This document shows, in pieces, positions 1 through 64,000 of a stretch of 64,000 nt of DNA. The notes beneath the pieces were generated by a model. That model had not been told where the DNA came from. It ran no database searches and saw nothing but the letters and a program-made list of their open reading frames with translations. The stretch covers positions 124,001 through 188,000 of the forward strand of contig NZ_QAJN01000007.1 of the NCBI RefSeq assembly GCF_003852425.1. The letters are read 5' to 3'. The DNA is from Paucibacter sp. KBW04 (lineage in GTDB: Bacteria > Pseudomonadota > Gammaproteobacteria > Burkholderiales > Burkholderiaceae_C). Position numbers and translations under genes: made by a program. How positions within the stretch are numbered: position 1 is the stretch's first letter; the number at the start of each line of letters is the position of its first letter.

Positions 1-1
1 C

Positions 2-286
2 TGCGTGCGCCACGGTATCGCCCCCCTGCCACAGGGCGGCGAGATCATCATCAGCGCCCAGCGCGATGCCATGACCCAGGCCCTGCAGCTCTGTGTGCGC
101 GACGACGGCCAGGGCTGCGAGCCCGGCCAGACCGAACGCCAATCCAAACCGGGCAGCTCCGGTGGCGTGGGCCTGAGCGCCTTGCGCCGCCGCTTTGCCC
201 TGGACTTTGAGGGCCAGGCCCGTATGCAGATCCACACCGCGCCTGGCCAGGGCTTCCGGGTCGATTTGTGGATACCCCAATATTGA
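2..286 (+). CDS. sensor histidine kinase, C-terminal part (LytS/YehU-like), cut by window edge
   Basis: This is the C-terminal piece of a histidine kinase whose start lies left of the window. The visible 94 codons hold the HATPase_c fold: a VRHGIAP stretch fits the N-box region of LytS-type kinases (usually H-G-I after the conserved Asn), then CVRDDGQG (D-x-G-x-G) and GVGLSALRRRF (G2-type box). It would phosphorylate the LytTR regulator that starts 25 bases downstream, as is usual for LytS/LytT pairs. The membrane sensor part cannot be seen. The family call is good; the signal sensed is unknown. Confidence 0.8.
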   Translation, partial: CVRHGIAPLPQGGEIIISAQRDAMTQALQLCVRDDGQGCEPGQTERQSKPGSSGGVGLSALRRRFALDFEGQARMQIHTAPGQGFRVDLWIPQY

Positions 287-311
287 AACCAAGCCAGCAA
301 GAACAGAGCCC

Positions 312-1106
312 ATGCAAAGCATCAGCACCTTGATCGCCGAAGACGAGCCCCTGGCCAGCGAGAGCCTGGCCGAATGGGTGAGCCAGCTGCCCCAGCTGCA
401 GCTGCAAGCCCAGTGCGCCGATGGCCCCACAGCCCTGGCCGAGATCCGCCGCCTGCGGCCGCAGCTGGTCTTCATGGACATCCAGATGCCCGGAATGACG
501 GGCTTGCAGGTGCTGCGCGCCTTGCAGCAAGACCTGGAGCTGGAAGGCCGGCCCCTGCCCACCGTCATCTTCACCACCGCTTACGACGAATATGCGCTGA
601 CCGCCTTCGAGCTGCATGCGGTGGACTATCTGCTCAAGCCTTTCTCGCAAGAGCGCTTTAAAGAGGCGGTGCAACACGCCTTGCAGAGTCGCAATTCACC
701 CAAGGCCATGAATGAGGCCTTGCAAGAAGTGGAACGGGCGGAGGAAGGAGGGAGCGCCGAGCAAGGCCTGCCGCTGGAGCCCCTGAGCCGCCTGCTGGTG
801 CGCGACCAGGGCAAGATCTTTCCCCTGCAAGTCGATGCCATCGAGTACCTGCGCTCCGACACCAAGTACACCGCCGTCGCGAGCCGAGGCCGCCAATACC
901 TGGTGCGCCTGCCCATCACCGCCTTCGAGCAAAGACTGGACCCGCTGCGCTTCATCAAGCTGCAGCGTTCTTGCATCGTCAATCTGGATTTCGTCGAGGC
1001 CATGACGCCGGACGAGAACTCGCAGCTGCTGGTGCAGATGCGGGACGGCAGCCGCTTCACGGCCAGCCGTGAGGTCTCCAAAAAACTGCGGGAGCAATCG
1101 ATATGA
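312..1106 (+). CDS. LytTR-family response regulator (LytT/AlgR-like)
   Basis: A 264-residue DNA-binding response regulator. Residues 1-125 form a receiver with the acidic pair in IAEDEP, the phospho-acceptor Asp in VFMDIQMPG, a conserved Thr in FTTAYDEYA and Lys in LLKPFS. The C-terminal ~105 residues form a LytTR domain (IEYLRSDTKYTAV, FIKLQRSCIVNLDFVE). The ATG at 312 is chosen because the receiver begins right there; the longer frame upstream reads into the kinase gene. It follows the kinase directly and overlaps the next gene by four bases (ATGA), so the three probably form one operon. Target genes cannot be read from the sequence; the coupled downstream gene is a candidate. Confidence 0.92.
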   Translation: MQSISTLIAEDEPLASESLAEWVSQLPQLQLQAQCADGPTALAEIRRLRPQLVFMDIQMPGMTGLQVLRALQQDLELEGRPLPTVIFTTAYDEYALTAFELHAVDYLLKPFSQERFKEAVQHALQSRNSPKAMNEALQEVERAEEGGSAEQGLPLEPLSRLLVRDQGKIFPLQVDAIEYLRSDTKYTAVASRGRQYLVRLPITAFEQRLDPLRFIKLQRSCIVNLDFVEAMTPDENSQLLVQMRDGSRFTASREVSKKLREQSI

Positions 1107-1837
1107 GCGCCTCTTACTTCGCCTTCGCTCGCCTGGCCTTGCTGAGCCTGGCCCTGGGCGCCAGCATGGGCCACAGCCTGGCCCAAGGCCGTGGCGAGGT
1201 CGAGGGCCAGCTCTACAGCCCCGGCCCCTTCGACCGCCTGCAGGTGGAAGGGCTGAGCCAGGTCAAGCTCAGCCAGGGGGACAAGGACCAGGTCTTTATC
1301 GTGGGCGACCCCGAGCTGCAAAAAACGGTGCAGCTCCAGCTGGTCAACAAACAACTGCGCATCGAGCCCAGCGGCGGCTGGAAGTTCTGGAACAACGCGC
1401 GCCTACAGATGGAGATCACCTTGCGTGACCTCAAGCAGCTGACCCTGGCCGGGGCCAGCGATGTGCATGCGCCCGGCCCGCTGAAGCTGAACGGGTTGAC
1501 GGTGCGCATCTCGGGGGCCGGCCAGGTGCGGCTGGACGACTTGACGGCCGAGCGCCTGGACTTCAATGTTTCGGGCGCTGGAGACGGCCAGTTGCGCGGC
1601 CAGGTCGCTCAGCTCAATCTGGGCATCTCGGGCAAGGGCAAGCTGCTGGCCGAGCAGCTGCGTGCCGGCCGCGCCCAGGTCAATATCAGCGGCATCGGCA
1701 ATGCCCAACTCTGGGTGGTTGAGGATCTGGCCGTGCACATCTCCGGCGTGGGCTCGGTGGAGTACTGGGGCCAGCCGCAGATCACAAGGCAAACCAGCGG
1801 GCTGGCAACGATCAAGGCCTTAGGGGAAAAGCGCTAG
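1103..1837 (+). CDS. exported GIN-domain (DUF2807) protein
   Basis: A 244-residue protein with an N-terminal signal peptide (hydrophobic core LALLSLALGASMG, likely cut near SLAQ-G) and a putative auto-transporter head GIN domain (DUF2807). The body is built of short beta repeats of the type LTLAGASDV, VRISGAGQV, FNVSGAGDG, NISGIGNA and HISGVGSV, typical of this right-handed beta-solenoid family. These proteins are found in the periplasm or at the envelope; the biochemical role is not established. The start overlaps the regulator stop (ATGA), so translation is probably coupled and the protein may be a target or partner of the LytTR system. No adhesin passenger or translocator domain is present. 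Confidence 0.85.
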   Translation: MSASYFAFARLALLSLALGASMGHSLAQGRGEVEGQLYSPGPFDRLQVEGLSQVKLSQGDKDQVFIVGDPELQKTVQLQLVNKQLRIEPSGGWKFWNNARLQMEITLRDLKQLTLAGASDVHAPGPLKLNGLTVRISGAGQVRLDDLTAERLDFNVSGAGDGQLRGQVAQLNLGISGKGKLLAEQLRAGRAQVNISGIGNAQLWVVEDLAVHISGVGSVEYWGQPQITRQTSGLATIKALGEKR

Positions 1838-1851
1838 CCGCGCACGCTCAA

Positions 1852-2355
1852 TCACGGCTCGCCTTCCCAGTAATCGAGGCCATTCTCCAGCCTCTGCACA
1901 AAGCTGCGCCCCTGGTTGGCGAAGACGCCGATCTTGCCGGAGTCGGGGTATTCGCAGACCTCGGGCCGCTCCTGGGTGCTGATGGACAAATAGCTCAGCG
2001 GCGCGTCCGAGGTATTGAGAATGTGATGCGGGTAATCGGGCCCGCAGGGGATGAAGATCACATCGCCCGCTTGAATTGGCAGCATCTCACCGGCCACCCT
2101 TAGCGTGCCGCTACCTGCGAGCACGATGAACATTTCTTCTTGCGTGTGATGGAAGTGGTAGGGGCAGCTTTGCTGGCCCGGCGCCACCGTGTCCACCCCG
2201 CAACCCAGCTTGCGGGCTTTGGTGCCCTCGGAGACGCCTCCGATCAGGCTGTCGTAGCGCGGCGCGCGCACAAAGCGTTCGCGTGCCACGGTCTGGTGGT
2301 TGCGGATCAACTGGTGGCGCAATTCTTCGGCGCGGCTGCTGCTAGATTCACTCAA
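1852..2355 (-). CDS. cupin-domain protein
   Basis: A single-domain cupin of about 167 residues. Cupin motif 1 is seen as [20 protein letters not shown] (metal-binding His, His and Glu) and motif 2 as [18 protein letters not shown]. Such small cupins bind a divalent metal and act as isomerases, dioxygenases or ligand-binding proteins; the substrate is not evident. No ATG lies near the domain start. I prefer the TTG at 2355, which has GGGGAG seven bases upstream; the next upstream candidate at 2451 would run deep into recQ. With that start the gene is divergent from recQ with only about 17 bases between start codons. Confidence 0.8.
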
Positions 2356-2372
2356 CTCGGTTCTCCCCGACA

Positions 2373-4262
2373 ATGGCCGACTCCATGAGCCAGCATCCCC
2401 ATCATCCAGTCCTGCTGAACATCCTGCAAGAGGTGTTCGGTTATGGCGCATTCCGCGGCGCCCAAGAAGCCATCATCCAGCATGTGACGGGCAGCGGCGA
2501 CGCCCTGGTGCTGATGCCTACCGGCGGCGGCAAAAGCCTTTGCTACCAGATCCCCGCCATCGCCCGGCACCGCGCGGGGCAGGGCGTGACGGTGGTGGTC
2601 AGCCCCTTGATCGCGCTGATGCATGACCAGGTCGGCGCGCTGGAAGAGGCCGGTGTGCACGCGGCTTTTCTGAACTCGACCCTGAGCAATGAGCAGGCCT
2701 CGCATGTCGAGCGCGAGATGATGAGTGGCCGCCTGGTGATGCTGTACGCCGCACCCGAGCGCATCACCAACCCGCGCTTTCTGGCCCAGCTGGATTCGCT
2801 GTACGAGCGCGGTCTGCTGAGCCTGTTTGCCATCGACGAGGCGCATTGCGTCAGCCAGTGGGGGCATGACTTCCGCAGCGAATACCTGGCGCTCTCCCTG
2901 CTGCATGAGCGTTACCCCGAAGTTCCACGCATCGCGCTGACGGCCACGGCCGACGACCTGACCCGGGCCGACATCATCGAGCGCCTGCGGCTCGAAGAGG
3001 CCAGCGTTTTCATCTCCTCGTTTGACCGGCCGAACATTCGCTACGCCATCGTCGAGAAGGACAAGCCGCGCGAGCAGCTCTTGCGCTTCATCCGTGATGA
3101 ACACGAAGACGATGCGGGCGTTGTCTACTGCCAGAGCCGCAAAAAGGTGGAAGAAACCGCCGACTGGCTGGTGAGCGAGGGCATCAAGGCCCTGCCCTAT
3201 CACGCCGGCCTGGACGCCGCCCTGCGCCAAAAACACCAGGACCGCTTTTTGCGCGAGGACAGCATCGTGATGGTGGCCACCGTCGCCTTTGGCATGGGCA
3301 TAGACAAGCCGGATGTGCGCTTCGTCGCCCATCTGGACCTGCCCAAAAACATCGAGAGCTATTACCAGGAAACCGGCCGTGCCGGCCGCGATGGCGAGGC
3401 CGCCGACGCCTGGATGGCCTATGGCCTGGCCGATGTGGTGAACCAGCGCCGCATGATCGACGAGAGCCCGGCGGGCGAGGAATTCAAGCAAGGCCAGCGC
3501 GGCAAGCTGGACGCCTTGCTGGCCCTGGCCGAGGCGACCGACTGCCGTCGCGTACGTTTGCTCAGTTACTTTGGCGAAGAAAGCAAACCCTGTGGCAACT
3601 GCGACAACTGCCTGTTCCCGCCCGCCACCTGGGACGGCACCGAGGCCGCACGCAAGCTGCTCAGCTGCATCTACCGCTTCCAACAAAACGGCGGCCAGCG
3701 CTTTGGCGCCGGCCATCTGATCGACGTCTTGCGCGGCAAGGTCACCGACAAGGTCACCCAGTACGGCCACCAAAGCTTGAGCACCTGGGCCGTGGGCGCC
3801 GATCTGCCGGAAACGCAGTGGCGCGCCGTGCTGCGCCAGCTGATCTCGCTGGGCCATGTGGTGACCGAGGGCGAGTACATGACCTTGGTCTTGGCCGACT
3901 CGGCCCGCGCCGTGCTCAAGGGCGAGGTGCAGCTGCTCTTGCGCGTGCCCACGGTGGCACCCAAGCGGGGCAAGCTCTCGCGCACGAGCAAACCGAGTTC
4001 GGGCCGCAGCGGCAGCAGCGGTGCACCCGAGGATCTGGACGCAGCGGCCCAGGCCCGTTTCGATCAGCTCAAGGCCTGGCGTGCCGAGGTGGCCAAGGAA
4101 CATGGCCTGCCGGCTTATGTGATCTTCCAGAACGTCACCCTGGCCGAGATGGCCCGCCAACATCCGCAAAGCCTGGACGCGCTCTCCCACATCAGCGGCG
4201 TGGGCGCCAAGAAGCTGGAAGCCTACGGGGCGGAGATTCTGCGGGTGCTGGGCGAGAGTTGA
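2373..4262 (+). CDS. recQ: ATP-dependent DNA helicase RecQ
   Basis: A 629-residue RecQ helicase, near full length for bacterial RecQ. It unwinds DNA 3' to 5' in RecF-pathway repair and at stalled forks. Visible in order: the Q-motif region [10 protein letters not shown], Walker A TGGGKS (residues 50-55), the DEAH box (155-158), motif IV-VI segments ([28 protein letters not shown]), the RQC zinc site (C-R-R-V then CGNCDNC), and a C-terminal HRDC domain (about 555-625, ending [14 protein letters not shown]). The ATG at 2373 has no clear ribosome binding site; an in-frame ATG at 2385 is an alternative. It converges on the hybrid kinase gene that ends 7 bases downstream. Confidence 0.97.
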
Positions 4263-4269
4263 GGCGCTC

Positions 4270-6342
4270 TCAGTCTGGGGCCTGGACATGCTGATCCAGC
4301 AAGGCCTGCAAGAGATCCCGCGGCGCCACCGGCTTGCGCAGAACCAGCAGATTGGCCAGCTCGGACTGCTCGGAGGGCTCGACCAGAGGCCCGCTCTCGC
4401 CGGAGAAGATCACCAGCGGCAGATCGGGCTCGCTCATGCGCACCAAGCGCAGCACATCCAAGGCCGATCGCGCCTGGGGCAGGCGGAAGTCGCTCAACAC
4501 CAGCTGGGGCCGAGGCTCAGCCGACCAGGCCGCGGCAAAGCAGGCCAGGTCCGCGAAGGCACGCAGCTGCAGGCCAAAAGACTCCAGCAGGCGCTGGGTG
4601 CTCAGGCGCACCAGGGCATCGTCCTCCACCAACCAAACCCGCAGGCCGCGCAGCGCCGCCAAACCCTCCAGGCTCTCCGCCGACTCCTCCGCGCCTGAGA
4701 TGGCCACGGGCGGGCGTGGCTCCAGCCGAGGCTGCAAGGCCAGCGCCGGCAGGCTCAGCGTGAAACAACTGCCCACGCCCAGCTGAGAGCTCACCGCCAG
4801 GCGATGGGCGGGCAGGAGCTGGAGCAAGGCCTTCACAATGGTCAGGCCCAGGCCCACACCACGCCCGCCCAGCACCGGGTGTTTGCCGCCCTGGAAAAAG
4901 GGCCGAAAAATCATGCCCTCGTCGACCAGGGCCGGTGCCATGCCCACGCCGTTATCGGCCACGGCGAGATGGATCTCAGCGCCCTCACGCCAGGCGCTGA
5001 GGCGCAGCCGCGCGGGCTCGCCCCTGCCCTCAGCCGCAGCGGGGCTGCGCCGGTACTTGATGCCGTTGGAAACCAGGTTGTCCAGGATTCGGCGCAGGAA
5101 CTCCGCGTCGCTGTGCGCGCGCAGCGCTGCGCCGGCCGGAGGGAGGCTGAGCAGCAAGTCCAGCTCGGCGTCGGCCGCCTGGCGCTGCCAAGCCTCCTGC
5201 AAGTCCTGCAGCAAAAGGCCCAGGTCCAGTGGCTGCAAACTGGCCTGGACCTGACCCGACTCCAGATGGGAGATGTCCAGAATCGAACGCAGCTGCTCGT
5301 GCAAGGCTTGGGTGGCCTGGCGGGTCAGGCGCAGCAAGTCTCTCGCAGGCTGGTGCTGCGCCTGCAAGATGGCTTGCTCCAGCGGGCGCTGGGCGCTCAG
5401 CAAGGCCTGCACTGGCTGGCGCAGATCATGCACGGCGCTGGCGATGAAGCGGGACTTCTCGGCGCTGCGCCGCTCGGCTTCCTGGCCCAGCCTTTCCTTC
5501 AGATTGAGCACCGCCTGCATACGCCCCTGGGCCTTGCGCCCGCTGCGGGCCAGGGCCTTGTTCAGGCGCGCCAGCTCCCGCTCTTGCAGCACAAAGGCGC
5601 GGTGCTGCCTTGCCAGCTCTTCACGCAGGCGGAAGGAACCTCGCGCAAACACCTCCAGACACCAGCTGACGAAGATGCCCACCAGCAAGACCGTGCTCAT
5701 GCACAGGGCAAATGCCAGCACGAAATGCTCGTCCGCCGCTCCCAAGCCGGGCCCGCGTGGCTTGAGGTAGTCACAGCTCAGCACGGTCAAGCCTGAGCAC
5801 AAGGCATAGCAAGCGGCCAGGCGCTGGGCCAGCCGACAAGGCAGGCCGAACAAGGCAAACGAGGCCAGGGTGGCGGCCAGCATGCCGGTGAAGAAAAAGC
5901 GCTCGTCATAGGGCGCGGGGGCCAATAAGGCCAGCACACAGCTGGAGAAAAAACCGAGCATGACGCCGCTGCTCAAAACGCGGTTGGCAAACTTCGCGTC
6001 CTTGCCAAAGCGCGGGCTCCAGAGCCGGCTGATCAGCAGCATCAGCAGCACGGTGGTGAGCAGGCGCAGGCCGATGATCAGCGGGCCGCGCGCCGCGTAC
6101 ACCGGGTCATGCGCCATCCAGACCAGGTCCAGGCCCACGAACAAGGTCCACATCAGGGTGGCCAGCAGGGCCGCCAGCCTGCGCGGCTGGGCCAGCTTGG
6201 AGACATAGTCCTGCACAAAAGCTTTTTCCGTCTCGGCCTCAAACGGCCGGGGCGGACGCAGCACTCGGGCGGAGGAAAAGCTCCCGTTGACGGGCTGGCT
6301 CAGCTGGCCCTGCCAGACGGCCTCGACCTGGGGCGCGTTCAC
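4270..6342 (-). CDS. membrane hybrid histidine kinase with C-terminal receiver (tandem copy 2)
   Basis: About 690 residues. Six or so hydrophobic segments (residues 55-235) form an unclassified membrane sensor region, followed by a coiled linker, a HisKA box with the phospho-acceptor His in ASAVHDLRQPVQA (about H305), HATPase_c motifs (NLVSNGIKYR, VADNGVGM, GVGLGLTIVKALL) and a C-terminal receiver (WLVEDDALVR, phospho-Asp in VLSDFRLPQ, Lys in LRKPVAP). There is no DNA-binding output domain, so it must act through another protein. It is a paralogue of the gene just upstream. The GTG at 6342 makes a four-base GTGA overlap with that stop codon, implying translational coupling; another GTG at 6381 is possible. 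The ligand is unknown. Confidence 0.87.
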   Translation of the reverse strand: MNAPQVEAVWQGQLSQPVNGSFSSARVLRPPRPFEAETEKAFVQDYVSKLAQPRRLAALLATLMWTLFVGLDLVWMAHDPVYAARGPLIIGLRLLTTVLLMLLISRLWSPRFGKDAKFANRVLSSGVMLGFFSSCVLALLAPAPYDERFFFTGMLAATLASFALFGLPCRLAQRLAACYALCSGLTVLSCDYLKPRGPGLGAADEHFVLAFALCMSTVLLVGIFVSWCLEVFARGSFRLREELARQHRAFVLQERELARLNKALARSGRKAQGRMQAVLNLKERLGQEAERRSAEKSRFIASAVHDLRQPVQALLSAQRPLEQAILQAQHQPARDLLRLTRQATQALHEQLRSILDISHLESGQVQASLQPLDLGLLLQDLQEAWQRQAADAELDLLLSLPPAGAALRAHSDAEFLRRILDNLVSNGIKYRRSPAAAEGRGEPARLRLSAWREGAEIHLAVADNGVGMAPALVDEGMIFRPFFQGGKHPVLGGRGVGLGLTIVKALLQLLPAHRLAVSSQLGVGSCFTLSLPALALQPRLEPRPPVAISGAEESAESLEGLAALRGLRVWLVEDDALVRLSTQRLLESFGLQLRAFADLACFAAAWSAEPRPQLVLSDFRLPQARSALDVLRLVRMSEPDLPLVIFSGESGPLVEPSEQSELANLLVLRKPVAPRDLLQALLDQHVQAPD

Positions 6343-8366
6343 TCGGGCTGCGTCGTCCCCGCGTCGGGGCGCGGTGGGCACAACGTCAACAAGGCCTGCA
6401 ACAAGGTCTCGGGCGTCACCGGCTTGCGCAGTGCAGGCAGATCGGCCAGCTCGGGCACTCGGGAGAAGTCGCCCGACTCGCCCGAGAACACCAGCATCGG
6501 TATCTCTCCCACGCCCTGGCGCAGGCTGCGCAAGACATCGACGGCGGTGCGATCGCCGGGCAGGCGGTAGTCGCTCAGCACCACATCGGGTTCACGCTCC
6601 AGCCCGGGCAGGGCCGCCTCAAAGGCCTGCAAGCTGGCAAAAGCCTCGCACACCATGCCGGCCGAGGCCAGCAGACGCTGGGTGGAATCCCGCACCAGAT
6701 CGTCGTCCTCCACCAGCAGCACATACAGGCCCTGCAGATGCTCATAGTGATGGCCGTCCGAGGGCAGCCCCGGGCTGGAGCGGGCGGCGCCGGGCGAAGC
6801 CGCAGGCAGGGTCAGGCTGAAGCTGCTGCCCTCACCCAGGCGCGACTGCAGGCCCAGTTGGTGGTCGGGCAACAAGGCCAGCAAGGCCTTGACGATGGCC
6901 AAGCCCAGACCCACGCCCTTGTCGCCCTGGCTGAGATGGTTGTTGGCCTGGAAGAAGGGCCGGAAGATGCTGCCCTCGTCGATCAGGGATTGAGGGATGC
7001 CGATGCCGTTGTCGACCACCGTCATGGTCAAGACCTGACCCTGTTGGCGGCATTGCAGTTTCAACCAGGCACCATCGGGCCGCGCAGGATCGCGGTACTT
7101 GATGGCGTTCGAGATCAGATTGTTGAGGATGCGTAGCAAGAACTGCGGGTCGGTGAAACCCACAAAGGGCAGGGGCTCTTGAGGCATCTCGCAGTAGAAG
7201 CGCGCCTGCTGCTCGGCCGCCTGCGCCTCCCAGCCTTCCTGCAAGGAGCGAATCAGGGCCCGTACATCCACCGGCATCGGCGTCGCCTTGACCATGCCTG
7301 ACTCCAGGCGCGAGATGTCCAGAATGGCGGCCAGCTGCTCGTGCAAGCTGGCCGCCGCCATGCGGGACAAGCTCAGCAGCGCCCGCGCCTCGCTGACATC
7401 GGCCTGCAAAATGGCCCGTTCCAAGGGGCGCTGCACATTGACGATGGCTTGCACGGGCTGGCGCAGATCGTGCACCGCGCTGGCGATGAAGCGGGACTTG
7501 TCGCGGCTGCGTTGTTCGGCCTCGACCCGCAGGCGCTCCTTCAAGGCCAGCACGGCCTGCATGCGCTCCTGCACCTCACGATTGGTCTGCGCCAGGGCCA
7601 GATTGACCCGGTGCAATTCCTCGCCCTGCAAGCGCACGGCCTCGTTCTGATGCGCCAAATCCTCGCGGGCCATGAAGGAGCGGCGGGCGAACACCTCCAA
7701 CAAATAGCAGACCACACAGCCCATCACGCCCACGGTGCTGAGGAAGAGCGCGGTGCTGAGCGGGTAATGCTGAGACTGCACCAAGTTGAAGTTCTGGCCC
7801 TTGCCTTGCACGCACCAGCCGATGGTGAGCGCGCTCAACATGCTGAGGCAGGCCGCCAGCTGCAAGGCCTGGCTGGCGCGCAGACCGAACAGGGTAAACA
7901 CCGCCACCGCCACCACCACCATGCCGGTAAAAAAGTAGAGCTGATCAAAGGGGTGAGGCACGATCACCGTCAGCATGCACATGGCGATATAGGCGGTGAG
8001 CGAGCCCAGCAGCACCAGACGATCGGCATACGCGGTGTCCTGCTTGAAGCGCGGCCGCCGTGTCAGCAGGAACAGGATCACGAAGAGCAGGGCAGCCCCC
8101 AATCTCACCATCACCACCTCGCGCACCACGGCGCGGTAGTTGGCGTCGGCTGCGGCCAGGGCGTGGTCCAGCAGCAGATAGGACAACCAGGTCAGCCCGC
8201 CCAGGATTAGCGCCGTGCGGCGCAGCGGGGCTAGGCGAGCGGTGAAGTCGAGCAGAAAATTTTGCTCGCGCTCGCCCTCAAACCGCCGCGGCAGCAAGGG
8301 CCATGGCGGCAGCCAGGACCCAAGTCCGCGCAAGCCCTTGTCCAAGAAAGAGAAAGCAGTTTGCAT
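6339..8366 (-). CDS. membrane hybrid histidine kinase with C-terminal receiver (tandem copy 1)
   Basis: About 675 residues with the same architecture as its downstream neighbour: membrane segments (about 50-225), a coiled linker with VQERMQAVLALKERL, HisKA with His 299 in ASAVHDLRQPVQA, HATPase_c (NLISNAIKYR, VVDNGIGIP, GVGLGLAIVKALL) and a receiver (LLVEDDDLVR, Asp in VVLSDYRLPG, Lys in LRKPVTP). The two copies share long identical blocks around the H-box and the receiver ends, so they arose by tandem duplication and then diverged, mostly in the membrane part. The ATG at 8366 is preferred over an upstream GTG at 8399 because the extra residues look unconserved. The signal is unknown. Confidence 0.87.
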   Translation of the reverse strand: MQTAFSFLDKGLRGLGSWLPPWPLLPRRFEGEREQNFLLDFTARLAPLRRTALILGGLTWLSYLLLDHALAAADANYRAVVREVVMVRLGAALLFVILFLLTRRPRFKQDTAYADRLVLLGSLTAYIAMCMLTVIVPHPFDQLYFFTGMVVVAVAVFTLFGLRASQALQLAACLSMLSALTIGWCVQGKGQNFNLVQSQHYPLSTALFLSTVGVMGCVVCYLLEVFARRSFMAREDLAHQNEAVRLQGEELHRVNLALAQTNREVQERMQAVLALKERLRVEAEQRSRDKSRFIASAVHDLRQPVQAIVNVQRPLERAILQADVSEARALLSLSRMAAASLHEQLAAILDISRLESGMVKATPMPVDVRALIRSLQEGWEAQAAEQQARFYCEMPQEPLPFVGFTDPQFLLRILNNLISNAIKYRDPARPDGAWLKLQCRQQGQVLTMTVVDNGIGIPQSLIDEGSIFRPFFQANNHLSQGDKGVGLGLAIVKALLALLPDHQLGLQSRLGEGSSFSLTLPAASPGAARSSPGLPSDGHHYEHLQGLYVLLVEDDDLVRDSTQRLLASAGMVCEAFASLQAFEAALPGLEREPDVVLSDYRLPGDRTAVDVLRSLRQGVGEIPMLVFSGESGDFSRVPELADLPALRKPVTPETLLQALLTLCPPRPDAGTTQPE

Positions 8367-8509
8367 GGATAGCCCACCGGTTCGGTCGGCCGATCTCACG
8401 CCAGCGCCATGCTCAAACCGAGTAGCGCGACCCTAGCATGGTGGAACTGGCGGGGCTATCCCCAATCCCCTTGCTCGCGCCCCCTGATTCAGGGGCGCCG
8501 TCGCCGGCC

Positions 8510-9811
8510 TCACTCCTCCCATTTGAAGCGGGCCAGCCCCAGGGCCGCGAACAGGGCCGAGAAGCCCAGCATCACCGCCACCGGCGCCAGCGCCGCCTCG
8601 GGCCCCAAGCCGCGCCAGGTCATGGCGTCCAGGCCGTCGACCGCCCAGCGCGTGGGCACAAAGAAGGAGATGGTCTGCAGCCACTCGGGGAAGACAAAAG
8701 AGGGCACCCAGGCGCCGCCCAGCATCACCATCAAGAGCGTCACCAGAATCGCCAGGCCACGGGTGGCCTCGGGCGTCTTGCCGATGGCGGCGATCAGCAG
8801 GCCAAAGCTCGCGGTCAAGATCGAGAAGGCAACGAGCACGGCCGCAAAGCCCAGCCAGCTGCCCTCCACCCTGACCTTGAACACCGCGAAGGCGACGGCG
8901 TAGATGGCCATGAACACGATCAAGGAGATCAGCGCGCAGCTGGCAATGCGGCTGCCCAGCAGCACCGGCCGGGACACCGGCGCGGCTCGCAGGCGCAGCC
9001 ACAGGCCTTGGCGTCGCATCAGCAGCAGGCCAACGCCGATGTCCACCCCCATCATCAGGATGAACTGCACGCCCATGCCGGCGAAGGAATGCGAGTAGCT
9101 GTTGTAGCGCGTCTCTACCCGCGCGCTGGCCTCCAGCTCGCGAGTGCTGAAGGGCATGCTCAGGCCTGCGGAGGCGGGGGCTGAAGCGGCTGCTGAGGCG
9201 CCCTCGGCGGCGGGGCCACTGGCACCCTGCTCCTGCACCTTGGCAATGCTGTCAAACATCTTGATCAGATCGCGGCGGCGCTCATCGGGCAGAGTGCTGT
9301 CCTGGTCCAGCTGGGTGCGCATGTCCTTGAGCATGGGGCTCTTGCCGCTGAAGACGTCCTGCGTCACCTGAGCCATCACATGCTGGGACAAGATGCCGCG
9401 CACCATGGGCAGAGCCATGGCCTGGGAGGGGTCGTAGTCCAGCCTGAGCTCCGGCTTCTTGCCGCCGCCAAACAAGGCTCTTGAGGCCTGATCGGCGAAG
9501 CCGGCCGGAAAGGTGACGGCGGCGCGCTGCTTGCCGGCCTTGACCTGGGCCAGCGCCTCCTCGGGCGCCAGCTCGATGACGAGCAGGCTGCTGTCGGCCT
9601 TCATGGCCGCGATGATCTTGCCCGTCATGGGGCTGCGGTCCAGATCGCTGATGGCGACGGGCACGGCGGCAGTTTTGCTATCGCTATTGCCGAACAGGCT
9701 GCCGAAAAAAGCGGCGATCAGAATGGGCGCGGCGATGCTCATCAGCACGGCGCGACGGTTGGCGAAGTAAAGCAGCAGGTCTTTGCGCAGCAGGGCGATG
9801 AAGGCGCTCAT
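8510..9811 (-). CDS. ABC-2 type transporter permease
   Basis: A 433-residue ABC-2 membrane protein. It has one N-terminal membrane segment (residues ~20-40: VLMSIAAPILIAAFFGSLF), a large extracytoplasmic domain of about 200 residues, then five or six C-terminal membrane helices with a typical FVPTRWAVDGL segment before the last. It pairs with the ATPase encoded just upstream on the same strand, the gap being about 28 bases, so the two form one exporter. This layout is shared with drug, antibiotic and lipid exporters of the DrrB/YadH/YhhJ type; substrate not determinable. An Ala/Ser-rich stretch inside the loop (about residues 200-220) is low complexity. Confidence 0.88.
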   Translation of the reverse strand: MSAFIALLRKDLLLYFANRRAVLMSIAAPILIAAFFGSLFGNSDSKTAAVPVAISDLDRSPMTGKIIAAMKADSSLLVIELAPEEALAQVKAGKQRAAVTFPAGFADQASRALFGGGKKPELRLDYDPSQAMALPMVRGILSQHVMAQVTQDVFSGKSPMLKDMRTQLDQDSTLPDERRRDLIKMFDSIAKVQEQGASGPAAEGASAAASAPASAGLSMPFSTRELEASARVETRYNSYSHSFAGMGVQFILMMGVDIGVGLLLMRRQGLWLRLRAAPVSRPVLLGSRIASCALISLIVFMAIYAVAFAVFKVRVEGSWLGFAAVLVAFSILTASFGLLIAAIGKTPEATRGLAILVTLLMVMLGGAWVPSFVFPEWLQTISFFVPTRWAVDGLDAMTWRGLGPEAALAPVAVMLGFSALFAALGLARFKWEE

Positions 9812-9840
9812 GGCATGTTCTCCTTGTCGTTCTTGTTTTT

Positions 9841-10782
9841 TCAGTCGCGCAACTGGCGGCCGGTCAGGGCCAGGAACACATCTTCCAGATTGGCCCGGCC
9901 CGAGCTGAGGTGGCGCACCTGCACGCCGGCGAGGCTCAAGGCCTGCAGCACGGCCTGGCTGCCCTGGGTCAGCTCGTCCATGCCCAGATGCAGCTGACTG
10001 CCGCGCAGCTCCGCTTGCTTGACGCCGGGCAGGCTGCGCAGGGCAGGCAGGTCGACGCGAGCGGCGTCGCTGATCTCCAGCTGCAAGGTCTGGGCGGCGG
10101 GCAAGGTGCGGTAAAGCTCGGGCAAGCTGCCGCTGGCCAGCAATTGCCCATGGTCCATGATGAGCACCCGATCGGCCAGGCGCTCCACCTCCTCCATGTA
10201 ATGCGTGGTGTAAACCAGGGCCTTGCCGGCGCGCTTGAGGCGCTCCAGCTGCTCGAAGATGGCGTTACGGCTTTGCGGGTCGACACCGGCGGTGGGCTCG
10301 TCCAGCAAGAGCACATCGGGGTCATGCACCAGGGCGCAGGCAATATTGAGGCGGCGCTTCATGCCACCGCTGAAGCTGGCCGGCTTGTCGCGGGCCCGGT
10401 CGGCCAGGCCCACCATCTCCAGCACCTCGGCGGCGCGTTGGCGCTGGCGTGCCTTGGGCAGGCCGTAGAGCGCGCCGAAGAGTTCGAGATTGGTTTGAGC
10501 GGGCAGATCCTCGAACAGCGCGATGTCTTGCGGCACCAGGCCGATGCGGCCCTTGTAGCCGGCCTCGTCCTGGGCCAGGCTGATGCCAGCCACGCTGACG
10601 CTGCCGGCATCCGCCGCGGTCAGGCCGGCCATCATGCCCAGGGTGCTGGACTTGCCCGCGCCATTGGGGCCTAGCAAGCCCAGGAGCTCGCCTGCGTGTA
10701 CCGAGAAAGAGATCTCACGCACCGCCTGGCGTGAGCCGTAGTTTTTCTTGAGTCCCTGGACTTCTAGCACCGTGGTGTTCAT
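9841..10782 (-). CDS. ABC transporter ATP-binding protein (DrrA/CcmA-like)
   Basis: A 313-residue ATPase of the ABC-2 exporter class. Visible motifs: Walker A GPNGAGKSS, Q-loop VPQDIALFEDL, signature SGGMKRRLNIA, Walker B VLLLDEPTAGVD, and the H-loop TTHYMEEVERL. The C-terminal ~90 residues after the ATPase core are the usual DrrA-type extension (LHLGMDELTQGS, RANLEDVFLALTGRQL). The ATG at 10782 is used; the codon before it is a TTG. It drives the permease encoded immediately downstream. The two genes look like a bicistronic efflux operon with no regulator adjoining. Confidence 0.93.
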   Translation of the reverse strand: MNTTVLEVQGLKKNYGSRQAVREISFSVHAGELLGLLGPNGAGKSSTLGMMAGLTAADAGSVSVAGISLAQDEAGYKGRIGLVPQDIALFEDLPAQTNLELFGALYGLPKARQRQRAAEVLEMVGLADRARDKPASFSGGMKRRLNIACALVHDPDVLLLDEPTAGVDPQSRNAIFEQLERLKRAGKALVYTTHYMEEVERLADRVLIMDHGQLLASGSLPELYRTLPAAQTLQLEISDAARVDLPALRSLPGVKQAELRGSQLHLGMDELTQGSQAVLQALSLAGVQVRHLSSGRANLEDVFLALTGRQLRD

Positions 10783-10908
10783 CAATCGCGCCCCATCAGA
10801 AGGAATGGCGCGATCTTAGGGAGAAGGGCGAGAAACGCGAGCGGCTTGGGACGAACGGTCAGCGGCGAGGGTGAATCGACAACAGCCCGCGCCAGCTGCG
10901 AAACGGAA

Positions 10909-11193
10909 TCAGCAGACGAGCGGGGCGCTGCAGGTCTTGGCGGCGGCCACTTGCACCGGCTCGGCGACGCGGCGCGCTTCGATCACGACGCGAGGCAGGC
11001 GCTCGATGTGCTGGGCCTGGCTGGCCTCGGCGACTTGCTGGCGCTTGGCGGTGATGACCACGCGCTCCAGCTTGACGGTGGCGACAGCGGGGGCGCTGCT
11101 CTTGGCATGGCTCAGATAGGCCGCGCTAGCACCGGCCATGAGACCGACCGCGGCAAAGGTGACGAGTGCGAACTTCTTGGTTTGGCTAAACAT
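10909..11193 (-). CDS. small exported protein with TonB-box-like repeats (copy 1)
   Basis: A 94-residue protein, not a family I recognise. An N-terminal signal or anchor (K-K-FALVTFAAVGLMAGASAAYL) is followed by two short repeats, LERVVITAKR and LPRVVIEARR, and a C-terminal tail ending in Cys. The ATG at 11193 has AGGGAG eight bases upstream. Two further proteins in this window (13610-13870 and 24608-24901) share the same plan: signal, then two copies of L-[EP]-R-V-V-[VI]-x-x-x-[RS]. The repeat resembles the TonB box at the N-terminus of many TonB-dependent receptors. The function is unknown; export to the periplasm is inferred from the N-terminus. Confidence 0.7.
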   Translation of the reverse strand: MFSQTKKFALVTFAAVGLMAGASAAYLSHAKSSAPAVATVKLERVVITAKRQQVAEASQAQHIERLPRVVIEARRVAEPVQVAAAKTCSAPLVC

Positions 11194-11375
11194 GGTCTTG
11201 GCTCCCTGCGAGGCCAACACCAGCGTTGACCATGAATGCAGTTTCGGCCTTGACCTCGCCTATTTCCAGGCACAAGCGATCAAGTGGCAAGCGGAGCGAA
11301 TGAGCTGCAGCCCGCTGCGATGAATGCGCGCCTTTGGCTCTCGCGCCCCTCCCTCGCTCTGGCTGCTAACGCCCA

Positions 11376-13448
11376 TCATCGACTGCGCAACACCCGGCTG
11401 GTTTGCTCCTCTTCGTTGAAGCGCTGCTGGCTGCTCAAGGCCCGGCTAAGCCCCGCCGCCAGCGCGGCCTGATCCAGATTGGCGCCCCAGGTCTGGCCGG
11501 CGCGCAAGGCCAGGGGCGGCGCCAGATTGGCGCTGAAATTAGGCGGCAGCCAGGGCATGAGCTGATTCAGCACCAGCTGCAGGCGGGGGCGTATCGCGGG
11601 CTCGCCAATGCGGCCACGCTGGCCCCAGTTGACGAGCAGGTCGGCGCTGCTGGCGCCTACGGCCAGCTGATTGGTGATGGCGTAGTCGCGCAGCACGCCG
11701 TAGCGAAGCTGCATCATGGCCTCCTCCACCAACATGGCCGCGTCCTCGCGGGAGAAGGCCGCGCCCGAGGGCACCGAGTAGCTGTAGTCGTCGTTGACGC
11801 GGTCGTTGCTGAAAAAGTAAGTGATGTCGCTGGGCGTGTAGCTGTTCTGCAAAAGCGAGGGCGCCTCGCCAAAGGACAGCACCCGGGCCAGGCCCTGCAT
11901 GGTGCTGGAGTAAAAAGGCAGGCGGTTGAACAGGTCTTGCGACGGGGTGAGCGCCGGGCTGGCCTCGTAAACCCGCTTGGCGCCATCCAAGCTGGCTTGC
12001 ACGGCGGGCGGCAGGAAGTCGCCCGCATGCGTCAGCTCGTGATACAGCAAGCGGCCCAGCTCATTGGGCAGCTCGTCCAGGCCGCGGCTTTGGCGCTGCA
12101 GCACGGCATAGCTGGTGACCGCATGCTGGTTGTTCTTCACATAGCGCCAAGGCGTGGCGTATTGCAAGCTCTGGCCATTGGCGCTGCGCGGGTCCGGCGC
12201 TTCGCTGAGGGTGTCGCGCTGCTCGGGCGTCAGCCAGAGATAGCTCGCGTCCAGATAGATGGCGCCGGTGGCGTTCCAGTAGAACGCCGGCCGTACCTGG
12301 CCGCCAATCACCACGGCGGTGACGGCCGAGAGCATGCGGCGGAAGTCGCCATGGACATCTTGCTCGCGCAAAAAACGCTCGAACACCTCGGCCATCCAGT
12401 CGTTGGACACCAGCACCCGCTGCATCACCTGCTCCACCGTGGGCGCGGCTCCGGCCGTCTGCTGGCCCAGGATGGGCAGGCGATTCAGGGTGCAGAGATT
12501 GCTGCGGCTGAGCGTGGGGCTGTAGATGCAGTCCCGCAGCGCCGTGGCATAGGGGCCTTGGGCCAGATAGGGGTAGACGCGACTGGCCGCATCGCTACCG
12601 CTGAACAGCGGGTCGCTGGGCACGCTGCCCGGCGCCTGCACCAGCAGATTGAACTGCCCGCTGGCGCGGCGGCCATCGGGCAGGCTGAGGCTGGCGCTCA
12701 AGGTCACGATGCTGTCGCTGCTGACCACCGGCGCGCTGAGCACCAGACGCAAGCTGCTACTGCTGCCGCCGTTGCTGAGGTCCACGGTAGGGCCGGCCGT
12801 CTGGCTCCAGCTCACCGTGGCCTGGGCGAGTTCGGCGGGCGTGAGCTGGGGCAGCCAAGCGCGCAGGGACAGCTTGGTCCCGCTCAGGGCCGAGGGCTCG
12901 CCCCGCAAGACCAGCTGCAAGGCCTCGCTGGCCGGCGCGGCGCTGAACTGCACCGGGGCGACAAAGCTGCGCCCCTGGCCGTCCACATAGCTCAGATCAA
13001 AGCGGTAGGGGCCAGCGGCAGCAGGTTCCACGCTGATGGCTTGGGCGCGTCTGCTCAGGTTGTTCAAGGCCGGGCCGGCGGTTTGCGTCCACTTCAGGCT
13101 GCTCAGGCCGGCCGCGCCACAAGCCAGCAGACTCAGCTCGGTATTGCGGCCCTGCTGCGGGGCGGCCTCCAGCGCCAGCCGGGCCACCGAACCCGGTTCA
13201 CAGCGGCTGCTCAGGGCGGGCGGTTCGAGCGGAATCGGGGTGGGCGTCGGGACGTCGGGGGCGCTGCCGCCGCCACCACCCCCGCAGGCCGTCATCAAGG
13301 CGGGCAGGGCCAGCAGGCAAAACGAATAGGCGCTGCGCGATCGGCCGGATGGGGAGAGACGGGTCGGCCAAGCTGCGGCCGAAAAATCACTCGCTTTGCT
13401 GAAGAAAAACAGGCGGCGGAATCGAGAAATCAAGGCGCTTCCTTGCAT
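11376..13448 (-). CDS. large lipoprotein with HExxH metallopeptidase-like motif
   Basis: A 690-residue exported lipoprotein. The lipobox is LMTAC-G at about residue 55, followed by a run of Gly and a Pro/Thr linker; the n-region before it is unusually long, so the true start may be further in. Residues ~80-290 look like two Ig-like or PKD-like beta domains (each with the phrase WxQTAGP). The C-terminal half holds a helical domain with HELTH at residues 470-474, a zincin-type motif (H470, E471, H474); a third zinc ligand is not certain. I do not recognise a named family. It would sit at the outer membrane and could be a peptidase. Two small TonB-box-like genes flank it on the same strand. Confidence 0.75.
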   Translation of the reverse strand: MQGSALISRFRRLFFFSKASDFSAAAWPTRLSPSGRSRSAYSFCLLALPALMTACGGGGGGSAPDVPTPTPIPLEPPALSSRCEPGSVARLALEAAPQQGRNTELSLLACGAAGLSSLKWTQTAGPALNNLSRRAQAISVEPAAAGPYRFDLSYVDGQGRSFVAPVQFSAAPASEALQLVLRGEPSALSGTKLSLRAWLPQLTPAELAQATVSWSQTAGPTVDLSNGGSSSSLRLVLSAPVVSSDSIVTLSASLSLPDGRRASGQFNLLVQAPGSVPSDPLFSGSDAASRVYPYLAQGPYATALRDCIYSPTLSRSNLCTLNRLPILGQQTAGAAPTVEQVMQRVLVSNDWMAEVFERFLREQDVHGDFRRMLSAVTAVVIGGQVRPAFYWNATGAIYLDASYLWLTPEQRDTLSEAPDPRSANGQSLQYATPWRYVKNNQHAVTSYAVLQRQSRGLDELPNELGRLLYHELTHAGDFLPPAVQASLDGAKRVYEASPALTPSQDLFNRLPFYSSTMQGLARVLSFGEAPSLLQNSYTPSDITYFFSNDRVNDDYSYSVPSGAAFSREDAAMLVEEAMMQLRYGVLRDYAITNQLAVGASSADLLVNWGQRGRIGEPAIRPRLQLVLNQLMPWLPPNFSANLAPPLALRAGQTWGANLDQAALAAGLSRALSSQQRFNEEEQTSRVLRSR

Positions 13449-13542
13449 CGGCGGCGATGGGAGGCGGCCATATTACAAGGGGGTTCAGGGGCGGATGGCG
13501 CAGAGTTTCCCGCAGCCAGGCCCATGGGCAAGATTCACCCCG

Positions 13543-13557
13543 GGGGTCAGGTCTTGC
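13543..13557. repeat. GGGGTCAG-type intergenic motif, copy 1
   Basis: The 15-mer GGGGTCAGGTCTTGC lies in the gap between the lipoprotein gene and a small TonB-box-like gene. The same 15 bases recur at 24581-24595, again just 3' of a small TonB-box-like gene, and the GGGGTCAG core recurs between exbB and tonB (36200-36207). Such motifs resemble REP-type elements of Proteobacteria; no clear hairpin is seen around this copy. Confidence 0.4.
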
Positions 13558-13609
13558 CGCTGTCATCAAGCTTCAATAAACAAGCACACAGCAGTTCAAA
13601 ACCCCGGCC

Positions 13610-13870
13610 TCAGCAAGCATGCTGATCGGCGCTCAGCTGGGTGGCCAGGGCGGACTGCTGCTTCTCAACGCTGCGGGAAACCTGCACCACCACCCGGGGC
13701 AGCTGCACGGCAGCCGTGCGCTGACCCTGCACCACCACACGCTCCAGCTTGACCACCGGCGTGGGCTGCGGCGGGCTCATCTCATCGGCCAGATTCATGC
13801 CCAGTGCCGCGGCAGCGGCCACGGCGATAAAGGCGGTGAACAAGGTGCTGAAGGAGAGTAGCTTTTGCAT
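13610..13870 (-). CDS. small exported protein with TonB-box-like repeats (copy 2)
   Basis: An 86-residue relative of the proteins at 10909-11193 and 24608-24901. It has an N-terminal hydrophobic signal or anchor (LFTAFIAVAAAAALGMNLA), a short Pro-rich spacer, then LERVVVQGQR and LPRVVVQVSR, and a Cys-terminal tail like copy 1. The ATG at 13870 has CGGAG eight bases upstream. The spacing between repeats is about 11 residues here. It is divergent from the DyP-P450 fusion gene, with a 275-base shared upstream region. No known function; TonB or envelope association is only an inference from the repeat. Confidence 0.7.
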   Translation of the reverse strand: MQKLLSFSTLFTAFIAVAAAAALGMNLADEMSPPQPTPVVKLERVVVQGQRTAAVQLPRVVVQVSRSVEKQQSALATQLSADQHAC

Positions 13871-14145
13871 GATGGGCTCCGTGTGAGTGGCCGGAATTGA
13901 GGGCGGGTTTTGCTGCTGTGTTCACAGTGTCGGCAAGAGCGGGTGGGCTTGCCAGGGCCAAGCGACGAAGTGGCGGAAGTGACGCGCCAGCGGTTCTTTG
14001 CGGCGATGAATCGCAGTGCCCATGGGCTTTGGTGACGAATAGGCGAAGGCGGAAATGGTCGCAATCCCTTTTTATTTGGATGACAGGCGAGAGCCTTACG
14101 CCTATGGTTTCGGCCGGGAACAACAAGACCTCAGGGAGCCCTCTC

Positions 14146-17100
14146 ATGCCATTCAACAAACCCGAAACCCAGCTGCAAGGCATCACCGATCTGGTGCTCA
14201 TCACCCCGGTCAAAGCTGGTTTTGTGACGGCTTTTGAAACCATCAGCTACGTCGACCGCCTGCGCCGCGTGCTCAAGTCTCTCAACGCCCTGCGTCTGGG
14301 CGCGCGCGAGTCCAGCGAGGTGCCGGGCCTGTTCACCGATGTGGTGAGCCGCTTCCGCATCGTCCACTCCTTCCGCTGGGCCATCATCGAGCCCAAGCCC
14401 GACGCCCCCCTGGGCGAGCCGCACAAGCTGCTGCTCAATGTCTGCTTCGACGGCGGCTGGGAGCCCTATATGCGGGTGATCTGGGACCAGCTGGGCAGCA
14501 TGCTGGACCTGATCCTCTGCCATGCGGAGGGCTATCACCTGTCCCGGGAAACCAGCTTCGAGCGCTACAAGCAATGGGTGCGCGAGCACGAGATCTCGGC
14601 CGACTTCCTCTACTTCGAGTCCGGCCGCAGCACCAGCGACCACGAATACCTCGCCGCCCTGGAATGGCAGCAGCGCGAGCTGCATCCCAGCAATGATCTG
14701 CTCGCCACCCAGCTGCACACCGGCCTGCCCGGCGCCAGCAATCCCCTGCCTGACACCAGCCAGATGCCAGCACGAATGGCCATGGCCGTGCGCGGCCTGC
14801 CGGCCCTGGCCACGCTCTACACCCTGGACCGCTACTTCCTGGCCGGTGCGCCCGACGGCTATTGCCTGATCCGCGCGGCGCGCGACATCCTCTTCGAGCT
14901 GGTGGAGCTGGACACCGCCACCCTCTTCCCGCCCGCCAGCCCCTTGCGGGAGGCCTACTACCGCATGCTGGACTGGTTTGAGCAAGCGCCGCCCAAGGTC
15001 GAGCTGCCCGCCCGGGCGCTGGACTACAGCGATGCCGACATCCAAGGCGGCATGCTCAGCGCCTACCCCGATCTGCAAGGCGGCGCCATGGTGTTGCTGC
15101 GGGTGACGCAGGCGGCCAAGGCCGTGGCCTATCTCAGCAACTTGTCACTCAATAGCGAGGCCGACACGGTGGCCGGCAAAAAGCCTGCCGACGGCTTCTA
15201 TCGCAATCTGGCGCTAAGCCTCAGCGGCCTGCGGGCCCTGGGCGTTAGCAACACGCGGCTGGAGCGATTCCCCCAGCCCTTTATCGAAGGCATGGAAGCC
15301 CGTGCCGGCGTGCTGGGCGATGTGCGCCACAACCACCCGCGCTACTGGAAGCTGCCCACCCGCAACTGGCCCGAGTCCAAGGCCGACGGTCGGCCGGTGG
15401 ACTTAGGCGCCGTGCATGTGCTGATCCAGCTGCGCCACGGCGCCCTGCCCGCGGGCAGCAGCTTGAATGCCGCCATCGCTCAGCTGGAACAAGACACGGG
15501 CTTGCAGGTGCTGTCGGTGCAAGCCATGCGCCGGGGCATCAACCCCAAGAACCCGCAGCAGACGCGCGAGAGCTTTGGCTTTGTGGACGGCATCAGCCAG
15601 CCCCAGGTCGGCCAGCCTCAGCGCCAAGGCCCCGGTCAGCCCTGGTCGGACGCGGTGCACCGTGGCGAGCTGCTCCTGGGCTTCCGCACCGACCGCGATA
15701 CCTGCGCCGTGCCCGAGGCGGCCGATGCCTTGCTGGACAAGGGCACCTTCCTGGTCGTGCGCAAGCTGCGCCAGTATGTGGATCGCCTGCACAACTGCCT
15801 GGACGCCCAAGCCCCCCAGCTGGGTCTGAACCGTGAAGAACTGCTGGGCAAGATGATGGGCCGCTGGACCGACGGCACGCCGCTGGCCGCGCCCAGCATT
15901 GGCGCGACCAACGGCTTTAACTACAGCGAAGACGCCAAGGGCTCGGCCTGCCCCTTCCATGCGCACATCCGCCGCGCCAACCCACGCACCGACATCCCCG
16001 GCCTGCCCGTGCCCCGCATCCTGCGGCGCGGCATGTCTTACGGCCCGGCCCACGGCACGAGCGAGAACGAGACACCCGATGCCGAGGACCGCGGCCTGAT
16101 CTTCATGGCCTACAACGCCAATCTGGCCGAGCAGTTCGAGATCATTCAACGCTGGATCTCCGGCGGCAATGCCAGCGGTGGCTATGCCGGCCAGGCCGAC
16201 CCCTTCCTGGGCGTGGCCGTGCCGCAAACGCCGGCCGCCAAGGCCCTGCCCTCCACCACCCCACGCATCTACCGCTTTGAGCATCAGGGTGAGGTCAAAC
16301 ATCTGAACCTGGGCGACCAGCCCTTTGTCGAGCTGCAATGGGGCGCCTACTTCTTCGTGCCCTCGCTGCAAGCCCTACGCCTGCTGCCGGCCCTGGTGGA
16401 GCTGCCCGCCTTCCCAACACCCATCGCCCTGCCCAGCCGCGCCCCCGATACGGCCGATGCCCAGGCCTGGCAGCAATGGCTGGAGGACAGCAGCAGCCGC
16501 GACGCCGCCTGGGCCTATGTGCGCAGCCAACCCGGTGGCGTGCTGCGCACCGCTTACGGCGTGCTGGTGGGCGAGGCGCGCGAGGTCTGCGAGGTCTTCC
16601 GCGACCGCGAGTCGCGTTACTCGGTGACGGGCTATGGCTCGCGCATGGCCCAGTCCATCGGCCGTGGCTATCTGGGCATGGACGAGGACAGCGGCCATGC
16701 CGAGCAAGCGCCTGCCATCAATGCGGCGATCGAAAGCATCGACGAAGCCAGCGCCTTCGCCGCCGCCCACGCGGTGGCGGCCGCCGTCGTCGCCCGGGTG
16801 CGCGGCGGCGCCCAGCAGCTGCATCTCAAAGAAGCCTTGCTGGATGTGGAGCAGCTCTCGGAGCATGTGCTGGCGGCCTTGTGCAAAACCTGGTTCGGCC
16901 TGCCCGATGGCCAGGCCATGTGGGGCACCGAGTGGCATGCCAAGCCAGCCGATGGCCAGGAAGCACCGCGCTGCCCGCGCGACTTCTTCGCCGTCTCACG
17001 CTTCGTCTTCGGCCCCCATCCCAGCGAGGTGGTCGGCAAGGTGGCGAGCAAGAAAGGCCAGGGCCTGCAAGCCGCCGTCAAGCAGTGGCTGGCCGCTCAA

Positions 17101-17691
17101 GCGCCCGATGCGCCCCTGCCCAAGCTGAGCCAGGCGATCAAAGACGCGCTGCAAGGCCAAAGCGGCCAAGACCCCGACATCATCCCGCGCACCATCGCCG
17201 GCATCATGCTGGGCTTCCCGCCCACCGTGCATGGCAACACCCTCGCCTGTCTGGGGGCCTGGGTCCTTAGCAAAAAGCTCTGGGATGTGCAGCAAGACTG
17301 GCCGCGCTTTGCCGCCGGCACGCCATCCGCGCAGGTTTATGCCCAGGCCGTCGCCGCCCTAAGGCCCACCCTGCTCGCCACCATGGTGGGCCGCCCGGTG
17401 CCGGGCATGGTCTGGCGCACGGCGCGCAAGCCCCATCGAATCGGCGCAGTGGAAGTGCAGCAGGGCGACACCGTGATCGTGGGCATCGCCTCGGCCACCC
17501 AGCAAGACCCTCGCAATCACACCCTGATGTTTGGCGGCGACCGCCGCGACGCGGTCTTGCCCGCCCCCCTGCACGCCTGCCCGGGCTATGCCATGGCCAT
17601 GGGGGTGATGCTGGGGGTGGCGGCGGCGGTGCTGGAGGCCGGCACTCTGCGATTCACGGGCTCGCCGACGGTGTTGGGCTTACAAGTCTGA
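14146..17691 (+). CDS. DyP-type peroxidase / cytochrome P450 fusion protein
   Basis: 1181 residues in one open frame. Residues 1-~290 are an N-terminal region I cannot name. Residues ~295-760 are a DyP-type haem peroxidase: GFVDG at 478-482 (distal Asp 481), likely proximal His 607 in HAHIRRANPR, distal Arg 628 in LRRGMSYGP exactly 21 residues after the His as in known DyPs, and the MAYNANLAEQFEIIQ core. Residues ~790-1181 are P450-like with the haem-thiolate signature LHACPGYAMA (Cys 1145) and VPGMVWRTA. Oddly the P450 I-helix reads AGIML (1018-1022) without the acid/Thr pair, and the K-helix ExxR has Ala 1070 for Glu (Arg 1073 kept). AGGGAG stands eight bases before the ATG. No signal peptide or redox partner is seen, so peroxide-driven chemistry is plausible but inferred. 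Confidence 0.88.
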   Translation: MPFNKPETQLQGITDLVLITPVKAGFVTAFETISYVDRLRRVLKSLNALRLGARESSEVPGLFTDVVSRFRIVHSFRWAIIEPKPDAPLGEPHKLLLNVCFDGGWEPYMRVIWDQLGSMLDLILCHAEGYHLSRETSFERYKQWVREHEISADFLYFESGRSTSDHEYLAALEWQQRELHPSNDLLATQLHTGLPGASNPLPDTSQMPARMAMAVRGLPALATLYTLDRYFLAGAPDGYCLIRAARDILFELVELDTATLFPPASPLREAYYRMLDWFEQAPPKVELPARALDYSDADIQGGMLSAYPDLQGGAMVLLRVTQAAKAVAYLSNLSLNSEADTVAGKKPADGFYRNLALSLSGLRALGVSNTRLERFPQPFIEGMEARAGVLGDVRHNHPRYWKLPTRNWPESKADGRPVDLGAVHVLIQLRHGALPAGSSLNAAIAQLEQDTGLQVLSVQAMRRGINPKNPQQTRESFGFVDGISQPQVGQPQRQGPGQPWSDAVHRGELLLGFRTDRDTCAVPEAADALLDKGTFLVVRKLRQYVDRLHNCLDAQAPQLGLNREELLGKMMGRWTDGTPLAAPSIGATNGFNYSEDAKGSACPFHAHIRRANPRTDIPGLPVPRILRRGMSYGPAHGTSENETPDAEDRGLIFMAYNANLAEQFEIIQRWISGGNASGGYAGQADPFLGVAVPQTPAAKALPSTTPRIYRFEHQGEVKHLNLGDQPFVELQWGAYFFVPSLQALRLLPALVELPAFPTPIALPSRAPDTADAQAWQQWLEDSSSRDAAWAYVRSQPGGVLRTAYGVLVGEAREVCEVFRDRESRYSVTGYGSRMAQSIGRGYLGMDEDSGHAEQAPAINAAIESIDEASAFAAAHAVAAAVVARVRGGAQQLHLKEALLDVEQLSEHVLAALCKTWFGLPDGQAMWGTEWHAKPADGQEAPRCPRDFFAVSRFVFGPHPSEVVGKVASKKGQGLQAAVKQWLAAQAPDAPLPKLSQAIKDALQGQSGQDPDIIPRTIAGIMLGFPPTVHGNTLACLGAWVLSKKLWDVQQDWPRFAAGTPSAQVYAQAVAALRPTLLATMVGRPVPGMVWRTARKPHRIGAVEVQQGDTVIVGIASATQQDPRNHTLMFGGDRRDAVLPAPLHACPGYAMAMGVMLGVAAAVLEAGTLRFTGSPTVLGLQV

Positions 17692-20600
17692 ACGCAAGCG
17701 CCTGACCTCACCCAAGTGCCAGGCCATGCCCAGGCGGCCAAACGCCGCTTCGGCCTGATCCAGCTCAGGCTCGGCGCGGCGTCCCAGCATCTGCGCCAGC
17801 TCGGCGCGGCAAAGCTGGTTCACCGCCAACTCATGGGCCGAGCCGCGGCGCCGGGCCACCTGGTCGGCACGGGCCAGATAACGCTCAATTTCAAGGTCTC
17901 GCTGGGCCTCGCTCAAACCCTGCCTGGCCATGGCCGGGCAGGCCGTCAAGCGTGCGGCGGCGCGGTAGGCCATGGCCACGCCGATCAAATCGTGCTGGCG
18001 CGCGCGGCACAGGGCCTGGGCGATGTGGTGGCGGGCCAGGCTGGCCTCGCCCTGGCTGACCAGGATTTCGGCCAGCCAGCCATGGTTGAGCGAATTGAAC
18101 AGGCCGCCGCCGCGCGGGGCCAGCCAATGTGTGGCATTGAGCAAGTCCTGCCGCGCCACCGGTGAACGGCTGGCCATCCACAGGCCGTAAGCCTGGGCGG
18201 CATGGCCCATGGCACAGGTGAACAGGCTGCGCACCAGGGTGCCGATGCGACGTGAATCGGCGGCGCAGACCTGCGCCTCACTCCAACGCCCCTGCCACAG
18301 CAGCACGGCGGCACGCCAGCCTAGGATGGACGCCTCCACCGCATGGTTGCTGCCCTGGATGCTGGACAGGGCCTCGTCGAAGGCCGCCTGCGCCTGGGCG
18401 AACTCACCTCGGTCGCCCAGCACATAAGCACGGCAGGCCAGCGAGTAGGCCAGGCCCACGGGCGGGCGGCCGGGGCGCTGACGCGGGCGTTGAAAGGCGA
18501 TGGTGCCGTCCAGCAATTGCAGGGCGGCCTCGTAGTCGGCGGCGGCGGCCCGCACCTGGCCCAGGGTGCCATGCAATTGGGCCAGCAAGGCGGCGTCCCC
18601 CCCCTGCTCGGCCGCGGCCAAGCCGCGTTCGCAGTGCAGGGTGCTGGCGCGGGCCTGGCCCAGGGCATAGCTGACATAGCCCAGCCAGTACTCGGTGCGG
18701 GCGATCAAGTCCGGATTGCCGCTCAGCTGGGCCAGCTTGGCGGCATGCTGCATCACCCGCAGATCGGCACGCGAGGCGTCGAACACGCAGGCCATGCCGA
18801 AGCGCAGGGCGATGGAGATCCAGCGCAGCGCCACCTCGTCGGTTTGCGGCAGATGCTCCAAGGCCTCCAGCACTGCACGGTATTGCTTCTTGGCGCGGTC
18901 CAGGGCCGAGCTGGCCAGGGCCTGGTCGCCCGCTTGCTCGGCATGATGGGCGGCGGCTTCCCACTGCTGGGCGGCGCGGCTGTGATAGGCCAGCAGCTCA
19001 TTGGCCGGCTCCTCGCGCACACCGTCTTGCGGCACTGCAAGCAGCTCGGCCAGGATCTTGCGATGCATGGCCTGGCGGGCTTGCAGGCCGATGGCCTCGT
19101 AGACCACATCACGGGCCATGCCGTGCTTGAAGCGCAGCTGGCCGGGGCGCTGGGCGGGGAAGACAAAATCCTGTTCGGCCAGGCGGCGCACGGCCGGGTG
19201 CGACTCGTCACAGCCGGTGACGCGCTGCAAAAGCCAAACCGGGATCACATTGCCGATGACGGCCGCGGTGCGCAGCAGCTCGGCCTCATCGGCCGGCAAG
19301 CGCGCCATCCGCGACTCGACCAGAGAAGACAACCAGGCGCTGCCCGAGCCCACCTGCTTGCCCAGGCTGCTGCCTTCGGGCGAGGCCGCATGGCTGGCAA
19401 AGGCGCCGAAATTGCGCGCTGCTTCCTCGGCGCTGCCCTCGTGCGAGAGCGCATGGCACAGCTCCTCGATAAACAAGGGGTTGCCGCCGGCGTGGCGTTG
19501 AATCTCCGCTGCCCAAAAGGGGTCGACATGGGGTAGCAGCTGGCTGGTGGCGTGCAGAGACTCCTGCTCGGTGAAGGGCTGCAACTCATGCACCTGCACC
19601 TCGGCGTCGCTGCGCACCTTGGCAGCCTGGCTGATCAGCTCGGGCAGGCTTTCCAGCGAGTTCTGGCTGTGCGGACGGGTGGCCGTCAACACCAGCAGGG
19701 GCAGCTTGAACTCGGCCGCCACCGCGCGCAAGCGGTGCAGCAAGGCTACGCTGGCATCGTCGGCCCATTGCAAATCGTCGATGAAGAGCAGCTGGGGCAA
19801 GTCGCTGGCCAGCTCCATCATCAGGCTCAGCACCGCCTCGGCCCGCGCCTTGGGCTGCAGCTGCAGCACCGCCTCGGCGGCCGGCTTGCCCGGACCCTGC
19901 AGGCTGCGCAGCATCTGCAGATAGGGCTGCAAGGGCTCGGCGCTGAGGTGCGACTCGCAATAGCCACGGTGAATCTGGCAATGCTCATCGGCGGCGCGCT
20001 GCAAGAACTCCTCGGTCAAGCGCGTCTTGCCCACGCCAGCGCCGGCGCGGACGCTGATCCAGCGCGGGCGCCCGGCACAGGCCGCATGGAGGGCCTGCTC
20101 CAGCAAGCTCATCTCAAAGTCACGACCGACGAAGGGTGTCAGGCCACGCTTTTGGCTGGCCTCAAAACGGCGTTTGATGTCGTTGCGGCCCAGCACCTTG
20201 CACACCGACAAGGGCGTGGCCCGGCCCCGCACCAGCAGGCTGCGGCGCTCATCCAGCTGAAAGAACTGGCCTTGCAGGCCCAGGCTGACCTCGCTGACCA
20301 GGATTTCGTCGGCAGCGGCCGCCTCGCACAGGCGGGCGGCGATATTGGGCACATTGCCCAGCAGCTCGAAGCGGCCGCGCACCTCGTCGCCCGCCTCCAT
20401 CAGCACCAGGCCGGCGTGGATGCCGGAATGCAGTGTCAGGCTGCGGCGATGCGGCCAGCAAGGCGCGCCCGAGCTGGGCCGCATGGCGCGCACGGCTTCG
20501 TGCAGGTCGAGGGCGGCGTAGGCGGCGCGGCGGCCGTCGTCCTCGCCGCTATTCGGATAGCCAAAAATGGCCAACATGCCATCGCCCTGGATGCGCACCA

Positions 20601-20790
20601 CCATGCCGCCGTGTTGCCGCACTAGGCCCTGGTAGAGGCCGCGCAGCTCGCTCAGCATCAAGGCGTAGTCTTCCGCCTCCATGGCATCCGCGAGACGTGT
20701 CGACTCGGACAAATCTGCAAATAACAGGGTCAAGTTGCGCCGCTGCCCTAAGACCCCCAGCGCCGGCGCGATATCGGACTGAATGGTCAT
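17680..20790 (-). CDS. class III adenylate/guanylate cyclase with AAA ATPase and TPR-like region
   Basis: A 1036-residue signalling protein. An N-terminal class III cyclase domain has metal-binding Asp 26 (FADLSEST) and Asp 70 (QGDGMLAIFG) and transition-state residues Asn 149 and Arg 153 (NVPNIAAR), so it looks active. An AAA/STAND-type ATPase follows with Walker A AGAGVGKT (ending T256) and Walker B LLFIDDLQWADD, then a long helical TPR-like C-terminus. This architecture is widespread in Burkholderiales and Rhizobiales; nucleotide specificity and signal are unknown. No membrane segments. It ends 12 bases inside the 3' end of the convergent DyP-P450 gene. It follows the degenerate cyclase gene by ~95 bases. 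Confidence 0.92.
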   Translation of the reverse strand: MTIQSDIAPALGVLGQRRNLTLLFADLSESTRLADAMEAEDYALMLSELRGLYQGLVRQHGGMVVRIQGDGMLAIFGYPNSGEDDGRRAAYAALDLHEAVRAMRPSSGAPCWPHRRSLTLHSGIHAGLVLMEAGDEVRGRFELLGNVPNIAARLCEAAAADEILVSEVSLGLQGQFFQLDERRSLLVRGRATPLSVCKVLGRNDIKRRFEASQKRGLTPFVGRDFEMSLLEQALHAACAGRPRWISVRAGAGVGKTRLTEEFLQRAADEHCQIHRGYCESHLSAEPLQPYLQMLRSLQGPGKPAAEAVLQLQPKARAEAVLSLMMELASDLPQLLFIDDLQWADDASVALLHRLRAVAAEFKLPLLVLTATRPHSQNSLESLPELISQAAKVRSDAEVQVHELQPFTEQESLHATSQLLPHVDPFWAAEIQRHAGGNPLFIEELCHALSHEGSAEEAARNFGAFASHAASPEGSSLGKQVGSGSAWLSSLVESRMARLPADEAELLRTAAVIGNVIPVWLLQRVTGCDESHPAVRRLAEQDFVFPAQRPGQLRFKHGMARDVVYEAIGLQARQAMHRKILAELLAVPQDGVREEPANELLAYHSRAAQQWEAAAHHAEQAGDQALASSALDRAKKQYRAVLEALEHLPQTDEVALRWISIALRFGMACVFDASRADLRVMQHAAKLAQLSGNPDLIARTEYWLGYVSYALGQARASTLHCERGLAAAEQGGDAALLAQLHGTLGQVRAAAADYEAALQLLDGTIAFQRPRQRPGRPPVGLAYSLACRAYVLGDRGEFAQAQAAFDEALSSIQGSNHAVEASILGWRAAVLLWQGRWSEAQVCAADSRRIGTLVRSLFTCAMGHAAQAYGLWMASRSPVARQDLLNATHWLAPRGGGLFNSLNHGWLAEILVSQGEASLARHHIAQALCRARQHDLIGVAMAYRAAARLTACPAMARQGLSEAQRDLEIERYLARADQVARRRGSAHELAVNQLCRAELAQMLGRRAEPELDQAEAAFGRLGMAWHLGEVRRLRSDL

Positions 20791-20884
20791 GCCTCAGCTC
20801 TCGTTCGCATGCGCGCGTGGTTCCCTACCAACGCTGCGCAGCGCCATCCTACCGCTTGACGATGGCCTCGGCACTATTCACGTT

Positions 20885-22144
20885 CTAAGTTCGTGCAATT
20901 GGGGTCGAAAACTTGTGCATTTCCTCTTCTTGCAGCCCCAAATAGATGGGCTCGCCCCGCCGACGGTGGATATTGATCTTGGCGTTATAGACCCGGTGCG
21001 GCAGGCCATGCTTATCGCTGATCTCGAATTCGCTGATGCCGAACTCACCCCGCTCGTCCCGCCTGCCGGTCAGGTAGCAAGCGATCTCATCGATCTCCGC
21101 CCCACCCAGATTGAGCCCGCCCAGCTGCTTGAGCGGGTTGCGGGCGCGCTCGACAAAGCCCAGGCTGTCGATGCGGCGCTGCTGCCCGTCCTGCTCATCG
21201 CGCATCAAGGTGCTGAACTTACCCACCAGGATCTGCCCCGGCAGGGCGCGCTCCAGCATACGAGCCAGCTCGATGGTGACCTGCCCGACCAAATAGCTGA
21301 AGGAGGTGGGGTTGAGCCCCTCCGACTGATAAAACTCGTAGTGCGAACCGACGTGGAAGGCGGCGCGCAGCTGCGGCACCGACTCCGGCCGCTGCGCTCG
21401 CTCTCTGGCCAGGGCGTTGTCCGCCAGGATGAATTGCAGCAGCTGGTAGAGCTCCACATTGGCCTCGATGCCGCGCATGCGGTTCCAGATGTAGAAGCCG
21501 TCGCCGGTGGTGGTGCGGGCGAAGTTGATATTGATCTCGCGGTCCAGCAGCTTGGCATAGGCCGCATTGACCGAACAGGACAGGCTGTTGAGCTGCACCA
21601 CCTGCTGCAAGGGCGTCAGCAAGGAAAAGCCCACGGTGTCGAACAGGATCACCGCCCGGTCTTCCACCAGGCGAATGCCATAACGCGCCACGATGGCCGC
21701 CACCAGGCTCAGCCCCAGGCCGGCGCTGGGCGAGAAAGGCAGGGCCAGTTGCACCGGTTCCAAGCCAAACTCGGCCGCCAGGCGCTCAAACTGGGTATCG
21801 GCCAGGTGGCCGGGTTGGGCCAGCACCTCGTCGAGCAAGCGGCTGCGCCGCTGCACCTCGGCCGCAGGCAGGGCCTCACCGCCGGCCTGGGACTGACCTT
21901 GCACATACTCGGTCAGCAAGGGATGGGGGGCGAGCAAGAGCCGCAGGCCTTGCGGCAGGGGTGTCCAGGCATAGACCAAGTTCTCACCCAGATTCCAGAG
22001 GCCGTAAAGCAGCTGATCCAGGGTGACGATGTGGTCGCGCAACTCCGCCTCGCTCAAACCCTCAGGCAAGGCATAGGCCATAAACCCGTCCAACCAGGAT
22101 TTGCGCTGGCGAATCACCTCATTCAAACGCGTACTCGCACCCAT
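20885..22144 (-). CDS. class III nucleotide cyclase-like protein, degenerate active site
   Basis: A 419-residue soluble protein. Residues ~160-310 resemble a class III cyclase: VILFDTVGFS (Asp 169) and TTGDGFYIW (Asp 215) match the two metal-binding positions, and LPGQILVG matches the end of the domain. However the transition-state segment usually written V-N-x-A-A-R reads VTIELAR (289-295): the Arg is kept but the Asn is missing, so catalysis is doubtful. The N-terminal ~150 residues are helical and unassigned. It lies between a PAS hybrid kinase and a second cyclase on the same strand, suggesting one signalling operon. It could be a pseudo-cyclase sensor or partner of its neighbour. Confidence 0.72.
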   Translation of the reverse strand: MGASTRLNEVIRQRKSWLDGFMAYALPEGLSEAELRDHIVTLDQLLYGLWNLGENLVYAWTPLPQGLRLLLAPHPLLTEYVQGQSQAGGEALPAAEVQRRSRLLDEVLAQPGHLADTQFERLAAEFGLEPVQLALPFSPSAGLGLSLVAAIVARYGIRLVEDRAVILFDTVGFSLLTPLQQVVQLNSLSCSVNAAYAKLLDREININFARTTTGDGFYIWNRMRGIEANVELYQLLQFILADNALARERAQRPESVPQLRAAFHVGSHYEFYQSEGLNPTSFSYLVGQVTIELARMLERALPGQILVGKFSTLMRDEQDGQQRRIDSLGFVERARNPLKQLGGLNLGGAEIDEIACYLTGRRDERGEFGISEFEISDKHGLPHRVYNAKINIHRRRGEPIYLGLQEEEMHKFSTPIART

Positions 22145-22205
22145 GCCTCAACCTCTTTGCAAAACGATGCGCCCGGCCCTCTTGCAGCCGGCGCCGCGCG
22201 CATTG

Positions 22206-24260
<2,055 letters not shown>

Positions 24261-24607
24261 TCAATGTTCTCCTTGGCGCGACCCCAATCGTCGCGCGCTT
24301 CCGTTCATCGACAAGCGTTTCGCCAATGCACTCAAGCATTGGTCAAATCATCGACTGAAACAGGGAGGACTTTAATCCCAAGGACTGCGGAGGGTTGGAT
24401 TCAAAGTTCAAGCCGAATCGCAGTGGCGCGAGGCCAACAGACTTTTTCACGACACTGCGACTCGGTTCGAGGACTTCAAACCCTGCTCAGAAAAATCTTT
24501 CACTAACGCCAAAACTACCCGGCTTCACAGACTGATTCAAAAACTGCATCAAATTCACGCTCGCTCATAAGTTTCAAGGCGGGGTCAGGTCTTGCGCGCC
24601 AAGCGGC
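24261..24607. other. intergenic region with no gene seen
   Basis: About 350 bases between the hybrid kinase start and the small TonB-box-like gene. Base composition is more AT-rich than the flanks, which fits a promoter for the kinase operon, but I could not single out a convincing -35/-10 pair. It ends with the GGGGTCAGGTCTTGC motif at 24581-24595. No ORF with plausible codon use is present. Confidence 0.5.
24581..24595. repeat. GGGGTCAG-type intergenic motif, copy 2
   Basis: Exact 15-base match (GGGGTCAGGTCTTGC) to 13543-13557. Both copies lie just beyond the 3' end of a small TonB-box-like gene and in the same orientation relative to it. Confidence 0.4.
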
Positions 24608-24901
24608 TCAACCGCGGCGAGGCTGGGCCTTGGCGATCAGCACGGTTTGGGCTTGCGGCAGCGCGGCCTGTTCGACGGCGGGAGCCGAGGTCGAGCTGCC
24701 GGTGACCACCACACGGGGCAGTTGCACCACGGGGCTGGCGGGAACCGATTTGGCCGTCACCACGACGCGGGGCAGCACATGGACCACGGTCTCGCTGGCG
24801 GTTTGGGCTTGCGGCGCGGCGCTGGCCCAGGCGGCGGCCAGACTCAGAGCCAGGGCAAGGCTGGAACGCAGGGCGGTGCGGCTGAAAGACGAAGTGCTCA
24901 T
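24608..24901 (-). CDS. small exported protein with TonB-box-like repeats (copy 3)
   Basis: A 97-residue protein with a cleavable-looking signal (LRSSLALALSLAAAWASA-A) followed by VLPRVVVTAKS and QLPRVVVTGSS, the closest of the three copies to a TonB box, then an Ala/Gln-rich tail ending PRRG. The ATG at 24901 is preceded by AGGAGA at good spacing; a longer frame to 24934 lacks one. Unlike the other two copies, it has no terminal Cys. It stands alone upstream of uvrA on the opposite strand. Periplasmic location is inferred; function unknown. Confidence 0.7.
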   Translation of the reverse strand: MSTSSFSRTALRSSLALALSLAAAWASAAPQAQTASETVVHVLPRVVVTAKSVPASPVVQLPRVVVTGSSTSAPAVEQAALPQAQTVLIAKAQPRRG

Positions 24902-25221
24902 GGTGATCTCCTGTTGGGTTGCTCGATGCAGCAAAACCTGCTTCGATGAACTCAGTGTCGAGAAAACCCCGGGCGCGTGCCCGCCTCTTGCGACGAACAG
25001 CGGGCTTGCGCGTTTGAACTGCTCAGCCGCGCGACGAAGGGTTTACCCTGGACCCCAAAGACCCGGATCGCGTGCTTTTTTGGCAGCCCGCGCCGCACAA
25101 GCGCTCGAAACAGGCCTGTTTGCAGGGCTTGAGTACGCAAAACAGGCGAAACCCTTGAGTCGTCCTATGATGACCGGTTGTTTTTTCACTTCTGCCCTTG
25201 CTACCGCAGTTTCATTCCGCC

Positions 25222-28143
<2,922 letters not shown>

Positions 28144-28168
28144 TGTAAGAAGCCACTCTCAAATGACA

Positions 28169-28200
28169 AACGGTGCGCCAAGGCGCACCGTTCTTTGTTT
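28169..28200 (+). terminator. rho-independent terminator after uvrA
   Basis: An 11-base inverted repeat AACGGTGCGCC / GGCGCACCGTT (28169-28192, with a very short loop) followed by CTTTGTTT lies 26 bases after the uvrA stop codon. It can also serve the convergent PEP-CTERM gene, which ends at 28215. Confidence 0.8.
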
Positions 28201-28214
28201 GGGCAGACGACCGA

Positions 28215-29024
28215 TCAGGCCTTCTTACGGCGGCTGGACAAAAAGCCCACGGCCAGCAAACCACCCAACATCAGGGCCCAGGTTTCGGGCTCGGGCACGC
28301 CGGGCGTCACCGGAGGAATGACGGGCGGGGTCGTCGTGCCGGGAGGCAGACTGGGCACAACAATGGGGCCGATGCCAGGTCCACCGGTTCCGCCGCCCCC
28401 GGGGAAGATGGTGCCGCCGCCGGGCGTGGTGCCGGGCAGACCATCCAGACCCGAACCGCCACCGGCCACCTGGGCAAAGCTGCCAGGTGAGTTGGGTGTA
28501 GAAAGCGGACCGGCGCCGGTAGGCTCCATGTCCAGCGGTGTCTGCGGTTCGACCATGTCCTGGGCCGAGGAAGCCACGTTCTGCGCGCCACCTGGCGCTG
28601 CGGCACGGCCGGGCACGCGGTTGATGCGGCTCACATTGCGGCAGACGGTGGGCACCAGAATGCACTGGTTCTCTTCGCAGTAAACCAGGCCGCGCTCTTC
28701 CGCCTTCTGCGTCCACTTGGCGCGGCTGACGGTCTTGCAGACATTGTTGGCGCCGAAGTGCATATCGCGGATGTCGGCACCGTACTGGGCCTTGCCCTTG
28801 ATGCCATCACGCTGAATGCTGACCAATTCGTCGTAGTCGCGCTTCTTCATGCGCTCTTTCAAGCGCTCACGAACCGCCACCGGGATGTCGGTGTAGCGAT
28901 CCACGGCCGCCACCACATCGCCCATGAAAGGATTCACGCCCGGCTTGTCCCAAGAGCAATGCGGCAGGACGGCGCCGGAAGCCGCTCCTGAAGCCGCGAG
29001 TGCGAGTGTTGCAAGCAAAGACAT
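28215..29024 (-). CDS. MHFG-type PEP-CTERM sorting-domain protein
   Basis: A 269-residue exported protein. It has a signal peptide (LATLALAASGAASGA), a conserved helical N-terminal domain with four or more Cys and the sequence MHFGANNVC, a Gly/Pro-rich linker, and a C-terminal sorting signal VPEPETWALMLGG followed by a hydrophobic stretch and SSRRKKA. PEP-CTERM proteins are cut and processed by an exosortase and usually go with exopolysaccharide; the exosortase is not in this window. The MHFG motif is a named PEP-CTERM subgroup as I recall it. The ATG at 29024 has AGGAT upstream. The long Gly/Pro segment suggests a flexible surface linker. Exact role unknown. Confidence 0.85.
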   Translation of the reverse strand: MSLLATLALAASGAASGAVLPHCSWDKPGVNPFMGDVVAAVDRYTDIPVAVRERLKERMKKRDYDELVSIQRDGIKGKAQYGADIRDMHFGANNVCKTVSRAKWTQKAEERGLVYCEENQCILVPTVCRNVSRINRVPGRAAAPGGAQNVASSAQDMVEPQTPLDMEPTGAGPLSTPNSPGSFAQVAGGGSGLDGLPGTTPGGGTIFPGGGGTGGPGIGPIVVPSLPPGTTTPPVIPPVTPGVPEPETWALMLGGLLAVGFLSSRRKKA

Positions 29025-29414
29025 AGACGATCCTGACTGGTTTAATTTGATAATATCTGCTGAAATGATTCAGTAAATTTATCGAAGCAAGAAATACAGT
29101 ATTCGGAGAAACCCTCTTCTTCTGAGACTCGCTATGTGCGTAGTGTAATAAGGACCCCAGGCGAGATTGCGCATCCGCGCAACAGCCAGACAAGGGCCGG
29201 TGAGGAAAATCACGATTTTGCCGATTTACCCCCCCTGTTCTCGGGGTGCCCCACAAGCGAGTCCCGATGCACTTCGCACCCTGTTCCGCCTCGATGCCTT
29301 GATCACGCCTTCCTCATGCGGCCGGAATCACGCTCCTTGAGGGGCAGCTAGCTAGGCTCACCTCGACTGATCCGACCCCGCCACCTTCTTTCCTTCTATT
29401 CAAACTCGTCACTC
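29025..29414. other. AT-rich intergenic promoter region
   Basis: About 390 bases between the divergent PEP-CTERM and receiver genes. The first 100 bases (29040-29110) are clearly AT-rich (TAATATCTG, AGTAAATTTATCG) against the high-GC background, consistent with the promoter of the PEP-CTERM gene. No RNA gene or small ORF with coding character was found. Confidence 0.5.
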
Positions 29415-29813
29415 ATGCAGCTCGATTCGGCACCGCAAGTGCTCTATGTTGAAGACGACAGGATCAATATCGTCCTGATGGAAGAAGTCTTCCGACGCCT
29501 GCCCGGCTGGCAGCTGATTTGCGCGGAGTCAGGCGCCGAGGCCATGGAGTTGCTCAAGAGCCAGCCCTTGCCCCAGCTGCTGCTGATCGATATGAATCTG
29601 CCCGACACCAATGGCTTGGCACTCTTCCAGCAAGTGCGTGCCCAAGCCCATTGCGCGGCCCTGCGCTGCATTGCGCTGTCGGCCGACGATCAGGCCGAAC
29701 AAGTGCATGCAGCCTTGCAGGCAGGTTTCGGCGACTACTGGGCCAAACCCATCGATGTAACGCGCTTCGTCAGCCTCTTGCAGCAAGACCTTGCCGCTCA
29801 AGCAAGCAGGTAG
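29415..29813 (+). CDS. single-domain response regulator (receiver only)
   Basis: A 132-residue stand-alone receiver. The acidic cluster is YVEDDRIN, the phospho-Asp lies in LLLIDMNLPDTNG, a conserved Ser/Thr position in IALSADDQ, and the conserved Lys in YWAKPIDV. No output domain is attached. Single receivers of this kind act as phosphotransfer intermediates or bind partner proteins; the hybrid kinases elsewhere in this window use similar receivers but none is adjacent. The gene is monocistronic between a divergent PEP-CTERM gene and a convergent SWIB gene. Confidence 0.88.
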   Translation: MQLDSAPQVLYVEDDRINIVLMEEVFRRLPGWQLICAESGAEAMELLKSQPLPQLLLIDMNLPDTNGLALFQQVRAQAHCAALRCIALSADDQAEQVHAALQAGFGDYWAKPIDVTRFVSLLQQDLAAQASR

Positions 29814-29830
29814 AAAGTTCTTTTTTGCCC

Positions 29831-29857
29831 GAAAAAAAGGCCCGGAAGAACCGGGCC
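29831..29857 (-). terminator. rho-independent terminator after the SWIB gene
   Basis: Read on the minus strand, a 7-base stem (GGCCCGG / CCGGGCC, 29839-29857, loop of five) is followed by a run of T (complement of 29832-29838), about 50 bases past the SWIB gene stop. It may also act on the convergent receiver gene transcript. Confidence 0.8.
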
Positions 29858-29909
29858 CGCAGACGCTTGAGCAGCACCGCCGAGCACAAGGCCAGCGGGG
29901 CTCAGCGCA

Positions 29910-30338
29910 TTACTTCAGATGGCTGTTGATCAGCTTGGTCATCTCGAACATATCGGCCTTGGCCTTGCCGAAGATTTCCTTCAGGGCGGCGTCGGCAACG
30001 ATGATGCGCTTTTGCACTTCGTCCTGCAGCTTGTGCTTCTTGATGTACTCCCAAACCTTCTTGGTCACATCGGTGCGGGGCAGCGGAGCTGCGCCGACGA
30101 TGGCGGCCAGAGCGGCGCTGGGAGTCAGTGCCTTCATGAAGGCAGCGTTAGGCGTGCGCTTCTTGGCAGGAGCTGCAGCCTTCTTGGCCGCAGGAGCTTT
30201 CTTAGCAGCGGGGGCAGCCTTCTTTGCAGGAGCTGCTTTCTTCGCCGGTGCCGCAGCCTTCACGGCCACTTTCTTAGCCGCAGGGGCCTTTGCCGGTGCC
30301 GCTTTTTTAGCGGGCGCGGCCTTCTTCGCAGTTGCCAT
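29910..30338 (-). CDS. histone H1-like lysine-rich protein with SWIB domain
   Basis: A 142-residue protein. The first ~60 residues are repeats of K-K-A-A-P-A (alanine, lysine and proline), like eukaryotic H1 tails and bacterial HctB/AlgP-type proteins. Residues ~65-142 form a SWIB/MDM2 domain (LPRTDVTKKVWEYIKKHKLQD, then FEMTKLINSHL). Such SWIB-histone fusions are known in Burkholderiales and Chlamydiae and are thought to bind DNA and shape the nucleoid. The ATG at 30338 follows GGAGAG. The repetitive tail can vary in copy number through slippage. Confidence 0.88.
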   Translation of the reverse strand: MATAKKAAPAKKAAPAKAPAAKKVAVKAAAPAKKAAPAKKAAPAAKKAPAAKKAAAPAKKRTPNAAFMKALTPSAALAAIVGAAPLPRTDVTKKVWEYIKKHKLQDEVQKRIIVADAALKEIFGKAKADMFEMTKLINSHLK

Positions 30339-30554
30339 TTCAATTCTCTCCATCAAAGTGTTGTTGATGTGCTGGGTCCGGGTGAAGACCGCATAAGCCT
30401 TCAATTCTCTCTAGCACCTAGCGAGGGCAATGGTACTGCGCACCTTCTGCATTGAGAAGGCTTTCACAGGGGAAGCGAGCGCGATCACGCCCGGAATTGA
30501 CCCTTGTTTACCCTGGGTGTCGCGCACCCGCATCACTTAAACACAGTGGATGGC

Positions 30555-31670
30555 TCAAACACCTCTTGGCCAAAGCAAATGCGGGCCCGCATCGGCCAAG
30601 GTCTTGCAGCCGCACAAGGCCATGGCAATCTCGAGTTCATCGCGCAAAAGCCGCAAGCCATGGGCCACACCGAGCGCGCCCGCTGCCGCCAGCGCATGCA
30701 CATAAGGTCGACCGAGCAGCACCGCATCGGCACCCAGGGCGATGGCCTTGAGCACATCGCTGCCGCGCCGGATACCGCCGTCCACCAGCAGCGGATAGTC
30801 GGCGCCCAGCGCCGCACGAACATCTGCTAACAAATGCGCCGTGGCTGGCACCGTGTCCAGCGTGCGCCCGCCGTGATTGGAGACGACCAGACCCGCCGCA
30901 CCCAAGCCCTGTGCCTGCACCGCATCCTCGGGATGGGTCACGCCTTTGAGCAGCAGGGGCAGCTTGCTGTGTTCACGCAGCCAGGCGATCTCGGCCCAGG
31001 TGGCGGCACGCGGCATCAAGCCGTCGAACAAGGCGCTTTGCCCTGCTTGCAGATCCAAGGGCTTTTTGAGCCCGCCGAGATTAACGGCACGGATGTGCTC
31101 CGGCAGCTTGAAGCCCGCACGGCGCTCACGATCCCGCGCGCCATGCACAGGGGCATCCACCGTCAGCACCAAGGCCTCAAAGCCGGCTTGTTCGATGCGC
31201 TGCAAAAGCTCGCGCATAAAGCCTCGGTCATCACGCCAGTAGAGCTGGAACCACAGCGGCCCGCTGCCCGGCTCATTCGCGAAGACCCGCGCCACCGGCT
31301 CCATGGCCACACTGGACTGAGCACTCAAGACCATGCCTGCACCCTGCGCCGCCGCGGCATAGGCCGAGGCCAACTCGCCATCGGCATGGGCCAGTTGTTG
31401 GTAAGCGATGGGCGCCAACAGCACCGGCTGTGCCAGTTCGCGGCCCAGCAAACGCACTCGCGTGTGGCCACCGCTCAGATCGCGCAGCACGCGCGGGCGC
31501 AGGCCCAGCCGATCCCAGGCGGCGCGATTGGCGCGCAGCGTGATCTCATCGGCCGCGCCGCCGTTTAAATAAGCCCAGTCTTGCGGCCGCATCGCAGCCT
31601 GGGCATGGGGCTCGAAGTCGGCCAGATTGACGACGCCTTCGGGAATGCTTTGCAGGGCAGACAAGCTCAT
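30555..31670 (-). CDS. FMN-dependent alpha-hydroxy-acid oxidase/dehydrogenase
   Basis: A 371-residue flavoenzyme of the lactate oxidase / glycolate oxidase / mandelate dehydrogenase family, which oxidises 2-hydroxy acids to 2-keto acids. Visible: the N-terminal [53 protein letters not shown], the Lys of [12 protein letters not shown], and the catalytic SNHGGRTLD followed by the FMN phosphate site [18 protein letters not shown]-like segment. Which substrate cannot be told. The ATG at 31670 overlaps the stop of the PiuC gene (ATGA), so the two are co-translated, an unexpected link between a hydroxy-acid oxidase and iron-siderophore genes. Confidence 0.9.
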
Positions 31671-32350
31671 GTGTCGGCCCACATGCGCAGCAGGTTGTGA
31701 TAGGTGCCGGTGAGCTGCACCGCGGCTTCGCTCTCACCATGCTCACCGCGCAAACGCATCAAGGCCTGATCCATTTCAAACAGCAGGCGGCGCTGCTCAT
31801 CGCCACGCACCATGCTCTCGATCCAGAAAAAACTGGCCAGCCTGGCGCCGCGCGTGACCGGCTCGACCCGGTGCACGCTGGTGCCGGGGTAGAGCACCGC
31901 ATCGCCCGCGGCCAGCTTGACGCGCTGCTCGCCATAGGTGTCGGCGATCACCAGCTCGCCGCCCTCGTAATCTGCCGGCTCGGCCAGGAACAGGGTGCAA
32001 GACAGGTCGGTGCGCACACGCTGACCGGTGCCAGGCGCATAGCGGATGGCCTGATCCACATGATTGCCGTAGGTATTGCTGGCCCCACCGTAGCGGTTGA
32101 ACATGGGCGGCAAAACCCGCTTGGGCAAGGCCGCCGAGAAGAAGCTGGTGTTGCGCTCCAGCGCACCCAGCACCAGGGCTTGCAGCTGACGCGAAGTTTC
32201 AGACAAGGGTGCGAGCTGCTCGTTGTTCTTGACCTGCAAGGCCTGCGGGCCGGCAGTCAGGCGTCCGTCCTGCCAATCGGCGTCGGCCAGCAGAGCTTGA
32301 GCCTGGGCCAGGGCTTGAGGACTCAGGACTTGGGGAATTCGAATCAACAT
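31667..32350 (-). CDS. piuC: PiuC-like Fe(II)/2-oxoglutarate hydroxylase
   Basis: A 227-residue PKHD-type hydroxylase. The metal ligands are H-x-D in YGNHVDQA and the distal His in [12 protein letters not shown], with the 2-oxoglutarate Arg probably in [11 protein letters not shown]. Family members sit beside catecholate-type TonB receptors (PiuA/Fiu) and are linked to iron-siderophore use, as here where the receptor gene ends at 32434, about 80 bases upstream. The gene overlaps the oxidase gene start by four bases. Length matches E. coli YbiX/PiuC (225-229). Confidence 0.93.
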
Positions 32351-32433
32351 GGGCGGGCTCGCAAGTCTTTCGGCAAAGCGCTCAGGGCCACAGCAGAAGC
32401 TGCGGCCCTGAGTATTTCAAAGCAACAAGATCA

Positions 32434-34701
32434 TCAGAACTTGTGCGCGAAGGTCAGCTGATATGTGCGCGGCTTACCTGGCACATAGTGGCCACGGTAG
32501 AGCACATCGGCATACAGCTCGTCGGTGATATTGGTGGCATTGAACTTCAGCGACAGATTGCCGTTGGTGTACTCCGCCATCAGGTCCGCCGTCACGAAGC
32601 TGGGGGCCACGATGGTGGGCGACAGCTGCGGGCTATCGCTGCTACGGGCATTCAGGCCACCGCCGACGCGCCAAGCCTCGTTCAGCTTGTAGGTGGTCCA
32701 GATCGTGCCGCTATGACGCGGGGTCAAGCCGGGGCGCGAACCCACCGCCTCACCTTGCAGGCTGACACCGTTGACGGCCGAGCCCTTGTCCACCTTGGCA
32801 TCGGGGATGAAGGCATAGGAGCCGTAGACCTCCCATTGCGGTGTGATGCGGCCGGAGATATCAAACTCCAGACCGGCAGCATGGCGGGCACCGGACAGGA
32901 CGTAGTTGGTTGGGTCCACCGTCAGCTCGTCACGATTGCGCTCGTTGTACTTGTCGGTATAGAACAAGGCAAAGCGGGTGCTCATGCGGCCGTCGAAGAA
33001 GTCCAGCTTGGCGCCCAGCTCGGTGTTGCGACTGCCTTCGGGCGGGGTGTTGCTGCCCAGCGGGTCGAAGCGATAGGTGTCACCCGAGGTGTTGAACGAG
33101 GTGCTGTACGACAGGTGGTAGGACTGCGTGGCGCTGGGCTGATACAGCAGGCCGGCACGCTTGCTCCACAGCGAATCGACGCGGGCGCGGGTGGCCTCAA
33201 TCTGGGTCACCTTGTCGGCCGCATTGCGCAACTCGGGCTGCCAGTAAGTGCCATCGAAGCGGTCCCAACGCAGGCCGCCCAAGAGCTTCCAATGCGGGCT
33301 CAGTTGCAGCAAGTCCTGGGCGTAGATGCCCACTGATTTGGCGTCGAAATTGCTCGTCAGACGGGTGACGCGGCGCGACTCATCCACCCAGGCGCCGTCG
33401 TTAGGCGTGCCAATGGTGGTGGTGGGCTTGGGCATCACCGGGCTTTGCGGCGAGATGCCAAAGTTGTTGAACTTCTCACGCGCCAGATCCACGCCGGCCT
33501 GGATGCTGTGGGTGAATCCGAACCATTGGTGCTTGCCGCTGTAGTCGCTCTGCAGATAGGCCGTGTCCATGTTCTGGATCTTGGCGTGCACGCCGCCACC
33601 CGAACGGGCCAGCACGGTCTGATCATTCAAGGTCTCGGCCGTCACCGGCGCGGTGAAGCGGATGGCGCTGGCGCGTTGGTCGCGGTCGATCGTCGCCAGG
33701 CGCAGCGTGGTCTTGATCTCATTGCTGCTGCTGAAGCGGTGGGTGTGGCTTAGCGTGCCTTGGGTGAGGGAGCCGGCGTTGTAGTCGCTGGCGGCGCCGT
33801 AGTAATTGCGCGCATCGATGGGCAACATCACCCGGGTCGGATCGGTCTTGGACTTCGCGATCCAGGGCAGGCCGTAGTTGATGCCGTTGTTGTTGTCGAG
33901 GTAGTAGGCGCTGATCAGCACCTCGTCCACATTGCCGATACCAAAGCGATAGGCTGCGGCCACACCCTTCTTGTCAATCTTGTTGCCGTAGTTCTTGGCG
34001 TCGGTGACCATGGCGTTGACACGCAGTGCGGACTCGTCACCGGTACGGATATTGGCATCGGCGGTCAGGCGCAGATAGTTGCCCGAACCCAGCGTTGCGG
34101 CGACTTCACCTTGCGTCACCAGCAGGGGCTGCTTGCTGACCTGGTTGACGGCGCCGCCGGTGGAGCCGCGACCAAACAGCATCGAGGCCGAACCGCGCAG
34201 CACTTCCATGCGGTCGTAGTTGAAGGTGTCACGCTCGTAGAAAGCGGGGTCACGCATGCCATCGGAGAAGATGTCTCCGGTGGCTTGCAAGGAGAAGCCG
34301 CGCAGACGGATGTCTTCCTCGCCGCCCTCGGCCGCCATGAAGCTGATGCCGGCGGTGTTTTTCAGCGCTTCCTTCATGGTGTCCAGATTGCGGTCATTGA
34401 TCAGCTTCTCGGTCACCACCGTGACCGACTGAGGAATGTCGCGAAGCTCTTGCTTGCCCTTGCCGATGCGGGTGTCCACGGCTTGGTAGTCCTCTTTGCC
34501 GGCGCGTTCGGCGCTGGCGCGGGCGCGCACGATGGGCAGGGCGGTTTCGGCCTTGGCGTCGTTCTTGGTCTCGGCCTTGGTTTCAGCCGCAGCAGGGGCC
34601 GTGCTGGTCTGAGCCAGGGCGGCCGAGGCCAGGCCGAAGCCGGCGGCCAGAGCGCCCAAGGGCAGCAGCGCGGATGCGGGGCGCTTGAGATTGCGGGACA
34701 T
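32434..34701 (-). CDS. TonB-dependent siderophore receptor (Fiu/PiuA-like)
   Basis: A 755-residue outer-membrane receptor for ferric siderophores. A signal peptide (LLPLGALAAGFGLASAALAQ) is followed by an N-terminal stretch VRARASAERAG that may serve as TonB box, a plug domain (SVTVVTEKLINDRN, LRGFSLQATGDIFSDGMRD, EVLRGSASMLFGRGSTGGAVNQVSK) and a 22-strand-type barrel ending in the C-terminal aromatic YQLTFAHKF. It is closest in layout to Fiu-type catecholate receptors. The ATG at 34701 has CAGGAG upstream. The genomic neighbours PiuC, ExbB, ExbD and TonB support this. I did not see a convincing Fur box directly upstream; a long palindrome lies there instead. Confidence 0.93.
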   Translation of the reverse strand: MSRNLKRPASALLPLGALAAGFGLASAALAQTSTAPAAAETKAETKNDAKAETALPIVRARASAERAGKEDYQAVDTRIGKGKQELRDIPQSVTVVTEKLINDRNLDTMKEALKNTAGISFMAAEGGEEDIRLRGFSLQATGDIFSDGMRDPAFYERDTFNYDRMEVLRGSASMLFGRGSTGGAVNQVSKQPLLVTQGEVAATLGSGNYLRLTADANIRTGDESALRVNAMVTDAKNYGNKIDKKGVAAAYRFGIGNVDEVLISAYYLDNNNGINYGLPWIAKSKTDPTRVMLPIDARNYYGAASDYNAGSLTQGTLSHTHRFSSSNEIKTTLRLATIDRDQRASAIRFTAPVTAETLNDQTVLARSGGGVHAKIQNMDTAYLQSDYSGKHQWFGFTHSIQAGVDLAREKFNNFGISPQSPVMPKPTTTIGTPNDGAWVDESRRVTRLTSNFDAKSVGIYAQDLLQLSPHWKLLGGLRWDRFDGTYWQPELRNAADKVTQIEATRARVDSLWSKRAGLLYQPSATQSYHLSYSTSFNTSGDTYRFDPLGSNTPPEGSRNTELGAKLDFFDGRMSTRFALFYTDKYNERNRDELTVDPTNYVLSGARHAAGLEFDISGRITPQWEVYGSYAFIPDAKVDKGSAVNGVSLQGEAVGSRPGLTPRHSGTIWTTYKLNEAWRVGGGLNARSSDSPQLSPTIVAPSFVTADLMAEYTNGNLSLKFNATNITDELYADVLYRGHYVPGKPRTYQLTFAHKF

Positions 34702-34737
34702 GGTGGATAACTCCTGAATTGATGTGAGCTCGGGCAA

Positions 34738-34903
34738 AGGCAACGCTGAATAGGTTCCCGTGATGTGGCGCGCCACGATTCGGGAGGACCAACAAGGCGC
34801 AAACCGCAGCCATAGCCGTAGCTATGGCGAGGATTTGCAACGCTGTTGGACGCCCGAAGCGGGGATGCGCCGCGCACGAGGGACTTGTTCAGCGTTGCCT
34901 AAA
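34738..34903. mobile_element. long imperfect palindrome, MITE-like or REP-like
   Basis: The two arms, about 80 bases each, are inverted copies of one another at roughly three-quarters identity. The outer 13 bases match exactly (AGGCAACGCTGAA at 34738-34750 and its complement near 34889-34901) and the inner ends form GCCATAGC / GCTATGGC around a four-base centre CGTA. There is no ORF. The structure fits a non-autonomous MITE or a compact palindromic repeat inserted between the receptor gene and exbD; no clear target-site duplication was found. Confidence 0.65.
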
Positions 34904-35006
34904 GCTGCGCCGAGGCCGTCTCTTGTGGACGGCGCTTGCTTGTTCAAAGACTTGGCTGGCGGAAGGCTGGCGAGGAAGAAAAATCGGGTATGTGGGCGGT
35001 CGACGA

Positions 35007-35426
<420 letters not shown>

Positions 35427-35446
35427 GATGAATGCTCCGCTCGCTC

Positions 35447-36187
35447 TTAGGCCGTGGCCGGCTTCAGCGGCCGAACATTGGCGGTCTGAGCCACGGCGGC
35501 ACCCGGCGCTTCGCCCAGGGTCAGGAAGCTGTGCAACTCGTAGGCAAAGGCGTCGAGGCGGCCGCTCAGCACGCGGTTGCTGCGGCTGAAGGCGTTGTAA
35601 GCCATCACGGCGGGGATGGCGACGGCCAGGCCCAAGCCGGTCATGATCAAGGCCTCGCCCACCGGGCCGGCCACCTTGTCCAAGGTGCCTGCGCCCGTCA
35701 TGCCGATGGCGACCAGGGCGTGATACACGCCCCACACGGTACCGAACAAGCCCACAAAGGGAGCGGTGGCGCCGATGGTGGCCAGAGTGGTCAGACCGGA
35801 CTCCAGGCGGGTGGTTTCTTCGTCCAACACTTTCTTGATCGTGCGGGTGATGAAGTCATTGGCCGAACCGGCCTCGGCCAAGCGCGCTGCGCCGTGGCGA
35901 GCATGATGGGCCTGGGCATGCAGAGCATGGGCGCTCAAGTGCGAGAAGGGATCGCGCGCGCCATGGGTGCTGATCTCGGCCTGCACCGCGTCCAGCGAAC
36001 GCGCATTCCAGAAGAAGTCCAGGAACTGGGTCGCGCGCTTGCCCTTCACGTACTGCGTTATTCCCTTGGCAGCGATCAAGGCCCAGGAGGCCACCGACAT
36101 CAAGACCAGCACGGCCAGCAAAAACTTGCCAACGAAGTCGGATTGCGCGATGAAGTGGCCGAAGCCAACAGTGCTTGTGGGTTCCAT
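35447..36187 (-). CDS. exbB: biopolymer transport protein ExbB
   Basis: A 246-residue MotA/TolQ/ExbB-type proton channel. It has an N-terminal helix (FLLAVLVLMSVASWALIA), a cytoplasmic loop with LATIGATAPFVGLFGTVWGV, and further helices with EALIMTGLGLAVAIPAVMAYN, all hallmark segments of the family. Middle member of tonB-exbB-exbD, transcribed from the tonB side. Confidence 0.95.
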   Translation of the reverse strand: MEPTSTVGFGHFIAQSDFVGKFLLAVLVLMSVASWALIAAKGITQYVKGKRATQFLDFFWNARSLDAVQAEISTHGARDPFSHLSAHALHAQAHHARHGAARLAEAGSANDFITRTIKKVLDEETTRLESGLTTLATIGATAPFVGLFGTVWGVYHALVAIGMTGAGTLDKVAGPVGEALIMTGLGLAVAIPAVMAYNAFSRSNRVLSGRLDAFAYELHSFLTLGEAPGAAVAQTANVRPLKPATA

Positions 36188-36199
36188 AGTCTCGAAATT

Positions 36200-36207
36200 G
36201 GGGTCAG
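36200..36207. repeat. GGGGTCAG-type intergenic motif, copy 3
   Basis: The core GGGGTCAG followed by AGTGAATTTTT lies between exbB and tonB. It shares eight bases with the two other intergenic copies (13543 and 24581) but diverges after them. Confidence 0.3.
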
Positions 36208-36252
36208 AGTGAATTTTTGATGGGCGGCGAAAGCGAAGCGGCGCGGGCCGCC

Positions 36253-37092
36253 TTAGCGATCAAGCTCGTAAGAAAGCAAGGCGGTGGTTTCCACCAGCAC
36301 CGGCTGGCCGTTCTCGATATGGGGCGCGAAACGGGCGCTGCGTATGTCTTCCAGCGCCTGTTTGTCCAGGCGCTCAAAGCCCGAGCTTTTCTTCACGCTG
36401 GCTTCTTGCAAGCGGCCCTTGGCATCGACCACGATGCGCAGATGCACGAGGCCGCTCTCGCCCAGGCGGCGCGAAAGCAAGGGCACGGTCATGCGAGGCT
36501 CGGCCAGATAGCGCAGAGCGCTGGGCGCGATTTGTTTAACGGCCGGCGCGGCGGGCGCCGCTGGCGCGAGCGATTGCGTAGTGGGCGCGGCCAGGGCAGG
36601 TGCTTTCTCCAGCACTTGAACAGGCGCGGGGCTGGGCTCGCGCGCGGGCTCGGCCTTGATCGCCACAAAGCTCTCGGCCGCGGCCGGGCTTTCGGCCACC
36701 AGCAAGGGTTGGGTCTTGACCGGGCGCGGCTGCGGGGCGGCTGCGGCAGGCGTCGGCGTCTGGGTCGGCTGCGGGCGGGGCTGCGGTGGCGGCGGCACTT
36801 CCTGCGGCTGCACCGGGGCCACCATGCTGACCATCAAGGGCTGGGCTGCCACGGGCGCCGGCACCTGGGTCACCAGATTCAGCAAGGCCCAGATGGCGGC
36901 CGCATGGACCAACAACATCACAAGCCCGGCGCCCCACTGCAGTTCGCGGCTCAGCGCCGGCTGGGGCCGCAATCCTTGCGAATCGACCACGGCTACGGCG
37001 CGCAAGGGCTGCGGCTTGGCAGCCGAGGGCGCTGCCGCGGCGAGGGCGGGCAGTGAATCTGCGCTGGCGATGGAAACAGACAAGGAATTCAC
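36253..37092 (-). CDS. tonB: energy transducer TonB
   Basis: A 279-residue TonB. One N-terminal membrane anchor (about residues 52-75, GLVMLLVHAAAIWALLN) is followed by a long Pro/Ala-rich periplasmic spacer (PPPPQPRPQPTQTP) and a C-terminal TonB domain (about residues 195-279; LVHLRIVVDAKGRLQEASV, GFERLDKQALEDIRSARF). It couples ExbB/ExbD to outer-membrane receptors. A Fur-box-like site lies about 45 bases upstream of the start. A second TonB is fused to DUF454 at 57518. Confidence 0.95.
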   Translation of the reverse strand: MNSLSVSIASADSLPALAAAAPSAAKPQPLRAVAVVDSQGLRPQPALSRELQWGAGLVMLLVHAAAIWALLNLVTQVPAPVAAQPLMVSMVAPVQPQEVPPPPQPRPQPTQTPTPAAAAPQPRPVKTQPLLVAESPAAAESFVAIKAEPAREPSPAPVQVLEKAPALAAPTTQSLAPAAPAAPAVKQIAPSALRYLAEPRMTVPLLSRRLGESGLVHLRIVVDAKGRLQEASVKKSSGFERLDKQALEDIRSARFAPHIENGQPVLVETTALLSYELDR

Positions 37093-37138
37093 AAGAGTTG
37101 CGGCGGGCAGCCGGGTCAGAATTCACAAATCATAACAC

Positions 37139-37159
37139 TAATGAGAACGATTCTTATTT
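37139..37159 (-). promoter_or_regulatory. Fur-box-like operator upstream of tonB
   Basis: TAATGAGAACGATTCTTATTT is close to the Fur consensus, with the inverted core GAGAAC-G-ATTCTT. It lies about 45 bases before the tonB ATG, so iron-replete Fur would block the tonB-exbB-exbD promoter. Confidence 0.7.
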
Positions 37160-37268
37160 GTGCAAATCAGCAACACAAGAGATATCTGCGCACAAAAAGC
37201 TAGGGATCGCAGGGCACGGCGCCGTCTTGGACACAGCCGAGCGCAAGCACGCCCGGCGCCAGGCCATG

Positions 37269-37300
37269 AAAAAAGGCCCAAGCGCATACGCGCTTGGGCC
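37269..37300 (-). terminator. rho-independent terminator after the TerC gene
   Basis: On the minus strand an 11-base perfect stem (GGCCCAAGCGC / GCGCTTGGGCC, loop GTAT; 37275-37300) is followed by six T residues. It lies about 85 bases downstream of the TerC-type gene stop. Confidence 0.85.
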
Positions 37301-37386
37301 TTGATTTGGGAGGCCGGGGCCTGGGGCAGGAGCAGGTTCTTTGCGAACCCACCCCGCCACGGCCGATACGGCCAGTCGCCTGAGGA

Positions 37387-38349
37387 TTACTTCTCTTCGG
37401 CGATCTTGGGAGCAGTCTTCAAGCTCCAGACCATGGTGATGGCCAAGATGCCGACCACCACACCCAGGGACACCATGACCGGGATCTTGTAGATGTCGAT
37501 CAACATCATCTTGGTGCCGATGAAGGCCAGGATCACCGCCAGGCCATAGCTCAGCAGGTGGAACTTGGAAGCCATGGCAGCCAACAGGAAGTACATGGCA
37601 CGCAAACCCAGGATGGCGAAGATATTGGAGGTCAGCACGATGAAGGGGTCATTCGTGATGGCAAAGATCGCCGGGATGGAGTCCACCGCGAAGATCACGT
37701 CCGTCATACCCACCAGGGCAATCACCAGCAGCAAAGGCGTGGCCAGCTTCTTGCCGTTTTCGATGGTGAAGAACTTCTCACCGTCGAAGTTCTTGCTCAC
37801 CGGCATGGTCTTGCGCAGCAACTTCAGAGCCGGGTTGGCTTCCAGATCAGGCTCTTGGCCCGAAGCCCACCACATCTTGATACCGGTCAGCAGCAAGAAG
37901 GCACCGAAGATGTACAGCACCCAGTGGAACTCGGCGATCAGCCAGCCACCCACCAGAATCATGCCGGTACGCAGCACAATGGCACCGATGATGCCGTACA
38001 TCAGCACCCGCTTCTGATAGGCCGCAGGCACGGCGAAGTAGGTGAAGATCATCAGGAAGACAAAGATATTGTCGACCGCCAATGACTTCTCAATCAGATA
38101 GCCGGTCAAGAACTCCAGCGCCTTGGTATTGGCCAGCGCCACATCACCCGTGCTGTCTTTGACCGCCCACCAGAACAAACCGTTGAAGGCCAGGCTCAGA
38201 GCCACCCAGACCAGAGACCAGTTGATGGCCTCCTTGACCGAGACCTCGTGCGCGCCTTGCTTGCGCAAGACGACGAAGTCCACGAACAGGGCCACCACAA
38301 CGGAGCCCGCAAAAAAGAACCATAGCCAAAGAGGCGCAATCGTACTCAT
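37387..38349 (-). CDS. TerC/Alx-family membrane protein, probable manganese exporter
   Basis: A 320-residue protein with eight or nine predicted membrane helices. Family signatures include EKSLAVDNIFVFLMIFTYF, a second acidic helix DVIFAVDSIPAIFAIT and SNIFAILGLRAMYFLL; the paired Asp residues are typical metal-binding positions of TerC proteins. Alx and relatives export Mn(II) and are switched by manganese riboswitches, and a yybP-ykoY-type leader is present just upstream here. The spacing between helices matches Alx (321 residues). A terminator follows. Confidence 0.92.
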   Translation of the reverse strand: MSTIAPLWLWFFFAGSVVVALFVDFVVLRKQGAHEVSVKEAINWSLVWVALSLAFNGLFWWAVKDSTGDVALANTKALEFLTGYLIEKSLAVDNIFVFLMIFTYFAVPAAYQKRVLMYGIIGAIVLRTGMILVGGWLIAEFHWVLYIFGAFLLLTGIKMWWASGQEPDLEANPALKLLRKTMPVSKNFDGEKFFTIENGKKLATPLLLVIALVGMTDVIFAVDSIPAIFAITNDPFIVLTSNIFAILGLRAMYFLLAAMASKFHLLSYGLAVILAFIGTKMMLIDIYKIPVMVSLGVVVGILAITMVWSLKTAPKIAEEK

Positions 38350-38461
38350 CCAGAGTCTCCCGCTAAAAAACCATCACGAACCGGACACGACCCAGCTGGC
38401 TCCAGCCAGAGTCTGACTGAAACCAGGGCCAAGGCCAAGGCAGAAAGGTCTTGCGGGACAG

Positions 38462-38612
38462 GATGCGGGTGTCTTTTGTCAGACCACCAATCACCAGCTG
38501 CAGGGCCCGGGTGTCTTCACAGACGCCGTGTTGACGGACCGTTGCCACGACCGCAGCCTGATTCTGAAGAATTCAGACTTTGAGCCGCGTAGCTACTCCC
38601 CTTTCGGAAGTA
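38462..38612 (-). ncRNA. yybP-ykoY (manganese) riboswitch
   Basis: Read on the minus strand, the leader starts ACTTCCGAAAGGGGAGTAGC (GGGGAGTAGC at 38601-38592 is the family's most conserved block), then CCGTCAACACGG, and closes with GGTGGTCTGACAAAAGACACC (complement of 38469-38488). These match the conserved 5' and 3' parts of the yybP-ykoY motif, as in E. coli alx. It sits about 115 bases before the TerC/Alx start codon, whose ribosome binding site is the GGGAG at 38358. The exact 3' boundary and the on/off mechanism are not determined. Confidence 0.85.
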
Positions 38613-38798
38613 CGCATTCTAGCAAAGATCAGGCAAGACCTGCCCCCGCCACGGGCTTAAGGGCCGTGACGGGGTGCACGGATAGGGCGAATACGCGGGG
38701 CAGTAGGCGCCGGATACAGTACGCTTGAGAGGCATGTCGGCGGCGGTGTTGACCCGCAGACCCCTCCCCGTCAAAAAGAAAACAAGGACCCGTCCGAG

Positions 38799-39158
38799 AT
38801 GATGAAAACATTGATCCGTTGGCTTTTGCTGGCCGGCGCCCTCTTGCTGGTGGCCCATCTCTACCCTGGCGTGGTGGTCAAGAGTTTCACCTCGGCCCTG
38901 ATCGCGGCGGCCGTGCTGGGCTTGCTCAACACCTTGCTGCGGCCGATTCTGGTGCTGCTGACCCTGCCGGTCACGGTGATCAGCTTGGGGCTGTTCCTGT
39001 TTGTGATCAACGCGCTGATGTTCTGGTCGGCCGCCTATCTGCTCAGCGGTTTCGGCGTGGAGAGCTTCACCGCCGCCCTGATTGGCTCGCTGATCTACAG
39101 CCTGTGCGGCATGTTGATCGACACCGTCATGGAGCGCTTGTTCCCGCCCCAGGACTGA
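38799..39158 (+). CDS. small membrane protein, phage holin family 4_2 (DUF360/YvlD-like)
   Basis: A 119-residue inner-membrane protein with four hydrophobic helices and the pattern LLNTLLRPILVLLTLPVTVISLGLF, typical of the Phage_holin_4_2 (YvlD-like) family. It is small and chromosomal; despite the family name it is not evidence of a prophage. AAGGA precedes the first of two adjacent ATG codons. Convergent with the M48 protease gene, whose stop lies 9 bases on. Confidence 0.85.
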   Translation: MMKTLIRWLLLAGALLLVAHLYPGVVVKSFTSALIAAAVLGLLNTLLRPILVLLTLPVTVISLGLFLFVINALMFWSAAYLLSGFGVESFTAALIGSLIYSLCGMLIDTVMERLFPPQD

Positions 39159-39167
39159 GGCGGGGTT

Positions 39168-40844
39168 TCAAGGCAGCTCGGCGCCCGCTGGCACGCCGCG
39201 CGGGTACATCTCGGCTAGCAGCTGGCGGCGCTCGTACAAAAGCGCACGCAGGCGCGAGTCGATGACCGCGGCCTCGATCTGATCAGCCTCACGGCTGCGC
39301 GACTGGCGCAGGCCGGAGCGCAGGCGATCGATCGCACCGTTCAAATCGCCCATGGCCGCCCTCACCTCGCCCTGGGCGCGTACCGCCCGCAAGGGCTGAT
39401 CCAGACGCTCCCAGAGCTGGGCCAGCTGGGCCCAGGCGCCCGCATCCTTGGGGTTGAGGCTGACAAAGGTCTGCAAATCGTCGGCCGCCTGGCGGGCCGT
39501 CTCCAGGCCCCGGCTGTCCACCATGGCCAGCTGGGCGCGCTGCATCAGCATGGCGCGTGAGCGCTCACCCGCCAGCGGCTTGAGCGCGGCAAAGCCGTCC
39601 GCCGCCTGGCCCTTGGCCTGGGCCAGCTCGGCGCGCAAATAGCTCAGCATGCGAGCGGCTTGCGGGTCGGTGCCGATCAATTGCAAGGTTAGCTCCGCAC
39701 TGCGCAAGGCGTTCTCGGCGCGGCCGAAGTCGCGCATCTTGATCGAGGCCAGGGCACCGGCATAACGCGCGCCGAGTTGCTCAAAACCCCTGCCGGGGCC
39801 AGCGGCGCTGGTGTCGCGCACGCCCGCGTCGAGGTTTTGCAGCTGGGCCCAGGTCTCGGCCCGCGGGTCCATCAAGACCTTGGCGCGTGCCGCCATCAAG
39901 GCATGAACGGCCAGGCCCGGCGGCCGCACAAAGGCCTCGGTGCCCAGGCGGGTGCGGGCATCGCCGATGCGTTCGCTGGTCAAGGGGTGGGAGCGCAGAT
40001 AGGGGTAGTTGCCCGCATCCATCAGGTGGTAGGTCTGCTCCATGCGCTCGAACATGCTGAGCATGCCGGCCGGTGCAAAGCCGGCCTGACTCATCACATT
40101 GAAGCCCACGCGGTCCGCCTCGCGCTCCATATCGCGGGAGAAGGCCAGCGAAGCGGCCGCTGCGGCCGCCTGGCTGCCCACGATGGCGGCATTGGCGGCG
40201 TCCACGCTGCCGCTGCGAGCCGCCACGATCAGGCCGGCGATCATGCCGGCCGTGGCCAGCAGGCTGTTGCGCGAGTCGCCGGTGATGCGGCGCGCGATAT
40301 GACGCTGGGTCACATGCGATAACTCATGGCCCAAGACCGAGGCCAACTCATCGGCCGACACCGTCATCGAGATCAGGCCCAGATGCACGCCCACAAAGCC
40401 GCCCGGCAGGGCAAAGGCGTTGACGCTTTTGTCGCGCACCAGAAAGGTTTCCCAGGCGAAGTGATCCTTGGTCTCGTCGCCGATATTGCCCAGGCGGGTG
40501 GCGGCCAGCACCAGGGGCGACCAGATGCTCTGCACATACTCCAGCAGCAGCGGGTCGTCCAGATAGTCCGGGTCGGGGCGGATCTGGCGCATGATCTGCT
40601 CGCCAAAGCGCCGCTCCGCGCCCACATCCAGATCGGCCGAGACCGAGTCGCCCAGAGTCGGCAGATTGACCTGGGCGAAGCTCAGGCTTGGCCCGCCGCT
40701 CAAGATCAGGGCCGCCATCAAGCTGGCCATCAAGCGGCTGCGCAAAGGGTGCGGCGCGGGGCCGGTCTTTTCCTTGTTCTTCAACAAAAAAGAATCTCCA
40801 AAGGGCAGAGAGCAGGGGTCTCGGGAACAGGGCGAGTCTGACAT
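39168..40844 (-). CDS. M48 family metalloprotease with TPR region (BepA-like)
   Basis: About 558 residues. A signal segment (LMASLMAALILSGGPSLSFAQ) directs it to the periplasm; then an M48 peptidase domain with HELSHVTQRH (zinc ligands) and the downstream Glu ligand in SRDMEREADRVG, followed by a helical TPR-like C-terminus. This matches BepA, which assembles or degrades outer-membrane proteins such as LptD. The start is uncertain: the ATG at 40844 gives a long n-region, and a TTG near 40793 with GGAG before it would give a more normal signal peptide. Opposite-strand to moaC upstream. Confidence 0.88.
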   Translation of the reverse strand: MSDSPCSRDPCSLPFGDSFLLKNKEKTGPAPHPLRSRLMASLMAALILSGGPSLSFAQVNLPTLGDSVSADLDVGAERRFGEQIMRQIRPDPDYLDDPLLLEYVQSIWSPLVLAATRLGNIGDETKDHFAWETFLVRDKSVNAFALPGGFVGVHLGLISMTVSADELASVLGHELSHVTQRHIARRITGDSRNSLLATAGMIAGLIVAARSGSVDAANAAIVGSQAAAAAASLAFSRDMEREADRVGFNVMSQAGFAPAGMLSMFERMEQTYHLMDAGNYPYLRSHPLTSERIGDARTRLGTEAFVRPPGLAVHALMAARAKVLMDPRAETWAQLQNLDAGVRDTSAAGPGRGFEQLGARYAGALASIKMRDFGRAENALRSAELTLQLIGTDPQAARMLSYLRAELAQAKGQAADGFAALKPLAGERSRAMLMQRAQLAMVDSRGLETARQAADDLQTFVSLNPKDAGAWAQLAQLWERLDQPLRAVRAQGEVRAAMGDLNGAIDRLRSGLRQSRSREADQIEAAVIDSRLRALLYERRQLLAEMYPRGVPAGAELP

Positions 40845-40962
40845 AGATGGGCGCCTGCATCTGCATTCACCCTTTACGCTTTCACTATGATGAGGCCCAA
40901 GGCACTCCCCATCGTTTCGCCTTTGTTGCCCAATTGTTGCCAATCGAACCCTCAGCCCCGGC

Positions 40963-41460
40963 ATGACTTCCAATCTCCTCACCCATTTTGATGCCCAGGG
41001 CCAGGCCCATATGGTGGACGTGGCCGCCAAGGATGTGACGCACCGCGTGGCCGTGGCCGCCGGCCGCATCCGCATGCAGCCCGCCACCCTGGCCTTGATC
41101 CGCAGCGGCAGCGCCAAAAAAGGCGACGTCATCGGCATTGCCCGCATCGCCGCCATCCAAGCCGCCAAGCGCACGGCGGATTTGATCCCGCTCTGCCACC
41201 CCCTGCCCCTGACCCGGGTGACAGTGGACTTCGAGTTAGACGAAGCGGCCTGCGCCGTGCAGTGCCGCGCGCAAGTCGAAACCCTGGGCCGCACCGGCGT
41301 GGAAATGGAAGCCCTGACCGCGGTGCAGATCGGCCTGCTCACGGTTTACGACATGTGCAAGGCCGTGGACCGCGGCATGGTGATGGAGCAGATCCGTGTG
41401 CTGGAGAAGCAGGGTGGCAAGAGCGGCGACTGGTCGGCCGATCTCGGGCCTGGTGCCTGA
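40963..41460 (+). CDS. moaC: cyclic pyranopterin monophosphate synthase MoaC
   Basis: A 165-residue MoaC, which converts the MoaA product to cyclic pyranopterin monophosphate in molybdenum cofactor synthesis. Visible: [32 protein letters not shown] with the conserved Lys, Cys and His, [28 protein letters not shown], all family hallmarks. Length is normal (E. coli 161). No other Mo-cofactor gene is adjacent. Confidence 0.97.
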
Positions 41461-41471
41461 TCAACGCCCGA

Positions 41472-43292
41472 TCAACGCATTTCCCGCCACTCGATCTGCT
41501 GCTGCGGCGGCAGGCACTGGTAGGGCTTGAGCGTAGCCAACTCGGCTTCTTCGAGCGCCGTGCACTCGGCGAAGAAGGCCTCGCTGCTTTTGTTGCGGAA
41601 CTCGCGCAGGCGCTCGGACACATAACTGGCTTTTTGATCGTCACCCACCGCGTGCAAGGACTTGGCCCAGGCCATCATCAGGCGCGCATCGATCAGCTGA
41701 TGCGCGCTGCGCTTGGCCGCCGCAAGCGCTTGCGGGCCGTAGCCAAGACTGGTGGCCGCGGCGTAGTCGGCCTGGGTGGAGAAGAACAGCGATTTCTGCC
41801 CGGCGTGGATACGCTCCGGCAAGGGCGCGGCGGACTCACCGGGTGAGTAGATCACCACCACGCGCTGATAGTCCCAAAGCGCATAAGCCGTGCCCAGCAT
41901 CAGAATCACGCCGGTGACGGCCAGCAGGCGCGGCAAGCCCTCGACCTCGGCGCCACGCTGCGGCTGATCGTCCGGCCGACCCAGAGCCAGACCGAAGGCA
42001 AAGGCCGTGGGCAGCAGGAAGTAGGCGTACCAAAGCGGGTATTCCAAGAGGCTGTGCAGGCCAATCATCAAGACCAGCATGAAGGCGCAGCGGCGCATCA
42101 AGGCCTGGCCAGCGTCCTTGGCCTGCATGCTCATGCGCAGGGCGCGCCACAGCGACCAGCTCAGCAGGCCCAGCACGGTCAAACTCAGCGGCAGGCCCAG
42201 CTCCACCGCCAGCTGCATGGGCAGGTTGTGGCAATGGTCGAAGAAGGCCACCGGGCGATTGGGGAACTCGCTCATGGTCCAGGCCAGATTGAATTCACCC
42301 CAGCCCACGCCTAGCCAAGGGTTCTGCTTGAGCAAGACCCAGGCATTACTCAGGATGGCGATGCGGGAGGGCGAACCCGCGCCCTCGGCCAGGCGTGACT
42401 CCACCCCCAGGGCATGGCCGCTGCTGGCCGACCAGGCCGCCACCAGCCACCAGCACAGGGCCAGCATCAACGGTGTGGCCAGCAAGGAGAAGCGGGCCAG
42501 GCGCGGCAGGCGCCGGTCCAGCGCACCCCAAAGAGCCAGGATCAGCACACCGATCACGCCGGTGCGTGAGCCACTCAAAACCACGGCAAAGATCAGGCCA
42601 AACAGAATCGAGGGCAGCACCCAGGCGCGGCCAAAAGGATTGAGCCGACCCGGCATGCCCAGGTAAACGGCCGCCACACAAGACCACATCAACAAGCTGG
42701 CCAGATGATTGGGCTGACGCATATTGCCCACGGCACGCCCTGGCACGCCCGAGCGCGCGATCACATTGCCGTCGGCAAACTGCGGCGCAAACACCTGCAC
42801 CAGGCTGACGACCAGACTCAGCAGACCCGCGACCAGCAAGCCCCAGCAAAAGACCTCGAACCAGAGCTGGCGCGCGCGGTCGTTCAGGCCTTGGGCGCCG
42901 AAGAGCAGCAGCGCCGCCGCCGCCAGCATGGCGCCGCTGGACAGAGCCAGCGACAAGGGCAGGCCGGTCCATAGATGCGAGGCCAGCGGGGCCAGCATCA
43001 AGAGCACCAGGGCCCACAAAGCCGCCGTGCTGCGCACCTTGGGGCACTCACGCGCCAGCAGGCACAGCACCGCAGCCCAACCGCCCAGGGCCGCCAGCTG
43101 ATTGAACAGCGTTGCCGACGGGCTGATATTGAAGGCCAGCAAAGGCGGGATCACGCTGGCCAGCAGCAAAAGCGTCAAGGCCAGGGGCTGGAGGATTTGC
43201 GGCCCGGGGCCGCGCAGGGCTTGGGCGCCTTGGGGCGCGGTAGAAGTGGACGGAGAAGAAGAGATGGCGCGTGACATGGGCCGAATCATCAC
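41472..43292 (-). CDS. PglL/Wzy-type O-oligosaccharyltransferase or O-antigen ligase
   Basis: A 606-residue polytopic membrane protein with about 12 helices. It carries the Wzy_C region with GVPGRAVGNMRQPNHLASLL, FAVVLSGSRTGVIG and GVGWGEFNLAW...DHCHNLPMQLAVELG, in which the conserved His residues are those of PglL/O-antigen ligases, and a C-terminal periplasmic tail of about 150 residues (Wzy_C_2 type). PglL proteins transfer lipid-linked glycan to Ser of pilins or other proteins. Pilin genes are not in the window, so ligase (WaaL) function cannot be excluded. The gene ends 11 bases from the moaC end. Confidence 0.87.
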   Translation of the reverse strand: MMIRPMSRAISSSPSTSTAPQGAQALRGPGPQILQPLALTLLLLASVIPPLLAFNISPSATLFNQLAALGGWAAVLCLLARECPKVRSTAALWALVLLMLAPLASHLWTGLPLSLALSSGAMLAAAALLLFGAQGLNDRARQLWFEVFCWGLLVAGLLSLVVSLVQVFAPQFADGNVIARSGVPGRAVGNMRQPNHLASLLMWSCVAAVYLGMPGRLNPFGRAWVLPSILFGLIFAVVLSGSRTGVIGVLILALWGALDRRLPRLARFSLLATPLMLALCWWLVAAWSASSGHALGVESRLAEGAGSPSRIAILSNAWVLLKQNPWLGVGWGEFNLAWTMSEFPNRPVAFFDHCHNLPMQLAVELGLPLSLTVLGLLSWSLWRALRMSMQAKDAGQALMRRCAFMLVLMIGLHSLLEYPLWYAYFLLPTAFAFGLALGRPDDQPQRGAEVEGLPRLLAVTGVILMLGTAYALWDYQRVVVIYSPGESAAPLPERIHAGQKSLFFSTQADYAAATSLGYGPQALAAAKRSAHQLIDARLMMAWAKSLHAVGDDQKASYVSERLREFRNKSSEAFFAECTALEEAELATLKPYQCLPPQQQIEWREMR

Positions 43293-43336
43293 ATGAGTCC
43301 CGCCCCCGCAAGCACCGCTTGACCTGCTCGATTTAT

Positions 43337-43358
43337 GTGTACTACAGTACTAGTACAC
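43337..43358 (+). promoter_or_regulatory. probable YtrA-type GntR operator
   Basis: GTGTACTA-N6-TAGTACAC is a perfect 8-base inverted repeat placed 12 bases upstream of the GntR start codon. Its size, GTGTA/TACAC ends and position suit autoregulation by the GntR protein encoded next. Its TAC-rich sequence may overlap the promoter -10. Confidence 0.8.
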
Positions 43359-43370
43359 GCAAGGAGTACC

Positions 43371-43787
43371 GTGAACCACGAACAGATCTTCAGCATCAAC
43401 ACCGGCTCCACCGAGCCCATTTACCGCCAGCTGATGGAACAGCTGCGTCGGCGGGTGGCCAGCGGGCAGCTGAGTGCGGGGGATGAAATCCCCTCGGTGC
43501 GCGAGCTGGCGCAAAGCCTGGCCGTGCACCCCATGACCATCTCCAAGGCCTACAGCCTGCTGGAGTCCGAAGGCCTGCTGGAGCGCCGCCGTGGCCTGGC
43601 CATGCGCATCGCGCCCCAGCACAGAAAGGCCCAGAGCGCAGCCTCGCGCATCGAGCTGCTGCGCCCCAGCCTAGAGCAAGCGGCCGAGACCGCACGCCAG
43701 CTGGAGCTGAGCGCCGCCCAAGCCCTGCAGCTGTTTGAACAAATCCTCCAAGAACTTCCTGACCCTCAAGAGGGAGACGCCGCATGA
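43371..43787 (+). CDS. GntR-family regulator, YtrA subfamily
   Basis: A 138-residue GntR regulator. An N-terminal winged helix (PIYRQLMEQLRRRVASGQLSAGDEIPSVRELAQSLAVHPMTISKAYSLLE) is followed by only a short helical tail of about 60 residues, the YtrA hallmark. Such regulators repress the ABC operon downstream. GTG at 43371 is preceded by AAGGAG. It overlaps the ATPase gene by four bases (ATGA) and lies beside a palindromic operator. Confidence 0.92.
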   Translation: MNHEQIFSINTGSTEPIYRQLMEQLRRRVASGQLSAGDEIPSVRELAQSLAVHPMTISKAYSLLESEGLLERRRGLAMRIAPQHRKAQSAASRIELLRPSLEQAAETARQLELSAAQALQLFEQILQELPDPQEGDAA

Positions 43788-44719
43788 ACGCCAGCACCCA
43801 TCCCAGCAGCACGCTGCGCCCCGCCGACCTCAGCCTGCACAGCAGTGCGATCCAACAACCCAGCGCCAGCGCCTGCTTGAGCGGCGTGCAGCTGGGCTAT
43901 GGCAAACAAACCGTGCTGCGTGACCTGAGCTGGCAGCTCTTGCCCGGCCAGGTGGTCGGCCTGCTCGGCCGCAACGGCGCGGGCAAGACCACGCTGCTGG
44001 AGACCTTGCTGGGCCTGCGCGAGCCGCAAGCGGGCCGGGTCGAACTGTTCGGCCAAGCCGCCTTGCAGATCGACGACGCGGCCCGCGCCCGCATCGGCTA
44101 TGTGCCCCAGCAAAGCGATTTGTTCGAGGGCTTCACGCCCGCTCAGTTGCTGGCTTACTTCAGGAGCTTTTACCCGCGCTGGAACGAGGCCAAGGTCGAG
44201 GGCCTGCTGTCGCGCTGGGACATCGCCCGCGACAAGCCCATCGCCAAGCTCTCCGGCGGCCAGCAGCAGCGCCTCTCCATCATCCGCGCCCTGGCCCATG
44301 AGCCCGATCTGCTGGTGCTGGACGAGCCCGTGGCCAGCCTGGACCCGGCCGGCCGGCGCGACTTTCTGCGCGAGCTGGTGGAGCAGGTGCTGGACCGCGG
44401 CACGACCGTGGTCTTCTCCACCCACATCTTGTCCGACCTGGAGCGGGTCGCATTCAACCTAGCTTTTATGAGCGAAGGCCGAATCAGCTGCCAAGCGCCG
44501 CTGGACGAATTGATCGAGCAGCTGCGCAGCGTGCAGGGCAGCACGGCCCAGCTGCAAAGCATGGTCAGCCGCCTGGGCGCCGAGGTGCTGCGCCGCCACG
44601 CCCTGGAAAACGGCCAGGCCCGTTGGTTGATACGCCTGCCGCTCGACGCGCCGCCTCTTGCGCAGACTGAGGGCTTGCAAGCCCTGAATCTGGAAGACCT
44701 GTTCATGGAGCTGACCTGA
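43784..44719 (+). CDS. ABC transporter ATP-binding protein
   Basis: A 311-residue ATPase. Walker A GRNGAGKTTL, Q-loop VPQQSDLFEGF, signature LSGGQQQRLSI, Walker B LLVLDEPVASLD and H-loop STHILSDLERV are present. It begins inside the GntR stop (ATGA) and is followed two bases later by the permease start. The N-terminal ~30 residues (STHPSSTLRPADLSLHSSA) precede the domain and look like a long lead. Together with the membrane protein it is the transporter regulated by the GntR; YtrABCDEF-like systems respond to envelope-active antibiotics, but the substrate here is unknown. Confidence 0.92.
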   Translation: MNASTHPSSTLRPADLSLHSSAIQQPSASACLSGVQLGYGKQTVLRDLSWQLLPGQVVGLLGRNGAGKTTLLETLLGLREPQAGRVELFGQAALQIDDAARARIGYVPQQSDLFEGFTPAQLLAYFRSFYPRWNEAKVEGLLSRWDIARDKPIAKLSGGQQQRLSIIRALAHEPDLLVLDEPVASLDPAGRRDFLRELVEQVLDRGTTVVFSTHILSDLERVAFNLAFMSEGRISCQAPLDELIEQLRSVQGSTAQLQSMVSRLGAEVLRRHALENGQARWLIRLPLDAPPLAQTEGLQALNLEDLFMELT

Positions 44720-44720
44720 C

Positions 44721-46193
44721 ATGGGCACCGCTTTAGCACCCTACCGCCCCATCCTGCTTTGCGCCTGGCAGCAGCATCGCAACTTGGGTTCGCGCTGGTT
44801 TGTGCCCGTGCTGGCTTTGTTGTGCCTGGGCACCTTGCTCACCTTGGGCCTGGCTGTCGATTGGCGCGCCGCGCAGATCGCGGGCCAGGCCGTCAGCCTG
44901 CTCTTGCTGCTCGCCCTCTGGGGCCTGCTCTTCAGCAATCTGCGGCGCCAAAACCACCCCGCCAGTGCCCATCTGGTGCCCCAGCATCTGCAGCGTTTGC
45001 GTGCCACGGCCGTGGCTGCTTTGCTAACGTTCACTGCTCTCGGCAGCTTGATACTGAGCCTGAGCACAGGCCAAGCACTGGCCTGGGCCCTGGGTCTGGC
45101 CAGCCTGATGCTGTCCATCGCCGCCTGCCTGCGTTGGCCGCGCCTGTGGTTCCTCATCTGGCTGCTCCCCGCGCCTTACTGGCTGTGGCCCAGATCGGCG
45201 GTCTGGCCCTGGCTGAAGCAAGGATTGCTGAGCTGGTACGAGCAGCAGCCCGCCACCTTAGCCGCCGCGGCCCTGATCCTGCTGCCCTGGCTGCTGAGCC
45301 GAATGCTGCAGGGCGGTGGCAACGCCCATCTGAAGAACTACCAGGTGCAGGAGGACTTGCGCCATGCCATGCAAGAGCAGATGCGCGGCGGCATGGTCAC
45401 GCCCAAGACCTTGTCGCCTGGAGGATTTTGGATAACGCGCTTGTTCAACTGGCCGCGGCCCTTGTGGACCGCCTATTTGCTAGCCCAGGCCAACACCAGC
45501 ACCCGCAGCCTGATGGCCAGGCTGGACCTGGTCACCCTGGGCAATGTGCACTGGGCCAGCGCCCTGGGCGCTTTCAGCATCATCTTCGGCGCAGCAGGGG
45601 CCATCATCGCTCTCACCCAAGCGATCTACGGTTATGACTGGCGCCTGTTTTTTGGCCACAGCAATGCGGGCCTGCACATCGGCCTCATCAGCATGGCCAT
45701 CAGCCCGCTCTTCGGCCTGGCCGGCAGCCTCTACGGCAGCCGCCGCGAGCAGGCGCTGCTGATGCTGCTGCCCCATATGCCGCGCGGCCAGGCGCTCAAT
45801 GCCGCCATGAGCCGGCGCCTGCTGATCCAGTTCGGCCTGCAATGGCTGATCGCCCTGGCCTTGGTACAAGGCCTGCTCAAGGCCACGCCCACCGATTTCG
45901 CCGGGCGCTTCTCGGGCCTGCACATTCTGCTGGTCGTCCTGCCCATGGGCAGCCTGCTGTTGCGCGACTGGGCGCGCCAGGCCCAGCCTAACGGCAATTG
46001 GGCGGCCCTGGCCTTCATCGCCGCCGGCATCTGCAGCGGCGCCATTGCCGCCCTGCAATGGTGGCTGAACCTGAGCTTGTGGCCTTTCGCCATCGCCTCA
46101 GTTCTGATCACCCTGGCGCTGGTGTACATCCGCTGGCAGCGCTGGGTGCTCGGTGGCCCGCAAGCCATGCCGGTGGGGCGATTGAGTTTTTGA
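44721..46193 (+). CDS. ABC transporter membrane subunit (YtrC/D-like)
   Basis: A 490-residue polytopic protein with about 12 hydrophobic segments. It is encoded directly after the ATPase and is likely its permease. Segments such as SRREQALLMLLPHMPRGQALNAAMSRRLLIQFGLQWL resemble those of ABC-2-like permeases, but I do not recognise a named family. No signal peptide. Confidence 0.8.
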   Translation: MGTALAPYRPILLCAWQQHRNLGSRWFVPVLALLCLGTLLTLGLAVDWRAAQIAGQAVSLLLLLALWGLLFSNLRRQNHPASAHLVPQHLQRLRATAVAALLTFTALGSLILSLSTGQALAWALGLASLMLSIAACLRWPRLWFLIWLLPAPYWLWPRSAVWPWLKQGLLSWYEQQPATLAAAALILLPWLLSRMLQGGGNAHLKNYQVQEDLRHAMQEQMRGGMVTPKTLSPGGFWITRLFNWPRPLWTAYLLAQANTSTRSLMARLDLVTLGNVHWASALGAFSIIFGAAGAIIALTQAIYGYDWRLFFGHSNAGLHIGLISMAISPLFGLAGSLYGSRREQALLMLLPHMPRGQALNAAMSRRLLIQFGLQWLIALALVQGLLKATPTDFAGRFSGLHILLVVLPMGSLLLRDWARQAQPNGNWAALAFIAAGICSGAIAALQWWLNLSLWPFAIASVLITLALVYIRWQRWVLGGPQAMPVGRLSF

Positions 46194-46218
46194 TCTGACA
46201 CCTGAGCAAGGAAAGCCA

Positions 46219-46749
46219 ATGACCGAACAATCCACACCAGCCGCCGCATGGCTGAGCAAGCATTGGTTCCTGCCCCTCGCGGGCTTGATCGTCGCAGGCG
46301 ATCTGAGCGCCGCGCGGCTGGGTGACTGGCAGGGCTCGCAGCTGCTGGAAGCGGCCCTGCTATTCGATCTGGCCTTGCTGCTGCCCGCCCTGTATTGGGT
46401 TTGTTATCGACACCAAGGCAAGCCCGCGCTGCTCAAGGCCATCGGCCTGGCCTGCCTCGGCATCTGGCTTTGCGGCAAGGCCATCCCAGCCGAACAGCAG
46501 CAGTTCCTGCCTGCGCTGACTTGGCTGCGCTATCTGGGCTTGGCGGGCCTGCTGGCGCTGGAGCTGAAACTGGCGCTCGCCTTGTACAAGGCCGTGGTTC
46601 TCAAAGGTCAATCGCGCCAGGAGGCCGAGACTCAAATGGTGGGCGAAGGCATGCCGCCATGGGTGGCCCGCTTGATGGCGTTTGAAGCCTCGCTGTGGCG
46701 CAAGGTCTGGATGCGACTTCGTCGCCTTGGTCAAAAAAGGCGAGGCTAG
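46219..46749 (+). CDS. hypothetical membrane protein of the GntR-ABC operon
   Basis: A 176-residue protein with four or five hydrophobic segments and a basic C-terminus (RRLGQKRRG). It follows the permease by 25 bases and carries AAGGAAAG upstream, so it belongs to the same operon. No family recognised; it may be an accessory subunit or immunity-type protein. Its hydrophobicity and length fit a small integral membrane protein. Confidence 0.7.
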   Translation: MTEQSTPAAAWLSKHWFLPLAGLIVAGDLSAARLGDWQGSQLLEAALLFDLALLLPALYWVCYRHQGKPALLKAIGLACLGIWLCGKAIPAEQQQFLPALTWLRYLGLAGLLALELKLALALYKAVVLKGQSRQEAETQMVGEGMPPWVARLMAFEASLWRKVWMRLRRLGQKRRG

Positions 46750-46897
46750 GGAAGCTCCCCGCCGCCTCGCCAGAGAACCGACGCCATATCGACATAACAT
46801 TGACGTTGATCGTATTTCTTATTTGCGTATTTGAACTTCTTAGGCTCACAAGCGGCTGGCACAAAGCGCGCGGCGCACAATTTGCGCGGCCTCACTC

Positions 46898-47830
46898 ATG
46901 GGAAAAATGAAACCACTGCGCCTCTCTCTCTTGCTCATGTTTACAGGCCTGCTCGGCGCCTGCTGGCTTTGGCCAGGTTCAGAGACGCCGCCCGCCCTCA
47001 TCGAAGGGCCCAGCAACTCAATTCAAGAGCCCCCACCTGCCGCCCAAGCCAGCCCTGCGCTCAAGGTCGTAGCGGCTGCCGCATCAACACCCAGCTTGCC
47101 CAAGCCCGCTGTCACCCCCGATGTCATGGCCCAATGGACCCAAGGCTTCAGCAGCGAGCAGCCCTATGCCCTGGCGCTGCGGCTGCGCGATGCCCGACTG
47201 CCCGGCTCATTCGGAGCAGCACTGACCTTGACTCACGCTTGCCGTTCGGCCATGGGGCAGGTTCGGGCAGGTGAACTTCTCGGACCAGACAGTGACCCCT
47301 TGCTGCGCGGAAAAAATGAGCCCAATTACGCGCAACGCGTACAGGCCCGCGACTCCTTGGAGCGCCGCTGCCTAGCCTTTAGCCAACACAGAGACATCGA
47401 TATGCCTCTGGCCGACGACCACCCTGGTCAAACCCTGAACCAGGCCATCTACCTTTTTCCCTACTTTTTCGCCACCGGCAAAGCCCGCCAGTTTGCCCAG
47501 ATACTTGCGGAGCAAGGTCAACTGCAGCACTTTCTGCCAATGCTGCCCTATTGGGACGGCAAGGCGATGACAGAAGAGGGCGATCGGCAGGTCTACAACG
47601 GGGCAATGAACCTGGCCGTCAAATTGGCCACCGCGCCTACCGTTGCGCCTGATCAAGACATCCGCCTGCTTGCTGCATGCCTGAGCCAAGGCCATTGCGC
47701 CAAAGACTTCATCGAACTCCACCGCATGAACTCACCGCAAGACACGGAGGAGCGACGCAGGGTGGAAGCCTTGGCGCAGGAGATGGTTGCAGCGATGCGG
47801 GCCGGCGACTACCAAAAATTTGCGCGCTGA
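46898..47830 (+). CDS. hypothetical lipoprotein
   Basis: A 310-residue exported protein with a lipobox-like segment LLLMFTGLLGAC (Cys near residue 22), a linker rich in Pro, Ala and Ser, and a helical body with four or more Cys. Another in-frame ATG lies at 46907 and may be the real start, as GGGA precedes it closely. No known family. It follows the ABC operon after a ~150-base gap, so membership is uncertain. Confidence 0.65.
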   Translation: MGKMKPLRLSLLLMFTGLLGACWLWPGSETPPALIEGPSNSIQEPPPAAQASPALKVVAAAASTPSLPKPAVTPDVMAQWTQGFSSEQPYALALRLRDARLPGSFGAALTLTHACRSAMGQVRAGELLGPDSDPLLRGKNEPNYAQRVQARDSLERRCLAFSQHRDIDMPLADDHPGQTLNQAIYLFPYFFATGKARQFAQILAEQGQLQHFLPMLPYWDGKAMTEEGDRQVYNGAMNLAVKLATAPTVAPDQDIRLLAACLSQGHCAKDFIELHRMNSPQDTEERRRVEALAQEMVAAMRAGDYQKFAR

Positions 47831-47898
47831 GGGCCTGGTAAAGCGGCCCAGCATCATCCTGATGCTTTCCTGATGCCGCATCTGCTAACTTGCTCATC

Positions 47899-49530
47899 AT
47901 GAGCAAAAGTTCCTCAGCACCCAAGGCCGCACGCAGGCAAGACCTGGCCCTGGCCGCCCTGACCTGGGCCTCGGCCTTTGGGCTGATGTGGCGTCTGGAC
48001 GGCGTGGTGGAGCTGGCCAATCTGGCCTTGCTGCTGGTGTTGGCCGCGGCGGTGGCGGGTTGGTGGCTGAGCGTTCGGGCCTCCTTGCTGAGCAGCGCCC
48101 TGGCCGTGCTGGCTTTTGCTTGGCTGTTTGTGCCGCCGCGCTTCAGCTTCACGGTGGAGCACCATCCCCACGCCCTGCTGCTGTTCGCCATGCTGAGCTT
48201 GTGCAGCATCACCGCCTTGCTGATGGGGCGCTCGCGCCGCCAGACGGCGCAGGCCCGGCTGATGGGCGCGCGCGCCGAGCAGCTGCGCGCCTTCAGCGAC
48301 AGCTTGCGTGACGTGCACGAGCCGCAGTCCCTGGCGCCGCTCTTGCATCAGGAACTGGACGCCCTGCGGCCCGAGCCGGTGCAGTTGCTTGTTCTCAAAA
48401 ACCAGCTGCCGCCGCGCAACGACGCCGAGGCCGCCCTGTGGCTGGGGCCCGAGGCCGATGCCGACCAGGCCACCGGCCTGTGGCTGTGCCTGCGCGAGGG
48501 CCGCGCCTTCGGCCCCGGCACCGGCCGGCATCAGGACCTGAAGGCCTGGTATCTGCCCCTGCGCGGCCGCCATGCCAGCTATGGCGCGGCCTTGCTGCAT
48601 CTGCCGGCCGGCGGGCAGGCTGAAGAACCCGGCCTGCGCGCCCACGCCCAGTCGCTGTGCGATCAGATGGGCTTGGCCCTGGAACGCCAGGCCACCGAGC
48701 AGACCGCCCGGCTGGCCCGCGACGAAGCCAGCAGCCAAGCCACCCGCAATGCCTTGCTGGCCGCCATCTCACACGACTACCGCACGCCGCTGGCCTGCAT
48801 CATGGGCGCGGCCTCCTCCCTGCTGGAACAAGAGGCTCGCCTGGACGCCCGCCAACGCCAACGCCTGGCCGCCACCATCCTCGACGAAACCGAGGCCTTG
48901 CGTCGCATGACCGACAACAGCCTGCAGCTCGCGCGCCTGGACGCGCCCGGTGTGACGCTGAGCCTGGACTGGGAATCGGCCGAGGAACTCATAGGGGGCG
49001 CCCTGCGCCGCAGCCGCCAGCGCCGCGCCAGCCTGGGTGAGCGGGAGGGCGAGCCGGAGGCCGCGCCGCCGCGTCTGCGCGCTCGGGTGGAGCCTGGCCT
49101 GCCCCTGCTGCGCTGCGATGCCGTCTTGCTCAGCCAGCTGCTGGACAACTTGGTCGACAACGCGCTGAAGTACGGCGCGGGCAGCCCGGTCGAGATCCTG
49201 GCGCGCAGCCTGCCCTGGCCCGATCCCGGCCCGCAGCAAGGCGAGCCGCACATCGTGTTGTCAGTGCGCGACCGCGGCCCCGGTGTCTCGCGAGCCTGGC
49301 AGGAGCGCATCTTCAAGGCCTTCCAGCGCGGCGCCGAGGCGCAATCCGGCCGGCCCGATGGTTCGGAGCGCCGTGGTGCCGGCGTGGGCTTGGCCGCCTG
49401 CCGTGCCATCGCACTTGCCCATGGCGGTGCGATGCGCTACCGCGCCCGTGCCCACGGTGGCGCCAGTTTCGAATGTTGGCTGCCGCTGCAGGCCGCCCCC
49501 TCTCAAGCCCAGGAGGCATTGCTGCCATGA
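47899..49530 (+). CDS. KdpD-like sensor histidine kinase (lacking the N-terminal KdpD/Usp part)
   Basis: A 543-residue kinase. Four N-terminal membrane helices (about residues 17-115) resemble the DUF4118 membrane domain of KdpD; then a GAF-like region, HisKA with the phospho-acceptor His in LLAAISHDYRTPLACIMGAASSLL (typical of KdpD) and HATPase_c (LVDNALKYG, VRDRGPGV, GAGVGLAACRAIALAHGG). The ~400-residue cytoplasmic KdpD and Usp domains found in full KdpD are absent. The ATG at 47899 is preferred. It overlaps the response regulator (ATGA). The K+ role is inferred by similarity only; no kdpABC is in view. Confidence 0.88.
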   Translation: MSKSSSAPKAARRQDLALAALTWASAFGLMWRLDGVVELANLALLLVLAAAVAGWWLSVRASLLSSALAVLAFAWLFVPPRFSFTVEHHPHALLLFAMLSLCSITALLMGRSRRQTAQARLMGARAEQLRAFSDSLRDVHEPQSLAPLLHQELDALRPEPVQLLVLKNQLPPRNDAEAALWLGPEADADQATGLWLCLREGRAFGPGTGRHQDLKAWYLPLRGRHASYGAALLHLPAGGQAEEPGLRAHAQSLCDQMGLALERQATEQTARLARDEASSQATRNALLAAISHDYRTPLACIMGAASSLLEQEARLDARQRQRLAATILDETEALRRMTDNSLQLARLDAPGVTLSLDWESAEELIGGALRRSRQRRASLGEREGEPEAAPPRLRARVEPGLPLLRCDAVLLSQLLDNLVDNALKYGAGSPVEILARSLPWPDPGPQQGEPHIVLSVRDRGPGVSRAWQERIFKAFQRGAEAQSGRPDGSERRGAGVGLAACRAIALAHGGAMRYRARAHGGASFECWLPLQAAPSQAQEALLP

Positions 49531-50219
49531 GTTTGCAAGTGCTGTTGATCGAGGACGACCGGGAGCTCCGCGCTACCCTGTGTCAGTCCCTGCGAATAGA
49601 AGGTTATGAGGTACAAACCGCCGCCAGCCTGGCCGAGGCCCAAGCCCTGCTCAAGCATGGCGGCGAGTTCGATCTGATCTTGCTGGACCTAGGCCTGCCC
49701 GATGGCGAGGGCAGCGAACTCTTGCGCGAGCTGCGGCGCGATCACAGCACGCCGGTGCTGGTGATCTCGGCCCGCGAGCAGGATGGGCAGAAGATCAGCT
49801 TGCTAGACGACGGCGCCGACGACTACCTCGTCAAGCCGTTTAGCGTGCGCGAGCTGCTGGCCCGCATGCGGGTGGCCCTGCGCCATCGCGGCGTGCACAC
49901 CCGCCCGGCCCTGACCCGCTACGAGCAGCAGGGCCTGGTAGTGGATCTGGAGGCCCACCAGGTCAGCTTGAATGGGCAGGAAGCTCATCTGACGCCCACT
50001 GAGTTCAAGTTATTGGCCCGCCTGGTGCGCAGCGCCGGCAAGGTGGTGACCCATCGAACGCTGCTCAGCGATGTCTGGGGGCCGGAGTACACCGAACACA
50101 CCCACTACCTGCGCCTTTATATGGGCCAGCTGCGCGCCAAGCTGGAGCGCGACCCAGCCGACCCGCAGCGCTTGCTGACCGAACCCGGCGTGGGCTACCG
50201 GCTGGACGGGCCGGGCTGA
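49527..50219 (+). CDS. OmpR-family response regulator (KdpE-like)
   Basis: A 230-residue two-domain regulator. Receiver: LIEDDRELR, phospho-Asp in LILLDLGLPDGEG, Thr/Ser in VLVISARE, Lys in YLVKPFS. DNA-binding: winged helix with LTPTEFKLLARLVRSAGKVVTHRTLLSDVWGPEY, close to KdpE. The start has AGGAGG upstream and overlaps the kinase stop. It is followed 37 bases on by a serine hydrolase gene, which could be a target. Confidence 0.93.
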   Translation: MSLQVLLIEDDRELRATLCQSLRIEGYEVQTAASLAEAQALLKHGGEFDLILLDLGLPDGEGSELLRELRRDHSTPVLVISAREQDGQKISLLDDGADDYLVKPFSVRELLARMRVALRHRGVHTRPALTRYEQQGLVVDLEAHQVSLNGQEAHLTPTEFKLLARLVRSAGKVVTHRTLLSDVWGPEYTEHTHYLRLYMGQLRAKLERDPADPQRLLTEPGVGYRLDGPG

Positions 50220-50256
50220 CAGACCGCATGAGTTCAAACCAAGGGAGAAAACAAAG

Positions 50257-51966
50257 ATGCGCAAGATCATCATCAACAACTTCTGGCAAGGCAGCCGCTC
50301 GCACTTAATCGGCTTGGCCGCCGGCCTGCTAGCGCTGCACAGCCACGCCGGGGCGGCCGAAGCCAATCGCGTGCAAGCCTTGCTGCAGCAGGCCCTGGAC
50401 GGCGACCGCAGCGGCGCTTGCGTGCAGGCGGCCGTGATCGAACAGACTCAGGTCTTGCGCGGCAGCTTCTGCGCCAAACCACGGCTCCAGGGCGAGCCTG
50501 ATTTTCAGCGCCCCTTCGAGATCGGCTCGGTCAGCAAGACCATGGCGGCCTTTTTAGTGGCCGATCTGATCGCCCGCGGCCAGTGGACGCTGGACGACCC
50601 CATCGCCAAACATCTGCCGCCCGGCACCCAAGTGCCGCGCCAGGGCGAGCGCCAGATCCTGGTACGCGATCTGCTGACCCACAGCGCCAGCCTGCCGGCC
50701 CTGCCGCCCGGATTCGCGCCCAAGTCCATGGACGACCCCTACGCCGATCTGAGCGAGGCCGACTTGCTGGCCGCGCTGGCCAAGACCCGCTTGAGCGCGC
50801 CCATTGGCAGCCGCAGCGAGTACTCCAACTTCGGCATGATGATTGTCTCGGCCGCCTTGGCCCGCAGCACCGGCGGCGACCTGGAAGCCACCCTGCGCCA
50901 GCGCCTCTTCGAGCCCCTGCAAATGGACGGCGCCTTCATCAACAAGTCACCTCTGGGCAGCCTGCGGGTGCAAGGCCATCTGCCCGGCGGCAAGGCCAGC
51001 TCGGCCTGGAACGCGCAGACCAATCTGGCCGGTGTGGGCATGGTCAAGGCCAGCCTGAATGACATGGTGAGCTATGCCCAGGCCCAGCTGGGGCAGCGCA
51101 GCGGGTTCAAGCCAGGCCTGGATAGGGCGCAAGCCAAGTCCATTCTGGCTGCCATGCAACTGACCCAGCAGCCCCTGAAAGCGCCCTTCGGCATGAACTG
51201 GATGCGCTACCAGTTCAAGGGCCAGGACCTCGTCGCCCACGAGGGCGGCACCGGCGGCTTCTCCGCCCTGGTGGCCTTGCAGCCCCAGGCCCAGCGCGCG
51301 GTCGTGCTGCTGGCCGATACCGCATTGACCGATCTGGGCGGCCTGAGCCCCCTGGGCCACGCCCTGCTGGGTTTGGAGAAGACGCCACCCGAGCCGCGTC
51401 GCGCCAGCAAGGCCAGCGCCGATTTGCTGGCGTCCATGGCGGGCGACTACACCCTGGGCAGCATGGCCGTGCGCCTGTGGCAGGAGGACGGCCACCTGCG
51501 AATGCAAGCCGCCGGCCAAGCCGCTTTTGAGTTGCACTACGACAGCCGGGGCGACTTCTATCCGCAGGATTTCAACGCCTTGCTGACGCCCGTGCTGCAA
51601 GACGGCCGCGTGATTGAGGCTGTGTGGCGCCAAGGCGGCGGTGCCCTGCCCTTGCAGCGCAAGATTGCCGCCACCGAGGCTCAGGCCAAGGGCTCGCTAG
51701 GCACAAACCCGGCTTGGCAAGAGTACGTCGGCAGCTATGCCCTGATGCCTCATTTCAAGCTGCGCCTGTTTGAAGATGCAAGCGGCCGCCTGATGGCCCA
51801 GGCCACCGGGCAAAGCGCCATCGCCGCCGAACTCACGGCCAAGGACAAAATAGAAATCAAGGCCGTGGGCGCAGTGCTGAGCTTCAAGCGTGATGAAGCC
51901 GGCCAGGTGCGCAACCTGGTGCTGAATCAAAACGGACAAAGCCTGGAGGGGCCGCGTGAGCCCTGA
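50257..51966 (+). CDS. serine hydrolase, class C beta-lactamase/D-peptidase fold
   Basis: A 569-residue protein. A signal segment (LIGLAAGLLALHSHAGAA) is followed by the SxxK nucleophile in GSVSKTM (Ser near residue 92), a YSN motif (YxN) and an HEGGTGG motif in place of KTG, typical of class C beta-lactamase-like and D-aminopeptidase/esterase proteins. The C-terminal ~200 residues form a separate beta domain. Substrate unknown; resistance is not implied. Its AGGGAGAAAACAAAG leader places it in the operon of the KdpDE-like genes. Confidence 0.87.
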   Translation: MRKIIINNFWQGSRSHLIGLAAGLLALHSHAGAAEANRVQALLQQALDGDRSGACVQAAVIEQTQVLRGSFCAKPRLQGEPDFQRPFEIGSVSKTMAAFLVADLIARGQWTLDDPIAKHLPPGTQVPRQGERQILVRDLLTHSASLPALPPGFAPKSMDDPYADLSEADLLAALAKTRLSAPIGSRSEYSNFGMMIVSAALARSTGGDLEATLRQRLFEPLQMDGAFINKSPLGSLRVQGHLPGGKASSAWNAQTNLAGVGMVKASLNDMVSYAQAQLGQRSGFKPGLDRAQAKSILAAMQLTQQPLKAPFGMNWMRYQFKGQDLVAHEGGTGGFSALVALQPQAQRAVVLLADTALTDLGGLSPLGHALLGLEKTPPEPRRASKASADLLASMAGDYTLGSMAVRLWQEDGHLRMQAAGQAAFELHYDSRGDFYPQDFNALLTPVLQDGRVIEAVWRQGGGALPLQRKIAATEAQAKGSLGTNPAWQEYVGSYALMPHFKLRLFEDASGRLMAQATGQSAIAAELTAKDKIEIKAVGAVLSFKRDEAGQVRNLVLNQNGQSLEGPREP

Positions 51967-52451
51967 GGTCGGCCGCTGAAGCCTATGCGCTGGCGCGTTA
52001 GGCGCGACAGCGATCTGGGTTCAAAGATGGGTCACCTGAAGAAGCCGGCCGGTCAGCAGTCCTCAGTGGCGGCAATGTGCCCAGAACGGTAACCCGACTG
52101 AGCATCGTTGGATCTGAGCCTCGTCGGAAAGCAGTCATTGATCTGAGTCCGCTTTCAGCGCTGCAAACTGATGCGTTTGCGTAGCTGATCCAAAGGCAGT
52201 GGCAACTTCAACGCAGGTAGGTTCAGTGAAGCAAGGTCTGGGTGAAGGGGCCTTGCATCTGTCTTCCCCCCAACGGAGCGATGGACGGATCAGGCATGTG
52301 CATTTCCAATGCACATCGGTGCCCCAATGTGGGTTGCTACCGATCAATCCAGCCAGAAACCAGTTGAGGTTTTTGCCTGTTATTCAAGACTGTTTTTTGC
52401 ACAGAATATGCCGCACAGAGCCAAGCTACAAGCCGCTTGTGGCCTCGTCAC
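51967..52451. other. gene-free leading part of the cassette region
   Basis: About 490 bases without a credible ORF, markedly lower in GC than both sides. It starts with an isolated GTTAGGC (51997-52003), the core of an integron recombination site, but I could not find the matching left part. A perfect inverted repeat ATGTGCATT-TCC-AATGCACAT lies at 52296-52316. Confidence 0.5.
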
Positions 52452-52520
52452 ATCTAACATGCTATGGGGACAGGGCGCCAAGCTATGCGTCACTGCTGTC
52501 TCCATGTATCCAATTTGGGC
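52452..52520 (+). other. attC-like site A (degenerate)
   Basis: The R''-type box ATCTAAC (52452-52458) and the R'-type box TTTGGGC (52514-52520, one mismatch to GTTRRRY) bracket 69 bases with an inner pair ATGGGGACAG / CTGTCTCCAT. The cassette ORF starts 4 bases later, as is normal in integron cassettes. Confidence 0.5.
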
Positions 52521-52523
52521 CTC

Positions 52524-53000
52524 ATGAAAATTGCGCCCCGCATTCGCCGGTACAACCCTGGAGAAGAGTCCATTCTCTTCAACGTGTACTACACCTCGGT
52601 CCATCAATTGGCCACTCGAGAGTATTCACAGGAGCAAATTCAAGCTTGGGCTCCTCGGGATCGTGACGCCAGCCTGTGGGAAGAGCGAATTCGGGGAATC
52701 AACCCGTTCGTCGCCGAGCTGAATGGCGAGCTTGTTGGCTACTCGGATCTTCAGCCAAGCGGATACATTGACCATTTCTTTGTGTCTGGTAGTCATGCCC
52801 GATGCGGCATAGGAACCGCGCTCATGAATCACATTCTTCAAGAGGCAATGTCGACAGGCCTGCATGAGTTGACATCCGATGTAAGCCGTACAGCTCAACC
52901 GTTCTACGAAAAGTTTGGGTTCACAGTCATTGAGCAGCGGCAGCCCAAAGTGCGAGGCGTCGTCATTCCAAATGCATTCATGAGGCTTCGTATCGTATGA
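52524..53000 (+). CDS. GNAT-family N-acetyltransferase (cassette gene)
   Basis: A 158-residue acetyltransferase. The acetyl-CoA loop is RCGIGTAL after FFVSGSHA, with a C-terminal EKFGFTVIEQR typical of GNAT proteins; the layout is YafP-like. The substrate is unknown. Start ATG at 52524 is chosen because it stands right after the R' box of attC-like site A; a longer frame to 52464 reads through that site. Base composition is lower in GC than the chromosome, and it ends two bases before a well-formed attC, fitting a mobile integron cassette. Confidence 0.87.
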   Translation: MKIAPRIRRYNPGEESILFNVYYTSVHQLATREYSQEQIQAWAPRDRDASLWEERIRGINPFVAELNGELVGYSDLQPSGYIDHFFVSGSHARCGIGTALMNHILQEAMSTGLHELTSDVSRTAQPFYEKFGFTVIEQRQPKVRGVVIPNAFMRLRIV

Positions 53001-53001
53001 A

Positions 53002-53059
53002 GTCCAACCCATCATTCCACCGGACCGCCTTCGGAGGCCGGTGAATTCAAAAGTTAGGC
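53002..53059 (+). other. attC recombination site B (well conserved)
   Basis: R'' box GTCCAAC (53002-53008) and R' box GTTAGGC (53053-53059) bracket 58 bases with inner arms CACCGGACC/GGCCGGTG around a GCCTTCG loop, the classic attC shape. The next ORF begins six bases later. Confidence 0.85.
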
Positions 53060-53064
53060 GTCAG

Positions 53065-53484
53065 ATGCAAACAACCGAGGCCATTCGATACATTGGCGTA
53101 GGAGTCGGAGTGCTCGTTGTGCGCGAAGGAAAGGTACTCCTTGGCAAAAGAACCGGTTCCCATGGGGCGGGAACTTGGGCCGGTCCTGGCGGGAGGCTTG
53201 AGTTTGGCGAGTCCATCGAGGAGTGTGCCCGCCGGGAGTTGATGGAAGAAACAGGGCTTGAGCTTGGGCCGGTCACTGCCGGACCATACTCAAACGACTC
53301 CTTCCCAGAGCTCGGCCAACAGCACGTCACGCTCTTCGTGGTCGCTCGGCAGTCAAAAGGTACTCCGGTCAACGTTGAGCCTCACAAGTGCGAAGGCTGG
53401 CATTGGTTCTCCTGGAACGAGTTGCCCTCACCGCTGTTTGCTCCCGTGGCGGCACTCTTACATTCCGGCTTCGTACCGGGATAA
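53065..53484 (+). CDS. NUDIX hydrolase (cassette gene)
   Basis: A 139-residue NUDIX hydrolase. The NUDIX box (G-x5-E-x7-R-E-U-x-E-E-x-G-U) starts GRLEFGES and includes RELMEETGLE, so metal and catalytic Glu residues are in place. It hydrolyses nucleoside diphosphate derivatives; exact substrate not evident. ATG at 53065 stands right after attC site B. NUDIX genes are frequent integron cassettes. Confidence 0.9.
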   Translation: MQTTEAIRYIGVGVGVLVVREGKVLLGKRTGSHGAGTWAGPGGRLEFGESIEECARRELMEETGLELGPVTAGPYSNDSFPELGQQHVTLFVVARQSKGTPVNVEPHKCEGWHWFSWNELPSPLFAPVAALLHSGFVPG

Positions 53485-53487
53485 CGC

Positions 53488-53544
53488 ATAACCCCGCAGT
53501 CAACCGGATATTTCGCGGCATGACGGCTACCTCGAACGATAGGT
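53488..53544 (+). other. attC-like site C (degenerate)
   Basis: GCATAAC (53488-53494) and GATAGGT (53538-53544) resemble R'' and R' boxes with one mismatch each; the 5' half (AACCCCGCAGTCAACCGGA) aligns with that of site B. The next ORF starts 4 bases later. The inner arms pair poorly, so this may be a decayed site. Confidence 0.4.
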
Positions 53545-53547
53545 CTC

Positions 53548-53676
53548 ATGAGCACCGTCAGCGCCTTTCGCCTACATGATCGCTATTTCATCCATCCGAA
53601 CAAGCGGACGACGACTGGGCTCCATGTCGCGCAGCCTGATTTCACCTGCCTGCCACTAAATGCGACGGTTGAGGCC
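53548..53676 (+). pseudogene. third cassette ORF, truncated by the IS element
   Basis: An ORF that begins 4 bases after attC-like site C (MSTVSAFRLHDRYFIHPNK...) and runs 43 codons until it meets the left terminal repeat of the IS3-family element at 53677. Beyond that point the frame reads IS sequence. No family recognised. The remainder was not found beyond the IS right end. Confidence 0.45.
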
Positions 53677-53706
53677 TGGGCTGCTGCCGATTTTGTAGAC
53701 ACCGAC

Positions 53707-54564
53707 CTAAGCTCGTTGAGCTTGTTCGAACTGTACGGGGCTGACATAGCCTATGGTCGAATGACGTCGAGTCGGGTTGTAGAAGCGCTCGATGTAGTCG
53801 AAGACTTTTGCCCGTGCTTCGTCCCGCGTCCGGAAGACTTTGCGCGCAATGCGTTCCGTCTTCATTGAGCTGAAGAAGCTCTCCATCGCCGAGTTGTCCC
53901 AGACCTCGCCCGCCCGGCTCATACTGCAGGTGATCCCCTGGTCTTTGAGCAACTGCTGGAAGTGGCCGCTGGTGTATTGACTGCCCTGATCCGAATGGTG
54001 CAGCAGCGCCACCGGCTTGCCCCTTCGCCATACCGCCATCATCAGCGCATCGGCCACCAACTGAGAGGTCATGCTCGCCTGCATGGACCAACCCACCGCA
54101 CGGCGCGAGAACAGATCCAGCACCACAGCCACGTACAGCCAGCCCTCGGCCGTCCAGATGTAGGTGAAGTCTGCCACCCATTTCTGGTTCGGTCCGTCTG
54201 CCGTGAATTGCCGATCCAACACGTTGCTGGCCGCGTCACTGCGCTGGCCATCGTCCTTGGGCAGACCGCGCCGGCGAGGCCTGGCCCGCAGCGCCTGCTG
54301 CAGCATCAGCTTCTCGATCAAGTGCAGTCCGCAGTTGACGCCACTGGCCAGCACATCGCGCCAGACGCGTCGCGCACCGTATGTGCGGTCGCTGTCCAGG
54401 AAGCTCTGCTTAACTTGCTTGCCGATACTCTCGTTGGTAAAGCTGCGCTGGCTACGCGGCCTTTGCAGCCAGGCATAAAACCCACTGCGCGAGACACCGA
54501 GCGCCTCGCAAATCACCCCCGTCGGCCAGACCCCTCGGTGCTTCGCCACGAACTCAAACTTCAC
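53707..54564 (-). CDS. IS3-family transposase OrfB (DDE integrase core)
   Basis: A 285-residue transposase. N-terminal helix-turn-helix (VICEALGVSRSGFYAW), then an rve integrase core: Asp in KWVADFTYI, Asp in LLHHSDQGSQYTS, Glu in NSAMESFFSSMKTE. The C-terminus has FNPTRRHSTIGYVSP-like sequence, here YNPTRRHSTIGYVSP. It catalyses cut-and-paste/copy-out movement of the IS. Its start overlaps the orfA end, so it is made by coupling or by frameshift. Confidence 0.95.
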   Translation of the reverse strand: MKFEFVAKHRGVWPTGVICEALGVSRSGFYAWLQRPRSQRSFTNESIGKQVKQSFLDSDRTYGARRVWRDVLASGVNCGLHLIEKLMLQQALRARPRRRGLPKDDGQRSDAASNVLDRQFTADGPNQKWVADFTYIWTAEGWLYVAVVLDLFSRRAVGWSMQASMTSQLVADALMMAVWRRGKPVALLHHSDQGSQYTSGHFQQLLKDQGITCSMSRAGEVWDNSAMESFFSSMKTERIARKVFRTRDEARAKVFDYIERFYNPTRRHSTIGYVSPVQFEQAQRA

Positions 54565-54854
54565 AGCGAGTCCTTCGCGAAGTAGGCCGCGGCTTTTTTC
54601 AAGATGTCGCGCTCCATCTTGAGCTTGGCGACCTCCTTCTTCAGCCGCTCGATCTCCGCCTGCTCCGGCTTCATGACGCCCTTGCCGGGAAATGCCTGCT
54701 GCGGATCAGCCGCCAACTCTCGAATCCACGTTCGCAGCATCGTTTGATGAATGTCCAGATCCAGCGCCGCCTGCGTGATCGACACGCCGCGCTCCTTCAC
54801 CAGCTTCACCGCCTCAACCTTGAACTCCCGGCTGAACTGCCGTCTTGTTCCCAT
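54561..54854 (-). CDS. IS3-family transposase OrfA
   Basis: A 97-residue helix-turn-helix protein of the IS3 OrfA type (FSREFKVEAVKLVKERGVSITQAA, then a C-terminal leucine-zipper-like coil LKKEVAKLKMERDILKKA). It binds the IS ends and can regulate transposition. It overlaps OrfB by four bases. Confidence 0.95.
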   Translation of the reverse strand: MGTRRQFSREFKVEAVKLVKERGVSITQAALDLDIHQTMLRTWIRELAADPQQAFPGKGVMKPEQAEIERLKKEVAKLKMERDILKKAAAYFAKDSL

Positions 54855-54915
54855 ACCAAACCTCCAATTTCATTTCACACCTTAACAAGGTGTCCATGAA
54901 ACCGGCAGCAGCCCA

Positions 54916-55307
54916 GAGCGCGACTGAGATGCGAGACAGTCACGACGAATGTCCGCACCGGGTCGTTTACGTGAGTTGATCGAGCCAAGCCGAGAACGAC
55001 CAGCGGGCGCCCCCATCGTTCAGTTCGACGATGTGCAAGAAATCAACAGAAGGACTTGGGACGCCGCTGAAATGTCCAGCCGGGACGCGCGACTTGCGAA
55101 AGGCATGGCGGCATCCCCGGCTGGGCACCCGCCCCACAGCTGCCCAATTGAGTGCGCTCAGCACAGCACGCACTCTCCGGTACTCCTCACGTTAGGGCCC
55201 TCCCGACACGCGATTTGGTCGGGGACGGAGGCTTTTCGGCCGGCACTTATGCGATCCTGATGCCTGCGGGCTCAGGATTGTCGTAACGAAACAAAAGTGC
55301 CGACGCC
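54916..55307. other. intergenic region right of the IS
   Basis: About 390 bases of intermediate GC between the IS right end and kup. I saw no convincing ORF, RNA gene or attC site, though it could be the leftover of the broken cassette; a GTTAGGG at 55190 is not a full core site. The last 50 bases must hold the kup promoter and start region. Confidence 0.4.
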
Positions 55308-57230
55308 ATGTCCTCTTCTTCCACAGACCCTGTTCCCACCGCCTCCGGCGAGGGCGGCCACGGCCTGGGCCGCCAAAGCCTGGGTGCCTTGACTCTGGGC
55401 ACCATCGGCGTCGTCTACGGGGATATCGGCACCAGCCCGCTCTACACCGTCAAAGAAGTGTTTCTGCCAGCTACCGGGGTGGCGCTGAACGGCGCCAATC
55501 TGATCGGCGCCGTCTCGGTCATCCTGTGGGCGCTGATGCTGGTGGTCACGCTCAAATACGTGATCCTGATCCTGCGGGCCGACAACCGCGGCGAAGGCGG
55601 TGGCCTGGCCTTGACGGCACTGGCCACGCAGGCGGTCAAAGACAAGCCCGCCCTGCGCCGCTCGCTTTTGTTGTTAGGTGTGTTTGGCGCCACCTTGTTT
55701 TACGGCGACAGCGTCATCACCCCTGCCGTCTCGGTGATGGGCGCCATCGAGGGCCTGGAGGTCATCAACCCGGCCCTCAAGGCCTATGTCTTGCCCCTGT
55801 CCCTGGGCGTGCTGCTGGCGCTCTTTTTGATCCAGCGCTTTGGCACCCATGCGGTGGGCAAGGTGTTCGGGCCGGTGATCACGCTATGGTTTGTGGTGCT
55901 GGCGGTGATCGGCCTGGTCCACATCCAGCGCCAGCCGCAAATCCTCGCCGCCCTGAATCCGCTGGAGGCCTTCAACTTCTTGATGGCGCGCGGCTGGCAT
56001 GTGTTTGCCGCCCTGGGCGCTTTTGTGCTGGCCCTGACCGGTGCCGAGGCTTTGTATGCAGACATGGGCCACTTCGGCGCCAAGCCCATACGCCTGGCCT
56101 GGACGGCCCTGGTCTTCCCTTCGCTGATCCTCAACTACATGGGCCAGGGCGCCTTGCTGATGGCCGAGCCCGACGCGATTGAGAACCCCTTCTTCCGCCT
56201 CTTCCCCGAAGGCTTGCTGATCCCCATGGTGGTGCTGGCCGCTGCCGCAGCGGTGATCGCCTCGCAGGCCGTCATCTCGGGCGCCTATTCCATGACCAAG
56301 CAGGCGATTCAGCTGGGCTTCTTGCCCCGCATGGAGCTGCGCTACACCTCGGCGCGCGAGTTCGGCCAGATCTATATGCCGGCCGTCAACTGGGCCTTGC
56401 TGGTGGGCGTGGTGGCCGCCGTGCTGCTGTTCGGCAGCTCCTCGGCCCTGGCGGGCGCCTACGGCATCGCCGTCACGCTGACCATGATGATCACCACAGT
56501 GCTGACCTATTTTGTGGTGCGCGAGGGTTGGCGCCTGCCTGCACCCATCGCCATCGGGGCCACCGTGATCTTTCTGATTCTGGACGCCTTGCTGGTGGCT
56601 GGCTGCGCCATCAAGTTCCTGGACGGCGGCTGGTTCCCCCTGGCCATGGGCCTGAGCCTGTTCGTGCTGATGAGCACCTGGGCACGCGGCCGCCAGCTCT
56701 TGATGAGCAGCATCCAGCGGGAAGGCCTGGAGCTGGCCCCCTTTGTCCAGAGCTTGCAACAAGGCGAGTGCAACCGCGCCCTGCGCACCGCCGTCTACGC
56801 CGTCGCCAACCCCGACACCGTGCCGCAAGCCCTTTTGCACAACCTCAAGCACAACCAGGTGCTGCACGAGTGCAATGTGATCATGACGGTGGTCTTCCAC
56901 GAAGTGCCCTGGGTCAGTGACGCGGAGCGGGTCGAGGTGCAGGAGCTGGCCGCTGGATTCTGGCGCGTGACCCTGCACTTTGGCTTTATGGACCAACCCG
57001 ATGTGCCGCGCGCCCTGGCGCTTTGCGAGCCCAAGGGCTTGCGCATCCCGGTGTTTGAAACCAGCTACTTCCTCAGCCGCGAGACCGTCGTGCCCACGCC
57101 GGGCTCGGGCATGGCCGACTGGCGCGAAAACCTGTTCGCCACCATGAGCCGCAATGCCGGCAGCGTGGCCGAGTTTTTCTGCCTGCCCGACAACGCGGTG
57201 GTGGAGTTGGGTACGCGGGTGCAGATCTGA
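55308..57230 (+). CDS. kup: Kup-type low-affinity potassium uptake protein
   Basis: A 640-residue membrane protein. N-terminal [24 protein letters not shown] and [12 protein letters not shown] are hallmark Kup/HAK/KT sequences; about 12 helices are followed by a C-terminal cytoplasmic domain (~150 residues). It imports K+ by H+ symport. The ATG at 55308 is chosen. No cotranscribed K+ gene follows. It is separated from the KdpDE-like genes by the cassette region. Confidence 0.96.
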
Positions 57231-57264
57231 GCACTTGATCCCATGTTGCAAGGAGCAAATCAGC

Positions 57265-57528
57265 ATGAACAAACGAGATCAAGCCGACGTCTGGTTCCCA
57301 CGCAAAAGCTATGGCTGGGGTTGGGGCCTGCCGCTGCGCTGGCAGGGCTGGTTGGTACTGCTGGGCTTTGTCGGGCTGACGGCTCTCAGCAGCTGGGTGT
57401 TCCCCCCAGATCAGCACCCGCTGGCCTTCGGGCTCAGCCTCGCCCTCTTGTCCCTGCTGCTGACAGGCATCTGCTGGCTCAAGGGCGAGCCGCCGCGCTG
57501 GCAATGGGGCGCTGAGACTAAGAAATAA
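57265..57528 (+). CDS. hypothetical small membrane protein
   Basis: An 87-residue protein with two hydrophobic helices (GWLVLLGFVGLTALSSWVF and LAFGLSLALLSLLLTGICWL) and a basic tail. AAGGAG precedes the ATG. It follows kup by 34 bases and may be co-transcribed. No family recognised. Its 3' end overlaps the convergent DUF454-TonB gene by 11 bases. Confidence 0.65.
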   Translation: MNKRDQADVWFPRKSYGWGWGLPLRWQGWLVLLGFVGLTALSSWVFPPDQHPLAFGLSLALLSLLLTGICWLKGEPPRWQWGAETKK

Positions 57529-58696
57529 AGAACTCCACCGGCACCAGCAAGTCCAGCTCCTGAGGCAAATCGGGCGGAATGCCCGGCAGGGGCTGGGCAC
57601 GCTGCACGGTGGCCAAGGCGGCTCGGTCCAGCTCGGCATGGCCACTGCCCTGCTGCACACGCGCTGACAAGACTTGACCCTCCCGATTCACCCGCAGCTG
57701 CAAAACCACCACGCCCTGCTCCCGCCTTGCGCGCGCACCCGGCGGGTAGCTGCGAAAGCGCTCCAAGCGCGCCAGCACCCGGGCCTGCCAGCTCTCGCTG
57801 GCGCGGCCCCCGGCCTGCGGCGCTGGCGGCAAGGACGGTGCGCGCGGTGCCGCCGCTTGGGAGGACTCTTGCAAAGCAGGGGCTGGCGCTTGGCTAGGCA
57901 CGGAGTCCGCCACGCTGGCTTGCATGGTGCTGCTCGTTTCTGGCGCGCTCAGCAAGCTGGGCTGGGTCACGACTACTGGCTTGGCGGCCTCGACGGGGGG
58001 TTGCTGCGGGTCTCGGGGCAAGGCTCGGCGAGGCTGGCTTTGCGCGCGCTGCTCTGGCGCCAGCCGCTCCTCCAAGACCTGAGGTGGAGCGGCCGCCGGC
58101 AGCCATTGCAGCTGCATCAGCACCGGCAGTTCGGGCGCGGGCGTCGGCGCGGGCTTGGCCAGGCTGGCACCCAGCAAGCCGCCCCACAAGAGCAGGTGCA
58201 AGCCCAGGCTGATCAGCCAGGCCCAAGACAAAACGCCGCGCGGCTCTTTGGGCTGCGTGAGCGTCAGTCTCTGGATGGCCCGCACCGGCGAAGGCGAAGG
58301 CAAAGGCCGACTCAGCAGATACAAAGCGCAGGCCGCCATCAGGGCCGCCACCAGCAGCTTGAGCTCAGGCCCCGCATCGGCCCGCCAGCAAAACAGGCCC
58401 AGCCCCAAGCCTATGCCCAAGCAAGCCATGACCTTGCTGCGCACGCTCATGGCGCCCTGCTCGCGCCAGTCCCGCAGCAGCGGGCCAAAGCGCGGGTGGC
58501 GCAGCAGCCAGGCCTCGCAACGCGGCGAGGCGCGGCCGAAGCAGGCGGCGGCCATGATCAGGAACACCGTCGTGGGCATCAGCGGCAGCAGGGCGCCGAT
58601 AAAGGCACACAGCAGGCTGAGCAGGCCTAGCAGCATCCAGAGTGGCCGCGCCCAGCCGCGCTGCGCCTCTGGCCGGGCGGCCATGGCGGCGCTCAC
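57518..58696 (-). CDS. DUF454 (YbaN)-TonB fusion protein
   Basis: A 392-residue fusion. Residues 1-~125 are a complete YbaN/DUF454 membrane domain (PLWMLLGLLSLLCAFIGALLPLMPTT, FGRASPRCEAWLLRHPRFGPLLRDW). After a linker, a TonB protein begins with its membrane anchor (SWAWLISLGLHLLLWGG; S and H at typical TonB spacing), a Pro/Ala-rich spacer and a C-terminal TonB domain (about 305-392). Start GTG at 58696 overlaps the haem oxygenase stop (GTGA). The reading frame is continuous, so the fusion looks real. It probably energises the haem receptor of the same operon. Confidence 0.85.
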   Translation of the reverse strand: MSAAMAARPEAQRGWARPLWMLLGLLSLLCAFIGALLPLMPTTVFLIMAAACFGRASPRCEAWLLRHPRFGPLLRDWREQGAMSVRSKVMACLGIGLGLGLFCWRADAGPELKLLVAALMAACALYLLSRPLPSPSPVRAIQRLTLTQPKEPRGVLSWAWLISLGLHLLLWGGLLGASLAKPAPTPAPELPVLMQLQWLPAAAPPQVLEERLAPEQRAQSQPRRALPRDPQQPPVEAAKPVVVTQPSLLSAPETSSTMQASVADSVPSQAPAPALQESSQAAAPRAPSLPPAPQAGGRASESWQARVLARLERFRSYPPGARARREQGVVVLQLRVNREGQVLSARVQQGSGHAELDRAALATVQRAQPLPGIPPDLPQELDLLVPVEFFIS

Positions 58697-59292
58697 AAAA
58701 GTTCGGCCACATGGCCGTGCACCCGTTCAAAGGCGGCACGCGCGCTGGCCTGCATCAGGGCTTGTTCGGCCGGGCTAAGCGCCAAGCCATCCAGCATGCC
58801 GGTGAAACCCCGCCAATGCCGCATGCGCCCTTCCGGATGGCCGGCCAGATGGCGCGCACCATGGCCAGCGTCAAGGCCCAGCTTGACCGCCAGTTTGAAC
58901 AACACGGCGGCCCCCAGATTGGAGCCTTCAGCCACATAAAACCAACCCAGGGCCACGGGCAGAGGTTCTGTAGCGCGGAGCCAGGGCGAAGCACTGGGCA
59001 AAGTGGCGGGATGGCCCAGATCAATCAGGTCCTGCCGGATCTCCTGCAAGCGTTGGCGCTGCCCAAGATCGGGCAGCAAACGGCCCAGTTCAGCGTGCTG
59101 ATACAAGGGCGAGATGTCTTGATGGAAGCGCAGCTGCACCTGCAAAAAACGCTGATAGTTGGCCAGGCTGGCGAAGGGCTGGGCGCGCATGATGCGCTGG
59201 TCCAGGCGCTCATGCGTGCCATGGCTGGCCGCCTTGAGAGCTTGGCTGTGGCTGAAGGCCGTGGCGACGGGGCGGTCTATCGTTGAAGTCAT
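58693..59292 (-). CDS. haem oxygenase (HemO/PigA-like)
   Basis: A 199-residue biliverdin-forming haem oxygenase. The proximal-His region is ASHGTHERLDQRIM followed by FASLANYQRFLQVQ, and the distal helix segment is LGWFYVAEGSNLGAAVLF, both characteristic of the bacterial HO family (the second with the G-x-x-x-G-type distal helix). It degrades imported haem to free iron in the cytoplasm. Nine bases separate its start from the stop of the receptor gene; it overlaps the TonB fusion start by four. Confidence 0.9.
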   Translation of the reverse strand: MTSTIDRPVATAFSHSQALKAASHGTHERLDQRIMRAQPFASLANYQRFLQVQLRFHQDISPLYQHAELGRLLPDLGQRQRLQEIRQDLIDLGHPATLPSASPWLRATEPLPVALGWFYVAEGSNLGAAVLFKLAVKLGLDAGHGARHLAGHPEGRMRHWRGFTGMLDGLALSPAEQALMQASARAAFERVHGHVAELL

Positions 59293-59301
59293 GGGGACGA
59301 A

Positions 59302-62079
59302 TCAGAAGTGGAGGCTGAAGTCGGCGCGCACGGTGCGACCCGGTGCGGGCATGGGGGACAGGGCCAGCGGGTCCAGGTAGTAGCGGTCAGTGAGGTTGTC
59401 GACCTTGAAGTTCAGCTGGGTCTGCTTGTTCAGCTGGTAGCTGGCGAAGGCGTCGACGATCAGGGTGGCCGGGTAGTACTGCTGCAGCGTGGTGTAGGCA
59501 TTGGTGTTCCAAGGCTTGTCCAGGCGATGCAGTGGCGCACTATTGCGAACCACTCGCCCTCCCAGGGTCAGGCGCCTTTCCAACAGGCGCACGCCCAGGC
59601 TGGTGTTGAGGGCAAACTTAGGCGGGTTCTGGGTGTTGGCATAGCTGCCGCCAAAGCCGCCGTCCACGCAATCGGGCGTGGCCTGGGTCTTGCCGTAGCG
59701 GGCCTTGCGCAGCTTCTGGGCCAGTTCGGCGTCGCAGGTCTGGGCGCGGGTGTACAGCGTGCCCGAGACGTCGGCAAAGAAGCTTCCGTTGTCATACGCC
59801 GTCTGCAGTTCCCAGCCGGCGGTCTCGAAGCGCTCCATATTGCTCATGGTGAAGCTGTAGCTGCTGGGGTCGTAGCTGCGGGTGATGTAATCGCGGACAC
59901 GGTTTTCGAAGTAAGCCAGCTTGAGCGACAGCCGGTCTTGCGCCCGCCAGAGGTCGCGCAGGCTGCCGCTGGCACCAAGCTCCCAGCTGCGGTTGCTCTC
60001 GGGGCGCAGATCGGGGTTGGGGGTGATGAAGTGGTTGCCCACGGTGGCCTCGAACACGCTGGGCATCTTGAAGCCCTCGGCGTAGCGGGCATAGATCAAG
60101 CTGCCCTCGCTCGGTTGATAGCTGGCGCTGAAGCTGGGGGCGAACTTGCTGCCCTTGCGGCGCAGCGGCTCGTCGTAGCGCCAGGCGCTGGCGATACTGT
60201 CCATATAGGCGCCGTTATTGGGGCCGTTGGGCTTCCAGCTGTCGTAGCCCAAATCACCCAGCGTGCCCAAGCGGTGCGGGCTGGCGCGTAGCGAGGCTTC
60301 GGTGAACTGGCCCTGGGCATCGGGGTACCAGCTGACGTACTCGAGCGCCTGGCCATTCTTGTAGAGATGAACGGCGCGCCGAGGCACCTGCCTGGTCTCG
60401 GTCACATGGGCTCGGCGGTTGAGGTCGCGCACCTCGTACTGGAGCAGCCGCCCACCGGCCAAGAGACTCAAGGCCTCGACGGGTTTCCATTCCAGCGAGC
60501 CCACCAGGCTGGCCTCCTGGCGCACGGCCGAGCGCACAAAACGGTTGTTGCGCAAATCGGCCTCCACCACCGGCGTATCGACGCCGGGGCCGGTCTTCTC
60601 GTGCGTGTACGACAGGCCGTACTTGGCCTCCAGCGATTGCCCCTCGCCAAGGAAGAACAGCGAGGTATTGCCCAGCTGCGCGCCCCAGCGCTGGCCGCGC
60701 ACATTGGAGCGCAGGGCCTGGGCGTAGCTATCGCCCTGCGGGTCACCAAGCTGATTGCTGGGCAGGTCGCGCCCCACCGGGGCCGAGCCCACCACCGCAT
60801 TGAACATCGTGCTGTCGCTGCGGGTGAACCAAAGCCGGCTCTTCAGATCGATCAAGGCCTGGCCCGCCGGCTGCCAGCGGTGCTGCGCCGTCAATGCCGT
60901 CAGCTTCATCTGCCCCGGCTCGAACTGCTGCATGGTGTTTTCAGGATCAACATAAGTGACCCATTCACTCGAAGCCGGTGTGCGCGAGATCGCCGAGGGC
61001 ATCACCTCACCATAAAGCGCGCTCAGATGCCGCAGGCCCAGCTCCAGCGCCTGGTCTGCATTGGGCCGGATCGTCGCCTTGAGCAGCACCGAGTCATTGC
61101 TGCTGTGGGTGTTCAGCACCTCTTCTCCCACCCGGTAATAGGTGTAGACCGGATCGGCGTTCATGCCGGTGCCGGGGGCGTCCAGACGCGATTGGCCATA
61201 GGCCTCGGCACCCCGCGTGCCGGCAAAGTAATTGCCCTGGGAGCGCCGCACATAAGCGGCGAGCCAATCCAGTTTTTCGCTCTTGCTGGCATAGGCGATC
61301 GTGCCAAAGTAAGACTGCGGCGAGAAGATGTTGTTGCGCTCCTTGCGGTTGAAGACACTGAAGCCTTGCTGTTCACGCACGCTGTTGTCGGCGATGCCGC
61401 CGCGCAGGCGCCAGCCTTGGCTTTGGCCCTCGGCCAGCACATCGGCGACCTGCAAGCTCGTCATGTTGACCACGCCGCCGATGGCGCCAGCGCCGTCCAG
61501 ACTCAAGCCCGGGCCCTTCTCAACCGTCACGCTGCTGATCAGATCGGGGTCCAGATAGCTGCGCTGCTGCTGGCCGGCATAGCCGCGGTAAACCTCCAGC
61601 GACTGCTGGCTGCCGTCGATCACCACCGGGACGCGGCTCTGGCCTTGGATGCCACGGATATTCACGTCCAGGGCATGGCCGTTGCGCACATCGGCCATCT
61701 GCACACCGGCCACGCCCTTGAGCATGTCGGCAGGCGAAGTGCCGCGGAAGCGCTCCAAGGTTTCACGTGCGATATGCACGGAGGAGCCCGCCTGTTTGTA
61801 GGGCGCTTGAGCAGCCTCGGCCGCTGAAGGGTGCAAGGCCACACCAGGCTGCGCCTGCTGCCCCTGAACACGCAAGGGTGCGAGCTGCATGGGCGCGGCT
61901 GGGGCGTCGGGGCCTGGCTTGGCGGATTGGGCCGGCTTTGCCTCGGCGGATTGCGCCTGGCTGGCCGCCGTCGCAAGCAGCAAGGGCAGGCTGAGCAAGG
62001 CGGTCTGCAGACGGGTCTGCAAACGGCTGCGCCGCAAAACAGGAGGGAGGCCACAGGGACGTGCGGACACGAGAAACAT
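59302..62079 (-). CDS. TonB-dependent haem/haemoglobin receptor
   Basis: A 925-residue outer-membrane receptor. Signal peptide (LQTALLSLPLLLATAASQAQ), possible TonB box LAPLRVQG, plug (VNIRGIQGQSRVPVVIDG, VTVEKGPGLSLDGAGAIGGVVNM) and barrel. A FRAP/NPNL-like segment reads GFKMPSVFEATVGNHF then NPDLRPESN, the signature of haem receptors such as HemR/HmuR, with a candidate haem-ligand His. ATG at 62079 gives a normal signal peptide; longer frames extend to 62220. First gene of the haem operon. Confidence 0.9.
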   Translation of the reverse strand: MFLVSARPCGLPPVLRRSRLQTRLQTALLSLPLLLATAASQAQSAEAKPAQSAKPGPDAPAAPMQLAPLRVQGQQAQPGVALHPSAAEAAQAPYKQAGSSVHIARETLERFRGTSPADMLKGVAGVQMADVRNGHALDVNIRGIQGQSRVPVVIDGSQQSLEVYRGYAGQQQRSYLDPDLISSVTVEKGPGLSLDGAGAIGGVVNMTSLQVADVLAEGQSQGWRLRGGIADNSVREQQGFSVFNRKERNNIFSPQSYFGTIAYASKSEKLDWLAAYVRRSQGNYFAGTRGAEAYGQSRLDAPGTGMNADPVYTYYRVGEEVLNTHSSNDSVLLKATIRPNADQALELGLRHLSALYGEVMPSAISRTPASSEWVTYVDPENTMQQFEPGQMKLTALTAQHRWQPAGQALIDLKSRLWFTRSDSTMFNAVVGSAPVGRDLPSNQLGDPQGDSYAQALRSNVRGQRWGAQLGNTSLFFLGEGQSLEAKYGLSYTHEKTGPGVDTPVVEADLRNNRFVRSAVRQEASLVGSLEWKPVEALSLLAGGRLLQYEVRDLNRRAHVTETRQVPRRAVHLYKNGQALEYVSWYPDAQGQFTEASLRASPHRLGTLGDLGYDSWKPNGPNNGAYMDSIASAWRYDEPLRRKGSKFAPSFSASYQPSEGSLIYARYAEGFKMPSVFEATVGNHFITPNPDLRPESNRSWELGASGSLRDLWRAQDRLSLKLAYFENRVRDYITRSYDPSSYSFTMSNMERFETAGWELQTAYDNGSFFADVSGTLYTRAQTCDAELAQKLRKARYGKTQATPDCVDGGFGGSYANTQNPPKFALNTSLGVRLLERRLTLGGRVVRNSAPLHRLDKPWNTNAYTTLQQYYPATLIVDAFASYQLNKQTQLNFKVDNLTDRYYLDPLALSPMPAPGRTVRADFSLHF

Positions 62080-62337
62080 GATGGACGAAGCGAGCAATGG
62101 CCGATGGGCGGCCGGTGGACATGAGTCGACACCGGGGGCTGGCTGAGGCGGCCGGCTCTGACGTTCAGGCGAAGAACGGGCGGGCGCGCCGGGGCGGGCG
62201 GGTGGACGGGCGAGGTGCATCGAGCTGCTGCCAGCTCGGACGCAAAAGCTGCGCGATCAAGCGCCAGTTTCAGCAACAGGCTCGGGATGCGTGGTGATGC
62301 AGCGCTCCTGTTTGCCAAGAGGGCTGGGCCTCATTGA

Positions 62338-62360
62338 TGCAAATAGGAACTATTCGCATT
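62338..62360 (-). promoter_or_regulatory. Fur-box-like operator upstream of the haem receptor
   Basis: GCAAATAGGAACTATTCGCA is Fur-like, with the inverted arms AATAG and CTATT around GAA. It lies about 260 bases before the haem receptor start at 62079, in the intergenic region between that gene and the flavin reductase. Confidence 0.55.
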
Positions 62361-62369
62361 ATGTCATTA

Positions 62370-62396
62370 AAACAAAGCCCGCTCGCGGCGGGCCTT
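62370..62396 (-). terminator. rho-independent terminator after the flavin reductase gene
   Basis: On the minus strand a GC-rich stem (GCCCGC / GCGGGC, about 62377-62393) is followed by TTTGTTTT, about 20 bases past the stop codon of the flavin reductase. Confidence 0.75.
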
Positions 62397-62411
62397 TGAC
62401 ATCTTCCGTCT

Positions 62412-62927
62412 TTAAATCGGCAGCTCGGTGTAGTAGCGCCCGCCGTGATAGATCAAAGGCTGAGCGCCCTCGCGGCGGCTGCAGCTTTCCACCTCGCCGA
62501 CGAAGATGACGTGATCGCCTTCTTCATACTGGCTGCGGTTGGCGCATTCAAATACCGCCGCCACGCCGTCCAGCACCGGCGCACCGCCCGCACCTTCGCG
62601 CCAGGCCACGCCGGCAAAGCGGTCGATGTCGCGGGTAGCAAAGCGTTGGGCCAGCTCTTTCTGATCGGCCGCCAGGATGTTGATGGCGTAATGCGAGCCG
62701 CGGCTGAACACCGGCATGGAGCCCGCCTTCTGCCCCAGGCTCCACAGCACCAGACGGGGCGACAGCGAGACCGAGTTGAAGGAATTGGCGGTCAGGCCGA
62801 CCAGGCTGCCATCGGGGGCGCGGGCGGTGACGATGGTGACGCCGGTGGCAAACATGCCCAGGGCGGCGCGGAATTCCAGTTGGCTGTCCAAGGCGGTGGG
62901 GGCTGCAGAAAAAGGGGCTTGAGGCAT
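62412..62927 (-). CDS. flavin reductase family protein
   Basis: A 171-residue FMN-binding flavin reductase-like protein (split barrel). ALGMFATGVTIVTAR, GLTANSFNSVSLSPRLVLWSL and FVGEVESCSRREGAQPLIYHGGRYY are typical. Such proteins supply reduced flavin to monooxygenases; no monooxygenase is adjacent. It is divergent from the M48 protease gene, whose start lies about 120 bases off. Confidence 0.9.
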   Translation of the reverse strand: MPQAPFSAAPTALDSQLEFRAALGMFATGVTIVTARAPDGSLVGLTANSFNSVSLSPRLVLWSLGQKAGSMPVFSRGSHYAINILAADQKELAQRFATRDIDRFAGVAWREGAGGAPVLDGVAAVFECANRSQYEEGDHVIFVGEVESCSRREGAQPLIYHGGRYYTELPI

Positions 62928-63045
62928 GCGCGCATTGTCGGGCCTCAGGCCGAGGCCGTCTTGCAGGGCGTGAAAATGCCCCCAGATCTTCTGCTCAGCG
63001 CCTGCCTACCCCGAGGCTCAGATGCTTTGCCGCTAAGCTCGCAAC

Positions 63046-64000
63046 ATGACTGCCAGAACCGACGCCCTCTTTTCATCCGCCTCGTTTGATCCCCATGCCG
63101 ACCCGCTGCTGCCCAGCGCGCCCAGCCATGGCTTTGGCCGATGCGGCTGCGCAGAAGGCGCATGCCGGCCGCGGCAAAGCGGCAGGCGCTTGTTCACCGG
63201 CCTGCTGGGCGCGGCGGCGCTGGCGCCCATGGCCCCCGCCTGGGCCCGCGAGGGTGTGGATGTGGGCAAGAGCAGCTCGGTGGCCAAGCTCGTCCCGGCC
63301 GAACAGGTCGAGGCCGCGGGTGCCCAGCAATACCAGCAAATGATGCAGCAGGCCGCCCAGCAGCGCGCCCTGGCCCCCAATAATCACCCCCAGCTAATCC
63401 GCCTGCGCGAGATTGCCAAGCGCATCATTCCGCAGTCCGAGCCCTGGAACCCGCGTGCCAAGCAGTGGCGCTGGGAAGTCAATCTGATCGCCAGCCCGCA
63501 GCTCAACGCTTTTTGCATGCCGGGCGGCAAGATCGCCTTCTACTACGGCATTCTGGACAAGCTCAAACTCACCGACGACGAGGTCGCCACCATCATGGGT
63601 CACGAGGTGGCCCATGCCTTGCGTGAGCATGCGCGTGAGCGCATGGCCAAGACGCAGGCCACCCGGCTGGGTCTGGGCGTGGTCTCCAGCCTGCTAGGTC
63701 TGGGCGGCGTGGGCGACACCTTGCTGAGCATGGGCGGGCAATTGCTGACCCTGACCTTCAGCCGCGAGGACGAGAGCGAGGCCGATCTGGTCGGCATGGA
63801 GTTGGCCGCGCGCGCCGGCTACGACCCGGCGGCGGGCATCTCGCTGTGGCAAAAAATGGGCGCGGCCTCCAAGGGCGCGCCGCCGCAATGGCTGTCCACC
63901 CACCCGGCGGGGCCGACCCGGATCAAGGACATCCAGGCCAATCTGCCCAAGGTGCAGGGCTTGTACGCGCGGGCCGACAAACCCAAGCAGCGCTTTGATG
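63046..64000 (+). CDS. M48 family metalloprotease, 3' end beyond window
   Basis: A truncated gene of at least 318 codons that runs off the right edge, so no stop codon is visible. Translation from the ATG at 63046 gives a long N-terminus and a twin-arginine-like signal (SGRRLFTGLLGAAALAPMAPAWA), then an M48 domain with HEVAHALREH (zinc ligands) and the third ligand Glu in SREDESEADLVG, similar to periplasmic LoiP/YggG-type proteases. It is the second M48 protease here, after the BepA-like gene at 39168. The N-terminal ~45 residues contain several Cys and may not be translated if a later start is used. Confidence 0.85.
   Translation, partial: MTARTDALFSSASFDPHADPLLPSAPSHGFGRCGCAEGACRPRQSGRRLFTGLLGAAALAPMAPAWAREGVDVGKSSSVAKLVPAEQVEAAGAQQYQQMMQQAAQQRALAPNNHPQLIRLREIAKRIIPQSEPWNPRAKQWRWEVNLIASPQLNAFCMPGGKIAFYYGILDKLKLTDDEVATIMGHEVAHALREHARERMAKTQATRLGLGVVSSLLGLGGVGDTLLSMGGQLLTLTFSREDESEADLVGMELAARAGYDPAAGISLWQKMGAASKGAPPQWLSTHPAGPTRIKDIQANLPKVQGLYARADKPKQRFD

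Follow-up and report, generated by a model that had tools for sequence, protein, structure and literature searches.

A bacterial gene joining a DyP-type peroxidase to a divergent P450 domain: a tentative candidate for an oxylipin-type synthase

A three-domain gene and its homologues

Paucibacter sp. KBW04 carries, within the 64,000-nucleotide stretch of DNA analysed here (the window), a single uninterrupted 1181-codon frame on the forward strand that encodes an N-terminal domain (N-domain), a DyP-type peroxidase domain and a P450-like domain. The gene, its predicted active-site residues and the two genes that follow it are listed below, with conservation given over a 64-row alignment.

14146..17691, + strand: fusion gene, 1181 aa plus stop, encoding N-domain, DyP peroxidase and P450-like domain (open reading frame, homologues)
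14146..15015, + strand: N-domain, residues ~1-290, with an invariant FDGGWEPYMR stretch; DyP-associated domain
15034..16395, + strand: DyP-type peroxidase domain, residues ~297-750 (Pfam, TIGR01413, PDB matches)
15586..15588, + strand: distal Asp481 of GxxDG (D in 64/64 rows)
15964..15966, + strand: proximal His607 (H in 64/64 rows)
16024..16029, + strand: Arg627-Arg628, distal Arg candidates (R627 64/64, R628 60/64)
16453..17688, + strand: divergent P450 domain, residues ~770-1181 (profile comparison, motifs)
17212..17226, + strand: I-helix GFPPT (1023-1027), replacing the acid-alcohol pair (profile alignment)
17572..17586, + strand: haem-thiolate loop HACPG (H1143, C1145, G1147; alignment)
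17680..20790, - strand: class III nucleotidyl cyclase-AAA_16-TPR protein, 1036 aa (Guanylate_cyc E 3.3e-17, AAA_16 E 6.4e-20)
20885..22144, - strand: 419-aa protein, conserved next to the cyclase gene in loci of the Roseateles group

The mechanical open reading frame of the fusion gene opens further upstream, at a TTG at 13897; the start was set at 14146 because a homologue of 94% identity (L002) has an ATG start at the matching position. A preliminary description of this DNA had placed a DyP peroxidase and a P450 in one frame and asked for homologues in other genomes. The frame is confirmed, and the fusion is kept in 63 homologues longer than 1100 aa, most of them from Burkholderiales. The frame is complete, with start and stop, in 60 of the 68 loci found (two, L042 and L050, were excluded from this count as they open at a contig edge). 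The loci are related to one another, so that this and the other locus counts are not independent. In five pairwise comparisons dN/dS was below 0.5 for every domain. Conservation in relatives and purifying selection rule out a frameshift or a chance open frame, in agreement with the earlier reading of an unsplit gene. Plasmid copies also exist, for example on a Sphingopyxis plasmid; 31 of 72,556 plasmid records match, none covering more than 80% of the protein, and among the matches listed (20 of the 31) L100 is the sole one that extends into the P450 half.

The N-terminal ~290 residues had been left without an identity. By sequence comparison this region is a DyP-associated domain that occurs also without a P450. 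Kinship to either partner was ruled out (hhalign probability 0.5% for the DyP domain and 0.2% for the P450), no Pfam family was matched in more than two of 46 members, and a PDB search returned no informative match. Across 398 genomes an N-domain profile (A1) recovered own-type genes and two weak pieces only; the wider kin of the domain were reached with the N-domain of L102 as query.

The peroxidase and P450-like domains

The peroxidase half carries the motif set of the DyP superfamily, namely GxxDG, a proximal His and a distal Arg. The fusion protein matches Dyp_perox_C above the Pfam cut-off (E 7.8e-8) and TIGR01413 at 102.7 bits (cut-off 100.5), and no peroxidase family besides DyP was matched by this half in Pfam, TIGR01413 or the PDB. 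Its closest PDB match is 8re3 ('Peroxidase, putative', E 1e-32), and the DyP peroxidases 8re3, 7anv (D-type), 4g2c and 6fsk match it with E values of 1e-32 to 7e-24, whereas here the domain is joined with an N-domain and a P450. D481 and G482 of GxxDG are invariant (G478 in 60/64 rows). These residues and His607 are as first described; the distal Arg, previously assigned to R628, may instead be R627, given the R-x-N/S of B-type DyPs.

Pfam recognises the DyP region; its p450 model was silent in all 46 P450 halves scanned, and NCBIfam offered nothing informative for this half. Profile comparison identifies it, with hhalign probabilities of 95.4% against nine ordinary P450s and 98.9% against seven DyP-associated P450s (E 1e-17 over 316 columns, most of the length), and control comparisons near zero back both the DyP and the P450 identities. 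Among 27 PDB matches of the P450-half profile 25 are P450s, NzeB, NascB and AspB included (best E 0.0032). A search of 299 genomes with the P450 profile (A2) returned own-type genes and one weak piece only.

The Cys haem-ligand loop (CxG) of the P450 superfamily is present, as the preliminary description had read it: H1143, C1145 and G1147 are invariant in 63 of 64 rows, the exception being L005, whose contig ends before the loop. The O2-activating acid-alcohol pair of the I-helix is absent, with P, A, L, G or T at the acid position and Pro at the alcohol position in 63 of 64 rows. The K-helix ExxR is absent in register, and ExxR strings occur elsewhere, out of register, in 7/64 rows. That the I-helix pair and the K-helix Glu are missing had been noted, but profile alignment places the first site at GFPPT rather than AGIML and the second at A1078/V1081, which rules out A1070 as the ExxR Glu. 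The earlier interpretation thus stands in its fusion, its two haem-ligand motifs and its odd P450 active site, and gives way in these two assignments and in the unidentified N-domain.

With ExxR lost, the P450 half might fail to bind haem, and it could then be a non-catalytic domain with a structural or regulatory role next to a functional DyP. The missing acid-alcohol pair and the silent p450 model fit this explanation, which we consider rather doubtful: the Cys-loop residues are invariant, as is W1090-R1091 (64/64 rows), dN/dS is lower in the P450 half than in the DyP half in five of five comparisons, and relatives in the same partnership retain a complete-looking P450. The same three parts in the order P450-N-domain-DyP make up a single frame (1408-1535 aa) in five genomes from two families (L122, L123, L137, L138 and L139, all from other Pseudomonadota), and in two further genomes they are encoded by neighbouring genes. 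These permuted fusions are alike to the own type in their three parts and in the GFxPT of the I-helix (5/5 permuted P450s), and differ in domain order and in keeping ExxR. Both ExxR and GxHxCxG are kept in 7/7 DyP-associated P450s; the five of these that were run against Pfam all scored above the p450 cut-off. Since BLAST with the own-type P450 half of L038 found no match in 20 N-domain regions, the kinship of the P450 half to DyP-associated P450s rests on profiles. Neither the permuted fusions nor a DyP-P450 enzyme of the present kind was found in a literature search, among the matches listed.

Cyclase and lipolytic genes beside the fusion

The cyclase gene is convergent with the fusion gene and overlaps its end by 12 bases. 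A downstream cyclase-AAA-TPR gene is present at 55 of 60 assessable loci, lying within 250 bp in 43 and farther away in 12, with none in the available flanks of the other five. Among 300 genomes of the order, the full-length fusion and the cyclase coincide in the same three. This neighbour, together with the lipase neighbours of some relatives, is the most informative part of the locus and was absent from the preliminary description.

The adjacency could be an inherited gene order devoid of functional meaning. The pair is mostly convergent rather than one operon, in four of the 18 genomes from the genus the cyclase occurs and the fusion does not, and the wide gaps (12 loci) and missing cyclases (5/60) point the same way. 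We judge this quite unlikely, given that the association recurs in other forms. A cyclase upstream and a Crp gene downstream flank four of the five permuted fusions, all four in one genus, and the cyclases scanned there are of a different kind, without the AAA part; the fifth, L123, has an upstream TPR protein without a cyclase domain. In another family a cyclase-AAA-TPR gene adjoins an N-domain-DyP pair, the Sphingopyxis plasmid has the same gene order, and in Bradyrhizobium the pair occurs in the opposite arrangement of orientation.

Lipolytic genes adjoin the fusion in several lineages. A patatin gene with GxSxG and DGG motifs lies 20-56 bp upstream in 9 of the 62 loci having an upstream gene call, and a patatin or GDSL hydrolase gene is directly upstream in 10/62, most loci being without an adjacent one. 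The GDSL gene is 33 bp upstream in L026, downstream with a 4 bp overlap in L103, and fused at the C-terminus in L101; besides the nine loci, L105 has a patatin gene ~58 bp upstream. GDSL scores fall below Pfam cut-offs, and NCBIfam gave nothing informative for the patatin and GDSL proteins. None of the four Pfam-scanned neighbours in the window is a lipase, and searches of the own genome, run without a positive control, found nothing related to the L029 patatin and a marginal GDSL match only (E 0.005). Patatin and GDSL queries had no match across the 20 N-domain regions, among them those of the permuted fusions. On the tree, patatin and GDSL require two changes each, each counted only against rows of the other, and as few arose in 93 and 103 of 500 shuffles, so that independent gains are not shown.

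Patatins serve as effectors in defence systems based on cyclic nucleotides, PADLOC matches the cyclase part of the AAA-TPR protein to PycC models, and some copies are plasmid-borne. The locus might then be a conflict or defence set, with a STAND-like cyclase that detects an invader and with lipase and haem enzymes that disrupt membranes. This appears very unlikely, as PADLOC has no match for the fusion, the 419-aa protein (which is also without a Pfam or PDB match), the L038 patatin or the L026 GDSL protein, and the PycTIR match of the L041 Crp protein is limited to its cNMP-binding part. Of a Pycsar set (PycC cyclase plus cNMP-activated effector), the six proteins scanned supplied the cyclase domain and the Crp cNMP part only.

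A proposed role in lipid peroxide chemistry

The gene contexts suggest an unstudied bacterial route for making or handling oxidised lipids. We propose, at a probability of roughly 0.4, that the fusion is a two-haem enzyme which acts on lipid (hydro)peroxides independently of a reductase and is linked to cyclic-nucleotide control, and thus a candidate bacterial oxylipin-type synthase. One chain would hold both predicted haem sites, between which a peroxide might be shared, as the preliminary description had suggested. H2O2 or a lipid hydroperoxide is the probable reactant at the DyP site, and the P450 site probably needs no O2, NAD(P)H or reductase and would rearrange or use a peroxide; nothing in a Pfam scan of the fusion and of four proteins near it in the window contradicts the absence of a reductase partner. 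A fatty acyl chain or related lipid is the probable substrate, because patatin or GDSL genes adjoin the fusion in some lineages, where these hydrolases may release it. The lipid reading is weakened by the many loci without an adjacent patatin or GDSL gene, and by the four scanned window neighbours and the 20 N-domain regions, none of which gave a lipase match. The cyclase, with Crp at some loci, may sense the product or govern the enzyme via a cyclic nucleotide, a tie weakened by the convergent genes, the genomes with a cyclase and no fusion, and L123.

DyPs are known for aromatic substrates, and two haem motifs share one chain, so a peroxygenase pair acting on an aromatic compound or secondary metabolite is conceivable, in which the P450 would run on H2O2 and the DyP would either oxidise the product or clear excess peroxide. 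The 20 N-domain regions without a lipase gene agree with this, but it is unlikely in view of the lipolytic genes that adjoin the fusion in several lineages and are fused to it in one case.

The proposed lipid peroxide chemistry has precedents. In fungi, fatty-acid dioxygenase/peroxidase-P450 fusions (Ppo, linoleate diol and allene oxide synthases) isomerise a hydroperoxide at the P450 without a reductase; they likewise place a haem peroxidase-type domain before an atypical P450 in one chain. Here the peroxidase is a DyP, with no Pfam match to a peroxidase-cyclooxygenase superfamily domain ahead of the P450, and the fusion has an extra N-domain, a bacterial setting and cyclase neighbours. The likeness to Ppo drawn in the preliminary description is therefore one of function and not of homology. 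The P450 of prostacyclin synthase (CYP8A1) also rearranges or uses a peroxide, with no need of O2, NAD(P)H or a reductase, and the chemistry of the P450 site here may resemble that of CYP74 and prostacyclin synthase. Both have an altered I-helix region, as does the P450 half here, which in contrast lacks ExxR and is fused. According to PMC10813956, CYP74 enzymes dispense with O2 and with redox partners, and CYP8A1 is likened to them. No chain named as CYP74 or prostacyclin synthase is among the 27 PDB matches (E to 10). In Pseudomonas aeruginosa the oleate diol synthase PA2077/PA2078, a dioxygenase and a hydroperoxide isomerase, is a case of bacterial haem proteins making an oxylipin in two steps, similar to the role proposed here, but its two genes belong to the di-haem cytochrome c peroxidase family, and P450 goes unmentioned in the text of the source (PMC5155153).

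If the P450 half works, the fusion would have converged on the arrangement of the fungal peroxidase-P450 fusions starting from an unrelated peroxidase. It would also point to a candidate role in lipid metabolism for some bacterial DyPs that lack an explanation, and would illustrate the extent to which a P450 can diverge with its Cys loop intact. A broader and more speculative view, which we hold to be improbable, is that the locus is the bacterial equivalent of eicosanoid signalling, put together from unrelated components (lipase, DyP-P450 and cyclase-Crp), the partnership having been assembled at least twice with differing domain orders. A lipase would free an acyl chain, the DyP-P450 would convert it into an oxylipin through two-haem chemistry that needs no reductase, and the cyclase-Crp pair would read this product as a second-messenger signal. 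Given a working P450 half, cyclic-nucleotide oxylipin signalling would be testable in Variovorax, Roseateles and Bradyrhizobium strains.

Domain structure and spread of the fusion gene

The fusion gene and its neighbour are arranged as follows.
14146-17691, + strand: fusion gene, an intact frame of 1181 residues, as the preliminary description had claimed
17680-20790, - strand: adjacent convergent gene for a class III cyclase-AAA_16-TPR protein (TPR matches weak), overlapping the fusion gene by 12 bases

Three domains lie in one chain, with the ligand motifs conserved and the O2-activation and ExxR motifs missing. Residues ~297-750 comprise a DyP peroxidase; Dyp_perox_C exceeds the Pfam cut-off, TIGR01413 scores barely over its own, and the PDB matches include many DyPs. 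On this side of the protein D481, G482, H607, R624, R627 and G629 are invariant in 64/64 aligned rows. Comparison with five relatives yielded dN/dS values of 0.10-0.36 for the P450 half, 0.15-0.46 for the DyP domain and 0.12-0.50 for the N-terminal domain (N-domain).

Conservation of the fusion, a check that had been proposed for it, is evident from the 68 homologous loci recovered in one scan of genome contigs, 63 of which encode proteins of more than 1100 residues. Sixty are whole fusion genes; L005 is cut by a contig end, and L042 and L050 start at a contig edge. Most of the hosts are Roseateles/Pelomonas/Paucibacter, Variovorax, Pseudorhodoferax, Xenophilus and Rubrivivax; two loci come from Bradyrhizobium. 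Within the window's genus the fusion was matched in 10 of 18 genomes, and in an order-wide sample of 300 genomes seven matched at E 1e-20, three of them full-length, including the window's own.

Descent of the P450-like half

As judged from its sequence, the last part of the protein is a P450 by descent that lacks two usual signatures of the family. No Pfam family exceeded its cut-off over residues ~770-1181, and Pfam p450 matched none of 46 P450-like halves. When a profile of these 46 halves was searched against the PDB with E values up to 10 allowed, 25 of the 27 matches were P450s (counting NzeB, NascB and AspB as such), all weak (best E 0.0032). Profile-profile comparison, with E-values that apply per single comparison, gave 95.4% and E 1.9e-8 over 342 columns against nine ordinary P450s, and 98.9% and E 1e-17 over 316 columns against seven DyP-associated P450s; control comparisons gave 0.1% and 0.2%. 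The Pfam p450 cut-off was passed by all five scanned of these seven, which were missed by plain BLAST with the half from L038, a homologue with the window's domain order.

The preliminary description had reported that the I-helix pair and the K-helix Glu are missing. Their absence holds; the sites named for it (AGIML and Ala 1070) do not, as the alignments place them at GFPPT and at A1078/V1081, respectively. GFPPT aligns with the I-helix motif, which reads GHETT in an ordinary P450; proline therefore occupies the alcohol position in 63/64 rows. No ExxR occurs in register at A1078/V1081. H1143, C1145 and G1147 are identical in 63/64 rows, the remaining row being the cut L005, and G1023, W1090 and R1091 are identical in all 64. 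The P450 half also contains a Cys-Pro pair, C943-P944 (16972-16977), that is invariant in 64/64 rows and is a candidate second thiol.

The N-domain and its permuted partners

No Pfam family was matched by more than two of 46 N-domains, and searches of the PDB gave no convincing match. The domain, the N-terminal ~290 residues left unassigned in the preliminary description, can now be placed, as it aligns to the N-terminal repeats of a 952-residue protein with a C-terminal DyP (97.8%, E 8.6e-13, 127 columns). The N-terminal 470 residues of that protein, of which ~10 overlap its DyP part, matched in 19 of 398 Pseudomonadota genomes. A DyP lies in the same frame or within ~1.4 kb in all 18 fetched regions, and also in L104, which represents the nineteenth genome; the N-domain is therefore a DyP-associated domain.

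A P450 accompanies the N-domain and DyP in seven of the 18 fetched regions. Five (L122, L123, L137, L138 and L139) encode P450, N-domain and DyP, in that order, in one frame of 1408-1535 residues, and L128 and L135 carry them as adjacent genes. Four of the permuted fusions (L122, L137, L138 and L139) belong to one genus and L123 to another family, so the independent cases number fewer than seven. All seven P450s retain ExxR and GxHxCxG; the I-helix site reads GFxPT in the five permuted proteins, GAIPT in L135 and GGPPQ in L128. By eye, the permuted fusions have hydrophobic, membrane-like stretches between two N-domain repeats; none were seen in the window protein.

Genomic neighbours and a proposed role

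The partnership of DyP, P450 and N-domain is recurrent, and the fusion has a cyclase context and, in some lineages, a lipase context. The cyclase keeps Asp26 and Asp70 in 20/20 aligned relatives and Asn149 and Arg153 in 16/20, residues that we take to be catalytic. Eight of the 68 loci end too early for linkage to be assessed; among the other 60, the cyclase gene lies within 250 bp of the fusion in 43 (41 convergent, two codirectional), lies farther off within the available DNA in 12, and is absent from that DNA in five. In the order-wide sample, where scoring covered up to two candidates per genome, the same three of the 300 genomes carry both the cyclase (E 1e-60) and the full-length fusion. 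All 10 fusion-bearing genomes of the window's genus (n=18) have the cyclase, as do four more without the fusion.

A Crp-type gene adjoins the cyclase gene in the homologous loci L031, L041 and L050 (by Pfam scan in L041), and one is annotated beside it on plasmid L100. The permuted fusions of L122, L137, L138 and L139 are flanked directly by a cyclase-TPR gene on the upstream side and by a Crp-type gene on the downstream side, the two of L137 being assigned by likeness to those of L122; L123 has a TPR protein with no cyclase domain. L127 (3442-13430) carries N-domain and DyP genes without a P450, and ~2.3 kb past the N-domain gene lie a cyclase-AAA-TPR gene, in convergent orientation, and one of Crp type.

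Among 62 loci with an upstream gene call, the window and L100 included, nine have a patatin gene 20-56 bp upstream and codirectional with the fusion, and a tenth, L026, has a GDSL hydrolase gene 33 bp upstream. All nine patatins have GxSxG and DGG motifs, and the four scanned passed the Pfam cut-off; two of these loci, L047 and L048, are apparently from the same organism. In L105 a further patatin lies ~58 bp upstream of the Met that matches relatives. A GDSL hydrolase gene overlaps the fusion by 4 bp downstream in L103, and a GDSL hydrolase is joined to the fusion's C-terminus in L101; GDSL scores fall below curated cut-offs. Counting against a lipase link, no lipase was found among the scanned neighbours in the window; in its genome, searched without a positive control, nothing related to the L029 patatin turned up and the one GDSL match was marginal. 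Patatin and GDSL queries had no match in 20 N-domain regions, and the tree does not support independent gains of lipase neighbours.

We propose that the fusion protein would bind two haems, that its P450 site may carry out peroxide chemistry without a reductase, that the substrate could be a lipid, and that the enzyme may be coupled to cyclic nucleotides. PMC10813956 describes CYP74 P450s as independent of both O2 and redox partners, and draws a parallel between them and prostacyclin synthase. In P. aeruginosa, according to PMC5155153, two haem proteins make oxylipins from oleate: a dioxygenase and a hydroperoxide isomerase. No DyP or peroxidase-P450 fusion of this type appeared among the matches listed in searches of the titles and abstract openings of open-access papers. 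We class the protein as a peroxidase-P450 fusion, a kind already known, made with a different peroxidase; its novelty is perhaps greater if the signalling link is true.

Several other neighbours were observed. In L104 (6385-10495) a gene for a di-haem cytochrome c peroxidase (NF040606, 442.6 bits) stands beside the N-domain and DyP; its family name is tied to oleate diol synthases, and the gene turned up in one of 20 N-domain regions. The NCBIfam name, 'di-heme-cytochrome C peroxidase', is also the one that PMC5155153 uses for PA2077/PA2078, a likeness in name. A 419-residue protein (20885-22144, - strand) without Pfam, PDB or PADLOC match adjoins the cyclase gene across Roseateles-group loci, and parts of it resemble class III cyclase by eye. 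On the Sphingopyxis plasmid NZ_CP102385.1 (L100, 9962-12391) a shortened DyP-P450 gene adjoins a Tn3 transposase and is still followed by a cyclase-AAA gene in convergent orientation and by a Crp/Fnr gene. Subtilase (S8) peptidase genes neighbour this copy (17039-18631, by annotation) and the P450-N-domain-DyP fusions of L122 (1856-5533, by Pfam) and L137 (11185-14859, by likeness). In two Variovorax loci, L025 (6848-7921) and L043 (7081-7962), a membrane-protein-like gene without Pfam match lies directly upstream of the fusion, at 56 and 12 bp, respectively, and the two are alike in pattern by eye.
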